From positions 1,054,001-1,118,000 of the forward strand of contig CP115556.1 in the NCBI GenBank assembly GCA_030168595.1: a DNA stretch of 64,000 nt, written 5' to 3'. The stretch is from Methanomassiliicoccales archaeon LGM-DZ1 (GTDB lineage: Archaea; Thermoplasmatota; Thermoplasmata; Methanomassiliicoccales; Methanomethylophilaceae). Positions within the stretch are counted from its first letter, which is position 1, and every line of letters begins with the position of its first letter. The notes beneath the pieces were generated by a model, which was given only the letters and a program-made list of their open reading frames with translations, was not told the origin of the DNA and ran no database searches. This document shows positions 1 to 64,000 of this stretch, piece after piece. The position numbers and the translations under genes were made by a program.

Positions 1-621
1 GAACGGGAAGGGGCTGAAGGGGATGACCTTCTTGTAGAACGACTTGTGCCTGACGTACTCCCCTTCCATGCCGGTGGTCCCGGCATTGGTGACCAGCTGG
101 TTCTCCGGCATGATGCGGTTGTAGATGTTCCCCACGTCGATTATGAGCACCATGCTGGTCCCGGCGATGCAGCCGAGGAACAGGTAGACGGCCGGGTCGA
201 AGCTGAACCCGAAGATGCTGTCCATCCCCCACCTGTAGGCCCAGTAGCCGAGGCTGAACATGAGCAGCGGATAGGTCAGGCGGTGGTTGAAACCATCGAT
301 GTAGTCTCCGCGCCCCGACTTGAGGTTGGTGTAGCGGGCCAGCGATCCGTCGGCGCAGTCCAGGGCATATGAGATGACCCAGCCGATCCCGCCGAGCACA
401 TTGATCCAGCGGTCGTCCGTCCAGAAGCAGAAGCAGCTGAAGAACATCAGGCATCCCCAGAAGATGGTCAGCTGGTTCGGTGTGACGCGGGTGTGCACCA
501 GGAGCCTGACGAAGAGGCTCCCGAGCGGGATGTAGAAATAGTTCTCCGATGCGTTGTTGGACTCATCGTGGTTGAGCGCTTCCTCGAGCCTCTTCTTATC
601 GACTGCCACGCTTATGAGCAT
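1..621 (-). CDS. CDP-alcohol phosphatidyltransferase family membrane protein (3' end outside window)
   Basis: This is a partial gene: 207 residues are visible and the C-terminus lies beyond base 1. Hydrophobic segments alternate with a CDP-alcohol phosphotransferase signature at residues 88-113 (D88, D91-G92, A95-R96, G105, D109). Members join a CDP-activated lipid to a polar alcohol at the membrane. The last acidic residue of the motif, normally Asp and the presumed general base, is His113 here, so the activity may be altered. A TATA-like stretch (about 635-645) lies some 20 bp ahead of the ATG at 621, which suggests a leaderless transcript. It is divergent from the zinc-ribbon/aEF-1beta pair. 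A second family member at 6783-7463 keeps all the acidic residues. The substrate cannot be told from sequence. Confidence 0.8.
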   Translation of the reverse strand, partial: MLISVAVDKKRLEEALNHDESNNASENYFYIPLGSLFVRLLVHTRVTPNQLTIFWGCLMFFSCFCFWTDDRWINVLGGIGWVISYALDCADGSLARYTNLKSGRGDYIDGFNHRLTYPLLMFSLGYWAYRWGMDSIFGFSFDPAVYLFLGCIAGTSMVLIIDVGNIYNRIMPENQLVTNAGTTGMEGEYVRHKSFYKKVIPFSPFPF

Positions 622-827
622 CGGCGATGCCGATTTAAGTATTGCCTTATCCCCGGGGCAATCTGCGGGATCGCGGACGGGATGTCTGCGGCATTCGGCA
701 TGTCCAATGTGCCAGATACGGGAACGTCCCCTTCCGGAGACATGCCGCCGGGCCTCACGAGAGGATGCCTTCTGGACGGTGTCCCAACCCCGTCGTATTT
801 TAATACAGGAACCATTATCGTACGCAC

Positions 828-995
828 ATGGCTAACGAAAAGATTTGCTCTTCCTGCGGGAAGAGGCTTATCGGGCACGGCAACACCTTCTTCAAATGCC
901 CCAACTGCGGACAGGTCGAGATCGGCAGGTGCGCCGAGTGCCGCGACCAGAAAGTCCCCTACAAATGCCCCAACTGCGGATTCTGCGGACCTTGA
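828..995 (+). CDS. Small zinc-ribbon protein linked to aEF-1beta
   Basis: This 55-residue protein is almost entirely zinc-binding knuckles: CSSCG near residue 7, CPNCG near residue 24, CAEC near residue 34 and CPNCG near residue 46. It fits the short archaeal DUF1610/HVO_2753-type zinc-finger family, commonly encoded just upstream of elongation factor 1-beta, as here: only 9 bp separate the stop from the next ATG. The end of the gene (GAGGTGA) supplies the Shine-Dalgarno sequence of the next gene, so the two are probably co-translated. Its molecular role is unknown. A TATA-like tract at about 796-803 places the transcript start near the ATG. Confidence 0.85.
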   Translation: MANEKICSSCGKRLIGHGNTFFKCPNCGQVEIGRCAECRDQKVPYKCPNCGFCGP

Positions 996-1004
996 GGTGA
1001 ATCC

Positions 1005-1280
1005 ATGGGACAGATCGTCAGCACCTACGACATCCTGCCGGAGAGCACCGACATCGACCTGAAGAAGATCATGGCGGACCTTCCGAACATCATCCCCAAG
1101 GGCGTCAAGCTCATCGAGGAGGACACCAAGATCGCCCCCGTTGCCTTCGGTCTCATGAAGATCGTGGCTGCCTTCGTCATCGATGACAGCATCGAGACCA
1201 TCGGCGGCGACCTCGAGAACGCGCTCACCTCGATCCCCGGGATCCAGAACGTCGAGTGCGTCTCTTCCACCAACTACTGA
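1005..1280 (+). CDS. ef1B: Translation elongation factor aEF-1beta (EF-1A nucleotide exchange factor)
   Basis: The 91-residue protein has the normal archaeal length and fold of aEF-1beta, the factor that exchanges GDP for GTP on aEF-1A. The family pattern is visible: an N-terminal strand with PESTDIDL, a central GLMKIVAAFVIDD strand, and a C-terminal segment ending in a Val-Glu-Cys strand. The start is set by GAGGTGA about 6 bp upstream, shared with the end of the zinc-ribbon gene. A GC-rich hairpin follows the stop codon by 7 bp. Confidence 0.93.
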   Translation: MGQIVSTYDILPESTDIDLKKIMADLPNIIPKGVKLIEEDTKIAPVAFGLMKIVAAFVIDDSIETIGGDLENALTSIPGIQNVECVSSTNY

Positions 1281-1287
1281 AACCTTC

Positions 1288-1305
1288 AGGGGCCGGAAGG
1301 CCCCT
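1288..1305 (+). terminator. GC hairpin after ef1B
   Basis: A 7-bp perfect stem (AGGGGCC with GGCCCCT) and a 4-nt loop begin 7 bp after the ef1B stop and are followed by a T-rich stretch. Its role as a terminator or 3' stabiliser is inferred from position. It is one of many similar hairpins in the window. Confidence 0.55.
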
Positions 1306-1373
1306 TCCCATCTTTTCGCTGTTCGGAACGTTCCGGAACGGCCGTTCTTTCTGTTGAAAATATCAGTTGGCGT

Positions 1374-2414
1374 TCAGTGCTTGGGGCCCAGGGCCTTCCT
1401 GAACACCCTGCCGTCGGTCCGCATGTACGTCTTCCCGTCATGCTTGTAGAAATGGCGGATGTAGAACCTGATCCCCCAGTGGTACACCGACGGGAAATGG
1501 AAGCAGCCCCAGCCCTCGAAGCCCCTGAGATACTTCTTCCGCATCTCGGCGAACTCCGGGCTCCTGACATACTTCACGAAGCTCGCCCTGTCCATGTGGC
1601 CGGCCGAGCGCATCTTCATGTAAGCATTGCTGCGGAGGACCTCCACCCTCGCCGACGGGTCCTCGATGCCCTCAGCGGTCACGTCCGCGGCGCAGTAGGC
1701 CCTGACCTCGTCCCTTCCGCGCCTGTCGGCCTTGGACGGGTCGGAGGTGAGGGACCCGGTGTTCCTGCGGTAGGCGTACATCGGGCGGAGGGACACCGTG
1801 ACCGTCCCGCAGACAGCCAGTAGGCGGTAGGTGAACTCCACATCCTCCGCCAGGGAGTCGCTGAAGCGCAGGCCGGCGCCCTCGATGACCGATCTCTTCG
1901 CGAACTTCGACCAGGCCGTGACCGGCACCGCCGCCTTCCTCATCAGCCTCATGCAGGCGGACGCCGGCATCGTGTAGACGCCGTAGGAAACGGCCATCAT
2001 CCTCTCCGGGACCTTCCCGCCGGGGCCGGCGTTGACGGCGTTGAAGATCACCAGGTCCGAGCGCTCCTTCTCGGCCAGGCCGATGCAGCTCTCCAGAAGG
2101 TCCGGGACGAACCAGTCGTCCACATCCAGGAACCATACGTACTCCCCGCGGGCATGGGCGAGGCCGAGGTTCCTGTTGCCGGCGAGATGGGTGCCCTCCT
2201 TCAGGGAGAAGAGCGAGAAACGGGGATCGCCGGCGGCCGCGGACACGGCCGCCTCGGAGCTGCCGTCGGTGCTGGAGGCGTCCACGCAGATGAGCGCTTC
2301 GAAATCCCTGAAGGTCTGGGACTTCAGGCAGCCTATGCATTCCCCGATATAATCCGCCCCGTTCTTCACGGGAACGATGACCGAAACCTTCGGGGCGCGT
2401 CCGTTTTCCTGCAT
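1374..2414 (-). CDS. Family 2 glycosyltransferase
   Basis: 346 residues with a GT-A fold start: the SVIVPVKNG strand near residues 11-19, an acidic D45 region, and the metal- and nucleotide-sugar-binding DVDD at 97-100 within WFLDVDDWF. This architecture transfers a sugar from an NDP-sugar to a glycan, lipid or protein at the cytoplasmic face; the acceptor is unknown. The open frame runs further upstream into the malic enzyme gene, but a TATA box (TTTAAATA, about 2440-2448) lies some 30 bp before the ATG at 2414, so a leaderless start there is preferred. The C-terminal third (about 230-346) is rich in Arg, Tyr and Lys and looks like an acceptor or membrane-proximal domain. Confidence 0.85.
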   Translation of the reverse strand: MQENGRAPKVSVIVPVKNGADYIGECIGCLKSQTFRDFEALICVDASSTDGSSEAAVSAAAGDPRFSLFSLKEGTHLAGNRNLGLAHARGEYVWFLDVDDWFVPDLLESCIGLAEKERSDLVIFNAVNAGPGGKVPERMMAVSYGVYTMPASACMRLMRKAAVPVTAWSKFAKRSVIEGAGLRFSDSLAEDVEFTYRLLAVCGTVTVSLRPMYAYRRNTGSLTSDPSKADRRGRDEVRAYCAADVTAEGIEDPSARVEVLRSNAYMKMRSAGHMDRASFVKYVRSPEFAEMRKKYLRGFEGWGCFHFPSVYHWGIRFYIRHFYKHDGKTYMRTDGRVFRKALGPKH

Positions 2415-2451
2415 TTCGGGCTTCCCCAAAGGCTGGCTGTATTTAAATTGC

Positions 2452-2471
2452 GGAGGGGCCTCGGCCCCTCC
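2452..2471 (-). terminator. GC hairpin after malic enzyme gene
   Basis: A near-perfect inverted repeat (GGAGGGGCC with GGCCCCTCC, minimal loop) begins about 9 bp beyond the malic enzyme stop codon. It sits immediately upstream of the GT2 promoter, so it could separate the two minus-strand transcripts. The function is inferred. Confidence 0.55.
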
Positions 2472-2479
2472 TCCGCCCG

Positions 2480-3904
2480 TCACTGAGCGGGCTCTTCGTA
2501 CTTCCTGATGAATCCCTGGTCCATCATGGCGCGGGTCAGCTTCCTGGACCTGCCTATGATGGCCGCGGCGCGCTCGTACTCCTCCTGGTAGGTGGTCTTC
2601 TTCCTGGCCAGGCCCTGCTCGCAGGCCTTGACGGCGACGGCGGCAGCCTCGCGGGCGAAGACGTCCTCCTCGGACATATTGGGCACGATGTACTCGGCGC
2701 TGAGGCCCTTCTCCTCGGCGCACTTGGCGAGCTCGGTGGCCGCCGCGATGCACATCTCGTCGGAGATGGACTTGGCCCTCACGTCGAGCACTCCCCTGAA
2801 GATGGCAGGGAAGCCCATGGAGTTGTTGACCTGGTTGGGGAAGTCGGCCCTGCCGGTGGCGAACACCTTGCAGCCGTGCTCCTTGGCCTCCCAGGGCCAC
2901 ATCTCGGGGACGGGGTTGGCGGTGGCAAACACGATGGGGTCGTCGGCCATGCCGTCGATGTACTCGGCGGGGATGGTCCCGGGCCCGGGCTTGGAGGCGG
3001 CGATGACGATATCGGCGCCCTCCATGGCCTCCTTGATGCCTCCCTTCTTACCGGCTCCGTTGGTCTTCTCGGCGATCATCTTCTTGAGGCGGTGGGCATC
3101 ATCGATGTCGTCCCTGTCCATGTTCAGGATCCCCTTGGAGTCGCACATGCAGAGGTGGTCCGCGCGGAACCCGGTGCCGAGCAGGAGCCTGGCGGTGGCG
3201 ATGGAGGCGGCGCCGGCGCCGACGATGGCGATGTTGGCGTCCTCGAACTTCTTCCCGACGAGCTTGAGGGCGTTGATGGCACCGGCGACCTCGATGGTCG
3301 CGGTACCCTGCTGGTCGTCGTGCCATACGGGGATCTTGCAGTCGGCCCTGAGCTCATCGAGGATATCGAAGCACTTGGGGTTGGAGATATCCTCGAGGTT
3401 GATGCCGCCGAAGGAGGGGGCGATGAGCCTGACGGTCTCGATGATCTTGTCAGGGTCCTTGGTGTCGAGGCAGATGGGGACGCAGTCGACGCCTCCCAGG
3501 TACTTGAAGAGCATGGCCTTGCCCTCCATGACGGGCATGGCGGCCTCGGGGCCGATGTCTCCGAGACCGAGCACGCGGGTACCGTCGGATACCACCGCGA
3601 CGGTGTTCCACTTGCAGGTGTGCTCGTACACCATCTCGGGGTTCTTCTCGATGTCCTTGCAGGGCTCCGCCACTCCGGGGGAGTACCAGATGGAGAAATC
3701 ATCGAAGTTCCTGATGCATGCCTTGGGGACGGTCTCGATCTTGCCGCCGTAGTACTTGTGCATGATCATGGCGTCCTTCCCGGGCTTGGCGGCCAACTCC
3801 AGGCGCTGCTCCGGGGTGAGGTCCTCGTACCTCGGCTTCTTGGGCTGCTCGCTGCCGGCGCTCTCGCCGGACTCCTTCTTCTTGAACTTGTCCATGAAAC
3901 TCAT
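2480..3904 (-). CDS. NAD(P)-dependent malic enzyme
   Basis: 474 residues. Malic enzyme oxidatively decarboxylates malate to pyruvate and CO2. The catalytic N-domain shows WYSPGVAEPC near residue 70, followed by GLGDIGPEAAMPVMEGKA and the PICLDT strand. The Rossmann domain shows IVGAGAASIATA near residue 226, and ATANPVPEMWP and DFPNQVNNS follow. The length fits the shorter prokaryotic family without a phosphotransacetylase domain. About 25 lysine- and glutamate-rich residues precede the usual start. The open frame reaches base 3973, but GGTG 5-6 bp before the ATG at 3904 decides this start. An inverted repeat (3923-3940) and a TATA-like element (about 3974-3985) lie upstream. In a methanogen the enzyme would link pyruvate and the partial TCA pathway. 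Confidence 0.93.
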   Translation of the reverse strand: MSFMDKFKKKESGESAGSEQPKKPRYEDLTPEQRLELAAKPGKDAMIMHKYYGGKIETVPKACIRNFDDFSIWYSPGVAEPCKDIEKNPEMVYEHTCKWNTVAVVSDGTRVLGLGDIGPEAAMPVMEGKAMLFKYLGGVDCVPICLDTKDPDKIIETVRLIAPSFGGINLEDISNPKCFDILDELRADCKIPVWHDDQQGTATIEVAGAINALKLVGKKFEDANIAIVGAGAASIATARLLLGTGFRADHLCMCDSKGILNMDRDDIDDAHRLKKMIAEKTNGAGKKGGIKEAMEGADIVIAASKPGPGTIPAEYIDGMADDPIVFATANPVPEMWPWEAKEHGCKVFATGRADFPNQVNNSMGFPAIFRGVLDVRAKSISDEMCIAAATELAKCAEEKGLSAEYIVPNMSEEDVFAREAAAVAVKACEQGLARKKTTYQEEYERAAAIIGRSRKLTRAMMDQGFIRKYEEPAQ

Positions 3905-3922
3905 GTCCACACCTTCTTCTTC

Positions 3923-3940
3923 GAAATTCGTATGAATTTC
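3923..3940 (-). promoter_or_regulatory. Inverted repeat between TATA box and malic enzyme start
   Basis: GAAATTC and GAATTTC are perfect inverted arms with a 4-bp spacer. They lie between the TATA-like element (about 3974-3985) and the ATG at 3904, where a repressor could act on the 5' leader. The function is inferred only. Confidence 0.35.
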
Positions 3941-4077
3941 TGCGAACTTTCTGTCCCGTCGATATGACTTCACTTATTAATATTGTTGTGAATACGAGCC
4001 TTATCCGGCATCCCGGGAGCGCATAATGCTGACTGCAGCCGTCATTCCCTTTATACTTCAGAGTACTAGAGGCGCGC

Positions 4078-5691
4078 ATGAGCAGGACAACCAAGGCGGC
4101 CATCATCGACGGGTACATCGATGACCCCGCCGCACTGGGGGTGCCGCCCTATATCTCCCCCATGATCAGGGCCGTGGCCGGTGCTGCGAAAGACGCAGGG
4201 TGTTCTACGGAATACGTCACTATTGACATGATCCGCGGAGGACGTGCGCCGCCCGACGCCGACGTGACCGTCCTGCTGTCCGGCAACACCGTCCCGGGGA
4301 AGTACCTCAGGTCGATGCCGATGTCCCTGAAGGAGATCAGGGAGATCTCCCCCAAGCTCTCGGGCCTCACGGTCATCGGGGGATCGTCGGCGTTCGCGCC
4401 GGATGCCCAGAGGTTCGACCGCCGCATAAGAGGAGACCTCGCCGCCGCGGTCAGCGACATCCTGCACGGGAAGGAGCCCACCGGCCGCTGGAGGACGCTT
4501 GACGAGTGGAACAGGTGGATGCTCCTGGGCGCCGACATAGCTGCGAGCCACCAGGACTTCCCGGACCCCCTCGAGGCGGAGATCGAGACCTACCGCGGAT
4601 GCCACCGCTGGAAGTCCGGGGGATGCTCGTTCTGCGTAGAGCCCTCCAAAGGGCGGCCCCTCACCAGGGAGCCTGCCGACATCCTCGCGGAAATACGGAG
4701 GCTCAGGGAGATCGGCGTGAGGAACATCCGCATCGGAGGGCAGACGGACATCATCTCCTACGGAAGCTCCGACGATGACTCTGGATGCCCCCGCCCGAAC
4801 CCGGAAAAGGTACGCGAGCTGTTCGAGGGAATAAGACAATTAGGTTTTGACAACGTCAGCGTGGACAATGCCGACCCAAATGTGATCTCCACATATCCCG
4901 AAGAATCGGAGGAGATCGTCCGCATCCTCGCGGAAACCTGCTCGTCCGGCAACGTCCTCGCCCTCGGGCTCGAATCGGCCGATCCGGAGGTCGCCCGTCT
5001 GAACAATCTCAACTCGACCGCGGAAGGAGTGCTCGAGGCCGTCCGCCTGATCAACCGCGTCGGAGGCGGAAGGGGAGAGAGCGGGATGCCGAAGATACTC
5101 CCGGGCATCAACATCATCTGCGGGCTGGACGGCGAGACCGCGGCCACCTACGAGGCCGACCTCGCCCTGCTGAGGAGGATCCGCGACGAAGGGCTCCTGC
5201 TGAGGAGGATAAACATCCGCCAGGTCATCCCGTCCCGCAGGCCGTTCGACGTCAAGGTGAACGAGAAGAGGTTCAAGAAGTTCAAGGAGACCGTGCGCGA
5301 GGAGATCGACCGCCCCATGCTGGAGCGCATGGTTCCTGCGGGCACCGTCCTCAGAGGGGTCATGGCCGAGCTGCATGACGGGAACATAACCTTCGGCCGC
5401 CAGGCAGGCTCGTACCCCCTGCTGGTCGGCATCCCGTACAAGATCGAGCTCGGGAAGCGTTACGACGTCGCCGTCATCGGCTGGGGCTTCCGTTCGGTGA
5501 CAGGCATCACCTATCCGTTCAACATCAACACCATGCCTATGTCGGCCTTGTCCGCCCTCCCCGGGATCGGGAAGAAGAGAGCGGCATCCATCGCCGCCAA
5601 GAGGCCGTTCAGCGGCCCGGACGACCTCTCCCGTGCCGTGGACGACCCCCGCGTCATACAAGGTCTAAAAACCATGATAACATTCGAATGA
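4078..5691 (+). CDS. Radical SAM protein with C-terminal helix-hairpin-helix
   Basis: 537 residues. The central radical SAM domain has a Cx7CxxC cluster motif (CHRW...GGCSFC, near residues 174-185), rather than the classical Cx3Cx2C. Downstream elements GGQTDIIS, DNADPN and ALGLESADPE resemble barrel motifs of the B12-type radical SAM group. A helix-hairpin-helix (LPGIGKKRAASIAAKRPF, about 492-510) closes the protein and could bind nucleic acid. Related proteins are widespread in methanogens and are annotated only as radical SAM proteins; no substrate is assigned here. The TATA-like TTTATACTT at about 4050 lies 25 bp before the ATG, so the start is probably leaderless. The gene is 10 bp upstream of priL, which suggests an operon. 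Confidence 0.85.
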   Translation: MSRTTKAAIIDGYIDDPAALGVPPYISPMIRAVAGAAKDAGCSTEYVTIDMIRGGRAPPDADVTVLLSGNTVPGKYLRSMPMSLKEIREISPKLSGLTVIGGSSAFAPDAQRFDRRIRGDLAAAVSDILHGKEPTGRWRTLDEWNRWMLLGADIAASHQDFPDPLEAEIETYRGCHRWKSGGCSFCVEPSKGRPLTREPADILAEIRRLREIGVRNIRIGGQTDIISYGSSDDDSGCPRPNPEKVRELFEGIRQLGFDNVSVDNADPNVISTYPEESEEIVRILAETCSSGNVLALGLESADPEVARLNNLNSTAEGVLEAVRLINRVGGGRGESGMPKILPGINIICGLDGETAATYEADLALLRRIRDEGLLLRRINIRQVIPSRRPFDVKVNEKRFKKFKETVREEIDRPMLERMVPAGTVLRGVMAELHDGNITFGRQAGSYPLLVGIPYKIELGKRYDVAVIGWGFRSVTGITYPFNINTMPMSALSALPGIGKKRAASIAAKRPFSGPDDLSRAVDDPRVIQGLKTMITFE

Positions 5692-5701
5692 GGCGATCAA
5701 A

Positions 5702-6859
5702 ATGGTCGATTCCCTCCGTGCCGCAAGATATCCGTTCGTCTCCGACGCGGCCGCGTTCATCGACGCGAACGGCGTGAGCATAGAGGACCTCCTGGTCTCC
5801 CCTATGTACGCCGATGCCCGCCGCCGGGGGATGGAGAGGGTCATGGGGGCGCTGAAGAAGCATATGATTGAGGACGTCCCCCTGAACGTGTCGAGGGATT
5901 CCGAGAACTATGTGCATCTGATAGAGATCCTGTCGTACGGGTATGCCAGGATGATCGTGTCAGACATCAACGACCGCCTCCTCACCAAGAGGTACGCCCT
6001 CGCCGAGGCCGAGCGCGTGAACAGGATCCTCGAGGACGATGCCGAATCGATCGACGCCATTTCCTCGGAGCTGGACATCAGCGAGCACGTCAATCCGGAC
6101 AACACCGTGAGCATACATTTCGCCGACTACCTGCGCTACTCCGTGGCCATCGGCGCGGTCGAATGGAAGCTGATAAACCGCGATGTGAGGAACGGGTTCG
6201 TCATCATACCCAGGAAGGATTTCGGAAGGCTGGTGCAGAACGCGTTCCTCAGGAGGCTGGAGTCCGAGATCCCCCTGAATCTGACGGACAGCATGAAGAA
6301 GATGCTGTCGAAGAACTCCCAGCATGTCCGCCTGGCTCTGGCGGACCTGAAGGCCTCCCTCAGCCCGACCGGCGGGAAGGGCATCGACAACGACTGCCTG
6401 CCGCCCTGCATCAAGGCCATCATCAAGATGGCGCAGACAGGTCAGAACCTCCCCCACAGCGCCAGGTTCGCCCTGGTCTCGTTCATGCACGCGATGGGCG
6501 CGGACTACGATCAGATAATCTCTATCTTCGCAGAATCCCCGGACTTCGACGAGAGCAAGTCGAAGTACCAGATAATGCACATCACCGGCGAGCTGAACGG
6601 CGGGGAGGGGTACACCCCGCCCGGGTGCGGAGCGATGAAGACGGAGGGGATCTGCTTCAATCCTGACGGGCTCTGCGAGAAGGTGAAGCACCCTCTGAGC
6701 TATTACCGGCTCAAATCGCGCGATCTGAACTTCGTCAGGAAGCCCGAAGAAGGGAAAGACGGAGAGGGGAAGAAGGAGCGAATCACTCCTTCTTCCCTGC
6801 CTCCCCGCCCTCCTGCCCGGCAGAACGCTCGGCCTCGCCGAGGTTGCGCCAGGTCATGA
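5702..6859 (+). CDS. priL: DNA primase large subunit PriL
   Basis: 385 residues. PriL is the non-catalytic subunit of the archaeal primase. The C-terminal domain carries the four cysteines expected for the 4Fe-4S cluster: in CLPPC near residue 232, GCGAMK near 309, ICFNPDG near 318 and LCEKVKHPLSYY near 326. The first 200 residues are helical, with RYALAEAERV typical of the N-domain. The last 25 residues (Pro/Arg-rich) are encoded antisense to the end of the next gene, giving a 77-bp convergent overlap, and are probably not functional. The ATG follows an AGGCGATCAAA leader; the gene lies 10 bp after the radical SAM gene. Confidence 0.9.
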   Translation: MVDSLRAARYPFVSDAAAFIDANGVSIEDLLVSPMYADARRRGMERVMGALKKHMIEDVPLNVSRDSENYVHLIEILSYGYARMIVSDINDRLLTKRYALAEAERVNRILEDDAESIDAISSELDISEHVNPDNTVSIHFADYLRYSVAIGAVEWKLINRDVRNGFVIIPRKDFGRLVQNAFLRRLESEIPLNLTDSMKKMLSKNSQHVRLALADLKASLSPTGGKGIDNDCLPPCIKAIIKMAQTGQNLPHSARFALVSFMHAMGADYDQIISIFAESPDFDESKSKYQIMHITGELNGGEGYTPPGCGAMKTEGICFNPDGLCEKVKHPLSYYRLKSRDLNFVRKPEEGKDGEGKKERITPSSLPPRPPARQNARPRRGCARS

Positions 6860-7463
6860 GCACGCGCTGCACCGCGGTCAGGTTCCCGACCACGGCGAAA
6901 TAGAGCATCATGAGCTCGATCAGGGACATCGCGTGCCCGAAGACGTCGAAGGTGTCCTCCCATACCGCGGACATGATGAACTGGAATATGGGCACGGCGA
7001 AGCACAGGACGACCCTGTCGGCCCTGCCGAGAAGGCCGTCGTAGAGCCTCTTGGCGCCGACCGCCTGCGCCTGGGTCCCCATGTAGGACGTCAGCAGGAC
7101 GCCGACGATAGCGAGCATGCCGATGTAGTCGTTACACCATCCGCAGAGCGCGAACGGCACGATCATGAACATGTCCGCGTACCTGTCGAAGACGTGGTCC
7201 AGATAATCGCCCTTGACCGAGCATTTCCCGGCCAGCTTCGCTATCTTGCCGTCCAGGGCATCGAAGTACCCTGATACCAGCACCAGAATCGCTCCCAGAA
7301 GGAGCAGCCAGTGCTCGTCGTAGCTGAAATAGAACACGACGCCGCAGATGAGCGCCGTGATCAGCCCGAGCCAGGATACCGTGTTCGGGTTGACGTTGAT
7401 GAAGCGCCTCGCAACCGGTGCGATGAAGGGGTCTGCTTCTCTCCTGTGCTTGTCTAGAACCAT
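6783..7463 (-). CDS. CDP-alcohol phosphatidyltransferase, probably archaetidylinositol phosphate synthase-like
   Basis: 226 residues with about five hydrophobic segments. The family motif is at residues 68-93: D68, D71-G72, A75, G85, D89, D93. Arg after Ala is replaced by Lys. Archaeal relatives make archaetidylinositol phosphate from CDP-archaeol and inositol 3-phosphate, which would fit its place beside a PfkB kinase and two GT4 enzymes, although the substrate is inferred. Its ATG at 7463 overlaps the last codons of the Fap7-like kinase, so translation is probably coupled. The 3' end overlaps the convergent priL gene by 77 bp. Confidence 0.82.
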   Translation of the reverse strand: MVLDKHRREADPFIAPVARRFINVNPNTVSWLGLITALICGVVFYFSYDEHWLLLLGAILVLVSGYFDALDGKIAKLAGKCSVKGDYLDHVFDRYADMFMIVPFALCGWCNDYIGMLAIVGVLLTSYMGTQAQAVGAKRLYDGLLGRADRVVLCFAVPIFQFIMSAVWEDTFDVFGHAMSLIELMMLYFAVVGNLTAVQRVLMTWRNLGEAERSAGQEGGEAGKKE

Positions 7464-7981
7464 TCTTCCATCTCCCCTGACCAGTCCACGTTCCCGGGCC
7501 TATAAATATCCCCGTTCCCGCGGACGATTCTCTCTATTATGTCGGCCGCCTCCGCGGGGGTGCCGCGGGTGCAGTCTATCTCGTTCACCGGGATGTCGGT
7601 GTCCGTGCTCTCGCACAGGATGACGTCCAGCACCTCGGCCTGCACGTTCTCGAGCACCTTGCCGTCCGAGTAGCCGCGCTTCCTGAGCCTCTCGGCGAGG
7701 ACGGCGGGATCGCACCTGAGGACGATTATCCTGGAACAGTCGCACTGATGTGCCAGATGGGAATCCATGAACACGATCGAGTCCTTGCTCCGGTACGGCT
7801 CCAACGAGTCGTTGAGGGCATCCATGTCCACGTTGTAGGTGTCGCGGAGGACGTCCCTCTCCCCGAGCAGCCCGTACTCCCGGAGATGCCTGTTGATGTC
7901 CACCACCTCGTAGCCGCGCTTCCTCAGCTCCTCCGACACAGAGGTCTTCCCCGTCCCGGGAGTCCCGGTTATCGCTATCAG
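7454..7981 (-). CDS. Fap7-like adenylate kinase/NTPase (COG1936), apparent CTG start and TAG stop
   Basis: 175 residues from the proposed start. The Walker A loop GTPGTGKT is at residues 6-13. The family pattern continues with VVDIN, the RDTYNVD segment, SIVFMDSHLAHQC, IIVLRCDP and the LRKRGYS lid. Archaeal Fap7-like proteins act as adenylate kinase/ATPase in small-subunit rRNA maturation. No ATG, GTG or TTG lies in frame between the preceding TGA and the P-loop; the first GTG (7939) would delete the P-loop. CTG at 7981, 7 bp after the upstream PfkB stop, is the best start. The stop is TAG, the only one in the window; if read as pyrrolysine, the frame continues 30 more codons to a TGA at 7361-7363. 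Confidence 0.85.
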   Translation of the reverse strand: MIAITGTPGTGKTSVSEELRKRGYEVVDINRHLREYGLLGERDVLRDTYNVDMDALNDSLEPYRSKDSIVFMDSHLAHQCDCSRIIVLRCDPAVLAERLRKRGYSDGKVLENVQAEVLDVILCESTDTDIPVNEIDCTRGTPAEAADIIERIVRGNGDIYRPGNVDWSGEMEEWF

Positions 7982-7988
7982 CGGCGTC

Positions 7989-8903
7989 TCAATCCCTCAT
8001 GTATCCCTTGGCGCGCTCCTCGACCATGTCCCAGGTGGGGGTGTTGGTCAGGGCGCCGGTCTTCTCGAGGACGAACGACGATACCGCGGCGGCCAGGACC
8101 AGGCTCTCCTTCTCAGAATATCCGTGGTAGAGCCCGGAGTAGAACCCGGCCCTGAAGGAGTCCCCGCAGCCGGTGGCGTCCACCGCAGCGGCCCCTTTGA
8201 CCGCCGGGATCCTGAAGATCTCGCCGTCGATGGAGGCCGTGCTCCCCTCTTCGCCGTCCGTGCGCACCACCAGCCTGGGGCCGATGTCGAACACCGACTT
8301 AAGACCCAGGCGCTCCTCGATGGCCTTGGCCTCGAAGGAGTTGCAGAAGAAGATGTCCGACGTGTCGGCGAGCTTCCTGAGGTTCTCCTTCACCCACCTG
8401 CGGTAGGTCTCCTGCGACGGGTCGCCGGCCACCTTTATCCCTTCCGCGCGCAGCTTCCTGGCCAGGGCGATGTAGTAAAGAGGCTCCCCGGTGCAGAAGT
8501 GCACATGCTCTGAGTTCATGGCGTTGCGGGACAGGTCGATGCCCGTCTTGATGATCTCCGCCTGCGGGCCCTGGTAGAAGATGACCTTCTGCCTCAGGCC
8601 GCTGTCGTTCATGATGATGCACGATGATGTCTCGTAACCGTCCACCGGTATGATCTCGTCGTCGATCAGGCCGCTGTCCCTGATCTCGTCCCGGTACACC
8701 TGGGGAAGGTCGGGGCCCACCAGCGCGGCCAGCGCCGTGGGGACGCCCAGCCGGGCCGCCGTTATGGCTATATTGGTGCCGGTGCCGCCGAGCGTCGTCT
8801 TCTTCGAAAGGATGTCCACAGTCTCGTTGAGGGCGGGAAAGTGGGGTATGGAAACGATCTGGTCTATGGTGACGTGGCCGAAAACTGTCAGGAAAGGCTT
8901 CAT
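7989..8903 (-). CDS. PfkB-family carbohydrate/nucleoside kinase
   Basis: 304 residues of ribokinase fold. The N-terminal part has GHVTIDQI and the substrate-site GGTGTNIAITAARLG glycines near residues 38-52. The C-terminal ATP site DATGCGDSFRAGF near residue 245 contains the catalytic Asp. The family phosphorylates sugars or nucleosides with ATP; the substrate is not evident. It lies in a tight minus-strand run with two GT4 genes upstream (1 bp gap) and the Fap7-like kinase downstream, and is the likely translational partner for that gene's odd start. Confidence 0.88.
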   Translation of the reverse strand: MKPFLTVFGHVTIDQIVSIPHFPALNETVDILSKKTTLGGTGTNIAITAARLGVPTALAALVGPDLPQVYRDEIRDSGLIDDEIIPVDGYETSSCIIMNDSGLRQKVIFYQGPQAEIIKTGIDLSRNAMNSEHVHFCTGEPLYYIALARKLRAEGIKVAGDPSQETYRRWVKENLRKLADTSDIFFCNSFEAKAIEERLGLKSVFDIGPRLVVRTDGEEGSTASIDGEIFRIPAVKGAAAVDATGCGDSFRAGFYSGLYHGYSEKESLVLAAAVSSFVLEKTGALTNTPTWDMVEERAKGYMRD

Positions 8904-8904
8904 C

Positions 8905-10014
8905 TCATTCGCTCCTGCGTCCGTCCGCCTCGGTGTACTCCCCGGATACGACCTTGGCGTAGACTTCCTCTATGGCGGGCAGATGGATGTCCCAGTCATA
9001 GAACTTCGCCCGCTCGGCCGATGCTCTGGCCAGCTCCTCGCATCTTTCCCTGTCCTCGAAGAGGGCGTTCATGGCATCCGCGAGGGCGGCGGCATCCCCT
9101 CTCGGGACCGCCACCCCGGCATCGCCGACGGTCTCCTTCAGGCCGGCGGCGTCGGAGCAGACGATGGGCCTTCCGCGCGCCATGAGCTCCTCGGCCGCCA
9201 GACCCAGGCTCTCGAACATCGACGGCATGACGAAGAACCGGCAGCTTCCCATGAGCTCCCGTTTCTCCTCGTCGGAGACGAACCCGCGCATCTCCACCCT
9301 ATCCTCCAGGCCGTACTTCGAGATGAGCCTGCGCAGCTTCTTCTCCTCCGGCCCCTTGCCGCAGACGATCAGCCGGTGGTCCACCTGCTTCATGGCCTCC
9401 ATCAGGACGCCGAGGCCCTTGGTGGCCACGAGCCTTCCCAAGCTCAGAGCGAAGTCTCCGCTGCCGCTGCCGGGCTCGACCGGGCGGTCGAGGCAGGTGG
9501 GCACGGCGGTGACGTAGCGCTCCGGGTATCCGCGGGCGATGAGGTCGTCCCTCACGGCCCCGCTGACGGCTATGATGTGGTCGAACGACCTCAGCGAGGA
9601 ATCGAAACGGGAATCGTTGATCCTCGACAGCGCGCCTGCGATCCCCATGCCCTCGCCCCACATGTTATGGTAGGTGAACACCTTCTTCCCGTCGTAGGCG
9701 CGCATGGCCTTGGTGTAGCTCGGCGCCCAGCGGTAGTTGAAGTTGACGACGTCCGGGTCCAGCGACTCCACCGCCTCCCCGACCCCTTTCGATGAGATGT
9801 AAGGCGGGTTGTACAGCTTCAGCTGCCTCGACTTCAGGCGGATGATGCGGTACCCCTCGGTCTTCTCCTCCTCCGGGTCGTCTTCGGAGAGCCTGCCGGT
9901 GACCACCGTCACCTCGTGCCCTTCGGCCGCCAGCCGGACGGCCGTGTCATGCATCCTGCGCTCGATGCCGCCTTTGTACGGATAATAGAACGGATTGACA
10001 TCAGCGATCTTCAT
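8905..10014 (-). CDS. Family 4 glycosyltransferase (GT-B)
   Basis: 369 residues. The N-domain begins MKIADVNPFYYPYKGGIERR, the glycine loop common to GT4 enzymes that use activated sugars. The C-domain carries SLGRLVATKGLGVL, ICGKGPEEKKL and the nucleotide-sugar motif MPSMFESLGLAAEELMARGRPIV with its EX7E pair (near residues 275-285). It probably glycosylates a lipid or cell-surface carrier; donor and acceptor are unknown. It is separated from the next GT4 by only 4 bp. Confidence 0.88.
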   Translation of the reverse strand: MKIADVNPFYYPYKGGIERRMHDTAVRLAAEGHEVTVVTGRLSEDDPEEEKTEGYRIIRLKSRQLKLYNPPYISSKGVGEAVESLDPDVVNFNYRWAPSYTKAMRAYDGKKVFTYHNMWGEGMGIAGALSRINDSRFDSSLRSFDHIIAVSGAVRDDLIARGYPERYVTAVPTCLDRPVEPGSGSGDFALSLGRLVATKGLGVLMEAMKQVDHRLIVCGKGPEEKKLRRLISKYGLEDRVEMRGFVSDEEKRELMGSCRFFVMPSMFESLGLAAEELMARGRPIVCSDAAGLKETVGDAGVAVPRGDAAALADAMNALFEDRERCEELARASAERAKFYDWDIHLPAIEEVYAKVVSGEYTEADGRRSE

Positions 10015-10018
10015 CGCA

Positions 10019-11182
10019 TCATCTCCCGGGAACGGGCTCCTCCGCTCCCGAACCTATGGCCGACCGGTACGCTTCCAACAGCCTCTCGGTGGTCGGCCGG
10101 ATGCCGTACGAGAGAGCGGTCGCCCTCCCGGCCTCCCGGACCTCGGGAGGAGCATCGAGCGCTTTCTCTATCGCAGCGGCGCATTCCTTCTCCGTGAGGC
10201 CGAACAGGTACCCGTTCTCCCCGTCGCGGATAAAGTCCGCGAACGCCCTGCCGTTGCCGCAGGCGACCGGCAGGCCGCAGGACATCGCCTCCTGCACCGT
10301 GAACCCCTGGGTCTCGAAGACGGACGCGGACGCGAAGCAGTCGGCCGAGGAATAGCAGGCGACGAGGTCGGCGCCTGTCTGATAGCCGGTGAAGAACACC
10401 CTGTCCTCCACCCCGGCTGAATGTGCCAGCTCCTTCAGGCCGTCCAGTGCCGGGCCCTGCCCGACCACCATGAGGACCGTGTCCCGGGGGAGGAGGGCCA
10501 TGCTCCTGACCAGCAGGTCGGCGTTCTTCTCGAAGGACACCCTCCCGACGGTGATGACCTCCCGGGCGCCCTCCGGGATGCCGAACCTCTTCCTGGCCTC
10601 CGCGCCCGCCGCCGGATCGCGCGAGAAATGGTCCGTGTCTATCCCGGTGGGGACGACCTCCATGCGTCTGGGACGTGCCTTCAGGTTCTCGGTGACCTCC
10701 CGTCCGGCGGACGGGGTGGGGACGAGGACCGCGGCGGGGCGCTTCAGCAGCTGCCTCAGGTACACGGAGGCGAGCTTCACGAGCCAGCTCTTCGGGAGCC
10801 TGATCGGGGAGTACTTATCGATGACGTCGGTCACGAGGGTATCGTAGGTGAGGACCACCGGGACGCCTGTCTTCCTGGACGCCCAGAGGGCCTTGACGGC
10901 CATGAAGGCGATGCCGCGCACATGGATCACGTCGGGGCGGAGCTCCCTTATGAGGGCGGCGGTCCGGGAACGGTAGAACGGGACATAGTACCCCGGATAG
11001 GAGCTCAGCTCCTTCGCTTTGAAGTAGTATACCCCTTCCTCGCGGTGCTCCGGGCCGGGGTCCGGCGCGATGACGAAGACCGTATGCCCCAGGGCCTCCA
11101 GGGCCGCGCGCGTGACCACAACGGCCGTGGCCACCCCGTCTATCGTCGGGCGGTAGCTGTCGGTCATTATGGCGATGCGCAT
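10019..11182 (-). CDS. Family 4 glycosyltransferase, glycolipid-synthase type
   Basis: 387 residues. The start MRIAIMTDSYRPTIDGVATAV and the strand VIHVRGIAFMAVKALWASRKTGVPVVLTYDT match the diglucosyl-diacylglycerol/mannosyltransferase branch of GT4. The C-domain shows TVGRVSFEKN, VVGQGPAL and ASVFETQGFTVQEAMSCGLPV with the EX7E motif. Given two GT4 genes and a CDP-alcohol transferase in the same run, a role in archaeal glycolipid head-group synthesis is plausible but inferred. The gene starts 3 bp after ahcY. Confidence 0.88.
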   Translation of the reverse strand: MRIAIMTDSYRPTIDGVATAVVVTRAALEALGHTVFVIAPDPGPEHREEGVYYFKAKELSSYPGYYVPFYRSRTAALIRELRPDVIHVRGIAFMAVKALWASRKTGVPVVLTYDTLVTDVIDKYSPIRLPKSWLVKLASVYLRQLLKRPAAVLVPTPSAGREVTENLKARPRRMEVVPTGIDTDHFSRDPAAGAEARKRFGIPEGAREVITVGRVSFEKNADLLVRSMALLPRDTVLMVVGQGPALDGLKELAHSAGVEDRVFFTGYQTGADLVACYSSADCFASASVFETQGFTVQEAMSCGLPVACGNGRAFADFIRDGENGYLFGLTEKECAAAIEKALDAPPEVREAGRATALSYGIRPTTERLLEAYRSAIGSGAEEPVPGR

Positions 11183-11185
11183 GCT

Positions 11186-12424
11186 TCAGGTTCCTTCCTG
11201 CCAGCTGTGGATGTAATCGTACTGTTCCTTGGTCTGGACGTCGATCTTTATCCCGAGGGAGGCCAGCTTTATCCTGGCTATCTCTGTGTCGATCTCCTCC
11301 GGGACGCGGAAGACCCCGGGGGCCATCTCGTCGTGGTGCTGCACCATGTAGACTATGCCCATGGCCTGGGAGGCGAACGAGGTGTCCATGATCTCGGCGG
11401 GGTGCCCCTGGCCGGCGGCCAGGTTCATGAGCCTGCCCTCGGCTATGAGGTAGAGCTTCCTGCCGTCCTTCATAACATATCTGTCGACGAAGTCCCTGGC
11501 CTTCTCCTTGGACACCGACATCTCCTCCAGGTCCTTCTTGGAGATCTCGTTGTCGAAGTGGCCGACGTTCCCCATGATGCACCCGTCCTTCATGACGGCC
11601 AGAGCATCGCGGGTGACGATGTCCTTGCATCCGGTGACGGTCATGATGATGTCGGCGGTCTTGGCGGCCTCGGCCATGGGCATGACATCGAAGCCGTCCA
11701 TGCGGGCCTCGATGGCCTTCACCGGGTCGATCTCGGTGACGGTGACGAGCGCCCCGAGCCCCTTGGCGCGCATGGCGATGCCCTTGCCGCACCAGCCGTA
11801 CCCGGCGACGACCAGGCGCTTCCCGGCCACGATGAGGTTGGTGGCCTCCATCCATCCGTCGAAGGCGCTCTGCCCGGTCCCGTAGCGGTTGTCGAAGAGG
11901 TACTTCATCTTCGCGTCGTTGATATCCATGACAGGGAACTCGAGCTTGTGCTGGGCGGCCATGGCCTTCAGCCTGACCACGCCGGTGGTGGTCTCCTCGT
12001 TCCCTCCCTTGATGCTCTTCAGCACCTCCCTGCGGGAGGTGTGGGCCATGGTGATGAGATCGGCCCCGTCGTCGATGACGTAGTCCGGGCCGATGTCGAG
12101 CACCGCGTTCAGGTTCGCGTAGTACTCCTCCTGGCTCTCCCCTTTCTTGGCGTGCACGTCGAGCCCGTACTCCTCGCGGAGGGCCGCGGCCACCGAGTCG
12201 TCGGTGGAGAGCGGGTTGCAGCTCGCGAGGCAGATCTTCGCGCCGGCATTGGCCAGCGTGACCGCCAGCATCCCGGTCTTGGCCTCAGTGTGGAGTGCCA
12301 TGCCTATCTTCAGGCCCTCGAGGGGCCTCTCCCTGCGGTAGCGCCTGTCCAGCTCCTGGATGACCGGCATGTGCTCGTACGCCCATCTGAGCCTCAGGCT
12401 CCCTTTTTTCACAAGTTCGTCCAT
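11186..12424 (-). CDS. ahcY: Adenosylhomocysteinase (S-adenosyl/S-inosyl-homocysteine hydrolase)
   Basis: 412 residues, the length of archaeal enzymes lacking the bacterial insertion. The protein regenerates homocysteine from the product of SAM-dependent methylations; methanogen homologues often prefer S-inosylhomocysteine. Visible signatures are ALHTEAKT, ETTTGVVRLK, DNRYGTGQSAFDGW, the NAD-binding VAGYGWCGKGIA near residue 205, NVGHFDNEI, and AEGRLMNLAAGQGHP. It lies 15 bp after the phosphopantoate ligase gene, in the same direction. Confidence 0.95.
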   Translation of the reverse strand: MDELVKKGSLRLRWAYEHMPVIQELDRRYRRERPLEGLKIGMALHTEAKTGMLAVTLANAGAKICLASCNPLSTDDSVAAALREEYGLDVHAKKGESQEEYYANLNAVLDIGPDYVIDDGADLITMAHTSRREVLKSIKGGNEETTTGVVRLKAMAAQHKLEFPVMDINDAKMKYLFDNRYGTGQSAFDGWMEATNLIVAGKRLVVAGYGWCGKGIAMRAKGLGALVTVTEIDPVKAIEARMDGFDVMPMAEAAKTADIIMTVTGCKDIVTRDALAVMKDGCIMGNVGHFDNEISKKDLEEMSVSKEKARDFVDRYVMKDGRKLYLIAEGRLMNLAAGQGHPAEIMDTSFASQAMGIVYMVQHHDEMAPGVFRVPEEIDTEIARIKLASLGIKIDVQTKEQYDYIHSWQEGT

Positions 12425-12439
12425 TTTCTTCCCTTCCGG

Positions 12440-13195
12440 TCATTCCTTGCTGAACTCTGACATGAGGTATCCGCAGATGGCCTCGATCTCCCCTTCGCGG
12501 GTCTTCCGCGCTGAATACGAGGATATCAGCGCGTCGATCTCCGCGTCCTTCCCCCTGAGCTCCTTCACGTAGGCGGTGATGTTCGCCAGCGCCCTGGAGA
12601 TCTCGTCGGAGATGGGCACGGTCGCCATTCTCGAGGTCCTCGACAGGGGGTTGAGATCGAGCGAGATGACCTTCTTCCCCATGGCCACGAGGGCCTCCGC
12701 GCGGTCGCCGTCCTCGATGGGGACCACGATGACGTCGCTGCTCCCGACCCCTTCCTGCGTGCAGAGGGCGCGGTCGTGGTTCAGCCCGGGGATCCTCGTG
12801 TCAGGGTCCCTCCCGAGGACGTTCTTCGCGCCCTTCGACTCCATGTACGAGATGAGCTTCTCCATCCGTTCCGGGGTGCGGTGGAAGAGGTTGACCTCCA
12901 TCTTGGCCGGGACCGCCTCGGCAAGGGCGATCAGGCCCTCGGGGTCCAGGACCACCGAGTTGCCGTTCATGCACACGACGGGGTTCTCCGCCCTCAGAAG
13001 CATGGCGGCGGCCACCTTCTCGGCATGCCTCGCGGGCTCCGTGGTCCTCTCCCCCATGAGGTAGTCGAACGCCTCTCCCCTGCCCTGGGATATCAGCCCG
13101 GTGGGGTCGGCCATTCCCTCCTTCACGCCCTCGGCGAGCTTCTCCCTCGTCACGAGCGATTTGTAGCGCGGATGATCCTTCGGAATAGAAGACAC
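12440..13195 (-). CDS. 4-phosphopantoate--beta-alanine ligase (archaeal phosphopantothenate synthetase)
   Basis: 251 residues matching the archaeal phosphopantothenate synthetase family (former DUF137). These enzymes join phosphopantoate and beta-alanine with ATP on the archaeal route to coenzyme A. Recognised segments are DHPRYKSL at the N-terminus, MNGNSVVLDPEGLIAL, EVNLFHRTPERM and VISLDLNPLSRTSRMATV in the C-terminal half. It is the first gene of the minus-strand run that continues with ahcY and the glycosyltransferases. Confidence 0.92.
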   Translation of the reverse strand: MSSIPKDHPRYKSLVTREKLAEGVKEGMADPTGLISQGRGEAFDYLMGERTTEPARHAEKVAAAMLLRAENPVVCMNGNSVVLDPEGLIALAEAVPAKMEVNLFHRTPERMEKLISYMESKGAKNVLGRDPDTRIPGLNHDRALCTQEGVGSSDVIVVPIEDGDRAEALVAMGKKVISLDLNPLSRTSRMATVPISDEISRALANITAYVKELRGKDAEIDALISSYSARKTREGEIEAICGYLMSEFSKE

Positions 13196-13740
13196 AGCCG
13201 TTGAATGAGGGTGCGCCTATTATAATTGCGCGTGCGAAGAACACATCGCAGCGCAGGATGCCCGAAGTATTGTCATTATTCGATGCGCTCTATGACAATA
13301 GACAGCAGGGAAGCCGATGCCCTCCCGATGCAATGGCATCGAGAGCTGGAAATACAGGGTGGGCAGCAGAACACCTCTGAGTCACGGCTTCCGAACCAGA
13401 ACACTCCGTCGAAACGCGAATCTCTTTTGACGCATATCTCATACTTTTGGACATCAGTAAATTCCCTGAGGATCATTGCAACACCGCAGTCCGTCAGTTG
13501 TTTGTTCGCACACCTCTGCTATGGGATGTATGCTGGATCGGCTCACAGGCAGCCGGAATCCAGCATGTTCGAAGATTTGCCATTCTTCTGAATACCGTCT
13601 TTTTGAATGTTCAGTTCGGCCGGATAATGATTGCATATCCTGAGTCACGGGTATTGCAATGCATGCGCTTCATATGCCGTGTTCAATGATTCAATCCCCA
13701 TGACGGAGCGGCATTCGGTCTGGATTCAAAATCTGAAAAA
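13196..13740. other. AT-richer intergenic island with decayed sequence
   Basis: About 545 bp of lower GC than its neighbours. It holds the Ada-like remnant described separately. An 8-bp inverted repeat (TGCTGGAT and ATCCAGCA, about 13529-13567) is also present. Other open frames here have no recognisable domain or coding bias. Confidence 0.5.
13276..13476 (-). pseudogene. Remnant of an Ada-type metal-binding (DNA methylphosphotriester repair) domain
   Basis: A minus-strand frame from the ATG at 13476 reads KYEICVKRDSRFDGVFWFG and then SEVFCCPPC, which matches the start of the Ada zinc-binding domain (RDxRFDGxF, then TGIYCRPSC). The family then needs a Pro/Arg stretch and a GFRPCKRC motif. 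In this frame the sequence ends in an unrelated tail, but shifting one base after CPPC gives LDAIASGGHRLPCC, which resembles the missing second half. A frameshift plus internal deletion is therefore likely. No methyltransferase domain follows. The identification rests on a short motif read by eye. Confidence 0.45.
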
Positions 13741-13759
13741 GGCCCCGCAAAACGGGGCC
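13741..13759 (-). terminator. GC hairpin after the surface-protein gene
   Basis: GGCCCCG and CGGGGCC form a perfect 7-bp stem with a CAAAA loop, about 22 bp beyond the stop of the minus-strand B-repeat protein gene. Its function is inferred from position. Confidence 0.55.
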
Positions 13760-13781
13760 GAAAAGGTTTGCGCCGGACTCT

Positions 13782-16700
13782 TCAAGGCCTGATTACATTA
13801 TAGTGCACGGCGGCGACGGCCCCGGCTACGAACAGCACGATCAGGATCGCTGTGGCCAGCGCGAGCAGAGCGATGCCGGCTCCCGCTCCGTCGTCCTTCT
13901 CCCACTGGGCGTAGAGGACCAGGTCCGCGGTCAGGTCGGAGATCTCCGCGCCGTCGGCGTACGAGGTCCCGCTGCCGTCGGCGGCGGTGTTCCATCCGGC
14001 GAAGGAATAATCGTCCCTGGTGAATCCGTTGGCGGTCAGGGCCTTGGCGGCCTCGCCGTAGGTGACCTGCATGGAAGCGGTCGTTCCAGAGGTGCTGCCG
14101 TTGCCGTCGAAGGAAACGGTGTAGGTGTCAGCGGTCCACTGGGCGTAGAGAGTAAGATCAGACAAAAGGTCGGAGACCGAAGACCCGTCGGCATACGAAA
14201 CTCCTCCTCCGTTCGCCTGAGTGTTCCAGCCGGTAAAAGTATAGCCGGTCTTGGTGAATCCGTTGGCGGGGAGAGTAACCTCACCGGCACCGTAAGTCAC
14301 GGAGACCGATGGAATACTACCGGAAGTGCTTCCGTTGCCGTCGAACGTGACAGCATAGGTGTCTGCAGTCCACTGAGCATAGAGTGTGAGGATGGAGGTC
14401 ATGTCGGCTATCTCGTCGCCTGCGGCGTACGAGGTGCCTTCTCCGTCAGCCTGGGTGTTCCAGCCGGCGAAGCTGTAGCCGGTCCTGGTGAATCCATTGA
14501 GTGAAACGGCCAATGTGCCCCCGTACTCAACGTTCTGCGCGTCGGTAGAGCCTCCGTCAGCGCCGTTCCCATCGTACGAGATCGTATAGGTGATGATTGT
14601 CCACTGGGCGTAGAGGGTAATGGCAGAGGTGAGGTCGGACACTGAGTCCCCGTCAGAGTAAGCAGTTCCTTCGCCGTCCGCCTGAGTGTTCCATCCAGAA
14701 AAGGTATAGCCAGTCTTGGAGAAACTGTTGGAAGTGAGGGTAACAGCCCCGGCACCGTAGGTCACGGAAACCGGGTCCATGGTCCCGGAGGTGCTGCCGT
14801 TGCCGTCAAACGTAACAGTGTAGGTGTTCGCGGTCCACTGGGCGTAGAGGATTATGGACTCAGTGAGATCGGACACCAGTGCCCCATCGACGAACACTGC
14901 GCCTTCGCCGTCAGCCTGGGTGTTCCAGCCGGAGAAGCTGTAGCCGATCCTGGAGAACCCATTGAGGGTGAGGGCCTTGGCAGCCTCGCCGTAGGTGACC
15001 TGCATGGAAGCGGTCGTTCCCGAAGTGCTTCCATTCCCGACAAAGACCACTTCATACGCGTTCGCAGTCCACTGAGCGTAGAGTGTGAAGGACGATGTCA
15101 GGTTCGAAACCTCCTGACCATCGGCGTATGCAGTGCCTTCTCCGTCTGCCTGAGTGTTCCAGCCGACGAAGCTGTAGCCGATCTTTTCGAAATTGTTGAG
15201 AGTCAGGGCTACTGGGTCTGCGCCGTATGTTACATTGGTCGCCGAAGTGGCGCCGGACGTACTGCCGTTGCCGTCGAACGTGACGGTGTATGTGTTCGCG
15301 GACCACTGAGCGTAGAGGGCGAGATCGGACAGAAGATTGGAGACCGAGGTACCGTCGGCAAACGCCGTCCCTTCTCCGTTCGCCTGAGTGTTCCATCCCG
15401 TGAAACTGTATCCTGTCCTGGTGAAGCCGTTGGAAGTGAGGGTGACGGCCCCGGCATCGTAAGTGACCGAAATGGAAAGGGTGGATCCGCCGTCGGCACC
15501 GTTGCCGTCGAACGTGACGGTGTAGGTGTCAGCGGTCCACTGAGCGAAGAGGATGAGATCGGACAGGAGATTGGAGACCGAGGCGCTATCAGCATACGTT
15601 TCTCCTCCACCGTTCGCCTGGGTATTCCATCCGGTGAAAGTGTAGCCGGTCCTTGTAAAGCCGTTGGCTGTAAGAGCGACAGCTGCGGCATTGTAAGTGA
15701 CGGAAACCGAAAGGGTGGATCCGCCGTCGCTCCCGTTCCCCTCGAAGGTCACAACATATGTGTCAGCAATCCACTGAGCGTAGAGAGTAATGGAAGACAG
15801 AAGATTGGAGATCAATGCCCCGTCATCATATGCATCGCCGTTTCCGTCAGTCTGGGTGTTCCATCCCGAGAAGGTGTATCCTGTCTTAGTGAAGGTATTG
15901 GCAGGAAGGGTAACAGCTCCCGCACCGTAGGTCACGGTGATCGAATCCATTGATGACCCGCCGTCGCTCCCGTTGCCGTCGAAAGATACTGTCTGATTAA
16001 CCCCGGTCCACTTAGCGTACAGAGTTATGTTCGAGGTGATGTTGGAGATTGTGTCGCCTACGGCGTAGTCGGTGCCTTCGCCGTCCGCCTGAGTGTTCCA
16101 GCCGTTGAAAGTGTAGCCGGCCCTGATGAAGCCGTTGTCCGAGACCGTCAGAGAGCCACCGTACGAAACGGTCTGCGAAGATACCGAACCGCTGTCGCTG
16201 CCGTTGTCGTCGTAAGACAGAGTCTGGTATGCAAGAAGCGGATCGGATGCGGAATCCCTCTTCCATGTGTGACCGGAAAGGTTAGCGGCGGTAACATCAA
16301 GAGCAGCCCCATCGGATGTGTTCTTGAAAGTGCCCACGCCAGAGAATGCACTGCTGCCAATAGTAGTTACTGAATCCGGGATGTTGATAGACAATATTGC
16401 ACTGCAATCGAAGAATGCGCTGATGCCGATTTCTTCAAGTCCATCTGGAAGGGTTACTGATGTGAGGGCGGTGCAATAATAGAATGCGCCACTGTTAATA
16501 ATCCGTACTGAACTCGGAACTTCATATGTTGTCGATGCTGACTTTGCCGGATATTGAATCGGTTTCGTCATATCCTTGTCAAAGAGAACGCCGTCTGCGG
16601 AGCAGTATGATTCATTTTCGCTGCTGACTATAAACGATTCAATAGATGTGCATCCGAAAAATGCATAATCTCCGATTAACAACACCGATGATGGAATATT

Positions 16701-17063
16701 CACCGATGTGAGGGCTGTGTTAAGATAAAATGTGCCACCGTTAATAGCCGTGACTGTATATGAAGTGCCAGTGTCGGAATCGGTCGCTGTGCTCGGAATA
16801 TCGGCAGATGTAATGCTGGTATCTGTTAGTCCGGTGACAGCGACGGTCGTTCCGTCCTCGTTCACTGTGTAAGTGAACGTTCTGTCGTTGAAAGTGTCTC
16901 CCGCAGCTGCATCCGAGTCTTCAGATGACGCCGACAGGCCTCCAATCGCGCAGCAGAGCAGCACGCAGACCGCGGCCGCGATGCCGATGATGAGCCGGCG
17001 AGTTCCCCGGCCGGCGGAGAGGAATTCACACCTTCCCATATGTCCATGTTCAAGATTGTTCAT
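13782..17063 (-). CDS. Secreted/membrane-anchored surface protein: LRR_5 (BspA-like) plus ten InlB-type B repeats
   Basis: 1093 residues. A basic N-terminus followed by a hydrophobic segment (about 23-45) acts as a signal or anchor. BspA-like leucine-rich repeats (SVNIPSSVLLIGDYAFFGC type) occupy about 90-270. Then come ten tandem 77-79-residue units with the Listeria-Bacteroides pattern (FDGNGS, GYTFSGWNTQADGEG, LYAQWTA), then an Ala/Val-rich transmembrane helix and a short HYNVIRP tail. Such proteins are exported and are thought to mediate adhesion in gut microbes. The frame could begin at a TTG (17096), but GAGGTG sits 6 bp before the ATG at 17063. An ISL3 element is inserted 69 bp upstream. 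Confidence 0.85.
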   Translation of the reverse strand: MNNLEHGHMGRCEFLSAGRGTRRLIIGIAAAVCVLLCCAIGGLSASSEDSDAAAGDTFNDRTFTYTVNEDGTTVAVTGLTDTSITSADIPSTATDSDTGTSYTVTAINGGTFYLNTALTSVNIPSSVLLIGDYAFFGCTSIESFIVSSENESYCSADGVLFDKDMTKPIQYPAKSASTTYEVPSSVRIINSGAFYYCTALTSVTLPDGLEEIGISAFFDCSAILSINIPDSVTTIGSSAFSGVGTFKNTSDGAALDVTAANLSGHTWKRDSASDPLLAYQTLSYDDNGSDSGSVSSQTVSYGGSLTVSDNGFIRAGYTFNGWNTQADGEGTDYAVGDTISNITSNITLYAKWTGVNQTVSFDGNGSDGGSSMDSITVTYGAGAVTLPANTFTKTGYTFSGWNTQTDGNGDAYDDGALISNLLSSITLYAQWIADTYVVTFEGNGSDGGSTLSVSVTYNAAAVALTANGFTRTGYTFTGWNTQANGGGETYADSASVSNLLSDLILFAQWTADTYTVTFDGNGADGGSTLSISVTYDAGAVTLTSNGFTRTGYSFTGWNTQANGEGTAFADGTSVSNLLSDLALYAQWSANTYTVTFDGNGSTSGATSATNVTYGADPVALTLNNFEKIGYSFVGWNTQADGEGTAYADGQEVSNLTSSFTLYAQWTANAYEVVFVGNGSTSGTTASMQVTYGEAAKALTLNGFSRIGYSFSGWNTQADGEGAVFVDGALVSDLTESIILYAQWTANTYTVTFDGNGSTSGTMDPVSVTYGAGAVTLTSNSFSKTGYTFSGWNTQADGEGTAYSDGDSVSDLTSAITLYAQWTIITYTISYDGNGADGGSTDAQNVEYGGTLAVSLNGFTRTGYSFAGWNTQADGEGTSYAAGDEIADMTSILTLYAQWTADTYAVTFDGNGSTSGSIPSVSVTYGAGEVTLPANGFTKTGYTFTGWNTQANGGGVSYADGSSVSDLLSDLTLYAQWTADTYTVSFDGNGSTSGTTASMQVTYGEAAKALTANGFTRDDYSFAGWNTAADGSGTSYADGAEISDLTADLVLYAQWEKDDGAGAGIALLALATAILIVLFVAGAVAAVHYNVIRP
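13893..16227 (-). repeat. Ten tandem ~234-bp B-repeat units
   Basis: Ten in-frame copies of about 231-237 bp encode the B repeats of the surface protein. Units 6 and 10 share a long nearly identical stretch (about 14034-14110 and 14966-15042), while other units differ more, which suggests recent copying between repeats. Confidence 0.85.
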
Positions 17064-17132
17064 AGAACACCTCTGATTGTATATTGAAAATTGCAATCGA
17101 TAGCCGATTGCCTAATCAAAACAATATTATTA

Positions 17133-17180
17133 GGTTCTATAACATTTCGTGTGGAATCGGGCAGAGGAGCAGGCTCATAA
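17133..17180 (+). repeat. Left terminal inverted repeat of the ISL3 element
   Basis: 48 bp beginning GGTTCTATAACATTTCG; identical to the reverse complement of 18469-18516. The repeat is longer than the 15-40 bp usual for the family. Confidence 0.93.
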
Positions 17181-17229
17181 TCGATCATGCGCATACGCAC
17201 CTGTGTGCGCCAAAAGGAGCTGTAAGGCA

Positions 17230-17249
17230 CCTTCGCCGAAGGGCGAAGG
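17230..17249 (+). other. Hairpin upstream of transposase start
   Basis: CCTTCGCC and GGCGAAGG form a perfect 8-bp stem with a GAAG loop between the left repeat and the transposase start. A hairpin here could block read-through translation from outside transcripts, as in other insertion sequences; this role is inferred. Confidence 0.4.
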
Positions 17250-17259
17250 ATGCGCCCCG

Positions 17260-18474
17260 ATGACATTGGAGCAGTCGATGAAATTCATCCTCGGGGTGGA
17301 GACCGATCAGTGGAAAATAACGGCGATCCGGGGAGGAGTGGAGGATGACGTGAAGGTCACCCACATCGACATGGATTTCATCGGAGACCCCGGAATATGT
17401 CCGGAGTGCGGATGCAGACGTTCGATCCACGACGCCAGGGTCAGGGTATGGAGACATGCCAATCTGGACGATACCGTCTGCTACATCCATGCCGCGATAC
17501 CGCGCTGCATGTGTCCCAAGTGCGGGAAGATAACCCAGGCGGACATACCCTGGGCGGATCAGCGCGTGAGCTATACGAAGAGGTTCATGGAGGCGGCCAT
17601 CGAACATATGGCACAGATGTCGCTTGCAGCGGCATCGAGGCTTCTCAAGGTGTCCTGGAAGGTGCTGGACGATATAGTCGGGGCCGTTGTCGACCGCCAT
17701 CTCGATTCCATGGACCTGTCCGGACTGAGGCGCATCCGTGTGGATGAGACGGCGGCGAAGAAGCACCATAAGTACATCACGGCAGTGACCGACGCCGATA
17801 CCGGGGATATCGTGTTCATAACCAAGGGGAAGGATTCCGATACCATCAGGGAATTCGCTGTCTGGCTCTGTGAACATGACGGCGACCCGCGGGCCATCGA
17901 ACTGATCGCCACGGACTTCGGCGATGCGTTCATCGCCGGCGCCAAAGAATATCTCCCCAACGCCGAGCCGGTCTACGACCCGTTCCATCTGGTCCAGATC
18001 GCCAACAGGCATCTGGACCGCGACCGCGCATCGACGCAGATCAACGGCCAGAGGAGGAAATCCGTCCGTTACGCGCTGCTGAAGAACCCCGAGAACCTCC
18101 GTCCGGATGAGATGCATGAGCTCATGGACATAACCAAGGACAACGAGCTTGTAGGTACATCCTATCAGATGAAGGAGTCCCTCAGGCAGGTGTTCGACTA
18201 CTCATACGAGCAGATCGATCTGGCACGTGCCCATCTGGTCAGATGGGCGCAGTGGGCCGCAGAGGAAGGATCCGCGGGTTTCAGAGCATTGGCCAAGACC
18301 GTGAAGAAGCATCTCGAAGGGATATTGAAGGCCATAGAGACCGGCATCAACAACGGCTACCAGGAATCCCTCAACGGCAGGGTGCAGCTGTCCAAGGGAT
18401 TGGCGAGAGGTTACGGGAAGGAGATGCGTCTCGGAAGGATAGTGTTCTTCCGCGACAGCTGCAGGTCGTTATGA
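17260..18474 (+). CDS. ISL3-family transposase
   Basis: 404 residues from the ATG at 17260. An N-terminal zinc finger (CPECGCRR with CMCPKCGK, about residues 47-93) is followed by a helix-turn-helix segment. The DDE-type core has VDETAAKKHHKYITAVTD near 165, ATDFGDAFIAGAKEYLPNAEPVYDPFHL near 225, and the catalytic Glu in NNGYQESLNGRVQLSKGLARGYG near 380. The ATG at 17278 has a better-spaced GGAG and may be the true start; the frame could also open before 17260, inside the inverted repeat. The last codons and the stop lie within the right inverted repeat. Confidence 0.93.
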   Translation: MTLEQSMKFILGVETDQWKITAIRGGVEDDVKVTHIDMDFIGDPGICPECGCRRSIHDARVRVWRHANLDDTVCYIHAAIPRCMCPKCGKITQADIPWADQRVSYTKRFMEAAIEHMAQMSLAAASRLLKVSWKVLDDIVGAVVDRHLDSMDLSGLRRIRVDETAAKKHHKYITAVTDADTGDIVFITKGKDSDTIREFAVWLCEHDGDPRAIELIATDFGDAFIAGAKEYLPNAEPVYDPFHLVQIANRHLDRDRASTQINGQRRKSVRYALLKNPENLRPDEMHELMDITKDNELVGTSYQMKESLRQVFDYSYEQIDLARAHLVRWAQWAAEEGSAGFRALAKTVKKHLEGILKAIETGINNGYQESLNGRVQLSKGLARGYGKEMRLGRIVFFRDSCRSL

Positions 18475-18516
18475 GCCTGCTCCTCTGCCCGATTCCACAC
18501 GAAATGTTATAGAACC
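18469..18516 (-). repeat. Right terminal inverted repeat of the ISL3 element
   Basis: 48 bp, the exact inverse of 17133-17180. It overlaps the last two codons and the stop of the transposase gene. Confidence 0.93.
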
Positions 18517-18581
18517 TATTATTATACGTTATGTTGGACGTTATTGAAAAATATCTTAACAATCTTTAAATGAAGAAAAAT

Positions 18582-18599
18582 GCCCCGAAGCGCAGGGGC
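18582..18599 (-). terminator. Hairpin after the 104-aa hypothetical gene
   Basis: GCCCC and GGGGC form a 5-bp stem with an 8-nt loop, 18 bp beyond the minus-strand stop at 18618. It is weaker than others in the window. Confidence 0.35.
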
Positions 18600-18617
18600 C
18601 TATGCAGACGCTGGGCA

Positions 18618-18932
18618 TCATTTGCATTCGTCGATCGTCCCTTCCACATAGGGAACGTCCTGAGGAAGGTATCCGCCGGTCACAGCGTCCCAGAGGCCGT
18701 CCACTATGCTGTCGATCACCCTGTCGCGCAGCTCCCGGTAAGTGTCCGGATCGGATTTCTTCAGGGCCGCCGCCGAACGGTACACGGTGCCGTCCTCGGA
18801 AGTGAACCCTCCCCTCTCGGTCAGGATGGCATCCAGGTCGGAGACCCCGAAGCCCCCGTCGATCTCCAGCCTGACAGCTTTCATGAGGCGCTCGATGTCC
18901 TCGTACCTCTCACCTCTGAACCAGTATGCCAT
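18618..18932 (-). CDS. Hypothetical 104-aa protein
   Basis: I do not recognise the family. The protein is acidic, soluble and mainly helical, with two Arg-rich stretches (YWFRGERYEDIERLMKAVR near the start and DPDTYRELRDRVIDSIVDG near residue 70). It has no signal peptide or membrane segment. GC-rich third positions show real coding bias. The ATG at 18932 lies about 110 bp from the divergently transcribed trmJ-like gene, with promoter sequence between. It borders the ISL3 island. Confidence 0.65.
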   Translation of the reverse strand: MAYWFRGERYEDIERLMKAVRLEIDGGFGVSDLDAILTERGGFTSEDGTVYRSAAALKKSDPDTYRELRDRVIDSIVDGLWDAVTGGYLPQDVPYVEGTIDECK

Positions 18933-19045
18933 ATGAGGCGGCCTACCGCCGTCGCAGGTTTATCTAGTTGACGGCCCCGGCATTCCGCCCTTTGTCCGTC
19001 CCCGTAAAAATCCTTATACTCCCCGCATATGGGATTCCGATTCAA

Positions 19046-19771
19046 ATGGTAGATATCCGCGTCGTAGTCGTCGGCCCCAAGTTCGAGGGCAACGTCGGGG
19101 CCATAGCCAGGTGCATGGCTAACTTCGGCGTGAAGGAGCTTTATCTTGTTAATCCCTGCGAGATCGGCGACACCGCCATCGCCCGCTCCAAGCACGGGGA
19201 CTACATCCTGAAGGACGCCGTCATATGCACCTCCCTGGAAGAGGCCGTCGACGGATGCTTCCTGGTCGTCGGGACCTCCGGCACCGTCACCAAGGGCGAC
19301 AGCAACTACACCAGGATCCCGGTCGACGTGAGGACCTTCGCATCCATGTGCCGCGGATACCACGAGAAAATAGCGCTGGTCTTCGGCAGGGAAGACATCG
19401 GCCTGCTGCAGACCGAACTCAACAGGTGCGACGTCCTCGTCACCATACCTGCCGACGACGAGTATCCGGTCATGAACCTCTCCCATTCGGTCGGGGTCGT
19501 TCTGTACGAGATGTTCCAGGCGGTCCGCAAACCTGAGCACTGCAAACCCTGCAACAGCCACGAGAAGGAGCTCATGTACAAGTTCTTCGGCGATCTTCTG
19601 GAGGAGATCGACTACACCGAGCCGAGGAGGGAGGCGACCACCGTCATGTTCAGGAGGATGATGGGAAGGTCCGTGCCCACCGGTTACGAGTTCAACACCA
19701 TCATGGGCGTCTTCGGCGATGCCGCGAAGGTCATCAGGAACCTTCAGAAAAGCGGAAAGAAATGGGAATGA
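19046..19771 (+). CDS. trmJ: TrmJ-family tRNA 2'-O-methyltransferase (SPOUT)
   Basis: 241 residues. SPOUT methyltransferases of this family methylate the ribose at position 32 of tRNA using SAM. The N-terminal VVVVGPKFEGNVGAIARCMANFGV is the RNA-contact motif (conserved Asn and Arg). The C-terminal trefoil-knot motifs ALVFGREDIGLLQTEL and ITIP-like TIPADDEYPVMNLSHSVGVVLYE bind SAM. The C-terminal extension (about 175-241) is family-typical. An ATG at 19029 opens another frame and stops at once; the TATA-like CTTATACT at about 19012 puts the leaderless start at 19046. The 3' end overlaps the convergent FtsZ-like gene by 38 bp. Confidence 0.9.
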   Translation: MVDIRVVVVGPKFEGNVGAIARCMANFGVKELYLVNPCEIGDTAIARSKHGDYILKDAVICTSLEEAVDGCFLVVGTSGTVTKGDSNYTRIPVDVRTFASMCRGYHEKIALVFGREDIGLLQTELNRCDVLVTIPADDEYPVMNLSHSVGVVLYEMFQAVRKPEHCKPCNSHEKELMYKFFGDLLEEIDYTEPRREATTVMFRRMMGRSVPTGYEFNTIMGVFGDAAKVIRNLQKSGKKWE

Positions 19772-20576
19772 AGACGAACGCGCCGGTGCTGCCCTGCATC
19801 GTCCCCTCGACGACCTCCGGGACCGACCCGGTCAGGTCCGCCGTCCGCCTCACCAGCATCTCGCGCTCCTGAGGGCCCAGCGGAGAATCGGTGAGGACCA
19901 CCGCGCGCTTGCCCATGATATCCGTCCGGTAAAGCGGGAACGCCAGCGCGCCTTCCGCTGAGAACGCAGGGGACGCCCCGTTCCCGTACCCCAGAGTGTA
20001 GAACCTCCCGCCGAATATCAGTTCATACCTGCCGTCGCCCGCCAATGAGGCTATGCTCTCGACGGCGTGCTTGCGGAGGACCGCGAACTCGTCGATCAGA
20101 GGCGCGAAGTCCAAGGCCGACGAGTCCTCCCTGAACGCGGTATCGAGGTCCATCACGAAGATCCTGCAGTCCGGCACCGATTGTGCCAGGCTCTCGACCA
20201 GGGGCTCGAAGCGGGAGCGGGTGTCATCCGCCCTGAAAGGGACGGAGAGGACGTAGGTGACCCGTATCCCTGCGGAGGAGGCCACCTGCCCGAAGGCGAG
20301 AGCGGCGCTGTCCGCGGTCTGACCTCCGACGAATAATGAGACAACTGCGGCCGTGCGGCCGCTGAGATGCTCCAGGATGTCCCCGTCATGGATGAACATG
20401 GCGCGGAAGTAGCTCCCGTCCATATCGCCGGGGGCATCCCCCGAAGGGCCGTCCGAGAGGCATATGTCGGCATCCTCGCGGTCGATGGTCAAAAGCGGGA
20501 GCCCGCAGTCGGCGGCGGCCGCTCTTGCGGTCCTGCAGCCGTCGGTCCCGCACCCTACGATGACTACTCCCGTCAT
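19734..20576 (-). CDS. Divergent FtsZ/tubulin-superfamily protein
   Basis: 280 residues. The layout follows FtsZ: a glycine loop VIVGCGTDGCRTA at residues 5-17, then VGGQTADSAALAFGQVASSAGIRVTYVLSVPFR near 90-120 (in the place of the FtsZ signature GGGTGTG and the ...VVTKPF strand), a DEFAVLRKHAVESI helix, and a C-domain with GYGNGASPAFSAEGALAFPL, EVVEGT and GAFVFIPISF. The GTP-contact glycines of the signature loop are mostly replaced, so GTP binding is doubtful. Its start overlaps the RHH gene as ATGA, so the two are co-translated. The open frame extends upstream to 21146 but only through the RHH gene. Family assignment is by motif layout alone. Confidence 0.6.
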   Translation of the reverse strand: MTGVVIVGCGTDGCRTARAAAADCGLPLLTIDREDADICLSDGPSGDAPGDMDGSYFRAMFIHDGDILEHLSGRTAAVVSLFVGGQTADSAALAFGQVASSAGIRVTYVLSVPFRADDTRSRFEPLVESLAQSVPDCRIFVMDLDTAFREDSSALDFAPLIDEFAVLRKHAVESIASLAGDGRYELIFGGRFYTLGYGNGASPAFSAEGALAFPLYRTDIMGKRAVVLTDSPLGPQEREMLVRRTADLTGSVPEVVEGTMQGSTGAFVFIPISFRFSEGS

Positions 20577-20848
20577 CCCTTCCTCTCCAGGCTCTCCCGG
20601 TACGCGGACGCGAGCTCGGAGGCGGGATCGCCGTCTGAGAACTCCTCGATCCCGTGGGACTCGGCCTCGGCGGCCGCTTCGAGGATACTCTCCCTCTCGG
20701 ACGGGGACAGGCATTCGGCCAGAAGACGCGATACGGCCTCCAGCAGGAAATCGCTGCGCGATGCGAAGCGGTGCGAGCTCACGAGGGAATCCATCAGGAC
20801 GAGCTCGTCGGAGGGGATTCTCGCAGTGAGCTTCATTGAACCGTCCAT
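20573..20848 (-). CDS. Ribbon-helix-helix DNA-binding protein
   Basis: 91 residues. The N-terminal 45 residues (MKLTARIPSDELVLMDSLV...ASRSDFLLEAVSRLL) match the RHH/MetJ-Arc fold: one strand, then two helices with the SRSDFL turn. The acidic C-terminal half is helical. ATG codons at 20848 and 20836 are both possible starts; the second begins directly at the strand. The gene is coupled by a 4-bp ATGA overlap to the FtsZ-like gene, so the protein probably regulates or partners that product. Confidence 0.8.
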   Translation of the reverse strand: MDGSMKLTARIPSDELVLMDSLVSSHRFASRSDFLLEAVSRLLAECLSPSERESILEAAAEAESHGIEEFSDGDPASELASAYRESLERKG

Positions 20849-20870
20849 ATGACCAGAACTTCAAAAGTGA

Positions 20871-20888
20871 GCGGGGGGAAACCCCCGC
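20871..20888 (-). terminator. GC hairpin after the rpl12 gene
   Basis: GCGGGGG and CCCCCGC form a perfect 7-bp stem with a GAAA tetraloop. It lies 44 bp beyond the rpl12 stop, at the end of the ribosomal stalk operon. A near twin follows rpl11 at 24822-24839. Confidence 0.55.
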
Positions 20889-20931
20889 ATGGATGAAAGG
20901 CGTTTCAGTTATTGCCGGTAAACGGGGATGC

Positions 20932-21243
20932 TCATCCGAAGAGAGCGGAGAGACCAGCGGCGGCTTCGTCCTCGCTGACCTTCTCTTCCTCGGCCTCGGC
21001 CTTCTTGTCTTCCTTGGGGGCCTCGGCGGCGGCTGCGGGAGCAGCTGCGGCGGCTGCGGGAGCGGCGACAGAGGCGTTAGCGATTGCCTCTTTGATGTCG
21101 ACTCCCTCGAGGGAGGCAACGAGTGCCTTGACTTTCGCGGCATCAACTTCTACGCCTGCTGCGGTGAGAATGGCCGTGATGGCATCTTCGGTGATCTCTT
21201 TCCCAGCAGAGTAGAGGACCATTGCGCTGTAAATATACTGCAT
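20932..21243 (-). CDS. rpl12: Ribosomal protein L12 (archaeal P1)
   Basis: 103 residues. The helical dimerisation domain ([34 protein letters not shown]) is followed by an Ala-rich hinge (about 58-80) and an acidic tail ending GLSALFG, the archaeal stalk signature that binds translation factors. It is the last gene of the rpl1-rpl10-rpl12 unit, 15 bp after rpl10. MVLYSAGKE is an internal alternative start. Confidence 0.95.
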
Positions 21244-21258
21244 AATTCTTCAACTCCT

Positions 21259-22263
21259 TTATCCGAACAGAGCGCCGAGTCCTGCGGAAACCTCTTCCTC
21301 AGTTTCCTCTTCGCTCTTTTCTTCTTCTGCTTTCTGCTCCGCCGGTGCGGCGGGCTCTGCTGCGGCGCTAGCGGCAACAGGCGCGGAGGCGAGCCTCGCG
21401 GCGATGTCGTCGTTAGTGAATCCGGACGCAGAAGCAAGGGCAAGCATCTGCCTGTCTGCCTTCGCAAAAAGCGCTCCGATAGTATCTTTGGTCGGTATCG
21501 CGGCCTCAACAGACAGCGCAACTGCGCTCCTGTATGCCTTGGCGATAAGGGCAGGCATCGTCTCCTTCGCAGGGTATGCGATCTCGACAGCGAGCGCCAT
21601 AGCGTCGTGGGCGGCCGTAGCGAACATAGATGTGTAATAATCATCAGGAATGTCGAGGACGTCCCTAGTGTAGACGATCCCATCGCCGAAAATCGCGTAA
21701 GCGTTCATTCCGACTTCCATGGGAAGAATCTCGAGCTTGGGAAGCATCGCGGCGATCTCGGGGGAGATGGCCTCACCCTGTTTGACGAGGGTGGTCTTCT
21801 TCTTGATGGTTATTTTCCCGTTCATGATCTGAGCGGGAAGGCCCAGTTTCTGAAGTTCACCGATGATGGGCCCGGGCCCGAAGGGGGTGGGTCCCTCAGG
21901 AACGACGATGTCGATGGGCGCGATCTGACCCGCTTTCGCGGGAGCCGGAGTGCTCGTCGCCTTCAGCTTCTTGAAGAGCTGGAAAGCGTTGATGTCCGTG
22001 GTAACGATCGCACACTGCCCGCCGACGTACTCCTTCAGCTTCTCCACGCCGGGCCTGACGGACGCGGCCTGCTCAAGAGCCAGATGAATAAGGTTGTTCT
22101 TAGTCATCTTGATCTTGGCATGCTGCCTCATGCCTGCCCTCATGGACTGGATCTGGGGAGCCGGGATCTCCTGCATGTCCACGATCGCTACGACCGGGTA
22201 CTGCTGGATATCGGCGACGATCTCGTTCACGATGTCCTTCTTCCAACTTGCGACGTGTGCCAT
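21259..22263 (-). CDS. rpl10: Ribosomal protein L10 (archaeal P0)
   Basis: 334 residues, the normal archaeal P0 length. The N-domain (HVASWKKDIVNEIVADIQQYPVVAIVDM) binds 23S rRNA. The PGPIIGELQKLGLPA region and helical spine follow, where L12 dimers attach, then an Ala/Glu-rich tail ending GLGALFG like that of rpl12. The stop is TAA. It lies 13 bp after rpl1. Confidence 0.95.
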   Translation of the reverse strand: MAHVASWKKDIVNEIVADIQQYPVVAIVDMQEIPAPQIQSMRAGMRQHAKIKMTKNNLIHLALEQAASVRPGVEKLKEYVGGQCAIVTTDINAFQLFKKLKATSTPAPAKAGQIAPIDIVVPEGPTPFGPGPIIGELQKLGLPAQIMNGKITIKKKTTLVKQGEAISPEIAAMLPKLEILPMEVGMNAYAIFGDGIVYTRDVLDIPDDYYTSMFATAAHDAMALAVEIAYPAKETMPALIAKAYRSAVALSVEAAIPTKDTIGALFAKADRQMLALASASGFTNDDIAARLASAPVAASAAAEPAAPAEQKAEEEKSEEETEEEVSAGLGALFG

Positions 22264-22276
22264 ACTTGGACCTCCC

Positions 22277-22915
22277 TCACATCAGCCTCTCGGACGGTCC
22301 CATGGTGGTCTTGATGTAGGCGGAGTCGATGTTGTGCTTACCCTTTTCGAGCTTGTTCTCAACACGCTTCATGATGACATCGACGTTTTCGGCGATGTCA
22401 TCCGCGGACATCTCAACGGTCCCGACGGGAACGTGGAAAGTCTTTCTGTCTTTTGTCCTGACGGTAACAGACTTGCGGAGGTTTGCGATCATCGGGGCCG
22501 GATCAACTCCGGGAGCGATGGGCTTAGGCATCTTTCCGCGGGGACCGAGAACGGTACCGAGCCTCTTACCGACGACCGCCATAAGGGGGGCCTCGGCGAT
22601 GAAGTAATCGATGTCGTTCGCGATCTTCTTCGCCTGTTTCTTGTTGCCAGCGAGGGTCCCGAGTTCGTCGGGAGAGATCACTAGGTCAGCAACGTCCTTG
22701 GCTTTCAAGGCTAGTTCGCCACCGCCAATGACAGCGATCTTGATCGACTTTCCGCGGCCTTTCGGGAGGATGATCTCCTCCTGGATACGGTTCTTCGGAA
22801 TGGTCAGGTCAACATCCCTGAGATTGACGGCCAACTCAACCGTTTCTACGAATTTGCGCTTCTTGGCGCTTTCGAGCGCCTTCTGCACAGCCATTACGGT
22901 TGGTTTTTCTGCCAA
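22277..22915 (-). CDS. rpl1: Ribosomal protein L1
   Basis: 212 residues. The family signatures are NLRDVDLTIPKNRI, ILPKGRGK, GKRLGTVLGPRGKMPKP and GTVEMSADDIAENV. L1 forms the mobile stalk near the E site and, in some archaea, represses its own mRNA. The start is TTG at 22915, preceded by GGAGGA with good spacing. Normally rpl11 lies directly upstream; here about 1.9 kb with an inverted ATPase gene intervenes, so this gene heads its own transcript. Confidence 0.95.
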   Translation of the reverse strand: MAEKPTVMAVQKALESAKKRKFVETVELAVNLRDVDLTIPKNRIQEEIILPKGRGKSIKIAVIGGGELALKAKDVADLVISPDELGTLAGNKKQAKKIANDIDYFIAEAPLMAVVGKRLGTVLGPRGKMPKPIAPGVDPAPMIANLRKSVTVRTKDRKTFHVPVGTVEMSADDIAENVDVIMKRVENKLEKGKHNIDSAYIKTTMGPSERLM

Positions 22916-22998
22916 TACAATTCCTCCTCGTAGTGATAGCGGACCGTGAGGCCCTTCTACGAGCGATTCATGCTCATTCTCTTTCCATATTTAAAGAA
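22916..22998 (-). promoter_or_regulatory. Promoter and leader of rpl1-rpl10-rpl12
   Basis: A TATA box (TTTAAATAT, about 22989-22997) lies on the minus strand. The leader of roughly 50 nt before the TTG start ends in GAGGAGG. It is the likely place for L1 autoregulation, although I did not resolve an L1-binding fold. Confidence 0.6.
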
Positions 22999-23150
22999 AA
23001 CTATCATAAAGCATCCTCACGAGAAGAGGGCACGTGCGCTCATGTACGACGTGTACCTTAAAGAGCCGGAGCAGCTCTCTGACAGGACTGCCGGGGCACT
23101 TGCAGCCGTCACAGTCTAAAACACCAAAGATTCCGAAGAATCGGTTAAAC
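22999..23150. other. Intergenic stretch between rpl1 promoter and the 34-bp repeats
   Basis: I see no gene, tRNA or clear hairpin here. A low-complexity GC-rich core (about 23040-23110) is flanked by AT-rich edges. Confidence 0.4.
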
Positions 23151-23252
23151 TGTGTTTAATATGGATAGAAATGGGAATTTAAGTTGTGTTTAATATGGAT
23201 AGAAATGGGAATTTAAGTGGTGTTTAATATGGATAGAAAAGGAATTTTTGAT
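23151..23252 (+). repeat. Three tandem 34-bp repeats upstream of a DUF4143 ATPase
   Basis: Units start at 23151, 23185 and 23219. Units 1 and 2 are identical; unit 3 diverges at its ends. Each contains GTTTAATATGGATAGAAA, which combines a TATA-like core and an ATG. In units 1 and 2 that ATG opens a short frame closed by a TAA in the next unit. It may be a triplicated promoter or a repetitive protein-binding site for the downstream gene. Confidence 0.85.
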
Positions 23253-23277
23253 ATACGTTTAAAGCATCTGGCTATTG

Positions 23278-24636
23278 ATGACGCTGCCTTCCAGAATTTT
23301 CAAGAGAAAGATATACGGCTCCCTTCTCAAGTGGAAGAGCGAATCCAACGGAAGCTCGGCACTTCTCATACAGGGCGCCAGACGCATAGGGAAAAGTACA
23401 ATCGCCGAAGAATTCGCCAAAAACGAATATGAATCGTATCTGTTGATCGATTTCAACAATCCTGGACCAAATCTTATCCATTACTTTGAAAACTATCAAA
23501 CAGACCTGGACCGCCTATTTTTCCTGCTGCAGACGGAATACGGAGTAAACCTGACCCGCAGGAAAAGCCTAGTCATCTTTGATGAAATTCAGCTATTTCC
23601 CTTGGCCAGGAAGATGATCAAATATCTCGTGGCAGACGGACGTTACGATTACATCGAGACCGGGTCGCTGATATCTATCATGAACAGCATGAAAGGTTTC
23701 ACTATCCCTTCCGAGGAAGAGGACCTCTGCATGTACCCCATGGATTTCGAGGAGTTCTGCTGGGCGTGCGACATGGAATTCATCCCGCAGGAAATCCGCA
23801 AGCACTACGCAAACAGAACACCGCTCGGTAGGGATGTACATGACACTCTCATGAACAAGTTCAGAGAGTACATGCTGATAGGAGGAATGCCGCAATCTGT
23901 TGCGACTTTCATCGAAACAAACGACTTAAACGAAGTTGAACGTACCAAAAGCCTCATCATATCGCTTTACCGTAAGGACATAACCCGCGAATCCGCTCTC
24001 AGTGGCAGAGCCGCCGAGATATTCGACCATGTTCCGTCGTTCCTTTCCGACAGCAGAAAACTGTTCAGGCCCGGAAAAATAGCTAAAGGAACGAGAATGG
24101 AGGATTACAGCAGAAGCATCTTGTGGCTTTCGGATGCGATGATCTGCAATGTCTGCTACAATGTGAATGATCCAGATGTTTCTCTCGACCTCACATTGGA
24201 TAGGAACACGTTCAAATGCTACCTGTCCGATACCGGACTTCTCATCACGCTCTCCTTCAGCCGGGACATCCTTTCGAAAAAAGAGTTCTTCGCCTCGTTC
24301 ACAAGAGGCAGCATTTCGATGAACGAGGGGATGATATTCGAGAATGCAGTCGCCCAGGCGCTGAAGGCAGGCGGGCACGAGCTCCGTTACTGCGAGTTCT
24401 ATAACAAAGGTTCAACCCACATCCATGAAATCGATTTCCTTCTCCCGTGCGGCGCGGAGAAGATGTGCCCAATCGAGGCCAAATCAGGGAAAATATCCGA
24501 CCGCCACATATCGCTGGACCGTTTCTGCGAAAAGTACCGTGACAGGATTGCGGGACCGATCGTGATCCACACCAAGGACCTACGCGAGGAAAAGGGGATC
24601 CTCTATATCCCTATCTATATGGCCTGGCTCTTATAA
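23278..24636 (+). CDS. AAA-type ATPase with DUF4143 (COG1373)
   Basis: 452 residues. A P-loop LIQGARRIGKST lies near residue 32-43 and a Walker B LVIFDEIQLF near 98. A winged-helix region follows, and a C-terminal DUF4143 nuclease-like domain has EIDFLLP and IEAKSGK near 385-405, the D...ExK pattern. Members are often mobile accessory genes of unknown function. Codon use is visibly more AT-rich than in neighbouring ribosomal genes, and the stop is TAA. It lies against transcription between rpl1 and rpl11, which suggests acquisition. No clear ribosome-binding site precedes the ATG at 23278; TTG at 23275 is an alternative. Confidence 0.88.
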   Translation: MTLPSRIFKRKIYGSLLKWKSESNGSSALLIQGARRIGKSTIAEEFAKNEYESYLLIDFNNPGPNLIHYFENYQTDLDRLFFLLQTEYGVNLTRRKSLVIFDEIQLFPLARKMIKYLVADGRYDYIETGSLISIMNSMKGFTIPSEEEDLCMYPMDFEEFCWACDMEFIPQEIRKHYANRTPLGRDVHDTLMNKFREYMLIGGMPQSVATFIETNDLNEVERTKSLIISLYRKDITRESALSGRAAEIFDHVPSFLSDSRKLFRPGKIAKGTRMEDYSRSILWLSDAMICNVCYNVNDPDVSLDLTLDRNTFKCYLSDTGLLITLSFSRDILSKKEFFASFTRGSISMNEGMIFENAVAQALKAGGHELRYCEFYNKGSTHIHEIDFLLPCGAEKMCPIEAKSGKISDRHISLDRFCEKYRDRIAGPIVIHTKDLREEKGILYIPIYMAWLL

Positions 24637-24821
24637 TCGGCTCTGGTCCCGCCGTACCCATGGCCCTTCGGCATGACCGGCAGGGCCTCAGATATCGAGA
24701 ACTTCATGATCTGATTAGCAGAATCCGATATGGTGCATGCAGAAACAACAAACTGCCGAATCTTGGCAACGGAATCGTGCCGTTCCGAATCTGTTTGCAA
24801 AAAGAACGGAAACAGAGATGA

Positions 24822-24839
24822 GCGGGGGAAGGCCCCCGC
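24822..24839 (-). terminator. GC hairpin after rpl11
   Basis: GCGGGGG and CCCCCGC form a perfect 7-bp stem with an AAGG loop, 15 bp beyond the rpl11 stop. It suggests that secE-spt5-rpl11 transcription now ends here rather than continuing into rpl1. Confidence 0.55.
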
Positions 24840-24853
24840 GGTGAAGTTTGAGA

Positions 24854-25330
24854 TCAGTGAGCGATCTGGGCGTCGTAGACGCCGGCCTTCAGGTCCTTCT
24901 GGAAGACCTTGGGGTCCTTGCCGTCCACGGTGACGCCGCAGCTGACGCAGTTTCCGGCGACCTCGGAGACGCGGGCCCTCTCGGTTGCGCCGAGGAGGGA
25001 GTCCTGCTTCATCTCCGCGATCTTCTTGATCTGCTCGACGGTCAGGTTGCCCACGACGGTGGTCTTGGGGTTCCCGGACGCGGTCTCGAGGCCGAGCTCG
25101 TTCTTGATGAGCGCGGACACGGGAGGGGTTCCGACCTTGATGTCGAACGATTTGTCGGGGTTGATGAGGATCTTGACGGGGACCTTCATTCCCTCGAACG
25201 CCTTGGTCTTCTCATTGATCTTAGCGATGATCTGACCGATGTTAACTCCTTTAGGACCAAGTGCAGGGCCCAGAGGCGGACCTGCGGTGGCCTTGCCCCC
25301 GTCAACCAATGCCTCAACAGTATCTACCAT
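24854..25330 (-). CDS. rpl11: Ribosomal protein L11
   Basis: 158 residues. The N-domain shows the proline-rich ATAGPPLGPALGPKGVNIGQI motif that contacts the GTPase centre. KFDIKVGTPP-like FDIKVGTPPVSALIKNELG and the RNA-binding C-domain follow; a CVSCGVTVDGKDP cysteine pair near residue 137 is an archaeal feature. A TTG at 25336 could start the frame, but the AGGAGA spacing favours the ATG at 25330. It begins 2 bp after the spt5 stop. Confidence 0.95.
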   Translation of the reverse strand: MVDTVEALVDGGKATAGPPLGPALGPKGVNIGQIIAKINEKTKAFEGMKVPVKILINPDKSFDIKVGTPPVSALIKNELGLETASGNPKTTVVGNLTVEQIKKIAEMKQDSLLGATERARVSEVAGNCVSCGVTVDGKDPKVFQKDLKAGVYDAQIAH

Positions 25331-25332
25331 GT

Positions 25333-26154
25333 TCAATTCTCCTTTTCAACGACCCTGACGCTGTCAGCCTTGACAGTTACAGGTATGGGGACCATCGCAT
25401 CGACAAGCTCCACGGTGATCTCCTCTTTGTTCTCGTCGATCTTCTGGACGCGCGCCTTCTCACCCTTGAACGGGCCGGTGACGAGCTCCACCAGATCTCC
25501 TTCTTCAATACCGACGACGGCCGATACGGGCACCAGGTAGTGGCTGATCTCCTCGATGGAGGTCTCGCCGTCGATGAATGAATATGCTTTCTTGATGTCG
25601 CGGACCTTGACCCTGAGCTGGTCGGTGTTCATGCCCTCGACGAACACGTACCCCCTGAGCCCGATGGGGCTGAGGACGGCGTAGACGTCGCGCTCCCCCT
25701 TGTCGGCCCTGGCCATGAGGGCATCGACGACCTCCTTCTCGTGGTCCATCTGGGTCTTGAGGATCATGATGGACTGCCTGGCGACGGCGGTGAACAAGGC
25801 GGACGCCTCGCCGGCGTCGGAGGCGATGTGCACCTCGACGTTGACGGCATCCCCGTACCTCGCTCCCTTGGGGCAGATGATCTCGAGCTTGAGGATCTTG
25901 GCGGTCTTGCCCGGGAAGTCCACGGTCACGGAGTTCTTGGAACGGTAGTTCTCCCAGAGCTCGTTGCCCACAGAGTCGTACAGGGTAACGTTCCATTCGG
26001 GCGCGTCCTCGGCATCGGTCGTCACGCTGAACGACAGCTCGGCCTTGGGAGCGCCGGAAATCGCCTGGAAGTCCCAGTAGACCGTACCGCCGGCATGGAC
26101 ATCTTTCGATCCCGTCTCGCCGGTGAAGTTGGGGCCGCTGACTTCGTCTGACAT
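25333..26154 (-). CDS. spt5: Transcription elongation factor Spt5 (NusG-like) with N-terminal beta-rich extension
   Basis: 273 residues, against about 145-160 for a plain archaeal Spt5. The C-terminal part is canonical: an NGN domain from about residue 128 (SIMILKTQMDHEKEVVDAL, then GLRGYVFVEG) that binds Spt4 and the RNA polymerase clamp, then a KOW domain (IEEGDLVELVTGPFKGEKARV). Residues 1 to about 125 are an added domain of alternating strands (TVYWDFQAISGAPKAELSFSV, WNVTLYDSVGNELW, KILKLEIICPKGA) resembling a beta-sandwich. Its role is unknown. The gene is between secE and rpl11, the conserved archaeal order. Confidence 0.9.
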   Translation of the reverse strand: MSDEVSGPNFTGETGSKDVHAGGTVYWDFQAISGAPKAELSFSVTTDAEDAPEWNVTLYDSVGNELWENYRSKNSVTVDFPGKTAKILKLEIICPKGARYGDAVNVEVHIASDAGEASALFTAVARQSIMILKTQMDHEKEVVDALMARADKGERDVYAVLSPIGLRGYVFVEGMNTDQLRVKVRDIKKAYSFIDGETSIEEISHYLVPVSAVVGIEEGDLVELVTGPFKGEKARVQKIDENKEEITVELVDAMVPIPVTVKADSVRVVEKEN

Positions 26155-26168
26155 TTTTCGCTCACCGC

Positions 26169-26399
26169 TCAGAAATAATCCGGAAGATAGGTCATCAGCC
26201 ACATGATGAAGAAACCAAGCGCACCCAGGACTATGATCCCGATTGCCGAGATCTTGGAGGTCTTGAGGTACTCGTCCCTGTCCGGCGTGTGCGCCATCTG
26301 GAGGATCCTCCCGTACTTCCCCTTGCCGAGGTTTCTGATCTTCGACTCGAGGTCGTCCTGGATCTCCTGGGACCTGGTATCTGCATCGATGTCCGACAT
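26169..26399 (-). CDS. secE: Preprotein translocase subunit SecE (Sec61-gamma)
   Basis: 76 residues. A cytoplasmic amphipathic helix (GKGKYGRILQMAHTPDRDEYLKTSKI) precedes one transmembrane segment (about 50-70), the archaeal SecE plan. The RxxxMAxxPDxxEY motif is clear. It heads the secE-spt5-rpl11 unit. Confidence 0.92.
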   Translation of the reverse strand: MSDIDADTRSQEIQDDLESKIRNLGKGKYGRILQMAHTPDRDEYLKTSKISAIGIIVLGALGFFIMWLMTYLPDYF

Positions 26400-26629
26400 T
26401 CAAATCATCCTCGGGCCGTAAACGGCCGCGGCACTCTTTCGTTATCACTAGAACAACGATTAAGCAAACCCCTAACAAAGGACGCTTGTATTAAAGGTTT
26501 CGTCAGGGTTTCTTTTATAATAGAAAAGGCCCGCGGAACGGGAGGCTGGATGCTCTGCGTCCGCGCCAATCTAATAATGCTTTTATAGGGAACGCAGATG
26601 TACCTTCAAAAAACCCTTGAGGTGTTACC

Positions 26630-26794
26630 ATGGAAGACGTTTTGTGCAACATCGAACTGGTCAAGGACAACAACTACTTCATCGCCAGGATCCAGAGCGA
26701 GTACAACGGCACCCGCGAGTACAAATCCTCGAACATCGAGGAGGTCCTCGAGCAGATGACGATGGACCTGCAGGAAGAGTTCGACTCCGCCTGA
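26630..26794 (+). CDS. Hypothetical 54-aa acidic protein upstream of UPF0147
   Basis: This short gene begins at an ATG preceded by GAGGTG with 5-bp spacing and ends 15 bp before the UPF0147 gene. The product (MEDVLCNIELVKDNNYFIA...) has three predicted strands and an acidic C-terminal helix. I do not recognise it. A TATA box (CTTTTATAG, about 26578-26587) lies upstream, so the pair is probably one transcript. Confidence 0.7.
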   Translation: MEDVLCNIELVKDNNYFIARIQSEYNGTREYKSSNIEEVLEQMTMDLQEEFDSA

Positions 26795-26809
26795 TGGGGA
26801 GGGAATCTT

Positions 26810-27085
26810 ATGGCGAACGAGATCAAGATGGTATGCGACGAAATGGACATGCTCGCTGAGGACACTACGATCCCCAGGAACATCAGGCGCAGCGCCCAGG
26901 AGGCCAAGAACAACCTCCTGAACGAGAAATACGCCCTCGACGTCCGCTGCGCAGGCGCCATGAACGTCCTCAGCGACCTCACCGGCGACAGCAACATGCC
27001 GATGCAGGCATACACCCTCATCCTCCAGATCCTCAGCCAGCTTGAGAAGATCTCGAAGGACTACGACGCCTCCAAGGGCAACTGA
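26810..27085 (+). CDS. UPF0147 family protein
   Basis: 91 residues, all helical, matching the archaeal UPF0147 family by the segments EDTTIPRNIRRSAQEAKNNLLNE and ILQILSQLEKISKDYDA. The function is unknown. A GGGAGG ribosome-binding site precedes the ATG. A strong hairpin with a T tract follows. Confidence 0.88.
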   Translation: MANEIKMVCDEMDMLAEDTTIPRNIRRSAQEAKNNLLNEKYALDVRCAGAMNVLSDLTGDSNMPMQAYTLILQILSQLEKISKDYDASKGN

Positions 27086-27113
27086 TCGGTCCTGACATAA
27101 AGGACCGGCCACC

Positions 27114-27148
27114 GGCCGCGGCGGGAGACCGCTGCGGCCTTTTTTTTC
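27114..27148 (+). terminator. Hairpin plus T tract after UPF0147
   Basis: GCCGCGGCG and CGCTGCGGC pair over 9 bp with one G-U, then about eight T residues. This is the most intrinsic-terminator-like site in the window. Confidence 0.7.
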
Positions 27149-27197
27149 TTAATTTTTCCGCGTATGAGCGGGACCGGCCGCAGGGGCCTGCCCGCCC

Positions 27198-27764
27198 TCA
27201 CTTCTTGAGGAAACCGAGGAAGTTCTGGAATATCTCGGCCCCGTGCTCGGTGTTCTCCACCTCAGGGTGGAACTGGACGCCGTAGCGCTTCAGGGAGTCG
27301 TTGGCGACGCCCTCCACGGGGCAGTTCTCGGAGGACGCAGTGAGCCTGAACCCCTCGGGGACCTGCTTGACCTCGTCGTTGTGAGAGCAGACGACCGTGA
27401 ACTCGTCCGGGAGGCCAGCGAAGAGATCGGAGTGGTCCTTCACGCTCAGCTTCACCTCCCCGAACTCGGGGACCTTGGCGGGGCCGAGCTCGGAACCGAA
27501 ATGCTGGCACATGAACTGCATCCCGGCGCATATCCCCAGGATCGGATAGTCCGCCTTGTCGAGGTAATCGCCGTTGAACCCCATCCTGTTGGTGTCGCAG
27601 GCGACGCTGGGCGCTCCGCCGGACAGGAGCAGGCCGTCGAGGCCGCGGAGCTCGTCGAACGGGGTGTTGTTGGGGACGATCTTCGTCTCCACGCGCAGGT
27701 ACTTCAGAACGCGCCATTCGCGGTGGGTCCACTGACCCCCGTTGTCGACGACATACACCTTCAT
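27198..27764 (-). CDS. guaAA: GMP synthase, glutaminase subunit A
   Basis: 188 residues. A class I glutamine amidotransferase that supplies ammonia to GuaAb for XMP to GMP conversion. The nucleophile is in GICAGMQ near residue 80, and the His-Glu pair is in QFHPEVENTEHG near residue 167. An ATG six codons upstream (27782) opens the frame too, but a TATA element (ATTATAAG, about 27789-27797) is only 8 bp from it and 26 bp from the ATG at 27764. The leaderless start at 27764 is preferred. Confidence 0.93.
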   Translation of the reverse strand: MKVYVVDNGGQWTHREWRVLKYLRVETKIVPNNTPFDELRGLDGLLLSGGAPSVACDTNRMGFNGDYLDKADYPILGICAGMQFMCQHFGSELGPAKVPEFGEVKLSVKDHSDLFAGLPDEFTVVCSHNDEVKQVPEGFRLTASSENCPVEGVANDSLKRYGVQFHPEVENTEHGAEIFQNFLGFLKK

Positions 27765-27899
27765 GGGGCGGTGATTCCCCATCTTGGCTTATAATCCTAA
27801 TGACGGAAGCGGAAGAGCTCTGCAGAAGGATGGTCCCCGCCTCTGTCCGCGGGCAATGTTTTTCACAGTGTCAGGCAATCTCTGTGCTGAGGCTGTAAC

Positions 27900-28886
27900 A
27901 TGGTCAAGCAGACGGCGGGGAGGGATGCTCTGGGGGATTTCGCCCCCAAATTCGCGGAACTGAACGATGACGTGCTCTTCGGAGAGGTATGGTCGAGGGA
28001 GGACAAGCTCTCCCTGCGCGACCGCTCCATCGTCACGGTGACCGCCCTGATGTCCAAGGGTATCCTCGACGAATCCCTGAAGTACCACATCGCCAACGCC
28101 AGGAAGAACGGCGTCACCGCCGGCGAGATGGCGGAGATCCTCACGCACGCGGCGTTCTACGCCGGATGGCCGAACGCCTGGGGCGCGTTCAGGTACGCCA
28201 AGGAGGTCTACGCCGACGATATCCAGAAGGCCAAGGCCGGGAAGCCCGCCCAGAAGGACTACTCCTATACCCAGGAGGACCTGAGGTACTTCCTGGAGAA
28301 CATGAAGCCCGGGACGCTGATCAAGCTGAGGTCTCGCATGTGCGTCATCATGAACAGGGTCAGCCGGGAGACCATGGGGCTCTGCATGAAGCTCAACGAC
28401 GGCTTCAAGACCGCCGACGAGCGCCGCGCCGAGTTCTCCAAGATCGTCGGCTACAAGGTGGACCCCAGGTTCAGGGTCTTCCCGCCGTTCTACTCCGACT
28501 TCGGGAAGAACATACACCTCGGGAAGAACGATTTCATCAACACCAGCTGCCACTTCCAGGACCAGGGCGGGATCTACCTCGGCGACCATGTGCTCATCGG
28601 CCACTCGGTGACGCTGGCCACCATCAACCATATCCAGGACCCGGCGAAGAGGGGCGACACCGTCTGCTACCCGATCACCATCGGGAACAACGTGTGGATC
28701 GGCGCCAACTCCACCGTCGTCGGGGGCGTCACCATCGGCGACGGGGCGATCATCGCCGCCGGCGCGGTGGTCACCAAGGACGTTCCCCCGTACACCGTGT
28801 ACGGCGGGGTCCCGGCCAAGTTCATCAAGAACGTCGATATGGATGAGGAAGAGCGTCTGCAGCTGAAACCTCAGCCGAAGGATTGA
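27900..28886 (+). CDS. Fusion: carboxymuconolactone decarboxylase-like domain plus maltose O-acetyltransferase-like hexapeptide domain
   Basis: 328 residues. Residues 1-110 form an AhpD/CMD-like helical domain ([19 protein letters not shown], then [26 protein letters not shown]); the CxxC pair of peroxidase members is absent. From about 135 to the end lies a left-handed beta-helix acetyltransferase (NFG-like [80 protein letters not shown]). His in LATINH is the catalytic residue of the family. Such enzymes acetylate sugars or thiogalactosides; the substrate here is unknown. It sits between the two GMP synthase subunit genes on the other strand. Confidence 0.88.
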
Positions 28887-28937
28887 ACCGGTCACTGGCC
28901 GCCGTCTCTGTATCTTTTCCGATAAAAGGACGATGAA

Positions 28938-28958
28938 CGGGGCCCGCAGAGGGCCCCG
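28938..28958. terminator. GC hairpin between convergent genes
   Basis: CGGGGCCC and GGGCCCCG form a perfect 8-bp stem with a GCAGA loop between the convergent acetyltransferase and guaAb stops. It can act for both directions. Confidence 0.6.
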
Positions 28959-28974
28959 GAAATGTTTCCGGACT

Positions 28975-29937
28975 TCACTCCCACTCGATGGTCGCCGGCG
29001 GCTTGCTGGTGATGTCGTAGACCACGCGGTTCACCTGGCTCTTCATCTCGTCGGTGATCCTCGACGAGATCCTCCTGAGGAGGGCTATGGGCAGGGAGGA
29101 GAAGTTGGCGGTCATGCCGTCGACAGAGTCCACGGCGCGGACCGCCACGGTGTACCCGTAGGCGCGCCTGTCCCCCTGGACCCCGACCGACCTGGTGGGC
29201 AGGAGCACGGCGAAGTACTGCCAGGGGCGGACGGCCTCGCCGCTGCCCACAGACTTCATGATCTCGTCCTCGACGATGAAGCAGGCGTTGCGGACGATCT
29301 CCACCTTCTCGGGGGTGACCTCGCCGAGGCACCTGATGGCCAGGGCCGGCCCGGGGAAGGGCTGCCTCTCGGAGGCCTCGACACCGAGCTTCCTGGCCAC
29401 GGCGCGGACCTCGTCCTTGTAAAGGTCGCGGAGAGGCTCGACGAGGGACATGTTCATGTCCTTCGGGAGACCGCCGACGTTGTGGTGGGACTTGATGGTG
29501 TCCCTGACCCCGTCGCCGCTCTCGATCCAGTCCGGGGCGATGGTGCCCTGGAGCAGGTGCGTGGCCCCGAAGTTCTTCGCGTACCTCTCGAAGACCCTGA
29601 TGAACTTCTCGCCGATGATCTTCCTCTTCTGCTCCGGGTCGGTGACCCCTTTCAGGGCGCCGAAGTACTCGTCGGCGGCACGGGCGACAGCGTAGTTGAT
29701 GCCCATGTGCTTCATCATGGCCTCGACCTCCTCGGTCTCGCCCTTCCTCATGAGCCCGCTGTCCACATAGACCGCCAGCAGGCGGTCCCCGATGGCCTTC
29801 GAGGCGAGAGTGGCGGTGACCATGGAGTCGACCCCTCCGGAGCAGGCGATGATCGCCTTCCCGGGTGCCGGGATCTGCTCCTTGATAGAAGCGATGGCCT
29901 CGTCGATGAACTCCTGCTCGTCGAAGAATCCCGACAT
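28975..29937 (-). CDS. guaAB: GMP synthase, ATP-pyrophosphatase subunit B
   Basis: 320 residues. It adenylates XMP and aminates it with ammonia from GuaAa. The PP-loop SGGVDSMV is near residue 33. Downstream are HLLQGTIAPDWIES, the lid segment KSHHNVGGLP, and the dimerisation domain ending KPPATIEWE, the universal GuaA C-terminus. The ATG overlaps the purE stop as TGATG, so the two are coupled; a GTG at 29940 is a less likely start. Confidence 0.95.
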   Translation of the reverse strand: MSGFFDEQEFIDEAIASIKEQIPAPGKAIIACSGGVDSMVTATLASKAIGDRLLAVYVDSGLMRKGETEEVEAMMKHMGINYAVARAADEYFGALKGVTDPEQKRKIIGEKFIRVFERYAKNFGATHLLQGTIAPDWIESGDGVRDTIKSHHNVGGLPKDMNMSLVEPLRDLYKDEVRAVARKLGVEASERQPFPGPALAIRCLGEVTPEKVEIVRNACFIVEDEIMKSVGSGEAVRPWQYFAVLLPTRSVGVQGDRRAYGYTVAVRAVDSVDGMTANFSSLPIALLRRISSRITDEMKSQVNRVVYDITSKPPATIEWE

Positions 29938-30422
29938 CACTCCACCTTCCTGGCTTCCTCGGCGACGGCCTCGGAGTCCCTCTCGACCTTGGCGGCCATG
30001 GCCTCCCTGTCGTCCTTCAGCTTCTGAGCGAGGGCAGGGTCGGAAAGTGCCAGGATCTCCACGGCAAGGGTAGCGGCGTTGTCGCCGCGGTCCATGCCCA
30101 CGCAGGCCACGGGGATCCCCGGGGGCATCTGCACGATGCTGAGGAGGGCGTCGTAGTTCAGTGCGCCGCTGGCAGGGACACCGATGACGGGCTTGACCGT
30201 GAAGCTGGCGATCACTCCCGGCAGGGCGGCGGAGAGCCCGGCGACGGAGATGAAAACATCCGCGTCGGAACCGGTGACGAGCTTCTCCACCCTTGCGGGC
30301 GTGCGGTGCGCCGATGCGACAGCGATATCGTAGGCCACGCCGTATTTCTTGAGGACTTTGATCGCCTTCTCCGCTACTGGGAAATCAGACTTGCTCCCGG
30401 TGATGATGAAGACCTTTGACAT
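29937..30422 (-). CDS. purE: N5-carboxyaminoimidazole ribonucleotide mutase PurE
   Basis: 161 residues. PurE catalyses the CO2 transfer that makes CAIR in purine synthesis. The active-site GSKSDFPV and [10 protein letters not shown] motifs are at residues 8-15 and about 39-48, and [11 protein letters not shown] and GVPASG follow. The frame can be extended 8 codons upstream, but an ATG at 30422 about 30 bp after an AT-rich promoter element is standard. It is transcribed with guaAb. Confidence 0.95.
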
Positions 30423-30479
30423 ATGCTGAGAGCACCAGCGACGCAATAGTTAATCATTGCGCGCAGCGGCGCATGGCGT

Positions 30480-31319
30480 TCAGGGCCTGAACTCCAGCCG
30501 GCAGATGTTCATATTCATCGCCCTGTCGAAGAACCGGCACATGAGCCTCATGCCTGCAGGGACGCCTTCGGACTTCAGATCAACGTAACCTCCCAGGTAC
30601 CTCCTGGACGATACCGATATCCTGTCGGACCAGCCGCCGATCTCCGATACCGGGTCGCTGATGCAGAAATACCCGCTGATATCGCTGATGCCCATGTTCT
30701 CCAGCGTCTTCTTCATCAGCAGCCTCTGCCCGGTCCTGCCGACGGTGTCGAAGACCAGGCGCCCGCCGGGGAACGCTTCCAGGAGCCTGAGGACGAGGTC
30801 CCTGACCTCCCCGGCCCTGAAATAGTGGAAGACCCCGGCAGCGAACAGGAACACGCCTTCCTCCGGCTCGATCTCCTTTATCCAGGAGGGGTCGCTGAGG
30901 TCCGCGGCGATGTTCGTCTCCCTCCCCATGGGCGGGAGCAGTTCGTTCCTTATCCCGATGACATCGGGGCGGTCGATGTTGTACAGCCTCATCTTCCCGT
31001 TATCGCCGATCAGCGGCGTCTGATCGAGCCCGCACCCCATGTTCACCACGAATGCCCCCGGATGCAGTTCCAGATAGGCCTTCATCTCCTCCAGGATGTC
31101 CCTGGGGCGGAGGATCCCCTCCAGGGCGCCGAACCGCCATGCGGCGGTGCGCTTCTTCTTATCGAGTTCGGCGAAATCATAATCCAGACGGCCGGCCGCG
31201 GCGGCCGAGTACGGGTCATCGAGTATCCCGGGGTAAAGCTCGCTCCCCAGCTTCCTCCCGTAGAGAGGGATGATCAGGGTCTCCTGCACAGTGTTCTCGG
31301 CGATATGGTATCTCTCCAT
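30480..31319 (-). CDS. Class I SAM-dependent methyltransferase, leucine carboxyl methyltransferase (Tcmp/PPM1)-like
   Basis: 279 residues. The N-terminal helical region contains RKLGSELYPGILDDPYS and KRTAAWRFGALEG. The SAM motif VVNMGCGLDQTPL near residue 93 and the YNIDRPDVI acidic turn follow, with GVFLFAAGVFHYF after that. This layout is that of the Tcmp/leucine carboxyl methyltransferase group, which methylates small acids or protein C-termini; the substrate is unknown. The start at 31319 follows GGTG; a GTG at 31328 is an alternative. Confidence 0.82.
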   Translation of the reverse strand: MERYHIAENTVQETLIIPLYGRKLGSELYPGILDDPYSAAAAGRLDYDFAELDKKKRTAAWRFGALEGILRPRDILEEMKAYLELHPGAFVVNMGCGLDQTPLIGDNGKMRLYNIDRPDVIGIRNELLPPMGRETNIAADLSDPSWIKEIEPEEGVFLFAAGVFHYFRAGEVRDLVLRLLEAFPGGRLVFDTVGRTGQRLLMKKTLENMGISDISGYFCISDPVSEIGGWSDRISVSSRRYLGGYVDLKSEGVPAGMRLMCRFFDRAMNMNICRLEFRP

Positions 31320-31431
31320 TCGGTTCACCAGTTCCCGCGATCCCTTTCCGTCCCCTCCGGGCCGCGCGGCCTCTGTGCAGGAGGGGGCGGACAGCGCCCT
31401 TCCGGCTGCTCCGAAGGATGTGCAAGCATGC

Positions 31432-31451
31432 GCGCCGCGGACTCGCGGCGC
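31432..31451 (-). other. Strong hairpin upstream of the methyltransferase gene
   Basis: GCGCCGCG and CGCGGCGC form a perfect 8-bp stem with a 4-nt loop. It lies about 65 bp beyond the stop of the DUF4143 gene and 110 bp before the methyltransferase start, so it could end the former transcript. Confidence 0.45.
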
Positions 31452-31516
31452 ATTGCCTGCCGGCTGAATACCGTTCTGAGTACTATTAGTTTATCCTAAA
31501 TCTCGAACGGCAGCGA

Positions 31517-32722
31517 TCAGAAGGTCCCCGGATCATCCGCGCCGATGAGCCAGTCCATCACATTGACGATCTCTATCCCGTTTTCCGTCCCGAGACCCAG
31601 ACGATCCAAGGTCAAGATGGTCTTAGGGAAATTGTCGCCGACAGACGACAGCGGCCTCAGTTCCCTTTCACGAGCCTCCTGCGGCATCATCGATAGGCAG
31701 ACCTGGTAATATTCCACCCTGCCGTTCCTCATAGCCGTGAAATCGATCTCTCTGTCGCGGTAACTCCCTACATGTACAGTATACCCCCGCCTCAGCAGTT
31801 CCAGGTACACAGTGTTCTCCAGCGGGCGGCTGATATCGGTGCCTTCGGCCCCTATGAGAGCGGCATTGCGCAGGCCGAGATCGGAGGCATAGAACTTCGC
31901 ATTCGTCTTCAGTATCCTCTTGCCGATGATGTCATAACGTTCGGCACGGCGGAACAGGAATGCCTCCTCGAGCTTTCCGACATAACGGTTTACTGTGACC
32001 GGCCCAATGCCGATGGCTTTGGCAATCATATCCGTGTTCGTGATATTGCCGATATTGCTGTACAGGAATCTCGCTATGGCGCGGAGAGTGTTGGCATCTC
32101 CTGTGCCTAGGCGCGCGAGAACGTCGTCTACAAGCACGGTATTGAATATCCCTGTGAGCTGCGCACGGCAGAATTCCTCGCCGCGGGATGGGTCGACCTC
32201 GGGGAGCGCTCCGAAACGCAGGTATTCGGAGAACCTGCGTTCATTGTCGCCAGGATGCAGTTCCAGGTATTCCGGGAACGAAAACGGAAGGATCGCTATT
32301 TCCACAAACCTGCCGGCGATGTGCGTGGCGAGTTCGGATGACAGCAGTTTAGAGTTGGAACCTGTTATATACACATCGCAGCGGCCGGTGTTGATCAGAT
32401 GGGATACGGACTTCTCCCACCCCGCGACGTTCTGAATCTCATCGAGGAATACGTATTTCCTGCCGCTCTTGCCGATCCTTTCCAAAAGCGCACGGTCCAA
32501 TTCATCTGAGGTGCCTACATCTCTGAATTCGAAAGTCTCGAAGTTCATCTTGATGATGTCCTTCGGATCGGTACCGCCGGAGATCAGATCGGAGATATAC
32601 TGGTCCAGCAGCGTAGATTTGCCGACGCGCCTCATGCCTGTGACGACCTTGACGACATCGGTCAGGTCCTTTCCTGACCTGAGCCTGTCCAGATATCTTT
32701 CCCTGATGACCTCCTTCTGCAT
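31517..32722 (-). CDS. AAA-type ATPase with DUF4143 (COG1373), second copy type
   Basis: 401 residues. The P-loop TGMRRVGKSTLLDQ lies near residue 28-41 and the Walker B YVFLDEIQNVAGWE near 90. ITGSNSKLLSSELATHIAGR is the family sensor. A winged-helix segment (NITNTDMIAKAIGIGPVTVNRYVGKLEEAFL) and the DUF4143 domain with EIDFTA near 335 follow. It differs clearly from the 23278-24636 copy (closer to typical archaeal and bacterial COG1373). Function is unknown; such genes are often mobile or toxin-like accessories. It stands alone, between AT-rich intergenic regions. Confidence 0.9.
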   Translation of the reverse strand: MQKEVIRERYLDRLRSGKDLTDVVKVVTGMRRVGKSTLLDQYISDLISGGTDPKDIIKMNFETFEFRDVGTSDELDRALLERIGKSGRKYVFLDEIQNVAGWEKSVSHLINTGRCDVYITGSNSKLLSSELATHIAGRFVEIAILPFSFPEYLELHPGDNERRFSEYLRFGALPEVDPSRGEEFCRAQLTGIFNTVLVDDVLARLGTGDANTLRAIARFLYSNIGNITNTDMIAKAIGIGPVTVNRYVGKLEEAFLFRRAERYDIIGKRILKTNAKFYASDLGLRNAALIGAEGTDISRPLENTVYLELLRRGYTVHVGSYRDREIDFTAMRNGRVEYYQVCLSMMPQEARERELRPLSSVGDNFPKTILTLDRLGLGTENGIEIVNVMDWLIGADDPGTF

Positions 32723-33056
32723 ACGGGGTATGATGCGATTTCAATTGAAAAAGTTTTCATTGATGAAAACATTTCCGATGAATTTGAATTTGTTTTTATT
32801 GATGAAAGAATTTTACGTGAAATATGTCTTCTGCAATGCCCTTCCGGAAGAAATGGGATGCATGCATACGCTCCGAAAATTCACAGCCCGAACGCTGCGA
32901 AATCAGAGCGCTCAGTCATCAAGACCCAGACATCTAGCAGGCGGACATTTGCAGCAAGAATCCGTTCCCATTCATGGGCTGCATAGTCCGACAGAGCCGG
33001 ACCCGCGATGAAGAGCAGAACGCTCGAGAACAGGAGAAAAATTCAAAGAAAGGAAG
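32723..33056. other. AT-rich intergenic region
   Basis: About 330 bp without a recognisable gene. Near 32750-32810 the motif ATTGATGAAA occurs twice in AT-rich DNA that probably contains the promoter of the minus-strand ATPase. The open frame reading through here on the plus strand has no domain. Confidence 0.4.
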
Positions 33057-33082
33057 GGGACCGGCCCGGAGGCCGGGCCCCG
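33057..33082 (-). terminator. Long GC hairpin after a membrane-protein gene
   Basis: GGGGACCGGCC and GGCCGGGCCCC pair over 11 positions with one mismatch, about 11 bp beyond the stop of the minus-strand membrane protein gene. Confidence 0.55.
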
Positions 33083-33092
33083 CTGAATCGGT

Positions 33093-33401
33093 TCAGCTTT
33101 TGAGAAGTGCGACCAGGAAGATCCCGACAGCGATCAGCGCGCCGATGAGGATTCCGATCAGGTTGACAAGGGCATCGTAGAAGACATCCCAAGCCGCCAC
33201 ATCGCAGAAGGGCTCGACATCGCTCCAAGCAATCATGTAGAGCCATGCGAAGCCGATGATGAGGCCCGCAAGGGTGAGGATGATGCCGTACGCCTTGTTC
33301 TTGCCTTTCCCGAAGTACGCGGAGAAGATGCCCGCCGCAATGGCCACCACGGCGAACGCGATGACGATCACCGTGATGAATTCCCAGATGGTCCAATCCA
33401 T
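33093..33401 (-). CDS. Hypothetical small membrane protein
   Basis: 102 residues with three hydrophobic helices (about 7-28, 37-60, 80-101). The second loop is acidic with one Cys (SDVEPFCDVAAWD). I recognise no family. Strong codon bias and the 3' hairpin support a real gene. It stands alone next to the DUF4143 ATPase and the gar1-tfb promoter region. Confidence 0.7.
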   Translation of the reverse strand: MDWTIWEFITVIVIAFAVVAIAAGIFSAYFGKGKNKAYGIILTLAGLIIGFAWLYMIAWSDVEPFCDVAAWDVFYDALVNLIGILIGALIAVGIFLVALLKS

Positions 33402-33599
33402 AATTCAGCCTCCGATTCAGAGGATGCCCGCGGGCACCCGAATGTACGGATGATGCAGGTTTACCATAAAAAGGTTTATGGGTTTGTCCAACAGACCAGC
33501 CTGACAGTCTGACAGGGCCCGCACGTATGCCTCCGGCAGCGCCGGACGGGAGCGGGACAGCCCCTGCTGGATGGTCATGGATTACCCATCCCAGTCGCT
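33402..33599. other. Intergenic region, no gene seen
   Basis: It probably contains the promoter of the minus-strand membrane protein. AAAAGGTTTATGGG (about 33468-33482) is a candidate AT-rich element. Nothing else stands out. Confidence 0.35.
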
Positions 33600-33680
33600 C
33601 TTCGAATTTCGAAGAAATTGGATTTGCTTAATATATCGGAAGAGTGTTCATAATTAAACGAATCCGATATATTCAAATAG
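33600..33680 (+). promoter_or_regulatory. Palindromes and promoter of gar1-tfb
   Basis: Two perfect symmetries lie here. CTTCGAATTTCGAAG (33600-33614) is a 15-bp palindrome. AATATATCGGA (33630-33640) and TCCGATATATT (33663-33673) are 11-bp inverted arms, each arm also containing a TATA-like core. The right arm is placed to be the TATA box for the downstream gene. This is a plausible regulated promoter for the general factor TFB. Confidence 0.5.
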
Positions 33681-33721
33681 AAGGGCATCATATGCCTAAA
33701 TATAGGGTTTTTGGAGGTTTC

Positions 33722-34093
33722 ATGAATTTTTCGGGCACAGTCCAAGGCGTGAACTCCGAGGGGCGCATCATCGCCAGATGCGAGGAAGCTCCCGACATCG
33801 GCTCCCGCGTGACGGATTCCCGGAAGAGGATAGTGGGGACGGTCAAACGCGTGTTCGGCCCGGTCGACGGGCCGTACGCATCGATCGCTCCTGCGGCCGA
33901 CATACCCAGAGAAACATTCGCCGAGGGCGCCAAGCTGTACTTCGGCGGCACAGATCCGAGGAGAAGAAATGCCAAAAAACAGAGAAGAGACCGAGGAAAT
34001 CAAAGTCTGTCCCGAGTGCGGAAGCCACCATCTGGTGCGCGACTACGAGAGGGGAGAACTGGTATGCGAGGACTGCGGTCTCGTGCTCGATGA
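33722..34093 (+). CDS. gar1: H/ACA RNP protein Gar1-like, with Arg-rich tail overlapping tfb
   Basis: 123 residues. The first 80 match archaeal Gar1, the pseudouridylation RNP subunit: [46 protein letters not shown], and KLYFGG. GGAGG 5 bp upstream of the ATG at 33722 sets the start, although an ATG at 33692 is in frame. Archaeal Gar1 normally stops near residue 80. Here the frame continues as a basic tail of about 40 residues rich in Arg and Gly, overlapping the first 125 bp of tfb in another phase. The gar1-tfb pair is a standard archaeal neighbourhood. Confidence 0.85.
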
Positions 34094-34901
34094 CCAGTTC
34101 ATCGACCAGGGGCCCGAGTGGAGGGCCTTCGACGTGGAGCAGGGAGAGAAAAGGGCCCGTACCGGGTCCCCCATGACCTACACCATCCACGACAAGGGTC
34201 TGTCGACTGAGATCTCCTGGAAGAACAAGGACAGTTACGGCAAGAGCATCCCCACCAGGAACCGTGCCCAGCTGTACAGGCTGAGGAAATGGCAGCGCAG
34301 GATCCGCGTCTCGAACGCGACCGAGAGGAACCTCGCTTACGCCCTCTCCGAGCTCGACAGGATGGCGTCCGCCATGGGCCTCCCCAGGAACGTCAGGGAG
34401 ACCGCCGCCATGATCTACAGGAAAGCGGTCAACAAGAACCTCATCAGGGGAAGGTCCATCGAGGGCGTCGTCGCAGCATCCCTCTACGCCGCCTGCAGGC
34501 AGTGCGGGGTCCCCAGGACGCTCGACGAGGTCGCCGGCTCCTCCAGGGTCGGAAGGAAGGAGATCGGGAGGACCTACAGGTTCATGACCAGGGAGCTCAA
34601 GCTCAAGCTCATGCCCACCAAGCCCCAGGACTATGTCCAGAGGTTCTGCTCCGAGCTCAAGCTGAGCGGAGAAGTGCAGACCAAGGCCGCCGATATCCTC
34701 AAGGACGCCTCCGAGAAGGAGCTCACCTCCGGGAGAGGACCGACCGGGGTCGCCGCCGCGGCCATCTACATCTCCTCGATCCTGTGCAACGAGCGCAGGA
34801 CCCAGAGGGAGGTGGCCGATGTCGCCGGCGTGACCGAGGTCACCATCAGGAACAGGTACAAGGAGCTCACCGAGAAGCTCGGCATCGAGATCCAGCTCTG
34901 A
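33969..34901 (+). CDS. tfb: Transcription initiation factor TFB (TFIIB)
   Basis: 310 residues. The N-terminal zinc ribbon (CPECG...CEDCG, residues 13-37) recruits RNA polymerase. The B-reader/linker ([12 protein letters not shown]) and two cyclin repeats follow (about 105-200 and 210-305; [24 protein letters not shown] and [41 protein letters not shown]). The last helix-turn-helix contacts the BRE. The start has GAGGAG with 5-bp spacing and lies inside the 3' part of gar1. Confidence 0.97.
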
Positions 34902-34911
34902 AACCCCTCCC

Positions 34912-34929
34912 CCCTCAGCCCAGAGGGGC
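34912..34929 (+). terminator. Hairpin after tfb
   Basis: CCCCTC and GAGGGG form a 6-bp stem with a 6-nt loop, about 10 bp after the tfb stop. It is weaker than other hairpins in the window. Confidence 0.4.
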
Positions 34930-35003
34930 TCCGGCCGCTGTGCCAGCAGTTCAGCGGCATCCGGCCGGGCATCGTTTTCTATCCCTTCCGCCATGGCGCA
35001 CGC

Positions 35004-35762
35004 ATGCACGGGGAAGGCTGCATCATCTGTGGGAAGGAGCTCATTTATTCGACGGAGGAGAGGGACGCCGTCTGCTCGATATGCGGGAAGAAGACGAGAA
35101 CGTCCATATGGTGCCCGGAAGGCCATTATGTGTGCGACGACTGCTGCCGCGCACCTTCCCGGGCGGCCGTCGTCAGGGCCTGCCTGGAATCGGAAGAGAA
35201 GGACCCGGTAAAGCTGGCGGAGTCGATCATGCACAATCCGTCGGTCTGCATGCACGGGCCGGAGCACCACATACTGGACGCCTGCGCCCTAGCGGCCGCC
35301 TACAGGAACTGCGGAGGGAAGATAGACCTGGAGAGCGCGCTCAGGGAGCTGGTATCCAGGATGTCGGCCGTCCCGGGAGGGGTCTGCGGGAGGTACGGCT
35401 GCTGCGGGTCCGCCGTCGCCTGCGGCGCGTTCGTCAGCACCGTCACCGGCACCACCCCTCTCAGCGGGAGCACCTGGGCGCTGGCCAACCGCATGACGTC
35501 GGAATGCCTCGCGGCGGTCGGAAGCATCGGAGGACCCAGATGCTGCAAGAGGGACTCCTTCCTCAGCCTCGGCGCGGCCGCCCGCTTCATCACGGAGAAC
35601 ATGGGGGTCCCCATGCCCTCGTCGGTCCCCGTATGCATGTTCAGCGCGAGGAACGCCCAGTGCCTGGGCGAGGCCTGCCCGTTCAATCCGGGGCACGGAC
35701 GCAGGCGAACGAACCCGCAGGGTGGGTTTTATCTAGATACCCAGATATTAGGGGGGCAGTGA
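35004..35762 (+). CDS. DUF5714-type cysteine-rich protein
   Basis: 252 residues. The N-terminus has two zinc-knuckle pairs (CIICGKEL, CSICGKK) and a CPEGHYVCDDCC motif. The body matches the methanogen DUF5714 pattern: HHILDACALAAAYRNCGGKIDLESAL, then GVCGRYGCCGSAVACGAFVSTVTGTTPLS, GPRCCKRDSF and CMFSARNAQCLGEACPFNP. Its many cysteines suggest metal or cofactor binding. Function is unknown; related genes occur near corrinoid or methyltransferase genes, but here it lies between tfb and a TFB-like gene. Confidence 0.8.
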   Translation: MHGEGCIICGKELIYSTEERDAVCSICGKKTRTSIWCPEGHYVCDDCCRAPSRAAVVRACLESEEKDPVKLAESIMHNPSVCMHGPEHHILDACALAAAYRNCGGKIDLESALRELVSRMSAVPGGVCGRYGCCGSAVACGAFVSTVTGTTPLSGSTWALANRMTSECLAAVGSIGGPRCCKRDSFLSLGAAARFITENMGVPMPSSVPVCMFSARNAQCLGEACPFNPGHGRRRTNPQGGFYLDTQILGGQ

Positions 35763-35766
35763 TACC

Positions 35767-36186
35767 ATGGGACTGAGTGACAAGTTCAAAAGCGCTCTGA
35801 ACAAGACCGTGGATAAGCTCGACGACACCATCGAACGCGCCGGCGAGGACGACAAGGCCCACATCGACAGGTACGTCAAGGACCTGGGGCTCTCGAACAA
35901 GACGAAGGACGCCGCCCAGGACCTCCTCGCCAAGGCCTCCGCGAAGGACGCCGACGGCAAGGAGCTCGTGTACAGCGGCAGGAACAGGGCCGGCGCCTGC
36001 GTCTACATCGCCGCCAAGCAGAACGGCGAAGCGAAATCCCTCGAGGACGTCGCCCGCGTAGCCCACACCGTCCAGTCCGAGCTCAGGAAGTACTGTCTCG
36101 ACGTCAAGGACAAGCTGAAGATCGATGTCGAGATCGAGGCCGAGTCCTCCGCCGCGAAGACGGAAGAGAAGAAGGAGCGAGACTAA
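35767..36186 (+). CDS. Small TFB-like protein with a single cyclin-type repeat
   Basis: 139 residues. Residues about 38-118 line up with the second cyclin repeat of TFB: YVKDLGLSNKTKDAAQDLLAKAS, then GRNRAGACVYIAAKQNGEAKSLEDVARVAHTVQSELRKY, matching the [16 protein letters not shown]...REVADVAG...IRNRYKEL segment of the tfb product encoded just upstream. No zinc ribbon or second repeat is present. The C-terminus is Lys/Glu-rich. It could modulate TFB or TBP, or bind DNA alone; this is inference. A TATA-like TTTATCTA lies about 35 bp upstream. The stop is TAA, with a UUCG-loop hairpin after it. Confidence 0.65.
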   Translation: MGLSDKFKSALNKTVDKLDDTIERAGEDDKAHIDRYVKDLGLSNKTKDAAQDLLAKASAKDADGKELVYSGRNRAGACVYIAAKQNGEAKSLEDVARVAHTVQSELRKYCLDVKDKLKIDVEIEAESSAAKTEEKKERD

Positions 36187-36195
36187 ACCATTTCC

Positions 36196-36216
36196 CGGGG
36201 CCTTCGGGCCCTGTTT
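36196..36216 (+). terminator. UUCG-loop hairpin and T tract
   Basis: GGGGCC, a TTCG loop and GGCCCT are followed by GTTTTTCT, 10 bp after the TFB-like stop. A stable tetraloop plus T run resembles an intrinsic terminator. Confidence 0.65.
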
Positions 36217-36239
36217 TTCTCAGCCAAGAGGCATATCGC

Positions 36240-36860
36240 ATGAAGGGGGCGCCTGTGCGCATCATCGAACCGTCCGAGAGGACCGCTTTCGCGTACCGCA
36301 TAGAGGGAGGCATGGACGCCCGCGACCTCGACGAGATCGAGGCCATGGACTCCGGGTACGTGACCGGCGAGAACTGGCCGTCGATCGTCTCGGAATCGGT
36401 GGACGTCAGGCACCGCATGAGGTACATGCGCGGCCGCTCGCTCGGCTTCCGCTACCTGGGGACCGTGGATCCGGATTACTGGAGGTTCCTGCGGGGCATC
36501 GACCCCGACCTGCCGCCCATCGCGGCCTGGATGTGCTCCGAGTTCTACCTCAACGGCACCGAGAGGGTATCGGACATCCTGGAGAACCTGGAGCAGGTCA
36601 ACCCCCTGAGATACTCCAAGCCGCGTGCGAACGGGACTTACCGCAGGAAAGTCCGGGACATGATGGAACGTTCCGCCGGGGATGCGGGCCTCGGGCAGGT
36701 GGCGGGGGACGGCCTCCTTGACGACCTCGCCCTCGAGCGCGTGCCGGTGGGCAGGTTCGGATCCACGGAGATCGAGGAGATCGGCGGAGGGGCATACTCG
36801 ATGAGGTTGGTCCTCTCGGTTCGCTACATCGGCCGTCTGAAGCCGCCGGGGACGGTCTGA
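36240..36860 (+). CDS. Hypothetical 206-aa protein
   Basis: I do not recognise this protein. It is soluble and charged, with mixed strands and helices; notable segments are FAYRIEGGMDARDLDEIEAMDSGYV and SLGFRYLGTVDPDYWRFLRGIDPDLPPIAAWMCSEFYLNG. No transmembrane or metal motif is visible. GC-rich third positions indicate real coding. AGAGG lies about 8 bp before the ATG at 36240. It is convergent with endA, 14 bp apart. Confidence 0.7.
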   Translation: MKGAPVRIIEPSERTAFAYRIEGGMDARDLDEIEAMDSGYVTGENWPSIVSESVDVRHRMRYMRGRSLGFRYLGTVDPDYWRFLRGIDPDLPPIAAWMCSEFYLNGTERVSDILENLEQVNPLRYSKPRANGTYRRKVRDMMERSAGDAGLGQVAGDGLLDDLALERVPVGRFGSTEIEEIGGGAYSMRLVLSVRYIGRLKPPGTV

Positions 36861-36874
36861 CATCATACCCGCGG

Positions 36875-37921
36875 TCAAGGTTTGAACCATTTGAACTGAA
36901 GGTAGCGGACGACATCCCCGACCCTGCAGAAGAGGATCTCCTTCCTCACACCGCCCGAGAGGCGAACAGTCCTGGAAATCTCCGGCCACATGGCCACCTT
37001 GGAATCCTGGAAAGCGTGGACGAGATAACGCGCATGGCATTCGTCCGGGGACCCCTCATAGACGCGGAAATGCGTCCCGTACTTGAACCCGGTCTTCACG
37101 ATCAGCCCGCGGGACCGGAGGTCCTCGTAGGCCCTCAGGCGCAGCCCGAACTCGTTCTGGCTCTTGCGGCCGATGGACTTGATGTCATCGGCTGAGAGGA
37201 CCTCCCCCTTGCGGTCGCGGACCGTCAGGCCGCCGTTCTTAACGAGATAGCATCCCTCGATAAGGGAGAGCTGCAGGACCCCCTGCATGCCCTTCCCATA
37301 GAATGAATCAGCATAGAGCGCAGCCCCCTGTTCCGTGTCGAAGACGAATATCCTGTCCCCGACGATAGTCCCGGATACCCCGGGAGCGGGCTTCCCGAGG
37401 ACCTTCCCGCGGGGGTCCGTCTCCGACATCTTGTAGTAGGTAACGTCGCCCTCTTCGTCGACGACCCCGTAGAGGAGCTCCTTGCCGCGGTCCTTGGTCT
37501 GCTCCGCCTCGTCGGCGGAGAGACCGAAATCGACGGCATCCCTCTCCGATACTGCGCAGACGAGGTAAGCGGGAGACGCTGCCGACGGCTGCTCCCCGCG
37601 GGCGTAGACGCGGAGGTCGAAGCCGCCGGACTCGGGCTTCACGATGAAACCCCTCTCCCTGAGGTCTTTGTAAACCTGGTACTTGGCCACGAAACCGGGA
37701 GTGTGCGCGGAGGCGTACTCGAAGAGCTTCGGGAAATCGACCTTCCTCTTCCCAGATACGACCTCCAGCCTCTCCGCCTGCACCAGGAAGGCGGCCTCGA
37801 CCAGGTCGAGTTCGAGGAACCCTCCGCTCATCGGGTAGCCGAAGCAGCCCTTGGAGTAGGTCTGGCTCGCTTCCCTGACGTCGCGGATGAAAACAGAACA
37901 CCCTTCGAGAACGCCCGGCAT
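36875..37921 (-). CDS. endA: tRNA-splicing endonuclease EndA (two-repeat type)
   Basis: 348 residues, so it is the fused two-repeat subunit found in euryarchaea, which acts as a homodimer. Repeat 1 (about 1-165) has lost the catalytic residues. Repeat 2 keeps the triad: Tyr in THFRVYEG near residue 285, His in ARYLVHAF near 298, and Lys in GGVRKEIL near 326. It cuts introns at bulge-helix-bulge sites in tRNA. It stands alone and is convergent with the preceding hypothetical gene. Confidence 0.93.
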   Translation of the reverse strand: MPGVLEGCSVFIRDVREASQTYSKGCFGYPMSGGFLELDLVEAAFLVQAERLEVVSGKRKVDFPKLFEYASAHTPGFVAKYQVYKDLRERGFIVKPESGGFDLRVYARGEQPSAASPAYLVCAVSERDAVDFGLSADEAEQTKDRGKELLYGVVDEEGDVTYYKMSETDPRGKVLGKPAPGVSGTIVGDRIFVFDTEQGAALYADSFYGKGMQGVLQLSLIEGCYLVKNGGLTVRDRKGEVLSADDIKSIGRKSQNEFGLRLRAYEDLRSRGLIVKTGFKYGTHFRVYEGSPDECHARYLVHAFQDSKVAMWPEISRTVRLSGGVRKEILFCRVGDVVRYLQFKWFKP

Positions 37922-38060
37922 GATGCGGCCCCATGATGTCCGGCGGATAAAGTTTGTTCGATTGAAGTCTCGGACAATCGCCTGAACAGCCTGTTATGAA
38001 CGATCGCGGCCATCGGATGCGTATGGAATATGCATCCGCTTTCCCGGAAGGAATGGAACC

Positions 38061-38079
38061 GGGAGGGGAAACCCCTCCC
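38061..38079 (-). terminator. GC hairpin after trpB2
   Basis: GGGAGGGG and CCCCTCCC form a perfect 8-bp stem with an AAA loop, 9 bp beyond the trpB2 stop. Confidence 0.58.
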
Positions 38080-38087
38080 GAAAAGTA

Positions 38088-39413
38088 TCACTCCATCCCA
38101 GACTTCGGGAGGGTCCCCTCGAGGGCCTGCTCATAGCCGTAAAGGTCGAGGAGGCCGTGCCCGGAGAGGTTGAAGACGATGGTCTTGGCCTCGTTCTTCT
38201 CCTTGCATTCGAGCGCCTTGTCGATGGCGCACTTGACCGCATGGCAGGATTCCGGCGCGGGGATGATGCCCTCGGTCCTGGCGAAGGTTATGCCGGCCGC
38301 GAAGGTCTCGGTCTGGTCGTAAGATACCGCGGAGATCCTGTGCTGGTCGAAGGCCGCGGAGACCAGCGGCGACATGCCGTGGTACCTCAGGCCGCCGGCG
38401 TGGATCGCGGGCGGGATGTACTGGCTGCCCAGGGTGTACATCATCATCATGGGGGTCAGGCCGGCGGTGTCCCCGTAGTCGTACTTGAACTCCCCGCGGG
38501 TGAGGGACGGGGCCGCTTTGGGTTCGACGGCGATGATCTCGCAGTCCTTGTGCTTGCCCTGCATCTTCTCGCGCAGGAACGGGAAGGTGAAACCGGCGAA
38601 GTTGCTTCCGCCGCCGACGCAGGCGATCATGTAGTCCGGCTCGATCTCGCCGATGGCGAACTGCTGCAGGGCCTCCTCGCCGATGACGGTCTGGTGGAGC
38701 ATGACATGGTTCATGACGCTGCCCAGGGCATAGCAGGTGTGCTCGTCCTTGGCGGCCATCTCGCAGGCCTCGGAGATGGCGATGCCCAGGGACCCGGAGG
38801 TCTCGGGGTGCTCCTTGAGGACCTTCCTCCCGAACTCGGTATACTCCGAGGGAGAAGCGTAGACCGTCGCGCCGTAGGTGTTGATGATGGTCTTTCTCAG
38901 CGGTTTCGCCATGTAGCTCCCTTTCACCATGAAGATGGTGCTCTTGATGTCGAAGAGGTTGGACACCATGGCGAGGGCGGTCCCCCACTGGCCCGCACCG
39001 GTCTCGGTGGTGAGGGTGTGTATCCCCGACTCGGCATTGTAATATGCCTGAGCGAGGGCAGTGTTCCCCTTGTGGGACCCCAGAGGGCTCATGTCCTCTC
39101 TTTTGAAGTAAATCTTAGCAGGAGTCTTGAGGTATTTCTCCAGCCGGTATGCGCGCTGGAGGGGGGAGGGGCGGTTGAGGGAGATCAGGGCGTCCCTTAC
39201 CTCCTCAGGGATGTCGATGTACCTCTCCTTGGAGAGCTCCTGCTTGATGATGGGGTCGCAGAAGATCGCTTTGAACTCCTCGGCCTTGACCGGTTCTTTC
39301 GTGACCGGGTTGATCATCGGCTTGAGGTTTGGCAGGTCCGCTGCCATGTTGTACCATTTCTTCGGGATGTCCTCAGGATTGAGGCCGATTCTCGCGTCCT
39401 TGGGAATTGCCAT
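38088..39413 (-). CDS. trpB2: Tryptophan synthase beta chain, TrpB2 type
   Basis: 441 residues, longer than TrpB1 and with the TrpB2-typical N-terminal region (KKWYNMAADLPNLKPMINP). The PLP lysine is in REDMSPLGSHKGNTALAQAYY near residue 115. ETGAGQWGTALA and the phosphate-binding CVGGGSNFAG near 263 follow. TrpB2 makes tryptophan from indole and serine, often without TrpA; no other trp gene is near. The promoter shared with the region upstream of the heat-shock-like cluster is AT-rich. Confidence 0.92.
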   Translation of the reverse strand: MAIPKDARIGLNPEDIPKKWYNMAADLPNLKPMINPVTKEPVKAEEFKAIFCDPIIKQELSKERYIDIPEEVRDALISLNRPSPLQRAYRLEKYLKTPAKIYFKREDMSPLGSHKGNTALAQAYYNAESGIHTLTTETGAGQWGTALAMVSNLFDIKSTIFMVKGSYMAKPLRKTIINTYGATVYASPSEYTEFGRKVLKEHPETSGSLGIAISEACEMAAKDEHTCYALGSVMNHVMLHQTVIGEEALQQFAIGEIEPDYMIACVGGGSNFAGFTFPFLREKMQGKHKDCEIIAVEPKAAPSLTRGEFKYDYGDTAGLTPMMMMYTLGSQYIPPAIHAGGLRYHGMSPLVSAAFDQHRISAVSYDQTETFAAGITFARTEGIIPAPESCHAVKCAIDKALECKEKNEAKTIVFNLSGHGLLDLYGYEQALEGTLPKSGME

Positions 39414-39663
39414 GGTGCACCCGAGTGCGCTGATTATGTTTAATGATTCGCCTCAAAACTGCAATAGTGTATGTAAACATACATCAAAGTACTGATGTTC
39501 ATCTCATCGTATCGGAAAGGCAGGAAGGCACGGACGTCCGCGGAGAACGGACGGCGGCCCGGAGACCGGACCCTGCAAAAATCCCATTATAATAAACTAA
39601 AATGGTTATTTGTTATCGTTTTCAATCATTTATGAACAGAAGAAGAACCGGAAATAAACAAAG
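39414..39663. other. Divergent promoter region, AT-rich
   Basis: No gene is visible. CATTATAATAAAC (about 39585-39597) and CAATCATTTATGAAC (about 39624-39638) are AT-rich promoter-like stretches. TGATTATGTTTAATG (about 39433) could be the trpB2 promoter on the other strand. Confidence 0.4.
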
Positions 39664-39703
39664 TTATTTATAGAAGTTCTGTACTATACAACCATTAGTT
39701 GTA
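39664..39703 (+). promoter_or_regulatory. TATA box and operator-like inverted repeat of the heat-shock-like cluster
   Basis: A TATA-like GTTATTTATAG (39664-39674) is followed by TACAAC and GTTGTA (39687-39692 and 39698-39703), a 6-bp inverted repeat with a CATTA spacer. The repeat overlaps the expected transcription start, where a repressor of the Phr type would block polymerase recruitment. Confidence 0.55.
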
Positions 39704-39743
39704 AACCGAGAGAGAACAACTAGGAACAGAGCGAGTGATTGAA

Positions 39744-40385
39744 ATGGCCGACATGGACACCATCCTTTCCATCGTGGAGAACCCGACCCGGAGGAAGATA
39801 CTTCAGGCTGTGGTCAGGGAACCCCATTACCCCCTGCAGCTTTCCAAAGAACTTGGAATAAGCCAGCAGGCGGTCGTGAAGAACCTCAACCTGATGGAGA
39901 GGGAAGGCCTCGTCGAGAGCTATCATCAGAGCAGCGACAGAGGGCCGGACAGGATCTTCTACAGACCCAGTTCGGAATTCAGCATCACCATAGACATGCG
40001 CAACAGCATGTTCGAGGTGAGGATGATCCCGACCGGGAACACGAAGAGCCAGGCATCAAAGGATAAGGCCCCTGCTCAGCCGGCGAAGACTCATGACGAG
40101 AGGCGCCTGGAATCGGTCCGTGCGGACATCTCGGCCATCGACAGGCAGCTCAACGAGTTCGACAGGAAAAGGTGCCAGCTGGTCCAGCAGAGGAACGACC
40201 TCATAGATTCGTTCCTGGCCGAGACCGACATACGGAACCTCGACTACGAGCACCGGCAGCTGCTCTACGATATGCTGAACAGGCCTAACTGGAGCGCCGG
40301 GGACATCTCCCGGAACCTCGGTTTCAATGAGAGCACAGTGTCCGAGATGATCTCGGACATCATGAAAATGGTAAGAATGGAGTGA
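39744..40385 (+). CDS. ArsR-like winged-helix regulator (candidate heat-shock regulator)
   Basis: 213 residues. The N-terminal winged helix (residues 6-75) has [43 protein letters not shown] and a wing with [11 protein letters not shown] middle linker is followed by a coiled coil (about 125-160) for dimerisation and a second short HTH-like region near the C-terminus. It resembles Phr-type archaeal regulators. GTG codons just upstream belong to the ribosome-binding GAGTGATTG, so the ATG at 39744 is preferred. The neighbouring VAT ATPase and Hsp20 genes are the classic targets of Phr. Confidence 0.82.
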
Positions 40386-40390
40386 TTGAA

Positions 40391-42583
40391 ATGGCAGCTA
40401 ACGACAGGGCGATCAAGGTCGCCGAGCTGAAGCCCGGTGAAGCGGGCAAAGGCGTCGCGCGGCTAGATCCGGCCCTGATGGGCATACTGGGCATCAAGGT
40501 CGGCGACATAGCCATCGTTACCGGAACGAAGAGGACGGCGGTGAAGATCCTCAGGGGAGCCCCCGAGGACGAGAACCGCGGCATCATCAGGCTGGACGGC
40601 TCGACCCGCAGGAACGCGGGCGTGTCGATCGACGAGAGGGTCGATGTCAAGAAGGCGGAGACCAAAGAGGCCGAGAAGATCACCTTCGCCCCCACCGACG
40701 AGCTCAGGCTCCAGGGCGGGGAGGAGTACCTTGCGCAGGTGCTCGAGGGCAGGGCGTTCGCCAAAGGCGATGTGCTGTCCCTGAACATCATGGGCAACAA
40801 GATGGACCTCGTGGTCACGTCCTTCGGCCCGGCCGCCGAGGCAGCCCTGATGGGCCCCTCGACCAAGGTGAAGATCAGCGACAAGCCGGTCTCCAAGGAG
40901 AGCATGGACATCCCGAAGGTGTCCTACGATGATGTCGGAGGCCTCGGCCCGGCCATCGCCCAGATAAGGGAGATGATCGAGCTGCCGCTCAAGCATCCTG
41001 AGCTCTTCAAGAGGCTGGGCGTCGAAGCGCCCAAAGGCGTGCTCCTGCACGGTCCGCCCGGAACCGGGAAGACCATGCTGGCAAAGGCAGTGGCCGGCGA
41101 GACGAGCTCCAACTTCATCTCGCTCAGCGGCCCTGAGATCATGAGCAAGTTCTACGGCGAGTCCGAGGGCAAGCTCAGGGAGATCTTCAAGAACGCCGAG
41201 GAGAACGCGCCGAGCATCATCTTCATCGATGAGATCGACTCGATCGCTCCGAAGAGGAGCGAGGTCCAGGGCGAGGAGGAGAGGCGTATAGTCGCCCAGC
41301 TCCTGACCGTCATGGACGGGCTGAACTCCCGCGGCAAGGTGGTGGTCATCGGTGCGACCAACAGGCCGAACGCGATCGACGAGGCGCTCAGGCGTCCCGG
41401 CAGGTTCGACCGTGAGATCGAGATCGGCGTGCCCGACGAGCACGGAAGGCTGGAGATCCTCCAGATCCATACCCGCGGCATGCCTCTCGACAAGACGGTC
41501 GACCTCAAGGAGATCGCCGAGAAGACCCACGGATACGTGGGCGCTGACCTGGCAGCGCTCTGCAGGGAGGCCGCCATGGCCGCCCTGAGGAGGGTGCTGC
41601 CCGACGTCAACGTCGAGGAGGAGACCATCCCCACCGAGGTGCTCAACAAGATCAACGTCACCCGCGACGACTTCATGAACGCGATGAAGGGCCTGCAGCC
41701 CTCCACCATGAGGGAGGTCCTCATCGAGAAGCCGAACGTGAGGTGGGAGGACATAGGAGCGCTGGATGACGCGAAGCAGGAGCTGAAGGAAGCGGTCGAA
41801 TGGCCGCTGAAGTACGGCAAGGTGTTCGCTCACATGAACGCCAAGCCTCCGAAGGGCATCCTGCTCTACGGCCCGCCCGGCACCGGGAAGACCATGCTGG
41901 CAAAGGCCGTCGCCACCGAGTCCGAGGCGAACTTCATCTCCGTGAAGGGACCCGAGTTCCTCAACAAGTGGGTCGGCGAGTCCGAGAAGGCCGTGAGGGA
42001 GACGTTCAGGAAGGCCAGGCAGGCCTCCCCGTGCGTCATCTTCATGGACGAGATCGACTCGATCGTGCCCGTGAGAGGGACCGGAGGGGACTCGAACGTC
42101 ACCGAGCGCGTGGTGTCCCAGATGCTGACCGAGATGGACGGGCTGGAACCGATGAACGACGTCGTCGTGATCGCCGCCACCAACAGGCCGGACATGATAG
42201 ATCCGGCCCTGCTGAGGCCCGGCAGATTCGACAAGTCGATCTACGTCGGACCGCCCGACAAGGCCTCCAGGAAGGCCATCTTCGGCATCCACACCCGCGG
42301 CAAGCCCCTCGCCGACGACGTCGACCTCGACGCCCTGGCCGAGCAGACCGAAGGCTGCACCGGAGCCGATATCGGCGCGATCTGCAACGAGGCGGTCATG
42401 ACCGCCGTGAGGCGCCTTGTCTCCAAGGGCAAGGAGCCGACCGACGATGACATCGCCGCCTGCAAGGTCACGCAGGACGACTTCGTCAAGGCCGTCGGGA
42501 AGTTCGGCCCCAAGGCGGCCGAGCGCCTGAAGGCGTACGGCGACCTCGGGAAGGTCCCCCGGGACCGATCCCCGGGCGAATAA
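40391..42583 (+). CDS. Cdc48/VAT-type AAA+ ATPase
   Basis: 730 residues. An N-domain (about 1-180, double-psi barrel type) precedes two AAA+ modules. D1 has GPPGTGKT near residue 220 and IIFIDEIDS near 278. D2 has GPPGTGKT near 496 and VIFMDEID near 552. Both carry arginine-finger segments ([19 protein letters not shown]). The hexamer unfolds proteins for the proteasome. It lies 5 bp after the regulator gene and upstream of hsp20; the start ATG 40391 follows GGAGTGA. Confidence 0.95.
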
Positions 42584-42601
42584 ACAATTTAAAACAGCCC
42601 C

Positions 42602-42622
42602 GGCCCCCTGTGCAGGGGGGCC
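42602..42622 (+). terminator. GC hairpin between cdc48 and hsp20
   Basis: GGCCCCCTG and CAGGGGGGCC pair over 9 bp with one bulge, 19 bp after the Cdc48-like gene. AT-rich DNA just before it (AATTTAAAA) may also serve as the hsp20 promoter. Confidence 0.5.
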
Positions 42623-42664
42623 AAGACATCAGAATACCCAGACAGGAGAATTGAGGTGATTAGA

Positions 42665-43183
42665 ATGACAGACTATGATGACAGTATGAATGACATGTGG
42701 GCTGACTTCGGCCGCCTCTTCGAGAACGACTTCGAGGACATGAACAGAAGGCTCAACAGGATGTTCGACTCCCTGAAGAGCGCCCCCGGCGTCAAGACCT
42801 ACGGGTACACGATGTACCAGGGGCCCGACGGGGTGCCCCACTACCAGGAGTTCGGCAACACCTCCGGGGACCGCGGGCTGATCGGCAGCACGCCCTTCGG
42901 AATGATAGCCGAGCCTCTCACCGACGTCGTAGAGGACAACGGGGTGGTACGCGCCACTGCGGAGATCCCCGGCGTCGACAAGAAGGACATCAAGCTCGAC
43001 GGGACCGCGAACAGCCTGACTATATCGGTGGACACCCCCAAGAGGAAGTTCACCAAGACCCTCGCCATGCCGTGCGACGTGGACATCGCGTCCGCGAAGG
43101 CGACGTACAACAACGGCATCCTGGAGGTCGAGCTCAAGCCGGTGAAGCCGGCGGAGATCACGCGGCATATCGAAGTCCAGTGA
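42665..43183 (+). CDS. Small heat-shock protein Hsp20
   Basis: 172 residues. The N-terminal helical arm (about 1-75, with MWADFGRLFENDFEDMNRRLNRMF) precedes an alpha-crystallin domain (about 85-170) with the DVVEDNGVVRATAEIPGVDKKDIKL and YNNGILEVELKPVKP strands. It prevents aggregation of denatured proteins, and probably hands substrates to the Cdc48-like ATPase encoded upstream. A perfect GAGGTGAT ribosome-binding site precedes the ATG at 42665. Confidence 0.93.
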   Translation: MTDYDDSMNDMWADFGRLFENDFEDMNRRLNRMFDSLKSAPGVKTYGYTMYQGPDGVPHYQEFGNTSGDRGLIGSTPFGMIAEPLTDVVEDNGVVRATAEIPGVDKKDIKLDGTANSLTISVDTPKRKFTKTLAMPCDVDIASAKATYNNGILEVELKPVKPAEITRHIEVQ

Positions 43184-43190
43184 TCGCAGT

Positions 43191-43211
43191 CGGGGCCCGA
43201 ATAAGGCCCCG
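43191..43211 (+). terminator. GC hairpin after hsp20
   Basis: CGGGGCC and GGCCCCG form a 7-bp stem with a 7-nt loop, followed by TTTAAT, 8 bp after the hsp20 stop. Confidence 0.58.
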
Positions 43212-43311
43212 TTTAATGCCGGGAAGGCGGCCGTCCGTACCTCCATCGGCCGCCCCCGTTCCCCAGGCTCCCGGCATCATTGTTTTATTGCCGCATCTGC
43301 GTCAAGGACGC

Positions 43312-43734
43312 GTGCTCGGCATCAGAAGGAACAAGGACCAATCGCAGTGCCCTGCAGACCAAGGTTTCACGGTCCCGGGGCTGGTTTCCCTCTCCAGGCA
43401 GGAATATTCGGACAGCAGCGGGCGCCATGTGCGCTACCGCATGCGGATATCATCGGTCAGCGGCACGACCAACGACCGTCCGGGCTCCGCCAGGGCGATC
43501 CTCGGCGGGGACCTCGTCATGGTCGACATGGTCCTCCAGAGGTCCGGCCGCCTGGGTATCATGATCGACATCTCCCCCGGCGCCGTCCGCATAACCTCCG
43601 ATTCGATGCTCAAGAGCATAGCGGAGACCGTCCCGCTCCCGGTCAGGGTGCGGCCGGAGCCCGTGTCCCTGAGGATCGCCGAGGGCACGCTGTCCCTCGC
43701 TCTCAGAGCGGAAGGGCCCCTGGATCAACAATGA
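43312..43734 (+). CDS. Hypothetical 140-aa protein
   Basis: I do not recognise a family. The C-terminal 95 residues are rich in hydrophobic strands (RISSVSG, LGGDLVMVDMVLQ, GRLGIMIDISPGAVRITSDS, PLPVRVRPEPVSLRI), typical of a compact beta protein. The N-terminal 45 residues are polar with one Cys. The GTG at 43312 lies 27 bp downstream of TGTTTTATTG, which fits a leaderless start; longer frames upstream run through the hsp20 3' region. Codon bias supports coding. Confidence 0.6.
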   Translation: MLGIRRNKDQSQCPADQGFTVPGLVSLSRQEYSDSSGRHVRYRMRISSVSGTTNDRPGSARAILGGDLVMVDMVLQRSGRLGIMIDISPGAVRITSDSMLKSIAETVPLPVRVRPEPVSLRIAEGTLSLALRAEGPLDQQ

Positions 43735-43786
43735 ACCTCTCCGACTGAACAATCGCTTTATAGAAGGATAAACATCGTTTTATATC

Positions 43787-44743
43787 ATGAACAGAGAGGA
43801 CATGATCAACACGACGCGCGCCATCCTGGCGAAGGCCGGGTTCGACGTGTCGTCCGCAATCAGCATCAGGAGCATCTGCTTCGACGTAGTCGGACGCAGG
43901 GGCAGCACCCTCCTGATCATCAAGGTCCTCAGCAACGTCGACGCGTTCTCCCGCGAGAACGCGAACGAGATGAAGATCATGTCGAACGCTCTCGACGCCT
44001 CCCCCATGATCATCGGGGAGACCTCCAGCTCGGGGAAGCTGGAGAAGGGCATCATCTACACGAGGTTCAAGATCCCCATCATCTCCAACGAGACCCTCGC
44101 GGACCAGCTCCTCGAGGAGGTGCCCCCGTTTATATTCGCCGCCCCCGGCGGGCTGTACGTGAAGATAGACAGCGACACCCTGAGGGAGCTGCGCGAGGAG
44201 CGGGGCATATCCCTGGGGACCCTGGCCGAGACCGCCGGAGTGTCCAGGCGCACGATCCAGATGTACGAGAACGGGATGGGCGCCATGATCGATGCGGCCC
44301 TCCGCCTGGAGGAGTTCCTCGGCACCGACATCATCGAGCCTCTGGACCCCTTCACCTACGCCAAGGACGAGAAGGTCGAGGCCAAGGAGGTCAAGGGGGC
44401 CGGCAGCAAGACCGGTTCCGACCAGCTCGACCGGCTCGTCAACATCGGGTTCTCCATCACCCCGATCGTCAGGGGGCCGTTCGATGCCATCACCCGCGAC
44501 TCGGACAGCAACACCGTCCTCCTCACGGGCGTCGGCGACGAAGAGAGCAAGCTGATCCAGAAGGCCCTTATCGTGTCGGAGCTCTCGAACCTCTCGCACA
44601 GGCATTCGGTCGTCATCGTCCGCAAGAAGCCGGAGCACGAGAGGATCCGCAGCACCGCCCTGGTCACCGACGACGAGCTCAAGAAGATAGACGACAAGGA
44701 CCAGCTGACCGACATCGTCCTCAGCCGGAGCACCAAGAAATGA
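43787..44743 (+). CDS. HTH-type transcriptional regulator (archaeal COG1395)
   Basis: 318 residues. The N-domain (about 1-110) resembles the nuclease-like part of COG1395. A XRE-type HTH follows at about 125-180 (LRELREERGISLGTLAETAGVSRRTIQMYENG), and a C-terminal domain of about 110 residues ends the protein. Family members are archaeal regulators of unknown targets. The downstream gene overlaps as ATGA, so the two are co-translated. Confidence 0.88.
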   Translation: MNREDMINTTRAILAKAGFDVSSAISIRSICFDVVGRRGSTLLIIKVLSNVDAFSRENANEMKIMSNALDASPMIIGETSSSGKLEKGIIYTRFKIPIISNETLADQLLEEVPPFIFAAPGGLYVKIDSDTLRELREERGISLGTLAETAGVSRRTIQMYENGMGAMIDAALRLEEFLGTDIIEPLDPFTYAKDEKVEAKEVKGAGSKTGSDQLDRLVNIGFSITPIVRGPFDAITRDSDSNTVLLTGVGDEESKLIQKALIVSELSNLSHRHSVVIVRKKPEHERIRSTALVTDDELKKIDDKDQLTDIVLSRSTKK

Positions 44744-45375
44744 ACTCGCCTCTGCGCCTGAGCATCGGGAACTGCACGGTGGACGTCCTGCCTGTCGTCA
44801 ACGGCCTCCTCTCCGAGGCCGATGTCGTCAGGGCCAACTACCCGGGGCATGAGGCATACGGGGCCTCGATGAGCATCGAAGGATTGGACGCCCTCGCCAA
44901 AAGGAAGGAGATCGGCACCGACGAGGTCCCGGTGTCCGAGCTCGACATCGTCTATGCGAAGAAGATGTCCCGCTTCGGGGAGATACAGGTGCCGTCGCCC
45001 GCCTTCTGCGAGCTCGTGGACCTCTGCAGGTCGGACGGCAAGACCGTTATCCCCCTCGACATGAGCGATTACGATTACGATACCGCGTACATGCAGTGCG
45101 TCAGGGTGACCGAGTTCACCTCCGAGCACCGCCTGGCCAAGAATGGGATGAAGAAGGCCATGGACGCCCCCGACCCGCACGCCCTCGCGGCCATGTGGGA
45201 CGACCACATCTCGTCCATAAGGGGATATTCGAAGCTCAGCCACAGGCGGGAGGAGCACATCGCCCGCGAGATCGCCGACACCGCGAACTACCGCAGGAGC
45301 CTGCTGGCCGTGGTGGAGACGGAACGCGCAGAAGGGGTCGTTTCCCTGCTGAGGTCCGATTATGGAGCAAAATAA
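44740..45375 (+). CDS. Hypothetical 211-aa protein, possibly TraB-like
   Basis: 211 residues. A helical C-terminal half with REEHIAREIADTANYRRSLLAVVETERAEGVVSLL faintly recalls the TraB/GumN-type pattern where a conserved His or Glu precedes a hydrophobic strand. No membrane segment is present. I would not assign a function. It overlaps the COG1395 regulator by 4 bp and the CPBP gene by 14 bp. The stop is TAA. Confidence 0.65.
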   Translation: MNSPLRLSIGNCTVDVLPVVNGLLSEADVVRANYPGHEAYGASMSIEGLDALAKRKEIGTDEVPVSELDIVYAKKMSRFGEIQVPSPAFCELVDLCRSDGKTVIPLDMSDYDYDTAYMQCVRVTEFTSEHRLAKNGMKKAMDAPDPHALAAMWDDHISSIRGYSKLSHRREEHIAREIADTANYRRSLLAVVETERAEGVVSLLRSDYGAK

Positions 45376-46504
45376 CTGCAGATACTGCAATTATTATGCG
45401 TCCAAAGGCGCTAAATACTGCCCGAGATGCGGGAGGGACCTTTCCGGCATGAGCATTTCCGGGTGTCCCAGATGCGCCGATCAGGCCGCGGCGGGCGCCA
45501 GGTACTGCAGGTACTGCGGGAACTACCTCGGAGAAGGAAGAACACAGCCGTACCCGTCCGGGATGCAGGATGGGCCGGAGCACCCGTTCATGAGGAGCAC
45601 CGTCACCGCGGTGACCCTCCTTTTCATCCTGCTCTGCACGGCGTCCCTGATCGTCTACACCGTCCACGTAGGAGACGTCCTGGGCATAGCCGACCGCTAC
45701 TCGTACAGCATCTACGTCCCCCTCGGCCTCGTGAATGCCTTCTCGATCCCCCTCAGAGGGAACGCCTTCAGGGCGTACATCCTGATCGCCTACGTCTTAT
45801 TCGCCCTGTTCCTGGTATATGCGGTCATATCCTATCAGAGGACGGCCGGGAAGTACGGCACGTCGTCCGACCGCACGGAGCACAGCGGGCTCTCGGCCGC
45901 CGCTTCCTGCCTGAGTGTCTCCCTCTTCCTGTCGATAGTGTACCTCTTGCTCATGTCCTCGGCGGGAGCGGACGCAGACTCGTCATGGATGGACGATTTC
46001 CGCGTCTGGGACCTCAACGCCCTGCTGTTCATGGCCGGACTGAACGAGGAACTGGCGTTCAGGCTCGTATGGATCGGGATCCCGATGGCGCTGCTCGGGT
46101 TCCTGTGGAAGAAGGACCGTCGTTCCCTGCAGTACCTCATGGGCGGGTTCGGCATGTCCAAGGCGGCCCTGGCATTCATCATAATATCATCGACCATATT
46201 CGGTCTGGCACATTACGACGGATGGGGCTGGGTGAAGATCATCGATGCCGCGGCCGGCGGGATCATCTTCGGATATCTGTACACGGAATACGGCCTTTAT
46301 GCAAGCGTGCTCGCCCATTTCCTGAACGATACGGTCACCGTCTTCGCCGGGGGCGTCCTCGGGGAACTGGCACTCATGGCGGCAGGGGCCGTCATCCTCG
46401 TCTACTGGCTCGTGAAGCCGAACAGGGAACTGCTCGACCTGAAGGGCATGCCGGACATGACGGAGAGCCTTCCCCCGATGAAGGACCAATGGGGAAGGCA
46501 CTGA
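45362..46504 (+). CDS. CPBP-family intramembrane metalloprotease with N-terminal double zinc ribbon
   Basis: 380 residues. Two zinc ribbons at the N-terminus (CRYCNYYASKGAKYCPRCG and CPRCADQAAAGARYCRYCG, about residues 6-60) face the cytoplasm. Eight or so transmembrane segments follow. The CPBP catalytic motifs are present: EELAFR near residue 230, FGLAHYDGW near 280, and HFLNDTV near 319. Family members process prenylated proteins or act in immunity and transport. Its start lies within the end of the preceding gene. Confidence 0.88.
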   Translation: MEQNNCRYCNYYASKGAKYCPRCGRDLSGMSISGCPRCADQAAAGARYCRYCGNYLGEGRTQPYPSGMQDGPEHPFMRSTVTAVTLLFILLCTASLIVYTVHVGDVLGIADRYSYSIYVPLGLVNAFSIPLRGNAFRAYILIAYVLFALFLVYAVISYQRTAGKYGTSSDRTEHSGLSAAASCLSVSLFLSIVYLLLMSSAGADADSSWMDDFRVWDLNALLFMAGLNEELAFRLVWIGIPMALLGFLWKKDRRSLQYLMGGFGMSKAALAFIIISSTIFGLAHYDGWGWVKIIDAAAGGIIFGYLYTEYGLYASVLAHFLNDTVTVFAGGVLGELALMAAGAVILVYWLVKPNRELLDLKGMPDMTESLPPMKDQWGRH

Positions 46505-46524
46505 CCCAGATAAGCAAACGGAGA

Positions 46525-47295
46525 TCAGAACGCCTTGGTGATCATGTCCCTGAGGCGCTTCTGGGACTCCACGGCCGACTCCAGGTTCCTGGACTCGATG
46601 ATGTACCTTCCCTTGTAGAACGACAGCTTCTTCATGACCGCCGGGAAATCGATGGAACCGTCGCCGATGGTGAGGTGCTCGTCCCTCTTCCCGTTGTTGT
46701 CATGAATGTGGACATTGACTATCCTGTCCCTGAAGGCATCGATCATGGCGTCCAGCTGGCCCGAGGTATTGGCATGCCCGACGTCCAGGCATATCCCCAG
46801 GTCCGTCCCGGCCACGATATCCTCGAGTTCCGACGCCTTTACGCCCAGCATAACCGGTAAATCCGGCATGTTCTCGATGGCCAGGCGCACGCCGTACTCT
46901 GTCTGGGCGCGGTCGAGGAGGCGCATGGTGTCCTTGGACGCCCGGATCGATTTCTCGCGCATGTCCGTCATGGCGAGGTTGACGATCCCCGGATGGACGG
47001 TTATGCATTGGGCCCCGAACTCCACGGCGGCCTCCATCTCCGACATGAACTCCATGCATGATGCTTCCCTCATGCGGTCGTTGAGGGCGGCGGCGTTGGT
47101 ATCCGCTATCGCCGAGTGAACAGTGAAGGTCATGCCGTTCGCCTCCCCTGTGCCCAGAAGGCCGGATATCTTCTGGACGACGTGCTTGTACTCCGAGAAT
47201 ATCTCCCAGTGGGAGAACTCCGCCGATATCTTGGCCAGGCAGGGCTGGAAATCCTCCTTGCCGAAGTCAGGGCAGGAAACTCCTATGACGGTCAG
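46525..47295 (-). CDS. Sugar phosphate isomerase/epimerase-like TIM barrel, apparent CTG start
   Basis: 256 residues of the xylose isomerase/endonuclease IV-like barrel. Metal-site candidates are CITVHPG (His near residue 96), the Glu of LAIENMPD near 143, the Asp/His pair in CLDVGHAN near 176, VHIHDNN near 203 and the final Glu in YIIESRN near 241. The substrate is unknown. The first conventional start (ATG at 47133) would remove the first barrel strands (IGVSCPDFGKEDF). Upstream of it, up to an in-frame TGA, only CTG codons could serve; CTG at 47295 overlaps the previous stop as CTGA and follows GGAGGTGA at 4-5 bp. Confidence 0.78.
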   Translation of the reverse strand: MTVIGVSCPDFGKEDFQPCLAKISAEFSHWEIFSEYKHVVQKISGLLGTGEANGMTFTVHSAIADTNAAALNDRMREASCMEFMSEMEAAVEFGAQCITVHPGIVNLAMTDMREKSIRASKDTMRLLDRAQTEYGVRLAIENMPDLPVMLGVKASELEDIVAGTDLGICLDVGHANTSGQLDAMIDAFRDRIVNVHIHDNNGKRDEHLTIGDGSIDFPAVMKKLSFYKGRYIIESRNLESAVESQKRLRDMITKAF

Positions 47296-47684
47296 CAGCT
47301 CACCTCCTCACCGTTGACGGTAACAGGCGCCACCCGGTCGATGAGCGCATCGAGGTCCTCGTCCTCCACCGTGACGTCGATGGTGCCGAGGACGGTGCGA
47401 TAGTCCACGAAGGACACCTTGCCGACGGTAGCGACCTGCTTGTTCAGCCTGATGGTCGCAACGGTATGCCCCCTGCGCTCGCCTTTGAGGAACTGGGAAC
47501 GGGCGGTATCGAGGATCCTCTGCTCGCGGATCTTCTGGGAGAAGCGCACCAGGTCGGCAGGGCCCGAGAGGACCCCGTCGGCGAGGGCCAGCTCGGCCGT
47601 GGGGAAGAGGTTGAGCACAGCGGCCCTGACCTTATCAGGGTCCTCGCTCGGATAGACAGGGCAGGATACCGTCACTCTAGCCAT
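47292..47684 (-). CDS. RNA-binding protein, COG1325 (predicted exosome-associated)
   Basis: 130 residues. The family hallmark is YPSEDPDKVRAAVLNLFP at the N-terminus and LDTARSQFLKGERRGHTVATIRLNKQVATVGKVSF in the middle. Archaeal COG1325 proteins are predicted to bind RNA with the exosome; no experiment is known to me. It is co-transcribed with the TIM-barrel gene. Confidence 0.85.
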   Translation of the reverse strand: MARVTVSCPVYPSEDPDKVRAAVLNLFPTAELALADGVLSGPADLVRFSQKIREQRILDTARSQFLKGERRGHTVATIRLNKQVATVGKVSFVDYRTVLGTIDVTVEDEDLDALIDRVAPVTVNGEEVSC

Positions 47685-47808
47685 GGTCTCGGAATCGGCG
47701 GGCAGGTATTAATTGGATTTGCAGAATAAGTGCCAGAATCAGCCCGCTGCAATGTTCCGCTGGTCGCAACCCCATCACTATATAACCCCGTTGCGATAGC
47801 CTCGGTCA

Positions 47809-49242
47809 ATGAAGGACGATATACTCGACGCGGCATCTAGGAGGAAACTGTTCCTCTCGCCCGACGCTCTCGAGATAATCGATTCGAACGGCTACCCCAT
47901 GGAGATGGTCAACACCATGCTCAATGCGATGGCCGGGAACAAGATGTTCGTCACCAAGGAGGATGTCATCGACTTCCTGAACGGCGACAAGGCCCTCTTC
48001 GAGAAGGAGAAGACCGCCAAGCCCCGCAACAAACGGGACCTGGACATAGAGGTCGTGCCCGGATCGGACATCACCGGGAACTCGACCTGCGAAGGGACCA
48101 TCCAGGATTTCACGGCCTACTTCCGCAGCAGGTACAACCTGCTCAAGCGCATAATCTCGAGCCACAAGGACTTCACGATGTCCACCAGCATCGCTCATGC
48201 GATGCAGTTCGACCGCCAGGTCAACATCGTCGGGATGGTGTACGAGGTGCGCCAGAGCCAGAAAGGCCATACTATCCTGACGGTCGAGGACGAGACCGGG
48301 ACCTGTAACGTCCTCATAAAAAAGGACTCCCCCTACGCTGATAACATCTACATCAACGACGAGGTCATCGGGATAACCGGGAAGAAGATGGAGCGCGGCA
48401 CCCTCTTCGTCGCCGACAAGGTCGTCCGCCCGGACATCTCCAAGAGGCACACCTGGGAGGTCAGCGATTCCACGTCGTCGGTGGCCTTCCTCAGCGACAT
48501 CCACATCGGCTCGAAGGAGTTCCTGAAAACGAGCTGGGAAAGGATGATCTCCTGGCTCAAAGCGAACGCTTACGACATGGGCCTGAACTACATCGTGATG
48601 CCCGGCGACGTCGTGGACGGCATCGGCGCGTATCCGGGGCAGGAAGCGGACCTGGAGATAGACGACATCTACCGCCAGTACGAGACCCTCGCCGAGTATG
48701 TGAAAGAGATACCTGATGACATCAAGATCATCCTCCACCCCGGCAACCATGACGCCTGCAGGCTCGCCGAGCCCCAGCCGGCGATATCCGAGATGTACGC
48801 CCACGGGTTCGATTCCAATGTCACCCTCACCGGCAACCCCATAAGGCTGAAGATCGAGGGCAGGAAGGTCACTTCCTACCACGGCAAGAGCATCGATGAT
48901 TTCATCTCCGCCGTGCGCGGGATGTCCTACGACGACCCCCTCGCCGTCATGAGGGAGATGGCCCTGAGAAGGCACCTTGCGCCCATGTACGGCATGAGGA
49001 ACGCCCTTGCGCCCGAGAAGAAGGACTACCTCGTTATGGAGGAGGAGCCCGACATCTTCGTGTCCGGGCATGTCCACGGCGCCGGCACCATGGAGTACCA
49101 CGGGGTCAAGATGATCAATGCCAGCACATGGCAGGCCCAGACGGATTACCAGGCCATGCACAACTTCAACCCCGACCCCTGCATCATGCCGATCGTCGAC
49201 CTGGGCACCGGCAGGGTCGTCATGAAGAACTTCATGAAGTGA
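47809..49242 (+). CDS. polB: DNA polymerase D small subunit (DP1), proofreading exonuclease
   Basis: 477 residues. PolD is the replicative polymerase of euryarchaea; DP1 is the 3'-5' exonuclease. A short N-terminal helical domain (about 1-60) is followed by an OB fold (about 140-210), then the calcineurin-like phosphodiesterase: SDIHIGSKEF near 228, PGDVVDG near 265, LHPGNHDAC near 310, and SGHVHGAG near 418. The metal ligands are present. It is convergent with the ATP synthase operon. Confidence 0.95.
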   Translation: MKDDILDAASRRKLFLSPDALEIIDSNGYPMEMVNTMLNAMAGNKMFVTKEDVIDFLNGDKALFEKEKTAKPRNKRDLDIEVVPGSDITGNSTCEGTIQDFTAYFRSRYNLLKRIISSHKDFTMSTSIAHAMQFDRQVNIVGMVYEVRQSQKGHTILTVEDETGTCNVLIKKDSPYADNIYINDEVIGITGKKMERGTLFVADKVVRPDISKRHTWEVSDSTSSVAFLSDIHIGSKEFLKTSWERMISWLKANAYDMGLNYIVMPGDVVDGIGAYPGQEADLEIDDIYRQYETLAEYVKEIPDDIKIILHPGNHDACRLAEPQPAISEMYAHGFDSNVTLTGNPIRLKIEGRKVTSYHGKSIDDFISAVRGMSYDDPLAVMREMALRRHLAPMYGMRNALAPEKKDYLVMEEEPDIFVSGHVHGAGTMEYHGVKMINASTWQAQTDYQAMHNFNPDPCIMPIVDLGTGRVVMKNFMK

Positions 49243-49279
49243 TTGCCGCCGCGGCCTGACGATCTATAAAAAGAAAGAA

Positions 49280-49303
49280 CGGGGTCGAAGGCCCCGAAAG
49301 GGG
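49280..49303. terminator. Two alternative hairpins between polB and the ATP synthase operon
   Basis: CGGGGTC and GGCCCCG (49280-49296) or CCCC, GAAA, GGGG (49292-49303) can form, but not both. They lie between convergent stops. Confidence 0.5.
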
Positions 49304-49305
49304 TT

Positions 49306-49458
49306 TCAGAAGAGCAGCTGCTCTGCAAGGATCCAGATGATGATGAAGGCCCCAAGCATGAGCATTCCGTAAGCGATGATCCAGACGGCCTTGAACGCGC
49401 GTCTGAGCTTCACAGGGTCCTCGCGGATCTCATCCATGCGGTCTTCAAGAGATTTCAT
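49306..49458 (-). CDS. 50-aa membrane protein ending the ATP synthase operon
   Basis: The short gene begins at an ATG that overlaps the atpD stop as ATGA. The product has a charged N-terminus (MKSLEDRMDEIREDPVKLRR) and one membrane helix (about 25-46) ending QLLF. I do not know the family. It is in the position where some A-ATPase operons carry a small accessory membrane protein. Confidence 0.7.
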   Translation of the reverse strand: MKSLEDRMDEIREDPVKLRRAFKAVWIIAYGMLMLGAFIIIWILAEQLLF

Positions 49459-50078
49459 CAGCTTTTGCCCTTGATGTGCTTGAGGCGGGTGGTGTTCTCC
49501 CTCTCCATCTCTTCGAGGCGGAACTTGACGAAGTGCTCCGAGTCCTTGAGGTCGGGGATGATCTTGAACTCAAGCGCGTTGACACGGCGCTTGGTCTTCT
49601 CGATCTCATCGAGGAGCTTCTTCATGGTGGTCTCGACCTCGGCGGCCCTGACGAGGGTCTCGAGGAGCTTCTCGAAGGCGGCCGAGGCCTCCTCCACGTA
49701 GGCCGAGGTGTCCAGGACACCGAACCCCTTGTTCAGGAGATCGGTGTGGATGGACGTGGCCTCGACCTTCGGGACCATCATTCCCATGATGGACTTGCTG
49801 CCAAGCTTGACCTCGGGGCGGGCGTTCAGAGCGTACGCGGCGCTCCTCACGGCCACCTCTCCGTCGATGGCGCGGGCGATGGTGATCTTCTTCATCGCCT
49901 GCTGGAAGTCGGAGCTGACACCGGCGCGCATCTGCCTCGCCTTCTCCAGGACCTCGAAGAACTCGATGATGAGGCCGTCCCTCTTCATCTTGAGGATCTT
50001 GTGCCCCGACTGGGACAGCTTGATCCTCCTCTTGAGGTCGAGGAGCACGGAGCGGGTAGGTACGACATCCTGAGGCAT
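49458..50078 (-). CDS. atpD: A-type ATP synthase subunit D (central stalk)
   Basis: 206 residues. Subunit D forms the central rotor shaft with F. The two long helices (PTRSVLLDLKRRIKLSQSGHKILKMKRDGLIIEF and the C-terminal KRRVNALEFKIIPDL) match the family. The spacing to atpB is 3 bp, and the ATG follows GCGATG-type context. Confidence 0.95.
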   Translation of the reverse strand: MPQDVVPTRSVLLDLKRRIKLSQSGHKILKMKRDGLIIEFFEVLEKARQMRAGVSSDFQQAMKKITIARAIDGEVAVRSAAYALNARPEVKLGSKSIMGMMVPKVEATSIHTDLLNKGFGVLDTSAYVEEASAAFEKLLETLVRAAEVETTMKKLLDEIEKTKRRVNALEFKIIPDLKDSEHFVKFRLEEMERENTTRLKHIKGKS

Positions 50079-50081
50079 CGC

Positions 50082-51464
50082 TCATTCCTTCTTGGGGAGG
50101 TACTTCTGGATGTACTTCTTGTCGATCCTGGTGAGCTGGTCGATGTCGAGCTCCTTCAGGATGTCCCAGGCGATGTCGAGGGTCGTCTCGATGGAGCGGT
50201 CCTCGTCGATGCCCTGGCGGACGATGCGGTCCTCGAAGATGTCGGCGAAGTCGAGGAGCTTCCTGTCCTTGGCGTTCAGGGAGTCCTTTCCGACGATGGC
50301 GACAAGCCCGCGGAGGTCCTTACCCTCGGCGTAGGAGGCGTACAGCTGGTCCGAGACGGCCTTGTGGTCGTCGCGGGTCTTGCCGGCTCCGATACCGTTG
50401 TTCATCAGCCTCGACAGGGAGCTGCTGACGTTCACGGGCGGGTAGATACCGGCCCTGTACAGGTCCATCGACAGCACGATCTGGCCCTCGGTGATGTAAC
50501 CGGAGAGGTCGGGGATCGGGTGGGTGATATCGGACCCGGGCATGGTCAGGATGGGGATCTGGGTGATGGAACCCTTCTTCCCTTTGATCTTACCTGCACG
50601 CTCGTAGAGCTGGGCGAGGTCGGTGTACATGTAACCGGGGTAGCCACGCCTTCCGGGGACTTCCTCACGGGCGGCTCCGACCTGACGGAGCGCCTCGCAG
50701 TAGTTCGTGATGTCGGTCATGATGACCAGCACCTGCATCCCGAGGTCGAACGCCATGTACTCTGCGGTGGTGAGTCCCAGACGCGGGGTGGCGATACGCT
50801 CGACGGCGGGGTCGTCGGCGAGGTTCAGGAAGACGACGGCGTTCTTCAGGGCGCCGGTCCTCTCGAACTCGTTCATGAACTTCTGCTTCTCCTCGTTGGT
50901 GATACCCAGAGCGATGAACACGACAGCGAACTCCTCGTTCTCGCCGCGGACCTTGGCCTGCCTGGCGATCTGGAGAGCGATATCGTTGTGGGGAAGACCG
51001 GATGCGGAGAAGATAGGGAGCTTCTGACCCCTGACGAGGGTGTTCATCCCGTCGATGGTCGAGATACCGGTCTCGATGAAGTCGGCGGGGGAGTCCCTGG
51101 CCCACGGGTTGATAGCTGCTCCGGCGATGTCGAGCTCCTTCTCGGGAACGATCTTGGCGCCGCCGTCCAGCGGGTCTCCGGCTCCGTTCAGGACACGTCC
51201 GAGCATGTCCTTGGAGACGGGCATCTTCATGGTCTCGCCCAGGAACCTCACGGATGCGGCCCTGTCGATACCGTCGGTGCCCTCGAAGATCTGAACGACG
51301 ACCATGTCGTCGGAGGAATCGAGGACCTCTCCTCTCTTGATGGACCCATCGGAGAGCCTGACGGAGACGAGCTCCTTGTAGCCGACGGGCTCGGTGTTCT
51401 TCACGAACACGAGGGGACCGGCGATCTCATCGATGGTCTTGTACTCTTTTGCAACCTCTGCCAT
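50082..51464 (-). CDS. atpB: A-type ATP synthase regulatory subunit B
   Basis: 460 residues. Subunit B is the non-catalytic partner of A in the head; it has the nucleotide-binding fold but a degenerate P-loop ([20 protein letters not shown], near residue 150). [21 protein letters not shown] and [27 protein letters not shown] are family signatures. It starts 2 bp after atpA. Confidence 0.96.
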
Positions 51465-51466
51465 GT

Positions 51467-53200
51467 TCAGGCCTCCAGTTTGGCGAACTGCTCGTCCATG
51501 TCCTTGTCGACAGCCACGAGCTCCTCGTCGATCTTCTCTTCGAACTTGGCCTGCTGGAACCTCTGCCTGACGGGGATGTAGATGATCTTGTCCACCGCGA
51601 CGCCTGCCTTGAGGGCCTTGTCGGCGAGGTCGGAGAACTTCTTGATCATGCTGAGCATCTTGTACTGCCTGGAAAGCGGGCAGTAGCAGTCCACGGGGTG
51701 GAAGGAGTTCTGCTGCAGGTAGATCTCACGGATCATCTTGGCGATCTCGAGAGTGATCTTCTGCTCATCGGGCAGGGAGTCGGAACCGACCATCTGCACG
51801 ATCTCCTGAAGCTCGGCCTCTTTCTGCAGGACCTTCATGGCCCACTGCTTGAGGGCGGGGAAGTCATCGCCGACGTTCTTCTGGAACCAGGGCGCCAGCT
51901 GGGCGTCGTACATGGAGTACGAGGTCAGCCAGTTGATGGTCGGGAAGTGACGCCTCTCCCTGAGCTTGGTGTCGAGCGCCCAGAAGACGCGGACGATACG
52001 CAGGGTGTTCTGGGTGACAGGCTCGGAAAGGTCTCCTCCGGGAGGGGAGACGGCTCCGATGACGGAGATGGACCCGTCGTCGCCGCAGAGGGCCTTGGCG
52101 CGGCAGGCACGCTCGTAGAACTCGGAGAGCCTTCCGGAAAGGTACGCAGGGTATCCTTCCTCGCCGGGCATCTCCTCGAGCCTGGACGAGATCTCACGCA
52201 TGGCCTCGGCCCACCTGGAGGTGGAGTCGGCCATGAGCGCGACATTGTATCCCATGTCCCTGAAGTACTCAGCGATGGTCATGCCGGTGTAGACGGACGC
52301 CTCACGGGCGGCGACAGGCATGTTCGAGGTGTTCGCGATCAGGATGGTCCTCTTCATAAGGGACTCGCCGGTCCTCGGATCCTTCAGGTTCGGGAACTCG
52401 GTGAGAACCTCGGTCATCTCGTTCCCGCGCTCTCCGCATCCGATGTAGACGACGATGTCCGCATCGGAGTACTTCGCGAGGGACTGCTGGGTGACGGTCT
52501 TCCCGGTACCGAACGCACCGGGGATGGCCGCCGCTCCTCCCTTCGCGAGGGGGAACAGGGTGTCGAGCACGCGGAGCCCGGTGATCAGGGGAACATCGGG
52601 GTTGTACTTCTCCGCGACAGGCCTGGCGGAACGGACGGGCCATTTCTGCATCATGGGGTAGCTGACGCCGTCGACGGTGACGACGGGCTCCTCCACGGTG
52701 AAGGACCCGGCCTCGATCTTCTCGACCTTCCCCTTCTTAGCGTTGGGGGGGAGCATGATCTTGTGCAGTATGGGGCCTTCCTGGACGGTTCCGACGACGC
52801 TGCCGGCTCCGACCTCGTCTCCGACCGCGACGGTAGGAGTGAAGTCCCATTTGGTCTCTCTGTTGAGTCCAGGTGCGGTCGCTCCGCGGCCGATGAAGTC
52901 GCCGGTCATCTCACGGAGGACGGGCAGGGGCCTCTGGATTCCGTCGTAAACGGAGGTCAGAAGCCCGGGTCCGAGCTCGACTGCCAGGGGCAGGCCGGTG
53001 TTGGTGACGGGCTCACCGGGTTTGACTCCGGTGGTGTCTTCGTAAACCTGGATGATTGAACGGTCGCCGACGATCTTGATGACCTCTCCCATCAGCTGCT
53101 CGTTCCCGACATGCACGACATCGTGCATTTTGGGGGAGATGCCGGTGGCGGTCACGACAGGACCAGCGACCCTGTAAATTACACCCTCAGTGCTCATCAT
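51467..53200 (-). CDS. atpA: A-type ATP synthase catalytic subunit A
   Basis: 577 residues. The catalytic P-loop is in [16 protein letters not shown] near residue 227-242. [11 protein letters not shown], the archaeal non-homologous insertion (about 110-200) and [13 protein letters not shown] follow. It hydrolyses or makes ATP with B in the A1 head. Two ATG codons at 53200 and 53197 overlap the atpF stop (ATGATGA); GAGG spacing is slightly better for 53197. Confidence 0.97.
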
Positions 53201-53502
53201 TCATCCTCTGTCTTGTATAGATCAACGCCAATGACTCTCTTAACCTTCTCGCGAAGGTCGCTCTGGTCCCCGCCGACGGGGACGACGACCGGCTTGATCG
53301 AGTCAAGCACTTTCGTCCTGTAGGCGTTGGGTAGGTACTGCAGGTCGTTCGCGTTCACCGCGAGGATTCCGACATTGGCATCGGACATCGCTTCCTGCAT
53401 TTTCTCCTGATAGTTTTCCTTGCCGGCGACGTACACCAGCCTGACCCCCGCAAGGCGGAAGCCCAGGGTGAACTCGTCGCTGCCGATAACCGCGATCTCC
53501 AT
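53197..53502 (-). CDS. atpF: A-type ATP synthase subunit F
   Basis: 101 residues. Rotor subunit F sits at the end of [21 protein letters not shown] and [15 protein letters not shown] are family signatures. It overlaps atpA by 4 bp and starts 1 bp after atpC. Confidence 0.93.
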
Positions 53503-53503
53503 C

Positions 53504-54553
53504 TCAGATCACCAGCAGTCCTTTCATGGTCTCCCTGTCGAGCCCGGAATCGGTCCCGTGGGCGATCATCCTGATGTTCCTGACCTCGTTCTCCTTGTGG
53601 ATCATGTAGTCCACGACCGGGATGACGGACAGGGGGTACATGTGGCCGACCTTGTTGGCGAGCTTGGCCTTGTAGCGGGCCATGGCCGCGACGACGTCCA
53701 GGATGCTGGAGTCGTCCGACAGCTCGTCCTTGATGTCCGCGTACATCCTGAGGTTCTGCATCTCGTTCAGCGCCGATTTCACATCGGACGCGGCGGCGAT
53801 CTGCGCCATGACCTTCTCGTCGATCTCCGCGCCGCCGGGGATCCAGAACTGGGCCACGGTGTCGCCGGATATGCGGTCGGCCTTGAACTTCATGACGGTC
53901 TCGACGTTCTTGATGTCGATGCAGTCCTTGATGTAGGTGCGGAAGATGTCGGTGGGGCGGTCCTGCTTCGAGATCGAAGCGAGCAGCTTCCTGTAGTAGC
54001 TCTTCACCATCGCGTCCTCGATGGGCTGGAGGTTGTTGTTCTCCTTGAGGGCCGTGACAGCATCGTCAGGGACGGTGATGTTGGTCTTCTTGGCGAACTG
54101 GGCCAGCGCATCTTCCGGCGTGTTGGCTGCGATGAGCTTCTCCAGGTCCTCGGCGGAGAGGTTCCCCGCGGGGACCATGTCCTCGCGGATCTGGTCGGCC
54201 GAGAGGCCGTACTTCTTCCCGCGGAGGATGGATTTGAAGTTCTCGAAGTCCCACTTCGCCAAGTAGGCATCGACCATGTTGCTGAGCTCGCCGGTGGACG
54301 ACTTCAGGATGCTGCGGAAGGCCTTCGACATGTTGGCGTAAGTCGCGTACTCGAGCAGGGTGAGGCCGCTGTAGCGGCCCGCGTAATCGGCCATCTCCTT
54401 GGAGTAGCCGGCCTCGGAGATGTACTGGGACATCTCCGGGACGGACATCATCAGGAGCTTGTTGTAGTCCTCCTCCTTGAGGAGCTTGGACTTCTTGGCC
54501 TTGACCCTTGCCGAGGTGTACGAGAAGTTGCCTTTGCCGCTGCGTGCGAACAT
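53504..54553 (-). CDS. atpC: A-type ATP synthase subunit C (rotor cap)
   Basis: 349 residues, the archaeal length. Subunit C couples the D/F shaft to the K ring. Helical three-fold repeat with ARVKAKKSKLL, LEYATYANMSKAFRSI, DFENFKSILRGKKYGLS and the C-terminal MIAHGTDSGLDRETMKGLLVI. It lies 4 bp after atpE. Confidence 0.93.
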   Translation of the reverse strand: MFARSGKGNFSYTSARVKAKKSKLLKEEDYNKLLMMSVPEMSQYISEAGYSKEMADYAGRYSGLTLLEYATYANMSKAFRSILKSSTGELSNMVDAYLAKWDFENFKSILRGKKYGLSADQIREDMVPAGNLSAEDLEKLIAANTPEDALAQFAKKTNITVPDDAVTALKENNNLQPIEDAMVKSYYRKLLASISKQDRPTDIFRTYIKDCIDIKNVETVMKFKADRISGDTVAQFWIPGGAEIDEKVMAQIAAASDVKSALNEMQNLRMYADIKDELSDDSSILDVVAAMARYKAKLANKVGHMYPLSVIPVVDYMIHKENEVRNIRMIAHGTDSGLDRETMKGLLVI

Positions 54554-54557
54554 CGTA

Positions 54558-55115
54558 TCACCCGAACAGGATGTCCGAGATCTTCTTCAGGTTCTTGTCC
54601 CAGATGCCCTGGAGGATGACGCGGTACTGCATGTCGGCCTCGAAGGACCCGTCCTCGCTCCTGAGGATGAGCCCCGAAGCGACGAGCGCGTCGGTCTCGA
54701 CCGATCTGACGCCGAGCTCCGCCGCGGTGAAGTCCTCCTTGGGGGACATGACCGCGATGGGGTCGGGGATGACGGTCTTGGCGGAAGCGACCATCGCCTT
54801 GTAGTCGGCGAGCCTCTTCGACCTGGGGGCGTTCTCGAGCTCCGCAAGCGCGGAGTCGAAAGCCTGGCCGAGGACCTCCTTCTGCTTGGCGAGGACGATC
54901 TTCTTGCTCTCCAGCTCGGCGCTGGAGCGCTCCTGGCGGCCGAGCATCTCCTTGGCCGCGGCGACCTTCTTCTCCTGGGCCTCTTTCATCTTGGCGATCT
55001 GGGCGTCCGTCTGCTCCTTGATGGCGGCTATCTCCTTCGCCTGATCCTCGCGGATCTTGGCGACGGAGGCCTCGGCGGATGCCTGGATCTCCTTCGTCAC
55101 GCTGTCTAGCGCCAT
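54558..55115 (-). CDS. atpE: A-type ATP synthase subunit E (peripheral stalk)
   Basis: 185 residues. The N-terminal half is a long coiled coil (about 5-95, Lys/Glu/Ala-rich) and the C-terminal half a globular head-binding domain (YRVILQGIWDKNL near the end). With H it forms the stator. It starts 16 bp after atpK. Confidence 0.93.
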   Translation of the reverse strand: MALDSVTKEIQASAEASVAKIREDQAKEIAAIKEQTDAQIAKMKEAQEKKVAAAKEMLGRQERSSAELESKKIVLAKQKEVLGQAFDSALAELENAPRSKRLADYKAMVASAKTVIPDPIAVMSPKEDFTAAELGVRSVETDALVASGLILRSEDGSFEADMQYRVILQGIWDKNLKKISDILFG

Positions 55116-55131
55116 CTGCAGGCCTCTAGAC

Positions 55132-55374
55132 TCACAGGACGAACATTGCCATGACGGCGACGACGAGACCGAAGATGACGATAGTCTCAGGCAGGACGGT
55201 GAAGATCATTGCCCTTCCGAAGAGGGAGGCGTCCTCGGTGATCGCACCGACTGCCGCGGCACCGATGTCTTTCTCACCGAGACCGGTTCCGATTCCGGCG
55301 AGTCCGACCGCAAGGCCGGCTCCGATAGCGATAAGTCCTGCTCCGTTGTCCGAAACTCCATCAACAATTGCCAT
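55132..55374 (-). CDS. atpK: A-type ATP synthase membrane rotor subunit K (proteolipid c)
   Basis: 80 residues, two transmembrane helices (about 11-32 and 53-78). The ion-binding Glu63 lies in the second helix (TVLPETIVIFGL). The Glu-Thr pair there is seen in sodium-binding rings, but the first helix lacks an obvious Gln ligand, so proton or sodium coupling cannot be decided. A single hairpin is present, unlike the larger fused rotors of some methanogens. Confidence 0.95.
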   Translation of the reverse strand: MAIVDGVSDNGAGLIAIGAGLAVGLAGIGTGLGEKDIGAAAVGAITEDASLFGRAMIFTVLPETIVIFGLVVAVMAMFVL

Positions 55375-55378
55375 TTAT

Positions 55379-57583
55379 TCAAATCTCCTTGGTGTTGAGT
55401 TTAATCTGTTTGCCGAAATAGGTTTTGACACGCTTCTCGGAGAGAGGCGCGAACTTCTTCCCTCCTCCGTCGAAGAACCTCATCATGAGCTCGACGTACT
55501 GCAGCCTTAGGGCGTGCAGACCTGCCGAGAGGATTCCGAGGGTCCAGACAACGAGGTGCAGGAAGCCGAACATGAGTATCGCGATTATGAGGAACGCGAT
55601 GTTGGCAGTCCAATCGAGTCCGGCGATGTTGTAAGTGACGCCGTCCAAGACCTGCTGCCCCATAACGTCCCCCTTGGGGATAATCATGAGGAAGATGATG
55701 TAGTTGAATGCCAGGGCCATACCTGCCTTCGACATGGCGATAGCCGCCAGACGGGTGTAGGAAAGGATCTGACCGATAATCTCCGGAACAGCCATGACAG
55801 CGGTCATAGCACCTTCCGCCTTCGCGTTGACAATGATACCAGCGATCAGCAGCACGATACCGATAACGAACGTGTCGAGTGTAACCCCGTCAGTCAGTTT
55901 CTCGGCCATAGTCATATCGCCGCGGTTGAACATGGCATCAGTCAGAGCATAGCAGAAGAAGATCATCCCGAAGAACATCATTATGAGGCCGCCCTTGTGT
56001 ATGAAGGCGGTCTTGCCTCCGTGCTGCATGCTGATGTTGTAGTACCCGGTCATGTGCCCGATGAACAGGTGGATGATACCGATGTACACGGACATCTTCA
56101 GCAGGAAGCCGACATCCTCGAGCTTGGAAACCCCTTCTCCGGTGAACATCGCATGAGCATGGCCCACATTGGGCAGCATGTCGTAGAACCACTCGGGGAA
56201 ATGAACTCCGAGGATCCAGTCCCAGCTGATACTCGTTCCTCTGCTGCCGGCCTCGTCGGTCAGCGCGGCGCTGTCCTCGTACCAATACCACTGGCCGTCG
56301 GAGTATCCTCCGCCGATGAAATGCATACCCAGCATCTCGCCGTAGTAGAAGGTTCCGAAGATAGCTCCCCAGATTCCTCCGAAGAACAGGACGAGCCCGA
56401 TGGACCTCCAGTCCTTGTTCTTTGCGTATTTGAGGCCGTAGGCCCCGATGATTATGAACGGGATCGAGTAGCCGAGGTCTCCGATCATGTAGCCGAAGAA
56501 CAGGGGCAGGAAGATGGCGATCAGGACGGTCGGGTCGACCTCCTGGTACTTGGGCACGTCGACCATGGAGGTCGCATACTCGAACTCGCTGACTATGGCT
56601 CCGTTGTTCTGCTTGGTCGGGACCTTCTGGAAGCGGGGCTCCGCTTTCTCGGTCTCATCCAGGGACCTTCCGCGGGTCTCCTGGAACTCCACATAGATGT
56701 CATCCCCGAGCTTCTGCTCGAGGTCGGCCTTGACAGAATCCACCTTCTTGGTGGGGACCCAGGCATCCATGACGTAGGCGTATTTGCTCACCGCGATCCT
56801 GAGAGGGACGGACCCTTTCTCGACCTCGATGGACAGTTCTTCGTCGCTTCCTTTGAGGAACGACATGTATTTCGATTTGAGGGCTTCGAGCTCCTTGCCC
56901 GCCTCCTCGACCTTAGCGGTCTTGTCGGCGATCTCGGAGTCGATCTCCGCGACGGCGTCGGCGGGGGAAACCTTCCCGGCCTGAGCAGGGACGGACACTT
57001 CCGCGAAACCGAAGGGTGCCAGGGCCTCAGCGGCCTCGGCCTTGCGTCCGGCCTTGAGGAACACCGCCACGACGCCGCCGGTCTTCTTGTCGTAGGACGA
57101 GAAGATCTCGGAGTCCGCGATCTCCAGCTTGGCCGGGTTCTCGCTGACGGTCCCGACGACGACATCCAGCGATTTGTAGCCGGAATACTGGTCGAGGGTC
57201 AGCGGAAGCCTCTGCAAAATCTCGTAGGTTTTCTTTTTGGCGTTTAATTCAGCGATTGACTGGGTAAGATCATTCCTGGCGTCGACGGTCTTGAGAACCT
57301 CGTCTTCGACGCTTTCAACATCCCCGGCGGCGATGCGCTCCTGCACATCCTCCACGGTGATGTTTTCCGTCTTCGTCTTCTTTTTGATCCCGAGCTCTTT
57401 CTCCAGGGCTTTGACCTTCAGCAGCCTCTCGGATGCCTTGGACGTCCCCTCGATGGGGGTGCCGATGGAGAGCCCGTCGTCGCCGGTGGCATGATCGATA
57501 ACGTGGAGGGCCTTCTCGTCATAGAACGCGTTGATAGCGTCGGCGAGGCGGGCCTTGGTGCCCACAATCACGATCCTACTCAT
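55379..57583 (-). CDS. atpI: A-type ATP synthase membrane stator subunit I (a subunit)
   Basis: 734 residues. A soluble N-domain (about 1-340, with coiled coils) holds the peripheral stalks; the C-domain has about eight membrane helices. The ion-channel Arg is in IGQILSYTRLAAIAMSKAGMALAFN near residue 618. HLVVWTLGILSAGLHALRLQYVELMMRF near 685-712 is a strong signature. The open frame extends upstream through atpH, but the ATG at 57583 starts the family-typical MSRIVIVG segment. It starts 4 bp after atpH. Confidence 0.96.
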   Translation of the reverse strand: MSRIVIVGTKARLADAINAFYDEKALHVIDHATGDDGLSIGTPIEGTSKASERLLKVKALEKELGIKKKTKTENITVEDVQERIAAGDVESVEDEVLKTVDARNDLTQSIAELNAKKKTYEILQRLPLTLDQYSGYKSLDVVVGTVSENPAKLEIADSEIFSSYDKKTGGVVAVFLKAGRKAEAAEALAPFGFAEVSVPAQAGKVSPADAVAEIDSEIADKTAKVEEAGKELEALKSKYMSFLKGSDEELSIEVEKGSVPLRIAVSKYAYVMDAWVPTKKVDSVKADLEQKLGDDIYVEFQETRGRSLDETEKAEPRFQKVPTKQNNGAIVSEFEYATSMVDVPKYQEVDPTVLIAIFLPLFFGYMIGDLGYSIPFIIIGAYGLKYAKNKDWRSIGLVLFFGGIWGAIFGTFYYGEMLGMHFIGGGYSDGQWYWYEDSAALTDEAGSRGTSISWDWILGVHFPEWFYDMLPNVGHAHAMFTGEGVSKLEDVGFLLKMSVYIGIIHLFIGHMTGYYNISMQHGGKTAFIHKGGLIMMFFGMIFFCYALTDAMFNRGDMTMAEKLTDGVTLDTFVIGIVLLIAGIIVNAKAEGAMTAVMAVPEIIGQILSYTRLAAIAMSKAGMALAFNYIIFLMIIPKGDVMGQQVLDGVTYNIAGLDWTANIAFLIIAILMFGFLHLVVWTLGILSAGLHALRLQYVELMMRFFDGGGKKFAPLSEKRVKTYFGKQIKLNTKEI

Positions 57584-57587
57584 CGAC

Positions 57588-57920
57588 TCAGGAAGAAGCA
57601 TTAATCGCACTCTCGAATTCTTTCGCGAGGAAATCATTGACTTCCTTGATCTTATCCTGGGCAGACGCTCCGATGGAATCGGCTTCGGCGCGGCCTTTGG
57701 CGAGCACCTCGGCTTTCTCCTTATCAAGGGCAGCCTGCTCCTCCGCCATCGCGGACTCATAGGCAGAGGACTCTGCAGAGTTCTCGGCCTGGATCCTTGC
57801 GACGGAATCCCTGCGGGCCTGAGCCACAGCGGCTTTTTTCTCAGATTCGGCCTTGGCGACCGTCTCATCCGCTCTGGACTCAGCCTCCTTTATTTCCGAA
57901 AGTATGTCAGTTCGGCTCAA
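57588..57920 (-). CDS. atpH: A-type ATP synthase peripheral-stalk subunit H
   Basis: 110 residues, one long coiled coil of Ala/Glu/Lys, matching subunit H, which pairs with E in the stator. The start is TTG at 57920, preceded by GGGGAG at about 6 bp. It is the first gene of the operon. Confidence 0.88.
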   Translation of the reverse strand: MSRTDILSEIKEAESRADETVAKAESEKKAAVAQARRDSVARIQAENSAESSAYESAMAEEQAALDKEKAEVLAKGRAEADSIGASAQDKIKEVNDFLAKEFESAINASS

Positions 57921-57944
57921 ATTACACTCCCCGACTTATTCGTG

Positions 57945-57980
57945 GGGTGACGTAACCGACTGAAAATATATAAGACAGCG
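57945..57980 (-). promoter_or_regulatory. Promoter of the ATP synthase operon
   Basis: On the minus strand CTTATATATTTTC (about 57964-57976) is a clear TATA box. It predicts transcription from about 57945, with a short leader of about 25 nt before the TTG start of atpH. Confidence 0.7.
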
Positions 57981-58111
57981 GGTTGGATTCGTTATTATAA
58001 AGGAAAACACCGCCTGGCTGGCATTATCGGGCCCCGTACCCGTCAGTGAAAATGTTTTTAAGTCTGCAGAGAGGGAAATGCCGGAGGATGAGACCTCCTT
58101 GGGCATGCCCC

Positions 58112-58588
58112 TCAGGCCTTCTTGGGAACAGCCTCGATCTCGTCGCCCTCGACACGGCGTATCCTCATCTGGGTCTCTGAGAGTATCTCCTTCGAGAGGT
58201 CGTCCATGTACCCTTCGTCGTACACGATCTCGGAGATACCGGCGTTCACGAGTATCTTGGCGCACAGGGAACAGGGGAAAGTGGTCGTGTAGATGGTCGC
58301 CCCTTTGACGCTGGTACCGAAATAGGCCGCCTGAGCGACAGCGTTCTGCTCGGCATGGACGCCGCGACAGAGCTCATGGCGGGTGCCTGACGGCACCTTC
58401 AGCTCGATGCGGAGACAGCCGGTCTCCTCGCAGTGCCTGGCACCTCTGGGAGCGCCGTTGTAGCCGGTGGACAGGACATGCTTGTCCTTCACGATCACGG
58501 CCCCCACATGCCTGCGGAGGCAGGTGGAGCGCGTGGCGACGAGTTTGGCCATGTCCATGAAATACCTGTCGGGGGAGGGCCTATCCAT
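58112..58588 (-). CDS. Deoxycytidylate (dCMP) deaminase-type protein
   Basis: 158 residues. The zinc-dependent cytidine/dCMP deaminase fold is visible in [22 protein letters not shown], the catalytic HAEQNAV near residue 82, and PCSLCAK near 105 (two zinc-binding Cys). It converts dCMP to dUMP for thymidylate synthesis. A GTG at 58606 extends the frame, but the TATA-like AAACTAATTAT (about 58612-58622) is too close to it. The ATG at 58588 is preferred. Confidence 0.9.
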
Positions 58589-58647
58589 GCCCGTACCATG
58601 CTTCACGGCGGATAATTAGTTTATCATCCCCTGCGTTAAGGGGTCCG

Positions 58648-59460
58648 ATGAGGAAGAACGCCGTGCTCATCGTTGCGATTATAGCGATCGCCGCCGTGCT
58701 CGGGCTCAGGGTAGCGGTGAACGAGATGTCGGGCGTGAGCCCGCCCTTTACCGTGGTCGATTCTCAGTCGATGCAGCATTCCCACGACTCGGAAGTGGGA
58801 ATAATCGACACCGGGGACATGATACTGCTCAGGGATACCTCCAAGCATGAGCCGGTCACATACGTCGAGGGATACTCCTCCGGCTACAGGATGTTCGGGG
58901 AGTACGGGGATGTGATCGTCTACGAGAGGCCCGGCCAGAACCAGGTGATCCACCGCGCGATCCTGTATCTCGAGTCTAACGGCGACGGCACATTCACAGG
59001 CAGAGGACTGGAATCCTACACGGGCAAATGGTCCTGCCACGACAGCGGAACCGATACCAGTAACCCGTCTGAACCGTCTAAACTGTCTGGAACTTTGGAA
59101 ATGGAGAATATCGGATACGGCGGGAAGAAAGTGAGCATAGACCTCTCCGTCCTTTCCGGGAGCGGCTACCTCACCATGGGGGACAATGCCGACACGAACG
59201 GATATTTCGATCAGGGATCGGGAATAACTTCCGGCCTGGTGACCGATGATCGCGTCAAGGCCACCGCATGGAAGGAGATCCCGTGGGCCGGCTCTGTCAA
59301 GCTGATCATGAACGGCAATGACGGCGCGCTCAATTCCTGGGCCCCCAGCAGCCTCGGGTATCTGACGGCCGCCCTGGCGACAATTTTCATGACCATCATC
59401 GGCATCGGCTTCGCGTTAGATGCACTGCATCTCAGGAAAGCCCTGAAAGGCGGGCACTGA
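58648..59460 (+). CDS. Signal peptidase I-type serine protease (archaeal, S26B-like)
   Basis: 270 residues. A signal-anchor helix (about 5-24) and a C-terminal helix (about 230-255) flank the outside catalytic domain. The nucleophile Ser41 lies in VVDSQSMQHS, the His of the archaeal Ser-His-Asp type is in QVIHRAIL near 108, and LTMGDNADTNG near 175 carries the aspartates. It removes signal peptides from exported proteins, such as the B-repeat protein here. A proline/serine-rich insertion with DTSNPSEPSKLSG near 138 is unusual. The TATA-like TAATTAGTTTATC lies about 30 bp upstream, and is shared with the divergent deaminase promoter. Confidence 0.88.
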   Translation: MRKNAVLIVAIIAIAAVLGLRVAVNEMSGVSPPFTVVDSQSMQHSHDSEVGIIDTGDMILLRDTSKHEPVTYVEGYSSGYRMFGEYGDVIVYERPGQNQVIHRAILYLESNGDGTFTGRGLESYTGKWSCHDSGTDTSNPSEPSKLSGTLEMENIGYGGKKVSIDLSVLSGSGYLTMGDNADTNGYFDQGSGITSGLVTDDRVKATAWKEIPWAGSVKLIMNGNDGALNSWAPSSLGYLTAALATIFMTIIGIGFALDALHLRKALKGGH

Positions 59461-59488
59461 CAGCACGGCGGCAGATTTTGACTGCTGT

Positions 59489-59516
59489 ACCCCCACCCCT
59501 TCATTTCCAGTGGAAC
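59489..59516 (-). other. Origin recognition box 1 (ORB)
   Basis: The minus strand reads TTCCACTGGAAATGAA followed by GGGGTGGGGGT, matching the archaeal ORB bound by Orc1/Cdc6 (a TTCCAGTGGAAA-like dyad half then a G-rich tail). It lies just beyond the orc1/cdc6 stop. Confidence 0.82.
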
Positions 59517-59558
59517 TCTGAACGGACGCAATGCTGAAAAGAACAAACCTAGCAGGAT

Positions 59559-59585
59559 ACCCCCACCCCTTCATTTCCAGTGGAA
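59559..59585 (-). other. Origin recognition box 2 (ORB)
   Basis: An exact second copy of ORB 1 in the same orientation, 70 bp away. AT-rich DNA between and around the boxes (about 59520-59555 and 59584-59620) could unwind. Confidence 0.82.
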
Positions 59586-59628
59586 AATGAAAAAGGAAAA
59601 GGCGATGGAAAAATGAAAAGAAGTGGTT

Positions 59629-60891
59629 TCAGGAGTCGATATTGAACTGCGTCTGCCTTCCGCTCTTGAAGGCATTGAAATCGATACCGCTAAAGATTTC
59701 GTCTTTCTCGAGGATGTCCACGATGTTCTCGGAGACCTTCTCGATCTCCTTGGTCCTGCCCTGGCGACCGAACGATTTGACCCTGGCAGTTATGATGCCG
59801 AGCATATCGAGCTCCGAGATGAAATTGGCGACCATCCTCTGGGTCAGCACGTTGTATCCCATGGCGGAGCTGATCTTGACATAGGTCGAGTAGACGTTCC
59901 CGGTGGTGACGCTGCCGCTATCTGATCCGGATTCTGTCTTGATGATGCTCATCAGGACCAATTTCGACTGCTCGGTGAGGTTCTTGACCACTTCATAGAC
60001 AGCATCGAGCTCGAGCTTCTGCCTTGCGTAATCGACATGGGCGGTGGTCACCTTGAGGTCGTCGTTCCTCTCGGCGGCGTCGGCGGAGACACGGAGGACA
60101 TCGAGGGCCTTCCTTGCATCTCCCGAGGCCTGCGCGGCGATGGCGGCGCAGTAAGGTATGACGGCCTCGTCGAGCGCGCCGGGATAGAAAGCGTATTTTG
60201 CTCTGTCGCGGAGGATGTCGATGAGCTGCTCCGGAGTATAGGGAGGGAAGACGATCTTCTCCTCTCCGAGCCTGCTGCGGATCTTCGGAGTTAGCATCTT
60301 CTCGGCGAACATCGAGTTGTTGGTGATGCCGATGATCGATACCCTCGATTTCTTCAGCATCTCGTTAATCGTCGTCAGGTAGTAGAAGATGTCGTCGCCG
60401 TTTTTCCTGAACGACATATCGATCTCGTCGAGGACGATGAGGAAGATCTTATCCTCCTCGTCGATGTAGACGGAGAGCTCGTTGAATATCTTCTCGAGCG
60501 ACCATCCGGTGAACGGGATCTTCCTGTTCGGGTCGGTGATGATCTGGTTGGCGATGTTGTAGAGGATGGAGTAGGGAGTGTCGACGACCTCGCAGTTAAC
60601 GTAGATGCTCCTGCAGTTGTTCCCTTTGTCCGCTTTCTCCAACTCTTTGCCGATGTACTTCACGACCGCCGTTTTCCCGGTTCCGGTCTGGCCGATGATG
60701 AGGATGTTCGAAGGTTTGTTCCTGCCGAGCGACGGCGCAATGATGTCGACGATCTCCCCAATCTCATCGTCCCTGTGGAGAAGCTGGTCCGGAAGATACT
60801 CTTTGTCGAGGATCTTCCTATCCTTGATCAGCCTGTTCTTCTTCTCAAGATACTTTTTGAAAAGCGAATCTGCCGTCACTCGAAAATCCAC
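59629..60891 (-). CDS. orc1: Origin recognition protein Orc1/Cdc6
   Basis: 420 residues. It binds ORBs and loads the MCM helicase. The AAA+ domain has Walker A GQTGTGKT at residues 67-74, Walker B FLIVLDEID near 150, and sensor motifs GITNNSMFAEKM and GDARKALDVL near 262. A C-terminal winged helix (about 315-420; EQSKLVLMSII, TTGNVYSTYVKISSAMGYNVLTQRMVANFISELDMLGII) recognises the box. The start is GTG at 60891. ORBs flank the gene on both sides. Confidence 0.96.
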   Translation of the reverse strand: MDFRVTADSLFKKYLEKKNRLIKDRKILDKEYLPDQLLHRDDEIGEIVDIIAPSLGRNKPSNILIIGQTGTGKTAVVKYIGKELEKADKGNNCRSIYVNCEVVDTPYSILYNIANQIITDPNRKIPFTGWSLEKIFNELSVYIDEEDKIFLIVLDEIDMSFRKNGDDIFYYLTTINEMLKKSRVSIIGITNNSMFAEKMLTPKIRSRLGEEKIVFPPYTPEQLIDILRDRAKYAFYPGALDEAVIPYCAAIAAQASGDARKALDVLRVSADAAERNDDLKVTTAHVDYARQKLELDAVYEVVKNLTEQSKLVLMSIIKTESGSDSGSVTTGNVYSTYVKISSAMGYNVLTQRMVANFISELDMLGIITARVKSFGRQGRTKEIEKVSENIVDILEKDEIFSGIDFNAFKSGRQTQFNIDS

Positions 60892-60907
60892 CCTTTCCCG
60901 TGGAACC
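60887..60907 (-). promoter_or_regulatory. Degenerate ORB-like site over the orc1 start
   Basis: TCCACCCTTTCCCGTGGAAC resembles the last part of an ORB (CCACCCC, then a TTCC..TGGAA-like end) and covers the GTG start codon. It might let Orc1/Cdc6 repress its own gene; weak match. Confidence 0.35.
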
Positions 60908-61036
60908 CTTTACTTCGGGTCGAAGATATAAGGATTGTTTTTCCCAACCGCCGGCAGGTTATTTCAGACGTTTCCTCAGATGAACGATTTTATAATGGGA
61001 AGGGTATAATCGCCCGTCTGACAGGAGACTTCCAAA
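60908..61036. other. AT-rich intergenic region upstream of orc1
   Basis: It contains AT-rich promoter-like DNA (AAGATATAAGG near 60924 for orc1, TTTTATAATGG near 60991 for the next gene). No gene is seen. It is a possible unwinding element of the origin. Confidence 0.5.
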
Positions 61037-61123
61037 ATGAAAGGCTACCTCACCATCGTCGGCTGCATCGCGGCCGTCTGCGTCGCCATCGTCTGCTTCT
61101 GGGCGATCGGCGAGTTCATGTGA
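61037..61123 (+). CDS. 28-aa membrane peptide
   Basis: A short frame with a good GGAGA ribosome-binding site 8 bp upstream and a TATA element. The product (MKGYLTIVGCIAAVCVAIVC...) is one transmembrane helix with three cysteines. I know no family. Its position between orc1 and an ORB makes it worth noting, but it could be chance. Confidence 0.4.
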   Translation: MKGYLTIVGCIAAVCVAIVCFWAIGEFM

Positions 61124-61303
61124 AACAATTTCATCTGAACGCGCGGCCGTACGCCGGCGTCCTTTCTCTCTTTTCGGCTTTTCAGCCGTTCGGCTGACAG
61201 CTTTTCATCATCGATCTTCATCATTATCGCTCGGGCAGGCATTCCGCCGCCCGTTTCCGCAGTTCTGCAGAGCCTGTTTTTTCACACCCATATCCTTTTT
61301 CAG

Positions 61304-61332
61304 TTTCCAATGGAAATGAAGGGGTGGGGGTG
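61304..61332 (+). other. Origin recognition box 3 (ORB), inverted
   Basis: TTTCCAATGGAAATGAA followed by GGGGTGGGGGTG; one base different from boxes 1-2 in the core and in the opposite orientation. It lies upstream of orc1, so the gene is bracketed by inward- and outward-facing ORBs. Confidence 0.8.
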
Positions 61333-61387
61333 TTCCGCTGCATGCAGCATGCTGCTCTCAAGAACCCCTGCCGATTATCTGCCATAA

Positions 61388-61693
61388 ATGAACATCCTGA
61401 GGGACAGATATTTCCTGATCTGCGTGGCGGCGGCCTTCATCCTCATTGCATCCTCGTTCTTCTGGGACAGCGGAGATGGAGAGAGTGGAGTCGCAGGAAT
61501 AGCCAGGGATGTGAAGGAGACGGAAAACGGGTTCGTCTTCTCCCTCGAGGATGCTTCCGGGGAGGAGACGAGATGCTTTTCCAAAGACCGCCCGGAACCG
61601 GGCGCGGTCTACAGGGCCGAAGGAAGCATGTCTGACGACGGGACGATGCTCTTCGTCAGTTCGCTGGAGCTCCTGCTTCCGGCGCGGGAATGA
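61388..61693 (+). CDS. Membrane-anchored small OB-fold-like protein
   Basis: 101 residues. An N-terminal membrane helix (about 9-24, FLICVAAAFILIASSFFW) anchors an extracellular domain of strands (GVAGIARDVKETENGFVFSLED, ETRCFSKDRPEPGAVYRAEGSMSDDGTMLFVSSLEL) that resembles a small OB fold. Function is unknown. It lies 32 bp upstream of tiaS. Confidence 0.6.
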   Translation: MNILRDRYFLICVAAAFILIASSFFWDSGDGESGVAGIARDVKETENGFVFSLEDASGEETRCFSKDRPEPGAVYRAEGSMSDDGTMLFVSSLELLLPARE

Positions 61694-61725
61694 TTTAAAC
61701 ATCCCCTGCCGATGGCGGAGCGATC

Positions 61726-63066
61726 ATGTTCGTAGCTGCGGACGATACCGATTCGATGAGGGGCAACTGCACCACATATCTCGCGACCGAGATCATCCGC
61801 GTACTGGTCTACGAAGATGGGCTGGACCTCATCGGCTACCCGAGGCTGGTCCGCCTCAACCCAGCCATCCCTTGGAAGACCCGCGGCAACGGCGCTCTCG
61901 TCATGCGTTTCGGGAAAGGGACCGGGAAGTAGACGTTCATCGGGAACATCGAAGGCAGGGAGCTTTATTGCTGTGAGTCCCAGACGGAATGGGAGCCGGA
62001 CCCTGAGGCCCTCGCCGGACGCATCCGTCCCATCGTGGAGGAATACCACGATCCGGTCGATTCCGATCCGGGGATCGTCATAAGCCGCGTCCGCCCGGAC
62101 CCGTCCTTCTACCGGCGGGGCGTGACCCGCGTCATGAAGCGCTCCGATATCGAAGCGGAGATAGAATGCATCGGCGCCGCGAAGATCGAGCTCGGCTGCG
62201 GGCGCGGGATCATAGGGTGCGTCTGCGGCATGGCCTGGGTCCCTGAGGACCACACCTACGAGCTCCTGTCGTACCGCCCCCGTTCCAGGTGGGGGACGGA
62301 GAGGATCTTCGACCCCTCCACCGTGGCGCGCGCGGAGCATGAGATCCCAACCTCCTTCAACAGCTGGGACGACCGTCTGGCACAGTGCGCCATGGTCCCC
62401 GGGACCCCCTGCCCGGTCATGTACGGCTTCCGCGGCGACGTGCCGGAGGACCTCATCCGCGGGCATGATATCATCAAGACCGAGCCTCAGAGCAGATGGG
62501 TCATATTCGAGAGCAACCAGGGCACGGACGATCATATCATCCGCGATTTCACGCCGGAGGAGTTCATCCCGAACAGCTCCTACCTCATCCGCGGGACGGT
62601 CGTGTCCGAGCAGAGGATCCGCGGCGGCCACACCTTCCTCTCAATCGATACCGAATGCGGGAGGGTGGTCTGTGCGGCCTACGAGCCCTCCGGTCCTTTC
62701 CGCTATCTCCTCGACTGGCTCGACCCGGGGGACACCGTGGAGGTCATGGGGGAGCTCAGGGACAGCCCGAGGACCCTGAACCTCGAGAAGGTGCATGTTA
62801 TCTCCCTTGTAGATGAATGGGAGAAGGTCTCCAACCCCGTATGCCCGAACTGCGGGACCACGATGTCGTCCGCCGGCAGGGGCAAAGGCTACCGCTGCCG
62901 CAAATGCGGGGCCCAGGCGGCGCAGGCCGTGATGAAGAAGAAGGTCCGCCCGGTGGTCCTGGGATGGTACGAGCCTCCCACGGAGGCCCGCAGGCATCTT
63001 TCCAAGCCCCTCAAGCGCATGGGGGAGGTACAGCCCGTGGAATTCGTCGATTGCCGTAATCACTGA
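61726..63066 (+). CDS. tiaS: tRNA(Ile2) 2-agmatinylcytidine synthetase TiaS with in-frame TAG (probable pyrrolysine)
   Basis: 446 residues if TAG at codon 69 is read through. TiaS attaches agmatine to C34 of tRNA(Ile2) so that it reads AUA. The kinase-like N-domain has ADDTDSMRGNCTTYLA (residues 5-20) and RLNPAIPWKTRGNGA (near 43-57). After the TAG come the FLD/ferredoxin-like part (KIELGCGRGIIGC near 153), SFNSWDDRLAQCAMVPGTPCPVMYGFRG near 210, an OB fold, and a zinc ribbon (CPNCGTTMSSAGRGKGYRCRKCG, near 373-395). The C-terminal RRHLSKPLKRMG is highly characteristic. Without readthrough, only 68 residues would be made. All parts after the TAG look well conserved. Confidence 0.93.
61930..61932 (+). 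other. In-frame amber codon, predicted pyrrolysine site in TiaS
   Basis: TAG lies between GKGTGK and TFIGNIEGREL. The frame is uninterrupted on both sides with similar codon bias. No frameshift, alternative start or overlapping gene explains it. The position is in a region I expect to be variable in TiaS (between the RGNGA motif and the catalytic core). The first ATG after it would be at about codon 104. Confidence 0.85.
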
Positions 63067-63128
63067 ACGGCATCGTTATATACTGATGAATGGGAATCTG
63101 CCATCGCTATACACGGAAGGGACATTCC

Positions 63129-64000
63129 ATGGACGAAGCAGTAATCATAAGCGCATGCAGGACCGCAGTCGGAAAGTACGGCAAGACGCTCAGCGGGATC
63201 AAAGCGACCGATCTCGGGGCCCATTGCGTGAAAGAGGCCGTCAGGAGGGCCGGTATCGAGGCCTCCGACGTCCAGGAATGCATAATGGGGAACGTCCTGT
63301 CCGCAGGTCTGGGACAGAACCCCGCGAGGCAGGCCGCCGTCGGCGCCGGGCTCCCTGTGGAGATCGGGTCGTTCACCGTCAACGCCGTCTGCGGATCGGC
63401 CCTCAAGGCCGTGATGCTCGCCGCCGATGCCATCAAAGCAGGCGAGTACGAGTGCATCGCGGCAGGCGGCATGGAGAGCATGTCCAATGCCCCGTACCTG
63501 CTCACCGGCGCCCGCTGGGGATACAGGATGAACGACCAGACCGTCGTCGACTCGATGGTCCACGACGGGCTCTGGGACATCTTCAACAACCAGCACATGG
63601 GATTCACCGGCGAGATCGTTGCCGAGAGGTTCAACGTCACCAGGGAGGATGCCGACCAGCTCTCCGTCGACAGCCACAGGAAGGCCCATGAGGCGCAGGT
63701 CTCCGGGAAGTTCGACAAGGAGATCGTCCCCTTCACCATCCACAGCAAGAAAGGGGACATCGTGTTCGACAAGGACGAGGGCATCAGGCCCGACTCCACC
63801 CTCGAGTCCCTCGGGAAGCTCAAGCCCGTGTTCAAGAAGGACGGCATCGTGACCGCGGGGAACTCCTCGCAGCTCTCCGACGGCGGGTCCGCCGTCATCG
63901 TCGCCTCCAGGAAATGGGCGGAGGAGCACGGTATCAAGCCGATGGCCTCCATCGTCGCCTACGGCGAGAGGGGAGTCCTCCCCGAGAGGATCATGGAGGC
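63129..64000 (+). CDS. Thiolase family protein (acetyl-CoA C-acetyltransferase-like), 3' end outside window
   Basis: 290 residues are visible. The N-terminal pattern MDEAVIISACRTAVGKYGK and the active-site Cys in NAVCGSALKAVMLAADAIKAG near residue 88 are typical of thiolases, and GGMESMSNAPYLL follows. It could make acetoacetyl-CoA for the mevalonate pathway or degrade acyl-CoAs; neighbours beyond the window would decide. The TATA-like GTTATATAC (about 63073-63081) lies some 50 bp upstream, and GGAAGGG precedes the ATG at 63129. Confidence 0.93.
   Translation, partial: MDEAVIISACRTAVGKYGKTLSGIKATDLGAHCVKEAVRRAGIEASDVQECIMGNVLSAGLGQNPARQAAVGAGLPVEIGSFTVNAVCGSALKAVMLAADAIKAGEYECIAAGGMESMSNAPYLLTGARWGYRMNDQTVVDSMVHDGLWDIFNNQHMGFTGEIVAERFNVTREDADQLSVDSHRKAHEAQVSGKFDKEIVPFTIHSKKGDIVFDKDEGIRPDSTLESLGKLKPVFKKDGIVTAGNSSQLSDGGSAVIVASRKWAEEHGIKPMASIVAYGERGVLPERIME

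Follow-up and report, generated by a model that had tools for sequence, protein, structure and literature searches.

The TAG codon that ends the gene of a Fap7-like adenylate kinase in Methanomassiliicoccales archaeon LGM-DZ1 is, with a probability that we put at around 85%, a genuine and ancient stop shared by the whole order, locked by its overlap with the next gene, which would have survived the loss of TAG stops and would not be a new pyrrolysine site. The codon lies in the window, the whole stretch of 64,000 nucleotides that was analysed, at 1,054,001-1,118,000 of a genome consisting of a single contig of 1,768,094 bp with 60% GC. The features at this junction are the following:

7454-7987, minus strand: Fap7-like archaeal adenylate kinase gene (Pfam AAA_18; NCBIfam NF003012; Fap7 structures 4cvn and 4cw7)
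7454-7456, minus strand: TAG with which the kinase gene stops, shared at this site by 83 of 89 genomes of the family and by 20 of 20 of other families of the order
7454-7463, minus strand: stop/start overlap of 10 nt, ATGGTTCTAG, where the kinase reads ...W-F-stop and the next gene M-V-L-D
6783-7463, minus strand: CDP-alcohol phosphatidyltransferase gene, the next gene (PF01066; NF040950)
7361-7453, minus strand: hypothetical readthrough extension of 30 codons, ending in TGA and showing no sign of selection, judged by its lengths in relatives and by synonymous-site variability

The overlap has the consensus ATGGTNYTAG, in which the ATG is the start codon of the next gene, and the junction is read as ATG GTN YTA GAN in that gene and as TGG NNN TAG in the kinase. 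As the original prediction had described, 30 codons follow the TAG up to a TGA at 7361-7363, which closes the extension inside the next gene and in another phase. The next gene scored 149.8 bits with the NCBIfam model NF040950, under the cut-off of 180 bits, and archaetidylinositol phosphate synthase appears to be the nearest family for its product.

The kinase belongs to the Fap7/adenylate kinase 6 (AK6) group, as it carries the Walker A P-loop GTPGTGKTS, and it matches Fap7 of P. abyssi (4cvn, 4cw7) with an E value of 4e-29, whereas its score with the NCBIfam "putative kinase" model NF003012 was 140.5 bits, under the cut-off of 152. Like the archaeal Fap7/AK6 proteins it is a P-loop kinase, and no difference from them bears on the stop; the alignment spans residues 5-176 of 179 and ends at most three residues from the TAG, supporting that this codon marks the natural C-terminus. 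In P. abyssi, a C-terminal extension of Fap7 contacts Rps14 (PMC4019466), and the C-terminal end of the kinase aligns with it, so a long tail might be disfavoured. The final residue is variable across relatives (F, Y, C, S, L or D) and the TAG after it is constant. At the other end, translation probably starts at ACG (7987-7985, minus strand), a position occupied by ATG in several relatives and by ACG in both genomes of the source species; the sole listed start further in, a GTG at 7939, would delete the P-loop. In one relative (G016) the kinase seems to start with CTG.

The conservation of the stop was studied in the 89 genomes of the family that have the kinase, all of which were read. TAG was found at the exact site in 83 of them, TAA in two, and the stop was lost in four. 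In the five other families of the order, TAG was present at the site in 20 of 20 genomes, and the start of the next gene lies exactly 7 nt ahead of it. Over the whole order, 103 genomes out of 109 end the kinase at the same base with TAG and only four have a sense codon there, these genomes being related and the counts not equivalent to independent events. Relatives ending in TGA or TAA at this place, the check attached to the original prediction, are not what the orthologues offer. Both genomes with TAA (G006 and G007) have the downstream gene out of the overlap register. The four losses, all among the 30 genomes of genus g9, are CTA to CTT or CTC changes in the overlapping Leu codon that add 11-29 residues, so some PylS-bearing lineages tolerate an extension, which speaks against our reading. 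Outside the order, a Thermoplasmatota genome keeps the same -7 register with a TTG start for the next gene, and in Methanolinea the pair meets at an ATGA-type junction where the stop is TGA.

The same TAG is present where pyrrolysine is not expected. Genera g5, g11, g12 and g13 have no PylS over the family cut-off, and 10 of 12 such genomes carry the kinase TAG; in the other families 13 of 20 genomes have no PylS over the cut-off, and all 13 carry it. The absence of PylS was judged partly on drafts that may miss it, most of them 85-99% complete. In these 23 genomes TAG can only be a stop, which argues that the kinase TAG is independent of recoding, and the part of the original prediction by which this codon might also be sense through reassignment finds no support, while the other part, a true stop that is read through occasionally, agrees with the data.

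The next question was what selection acts on. Of 87 genomes, 83 encode Leu3 of the next gene by CTA or TTA, codons that are rare at 16 other conserved Leu columns, and the third base of this codon has an identity of 0.91 in all genomes versus a median of 0.34 at other degenerate columns. In the genus of the source species the codon is CTA in 14 of 14 genomes, and its third-base identity is 1.0, compared with a median of 0.38 for the other columns. In the source genome CTA is a rare codon, accounting for 572 of some 41,000 Leu codons and for 5% within codons 2-6. The modal codon fraction reaches 0.85-0.91 at codons 2-3, whereas 72 other columns have a median of 0.45, and Asp4 is 99% conserved. 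By contrast, synonymous sites of the next gene are equally variable under the extension (0.39) and in the rest (0.35), and the extension takes from 2 to 98 codons among relatives and from 9 to 57 within the genus. These data support that the stop is kept, and not the tail, and agree with the earlier statement that the extension has no conserved domain. Its coding score is -0.86 per residue, versus +0.28 for genes, with neither continued coding nor homology past the TAG, and the pattern expected of a pyrrolysine protein, a sense codon or TAG with the same tail in relatives, was not found. A conserved back-up TGA at codon 10 of the extension was also considered, since the codon for Leu14 in the next gene has a third-base G in 79% of genomes, versus about 50-63% at other Leu columns; this signal was discarded because it is too weak and is confounded by phylogeny.

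Such constraint could in principle come from the next gene itself, if the bases were kept for its translation initiation or for mRNA structure and the TAG were incidental, as the site falls within its first four codons. We regard this as the least credible of the explanations, given that the third base of Val2 (GTT, GTG, GTA or GTC) and the first base of Leu3 (CTA or TTA) vary across the order and only the A that forms the TAG is fixed, and that a stop (TAA) persists in the two genomes without an overlapping gene. Regulated readthrough, in which partial decoding as pyrrolysine alters the kinase C-terminus or the termination-initiation coupling to the lipid-synthesis gene, has in its favour the position of the TAG where stop and start overlap between the two genes of a conserved pair, and a tail at this end could matter in the light of the Rps14 contact of P. 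abyssi Fap7 (PMC4019466); the tail is not conserved, however, and the same TAG and overlap in the 23 genomes without PylS make pyrrolysine unnecessary as an explanation, so we hold it for very improbable. A bolder version, to which we give marginally less credit still, is that in PylS lineages the TAG would be a pyrrolysine-dependent switch, placing a basic tail on the Rps14-binding end of Fap7 and breaking the link between termination and the initiation of the archaetidyl lipid synthase downstream; if true, ribosome assembly and lipid synthesis would be tied to the supply of methylamines.

For a stop retained through the overlap, the mechanism that we propose is as follows. A synonymous change at the third position of the Leu codon of the next gene would abolish the kinase stop, TAA would need a change of Asp4 to Asn in the next protein, and TGA would be two changes away, passing through a sense codon. 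Because of these constraints, the TAG could not easily be swapped for TGA or TAA during the purge of TAG stops in pyrrolysine users, and selection for termination would have retained it while those lineages purged the others. The release factor aRF1 would still terminate at this TAG most of the time, and in PylS-bearing species some readthrough may occur into a short, non-functional and non-conserved tail. Termination here may well be incomplete, since the genome reads many other TAGs through and no context rule for this is known.

The use of TAG was then analyzed in the window and in the genome with a home-made gene caller based on a phase-specific Markov model, a rough tool on which the counts depend and which overlooked the next gene (6783-7463, ending in TGA). 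In the window it gave 66 genes, with TGA as the stop of 59, TAA of five and TAG of two. The second TAG belongs to the following gene:

61726-63066, plus strand: TiaS gene with an in-frame TAG at 61930-61932, with Pfam TiaS domains continuing across the TAG

As this TAG is internal, only the kinase is truly TAG-terminated in the window. In the genome, 1,489 of 1,661 called ORFs end in TGA, 137 in TAA and 35 (2.1%) in TAG, about half of these TAGs being internal. TAG makes up 19.9% of the stop triplets of non-coding DNA (2809 of 14136), so its scarcity is not compositional, and with that share the probability of finding at most one TAG among 66 genes is 8e-6. The scarcity of TAG stops, which had been noticed from the window, is real and genome-wide. 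Low TAG usage was rejected as a proof, by itself, of current recoding: in genus g12, without PylS, the sample that was read also showed almost no TAG stops besides that of the kinase.

The source organism encodes the whole set expected of a pyrrolysine-decoding archaeon, as had been anticipated. PylS (268 bits), PylC (287), PylD (188) and PylB (421) were all over their cut-offs, the first three clustered and PylB apart (663137-664192). The tRNA-Pyl was missed by ARAGORN and by a hand scan with strict stems; a relaxed hand scan near pylS detected a tRNA-like gene with a CTA anticodon (1703697-1703764) directly upstream of it. In two relatives (G008 and G038) pylB, itself a gene for pyrrolysine synthesis, ends in the pyrrolysine codon TAG, immediately ahead of the start codon (ATG) of the following gene, where the source genome has TAA.

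The 35 TAG-ending ORFs were sorted according to what follows the TAG. In 17 a long in-frame sequence follows with coding scores of 0.25-0.34 per residue (genome median 0.28), and in five more a weaker one, hence about 17-22 continue as coding sequence and about 8-12 look terminal. Pfam domains span the TAG in MtmB, MtbB, MttB, TiaS, an NAD-dependent epimerase, an AAA_11 helicase, a GT2 glycosyltransferase and a PCC domain protein, and a transposase and RNase H/Sel1 proteins also continue past it. Together with the Pyl machinery, these sequences make pyrrolysine the most likely meaning of TAG in many genes of this genome. In TiaS, the site is Lys in 21 of 28 relatives and TAG is confined to the source species (two genomes), where it is presumably a sense codon for pyrrolysine. 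TiaS is required for reading AUA codons, so that an enzyme central to tRNA modification would now depend on pyrrolysine. Two copies of a transposase (419049-420299 and about 1523959-1525209, minus strand) carry an identical in-frame TAG, suggesting that a mobile element depends on pyrrolysine for its full-length product, and two in-frame TAGs lie in a giant ORF (148152-160106, plus strand) about 3,980 codons long.

About eight well-supported genes appear to end in TAG according to this rough caller: the kinase, a cytidylyltransferase, TctA, thymidylate kinase, Tsr3, a radical SAM protein, a SIR2-like protein and a Sel1 protein; the remaining ORFs are four weak ones and an artefact of a CRISPR array. 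Thymidylate kinase, Tsr3 and TctA were discarded as conserved stops, since nearly all other members of the genus end them in TGA or TAA at earlier or different positions, which indicates that these TAGs are young. For thymidylate kinase (1168105-1168734, plus strand), the TGA of the relatives was lost in the source species and the TAG is now inside the next gene; readthrough, if it occurs, would add 131 residues.

A complete "Pyl code", in which every TAG means pyrrolysine, has reportedly been proposed for some archaea in a 2025 study, and here the kinase would always carry pyrrolysine and a tail of 30 residues. The 17-22 TAGs that are clearly or probably sense, the change from Lys to TAG in TiaS in the source species only, the joint location of PylS, tRNA-Pyl, PylC and PylD with PylB elsewhere, and the loss of the stop in the four g9 genomes all speak for it. 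We consider it unlikely, because it leaves the retention of CTA in 14 of 14 genomes of the genus without a reason, no selection is seen on extensions of such different lengths (9-57 codons), and aRF1 (1395139-1396380) keeps its GTE, NIKS, YRCD..F and GGQ motifs. In aRF1, the position that follows Glu55 (F56 in human, five residues ahead of NIKS) is occupied by Gln in genera g1, g6, g8, g9 and g14, with Glu in the source species, and by Tyr in every other genus that was read, and this may reflect tuning of UAG recognition or a single clade-specific change; the aRF1s of the own genus have the lowest family-model scores among full-length aRF1s.

The conserved stop that we favour can be compared with previous descriptions. 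In "Ca. Methanomethylophilus alvus" 1.6% of stops are TAG and 16 proteins with pyrrolysine were found beyond the methyltransferases (Borrel 2014, PMC4153887), a situation similar to the present one in Pyl machinery, amber depletion (2.1% of TAG-ending ORFs here) and the presence of Sel1 and GT2 proteins in both lists. In that work TiaS, which bears a TAG here, is not in the list, and relic terminal TAGs were not separated from sense ones as was done here by order-wide comparison. The ISO4-H5 genome report (PMC5011839) counts 46 genes that contain an amber codon in frame, one of them the adenylate kinase gene AR505_1784. In the genome that we take as ISO4-H5 (G013), the kinase is found 98.1% of the way along the chromosome, and gene 1784 of 1,817 corresponds to 98.2%; judging from this position, and not from the locus tag, that amber codon is probably the same kinase stop, counted there as in-frame whereas our comparison points to a conserved stop. 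As in other overlapping stop/start junctions (ATGA, TAATG and longer), one gene's stop lies within the start of the following gene and the register dictates the stop codon; unlike them, the -7 register ATGGTNYTAG forces TAG, the codon that was recoded in the order.

These results provide a rule to tell sense from terminal TAGs in pyrrolysine archaea, based on orthologues without PylS and on overlap with the next start, and the published "amber-containing" adenylate kinase would probably be corrected by it. The kinase TAG would represent a codon selected for termination inside genomes where TAG is used as sense, and may be suited for measuring residual termination at UAG.
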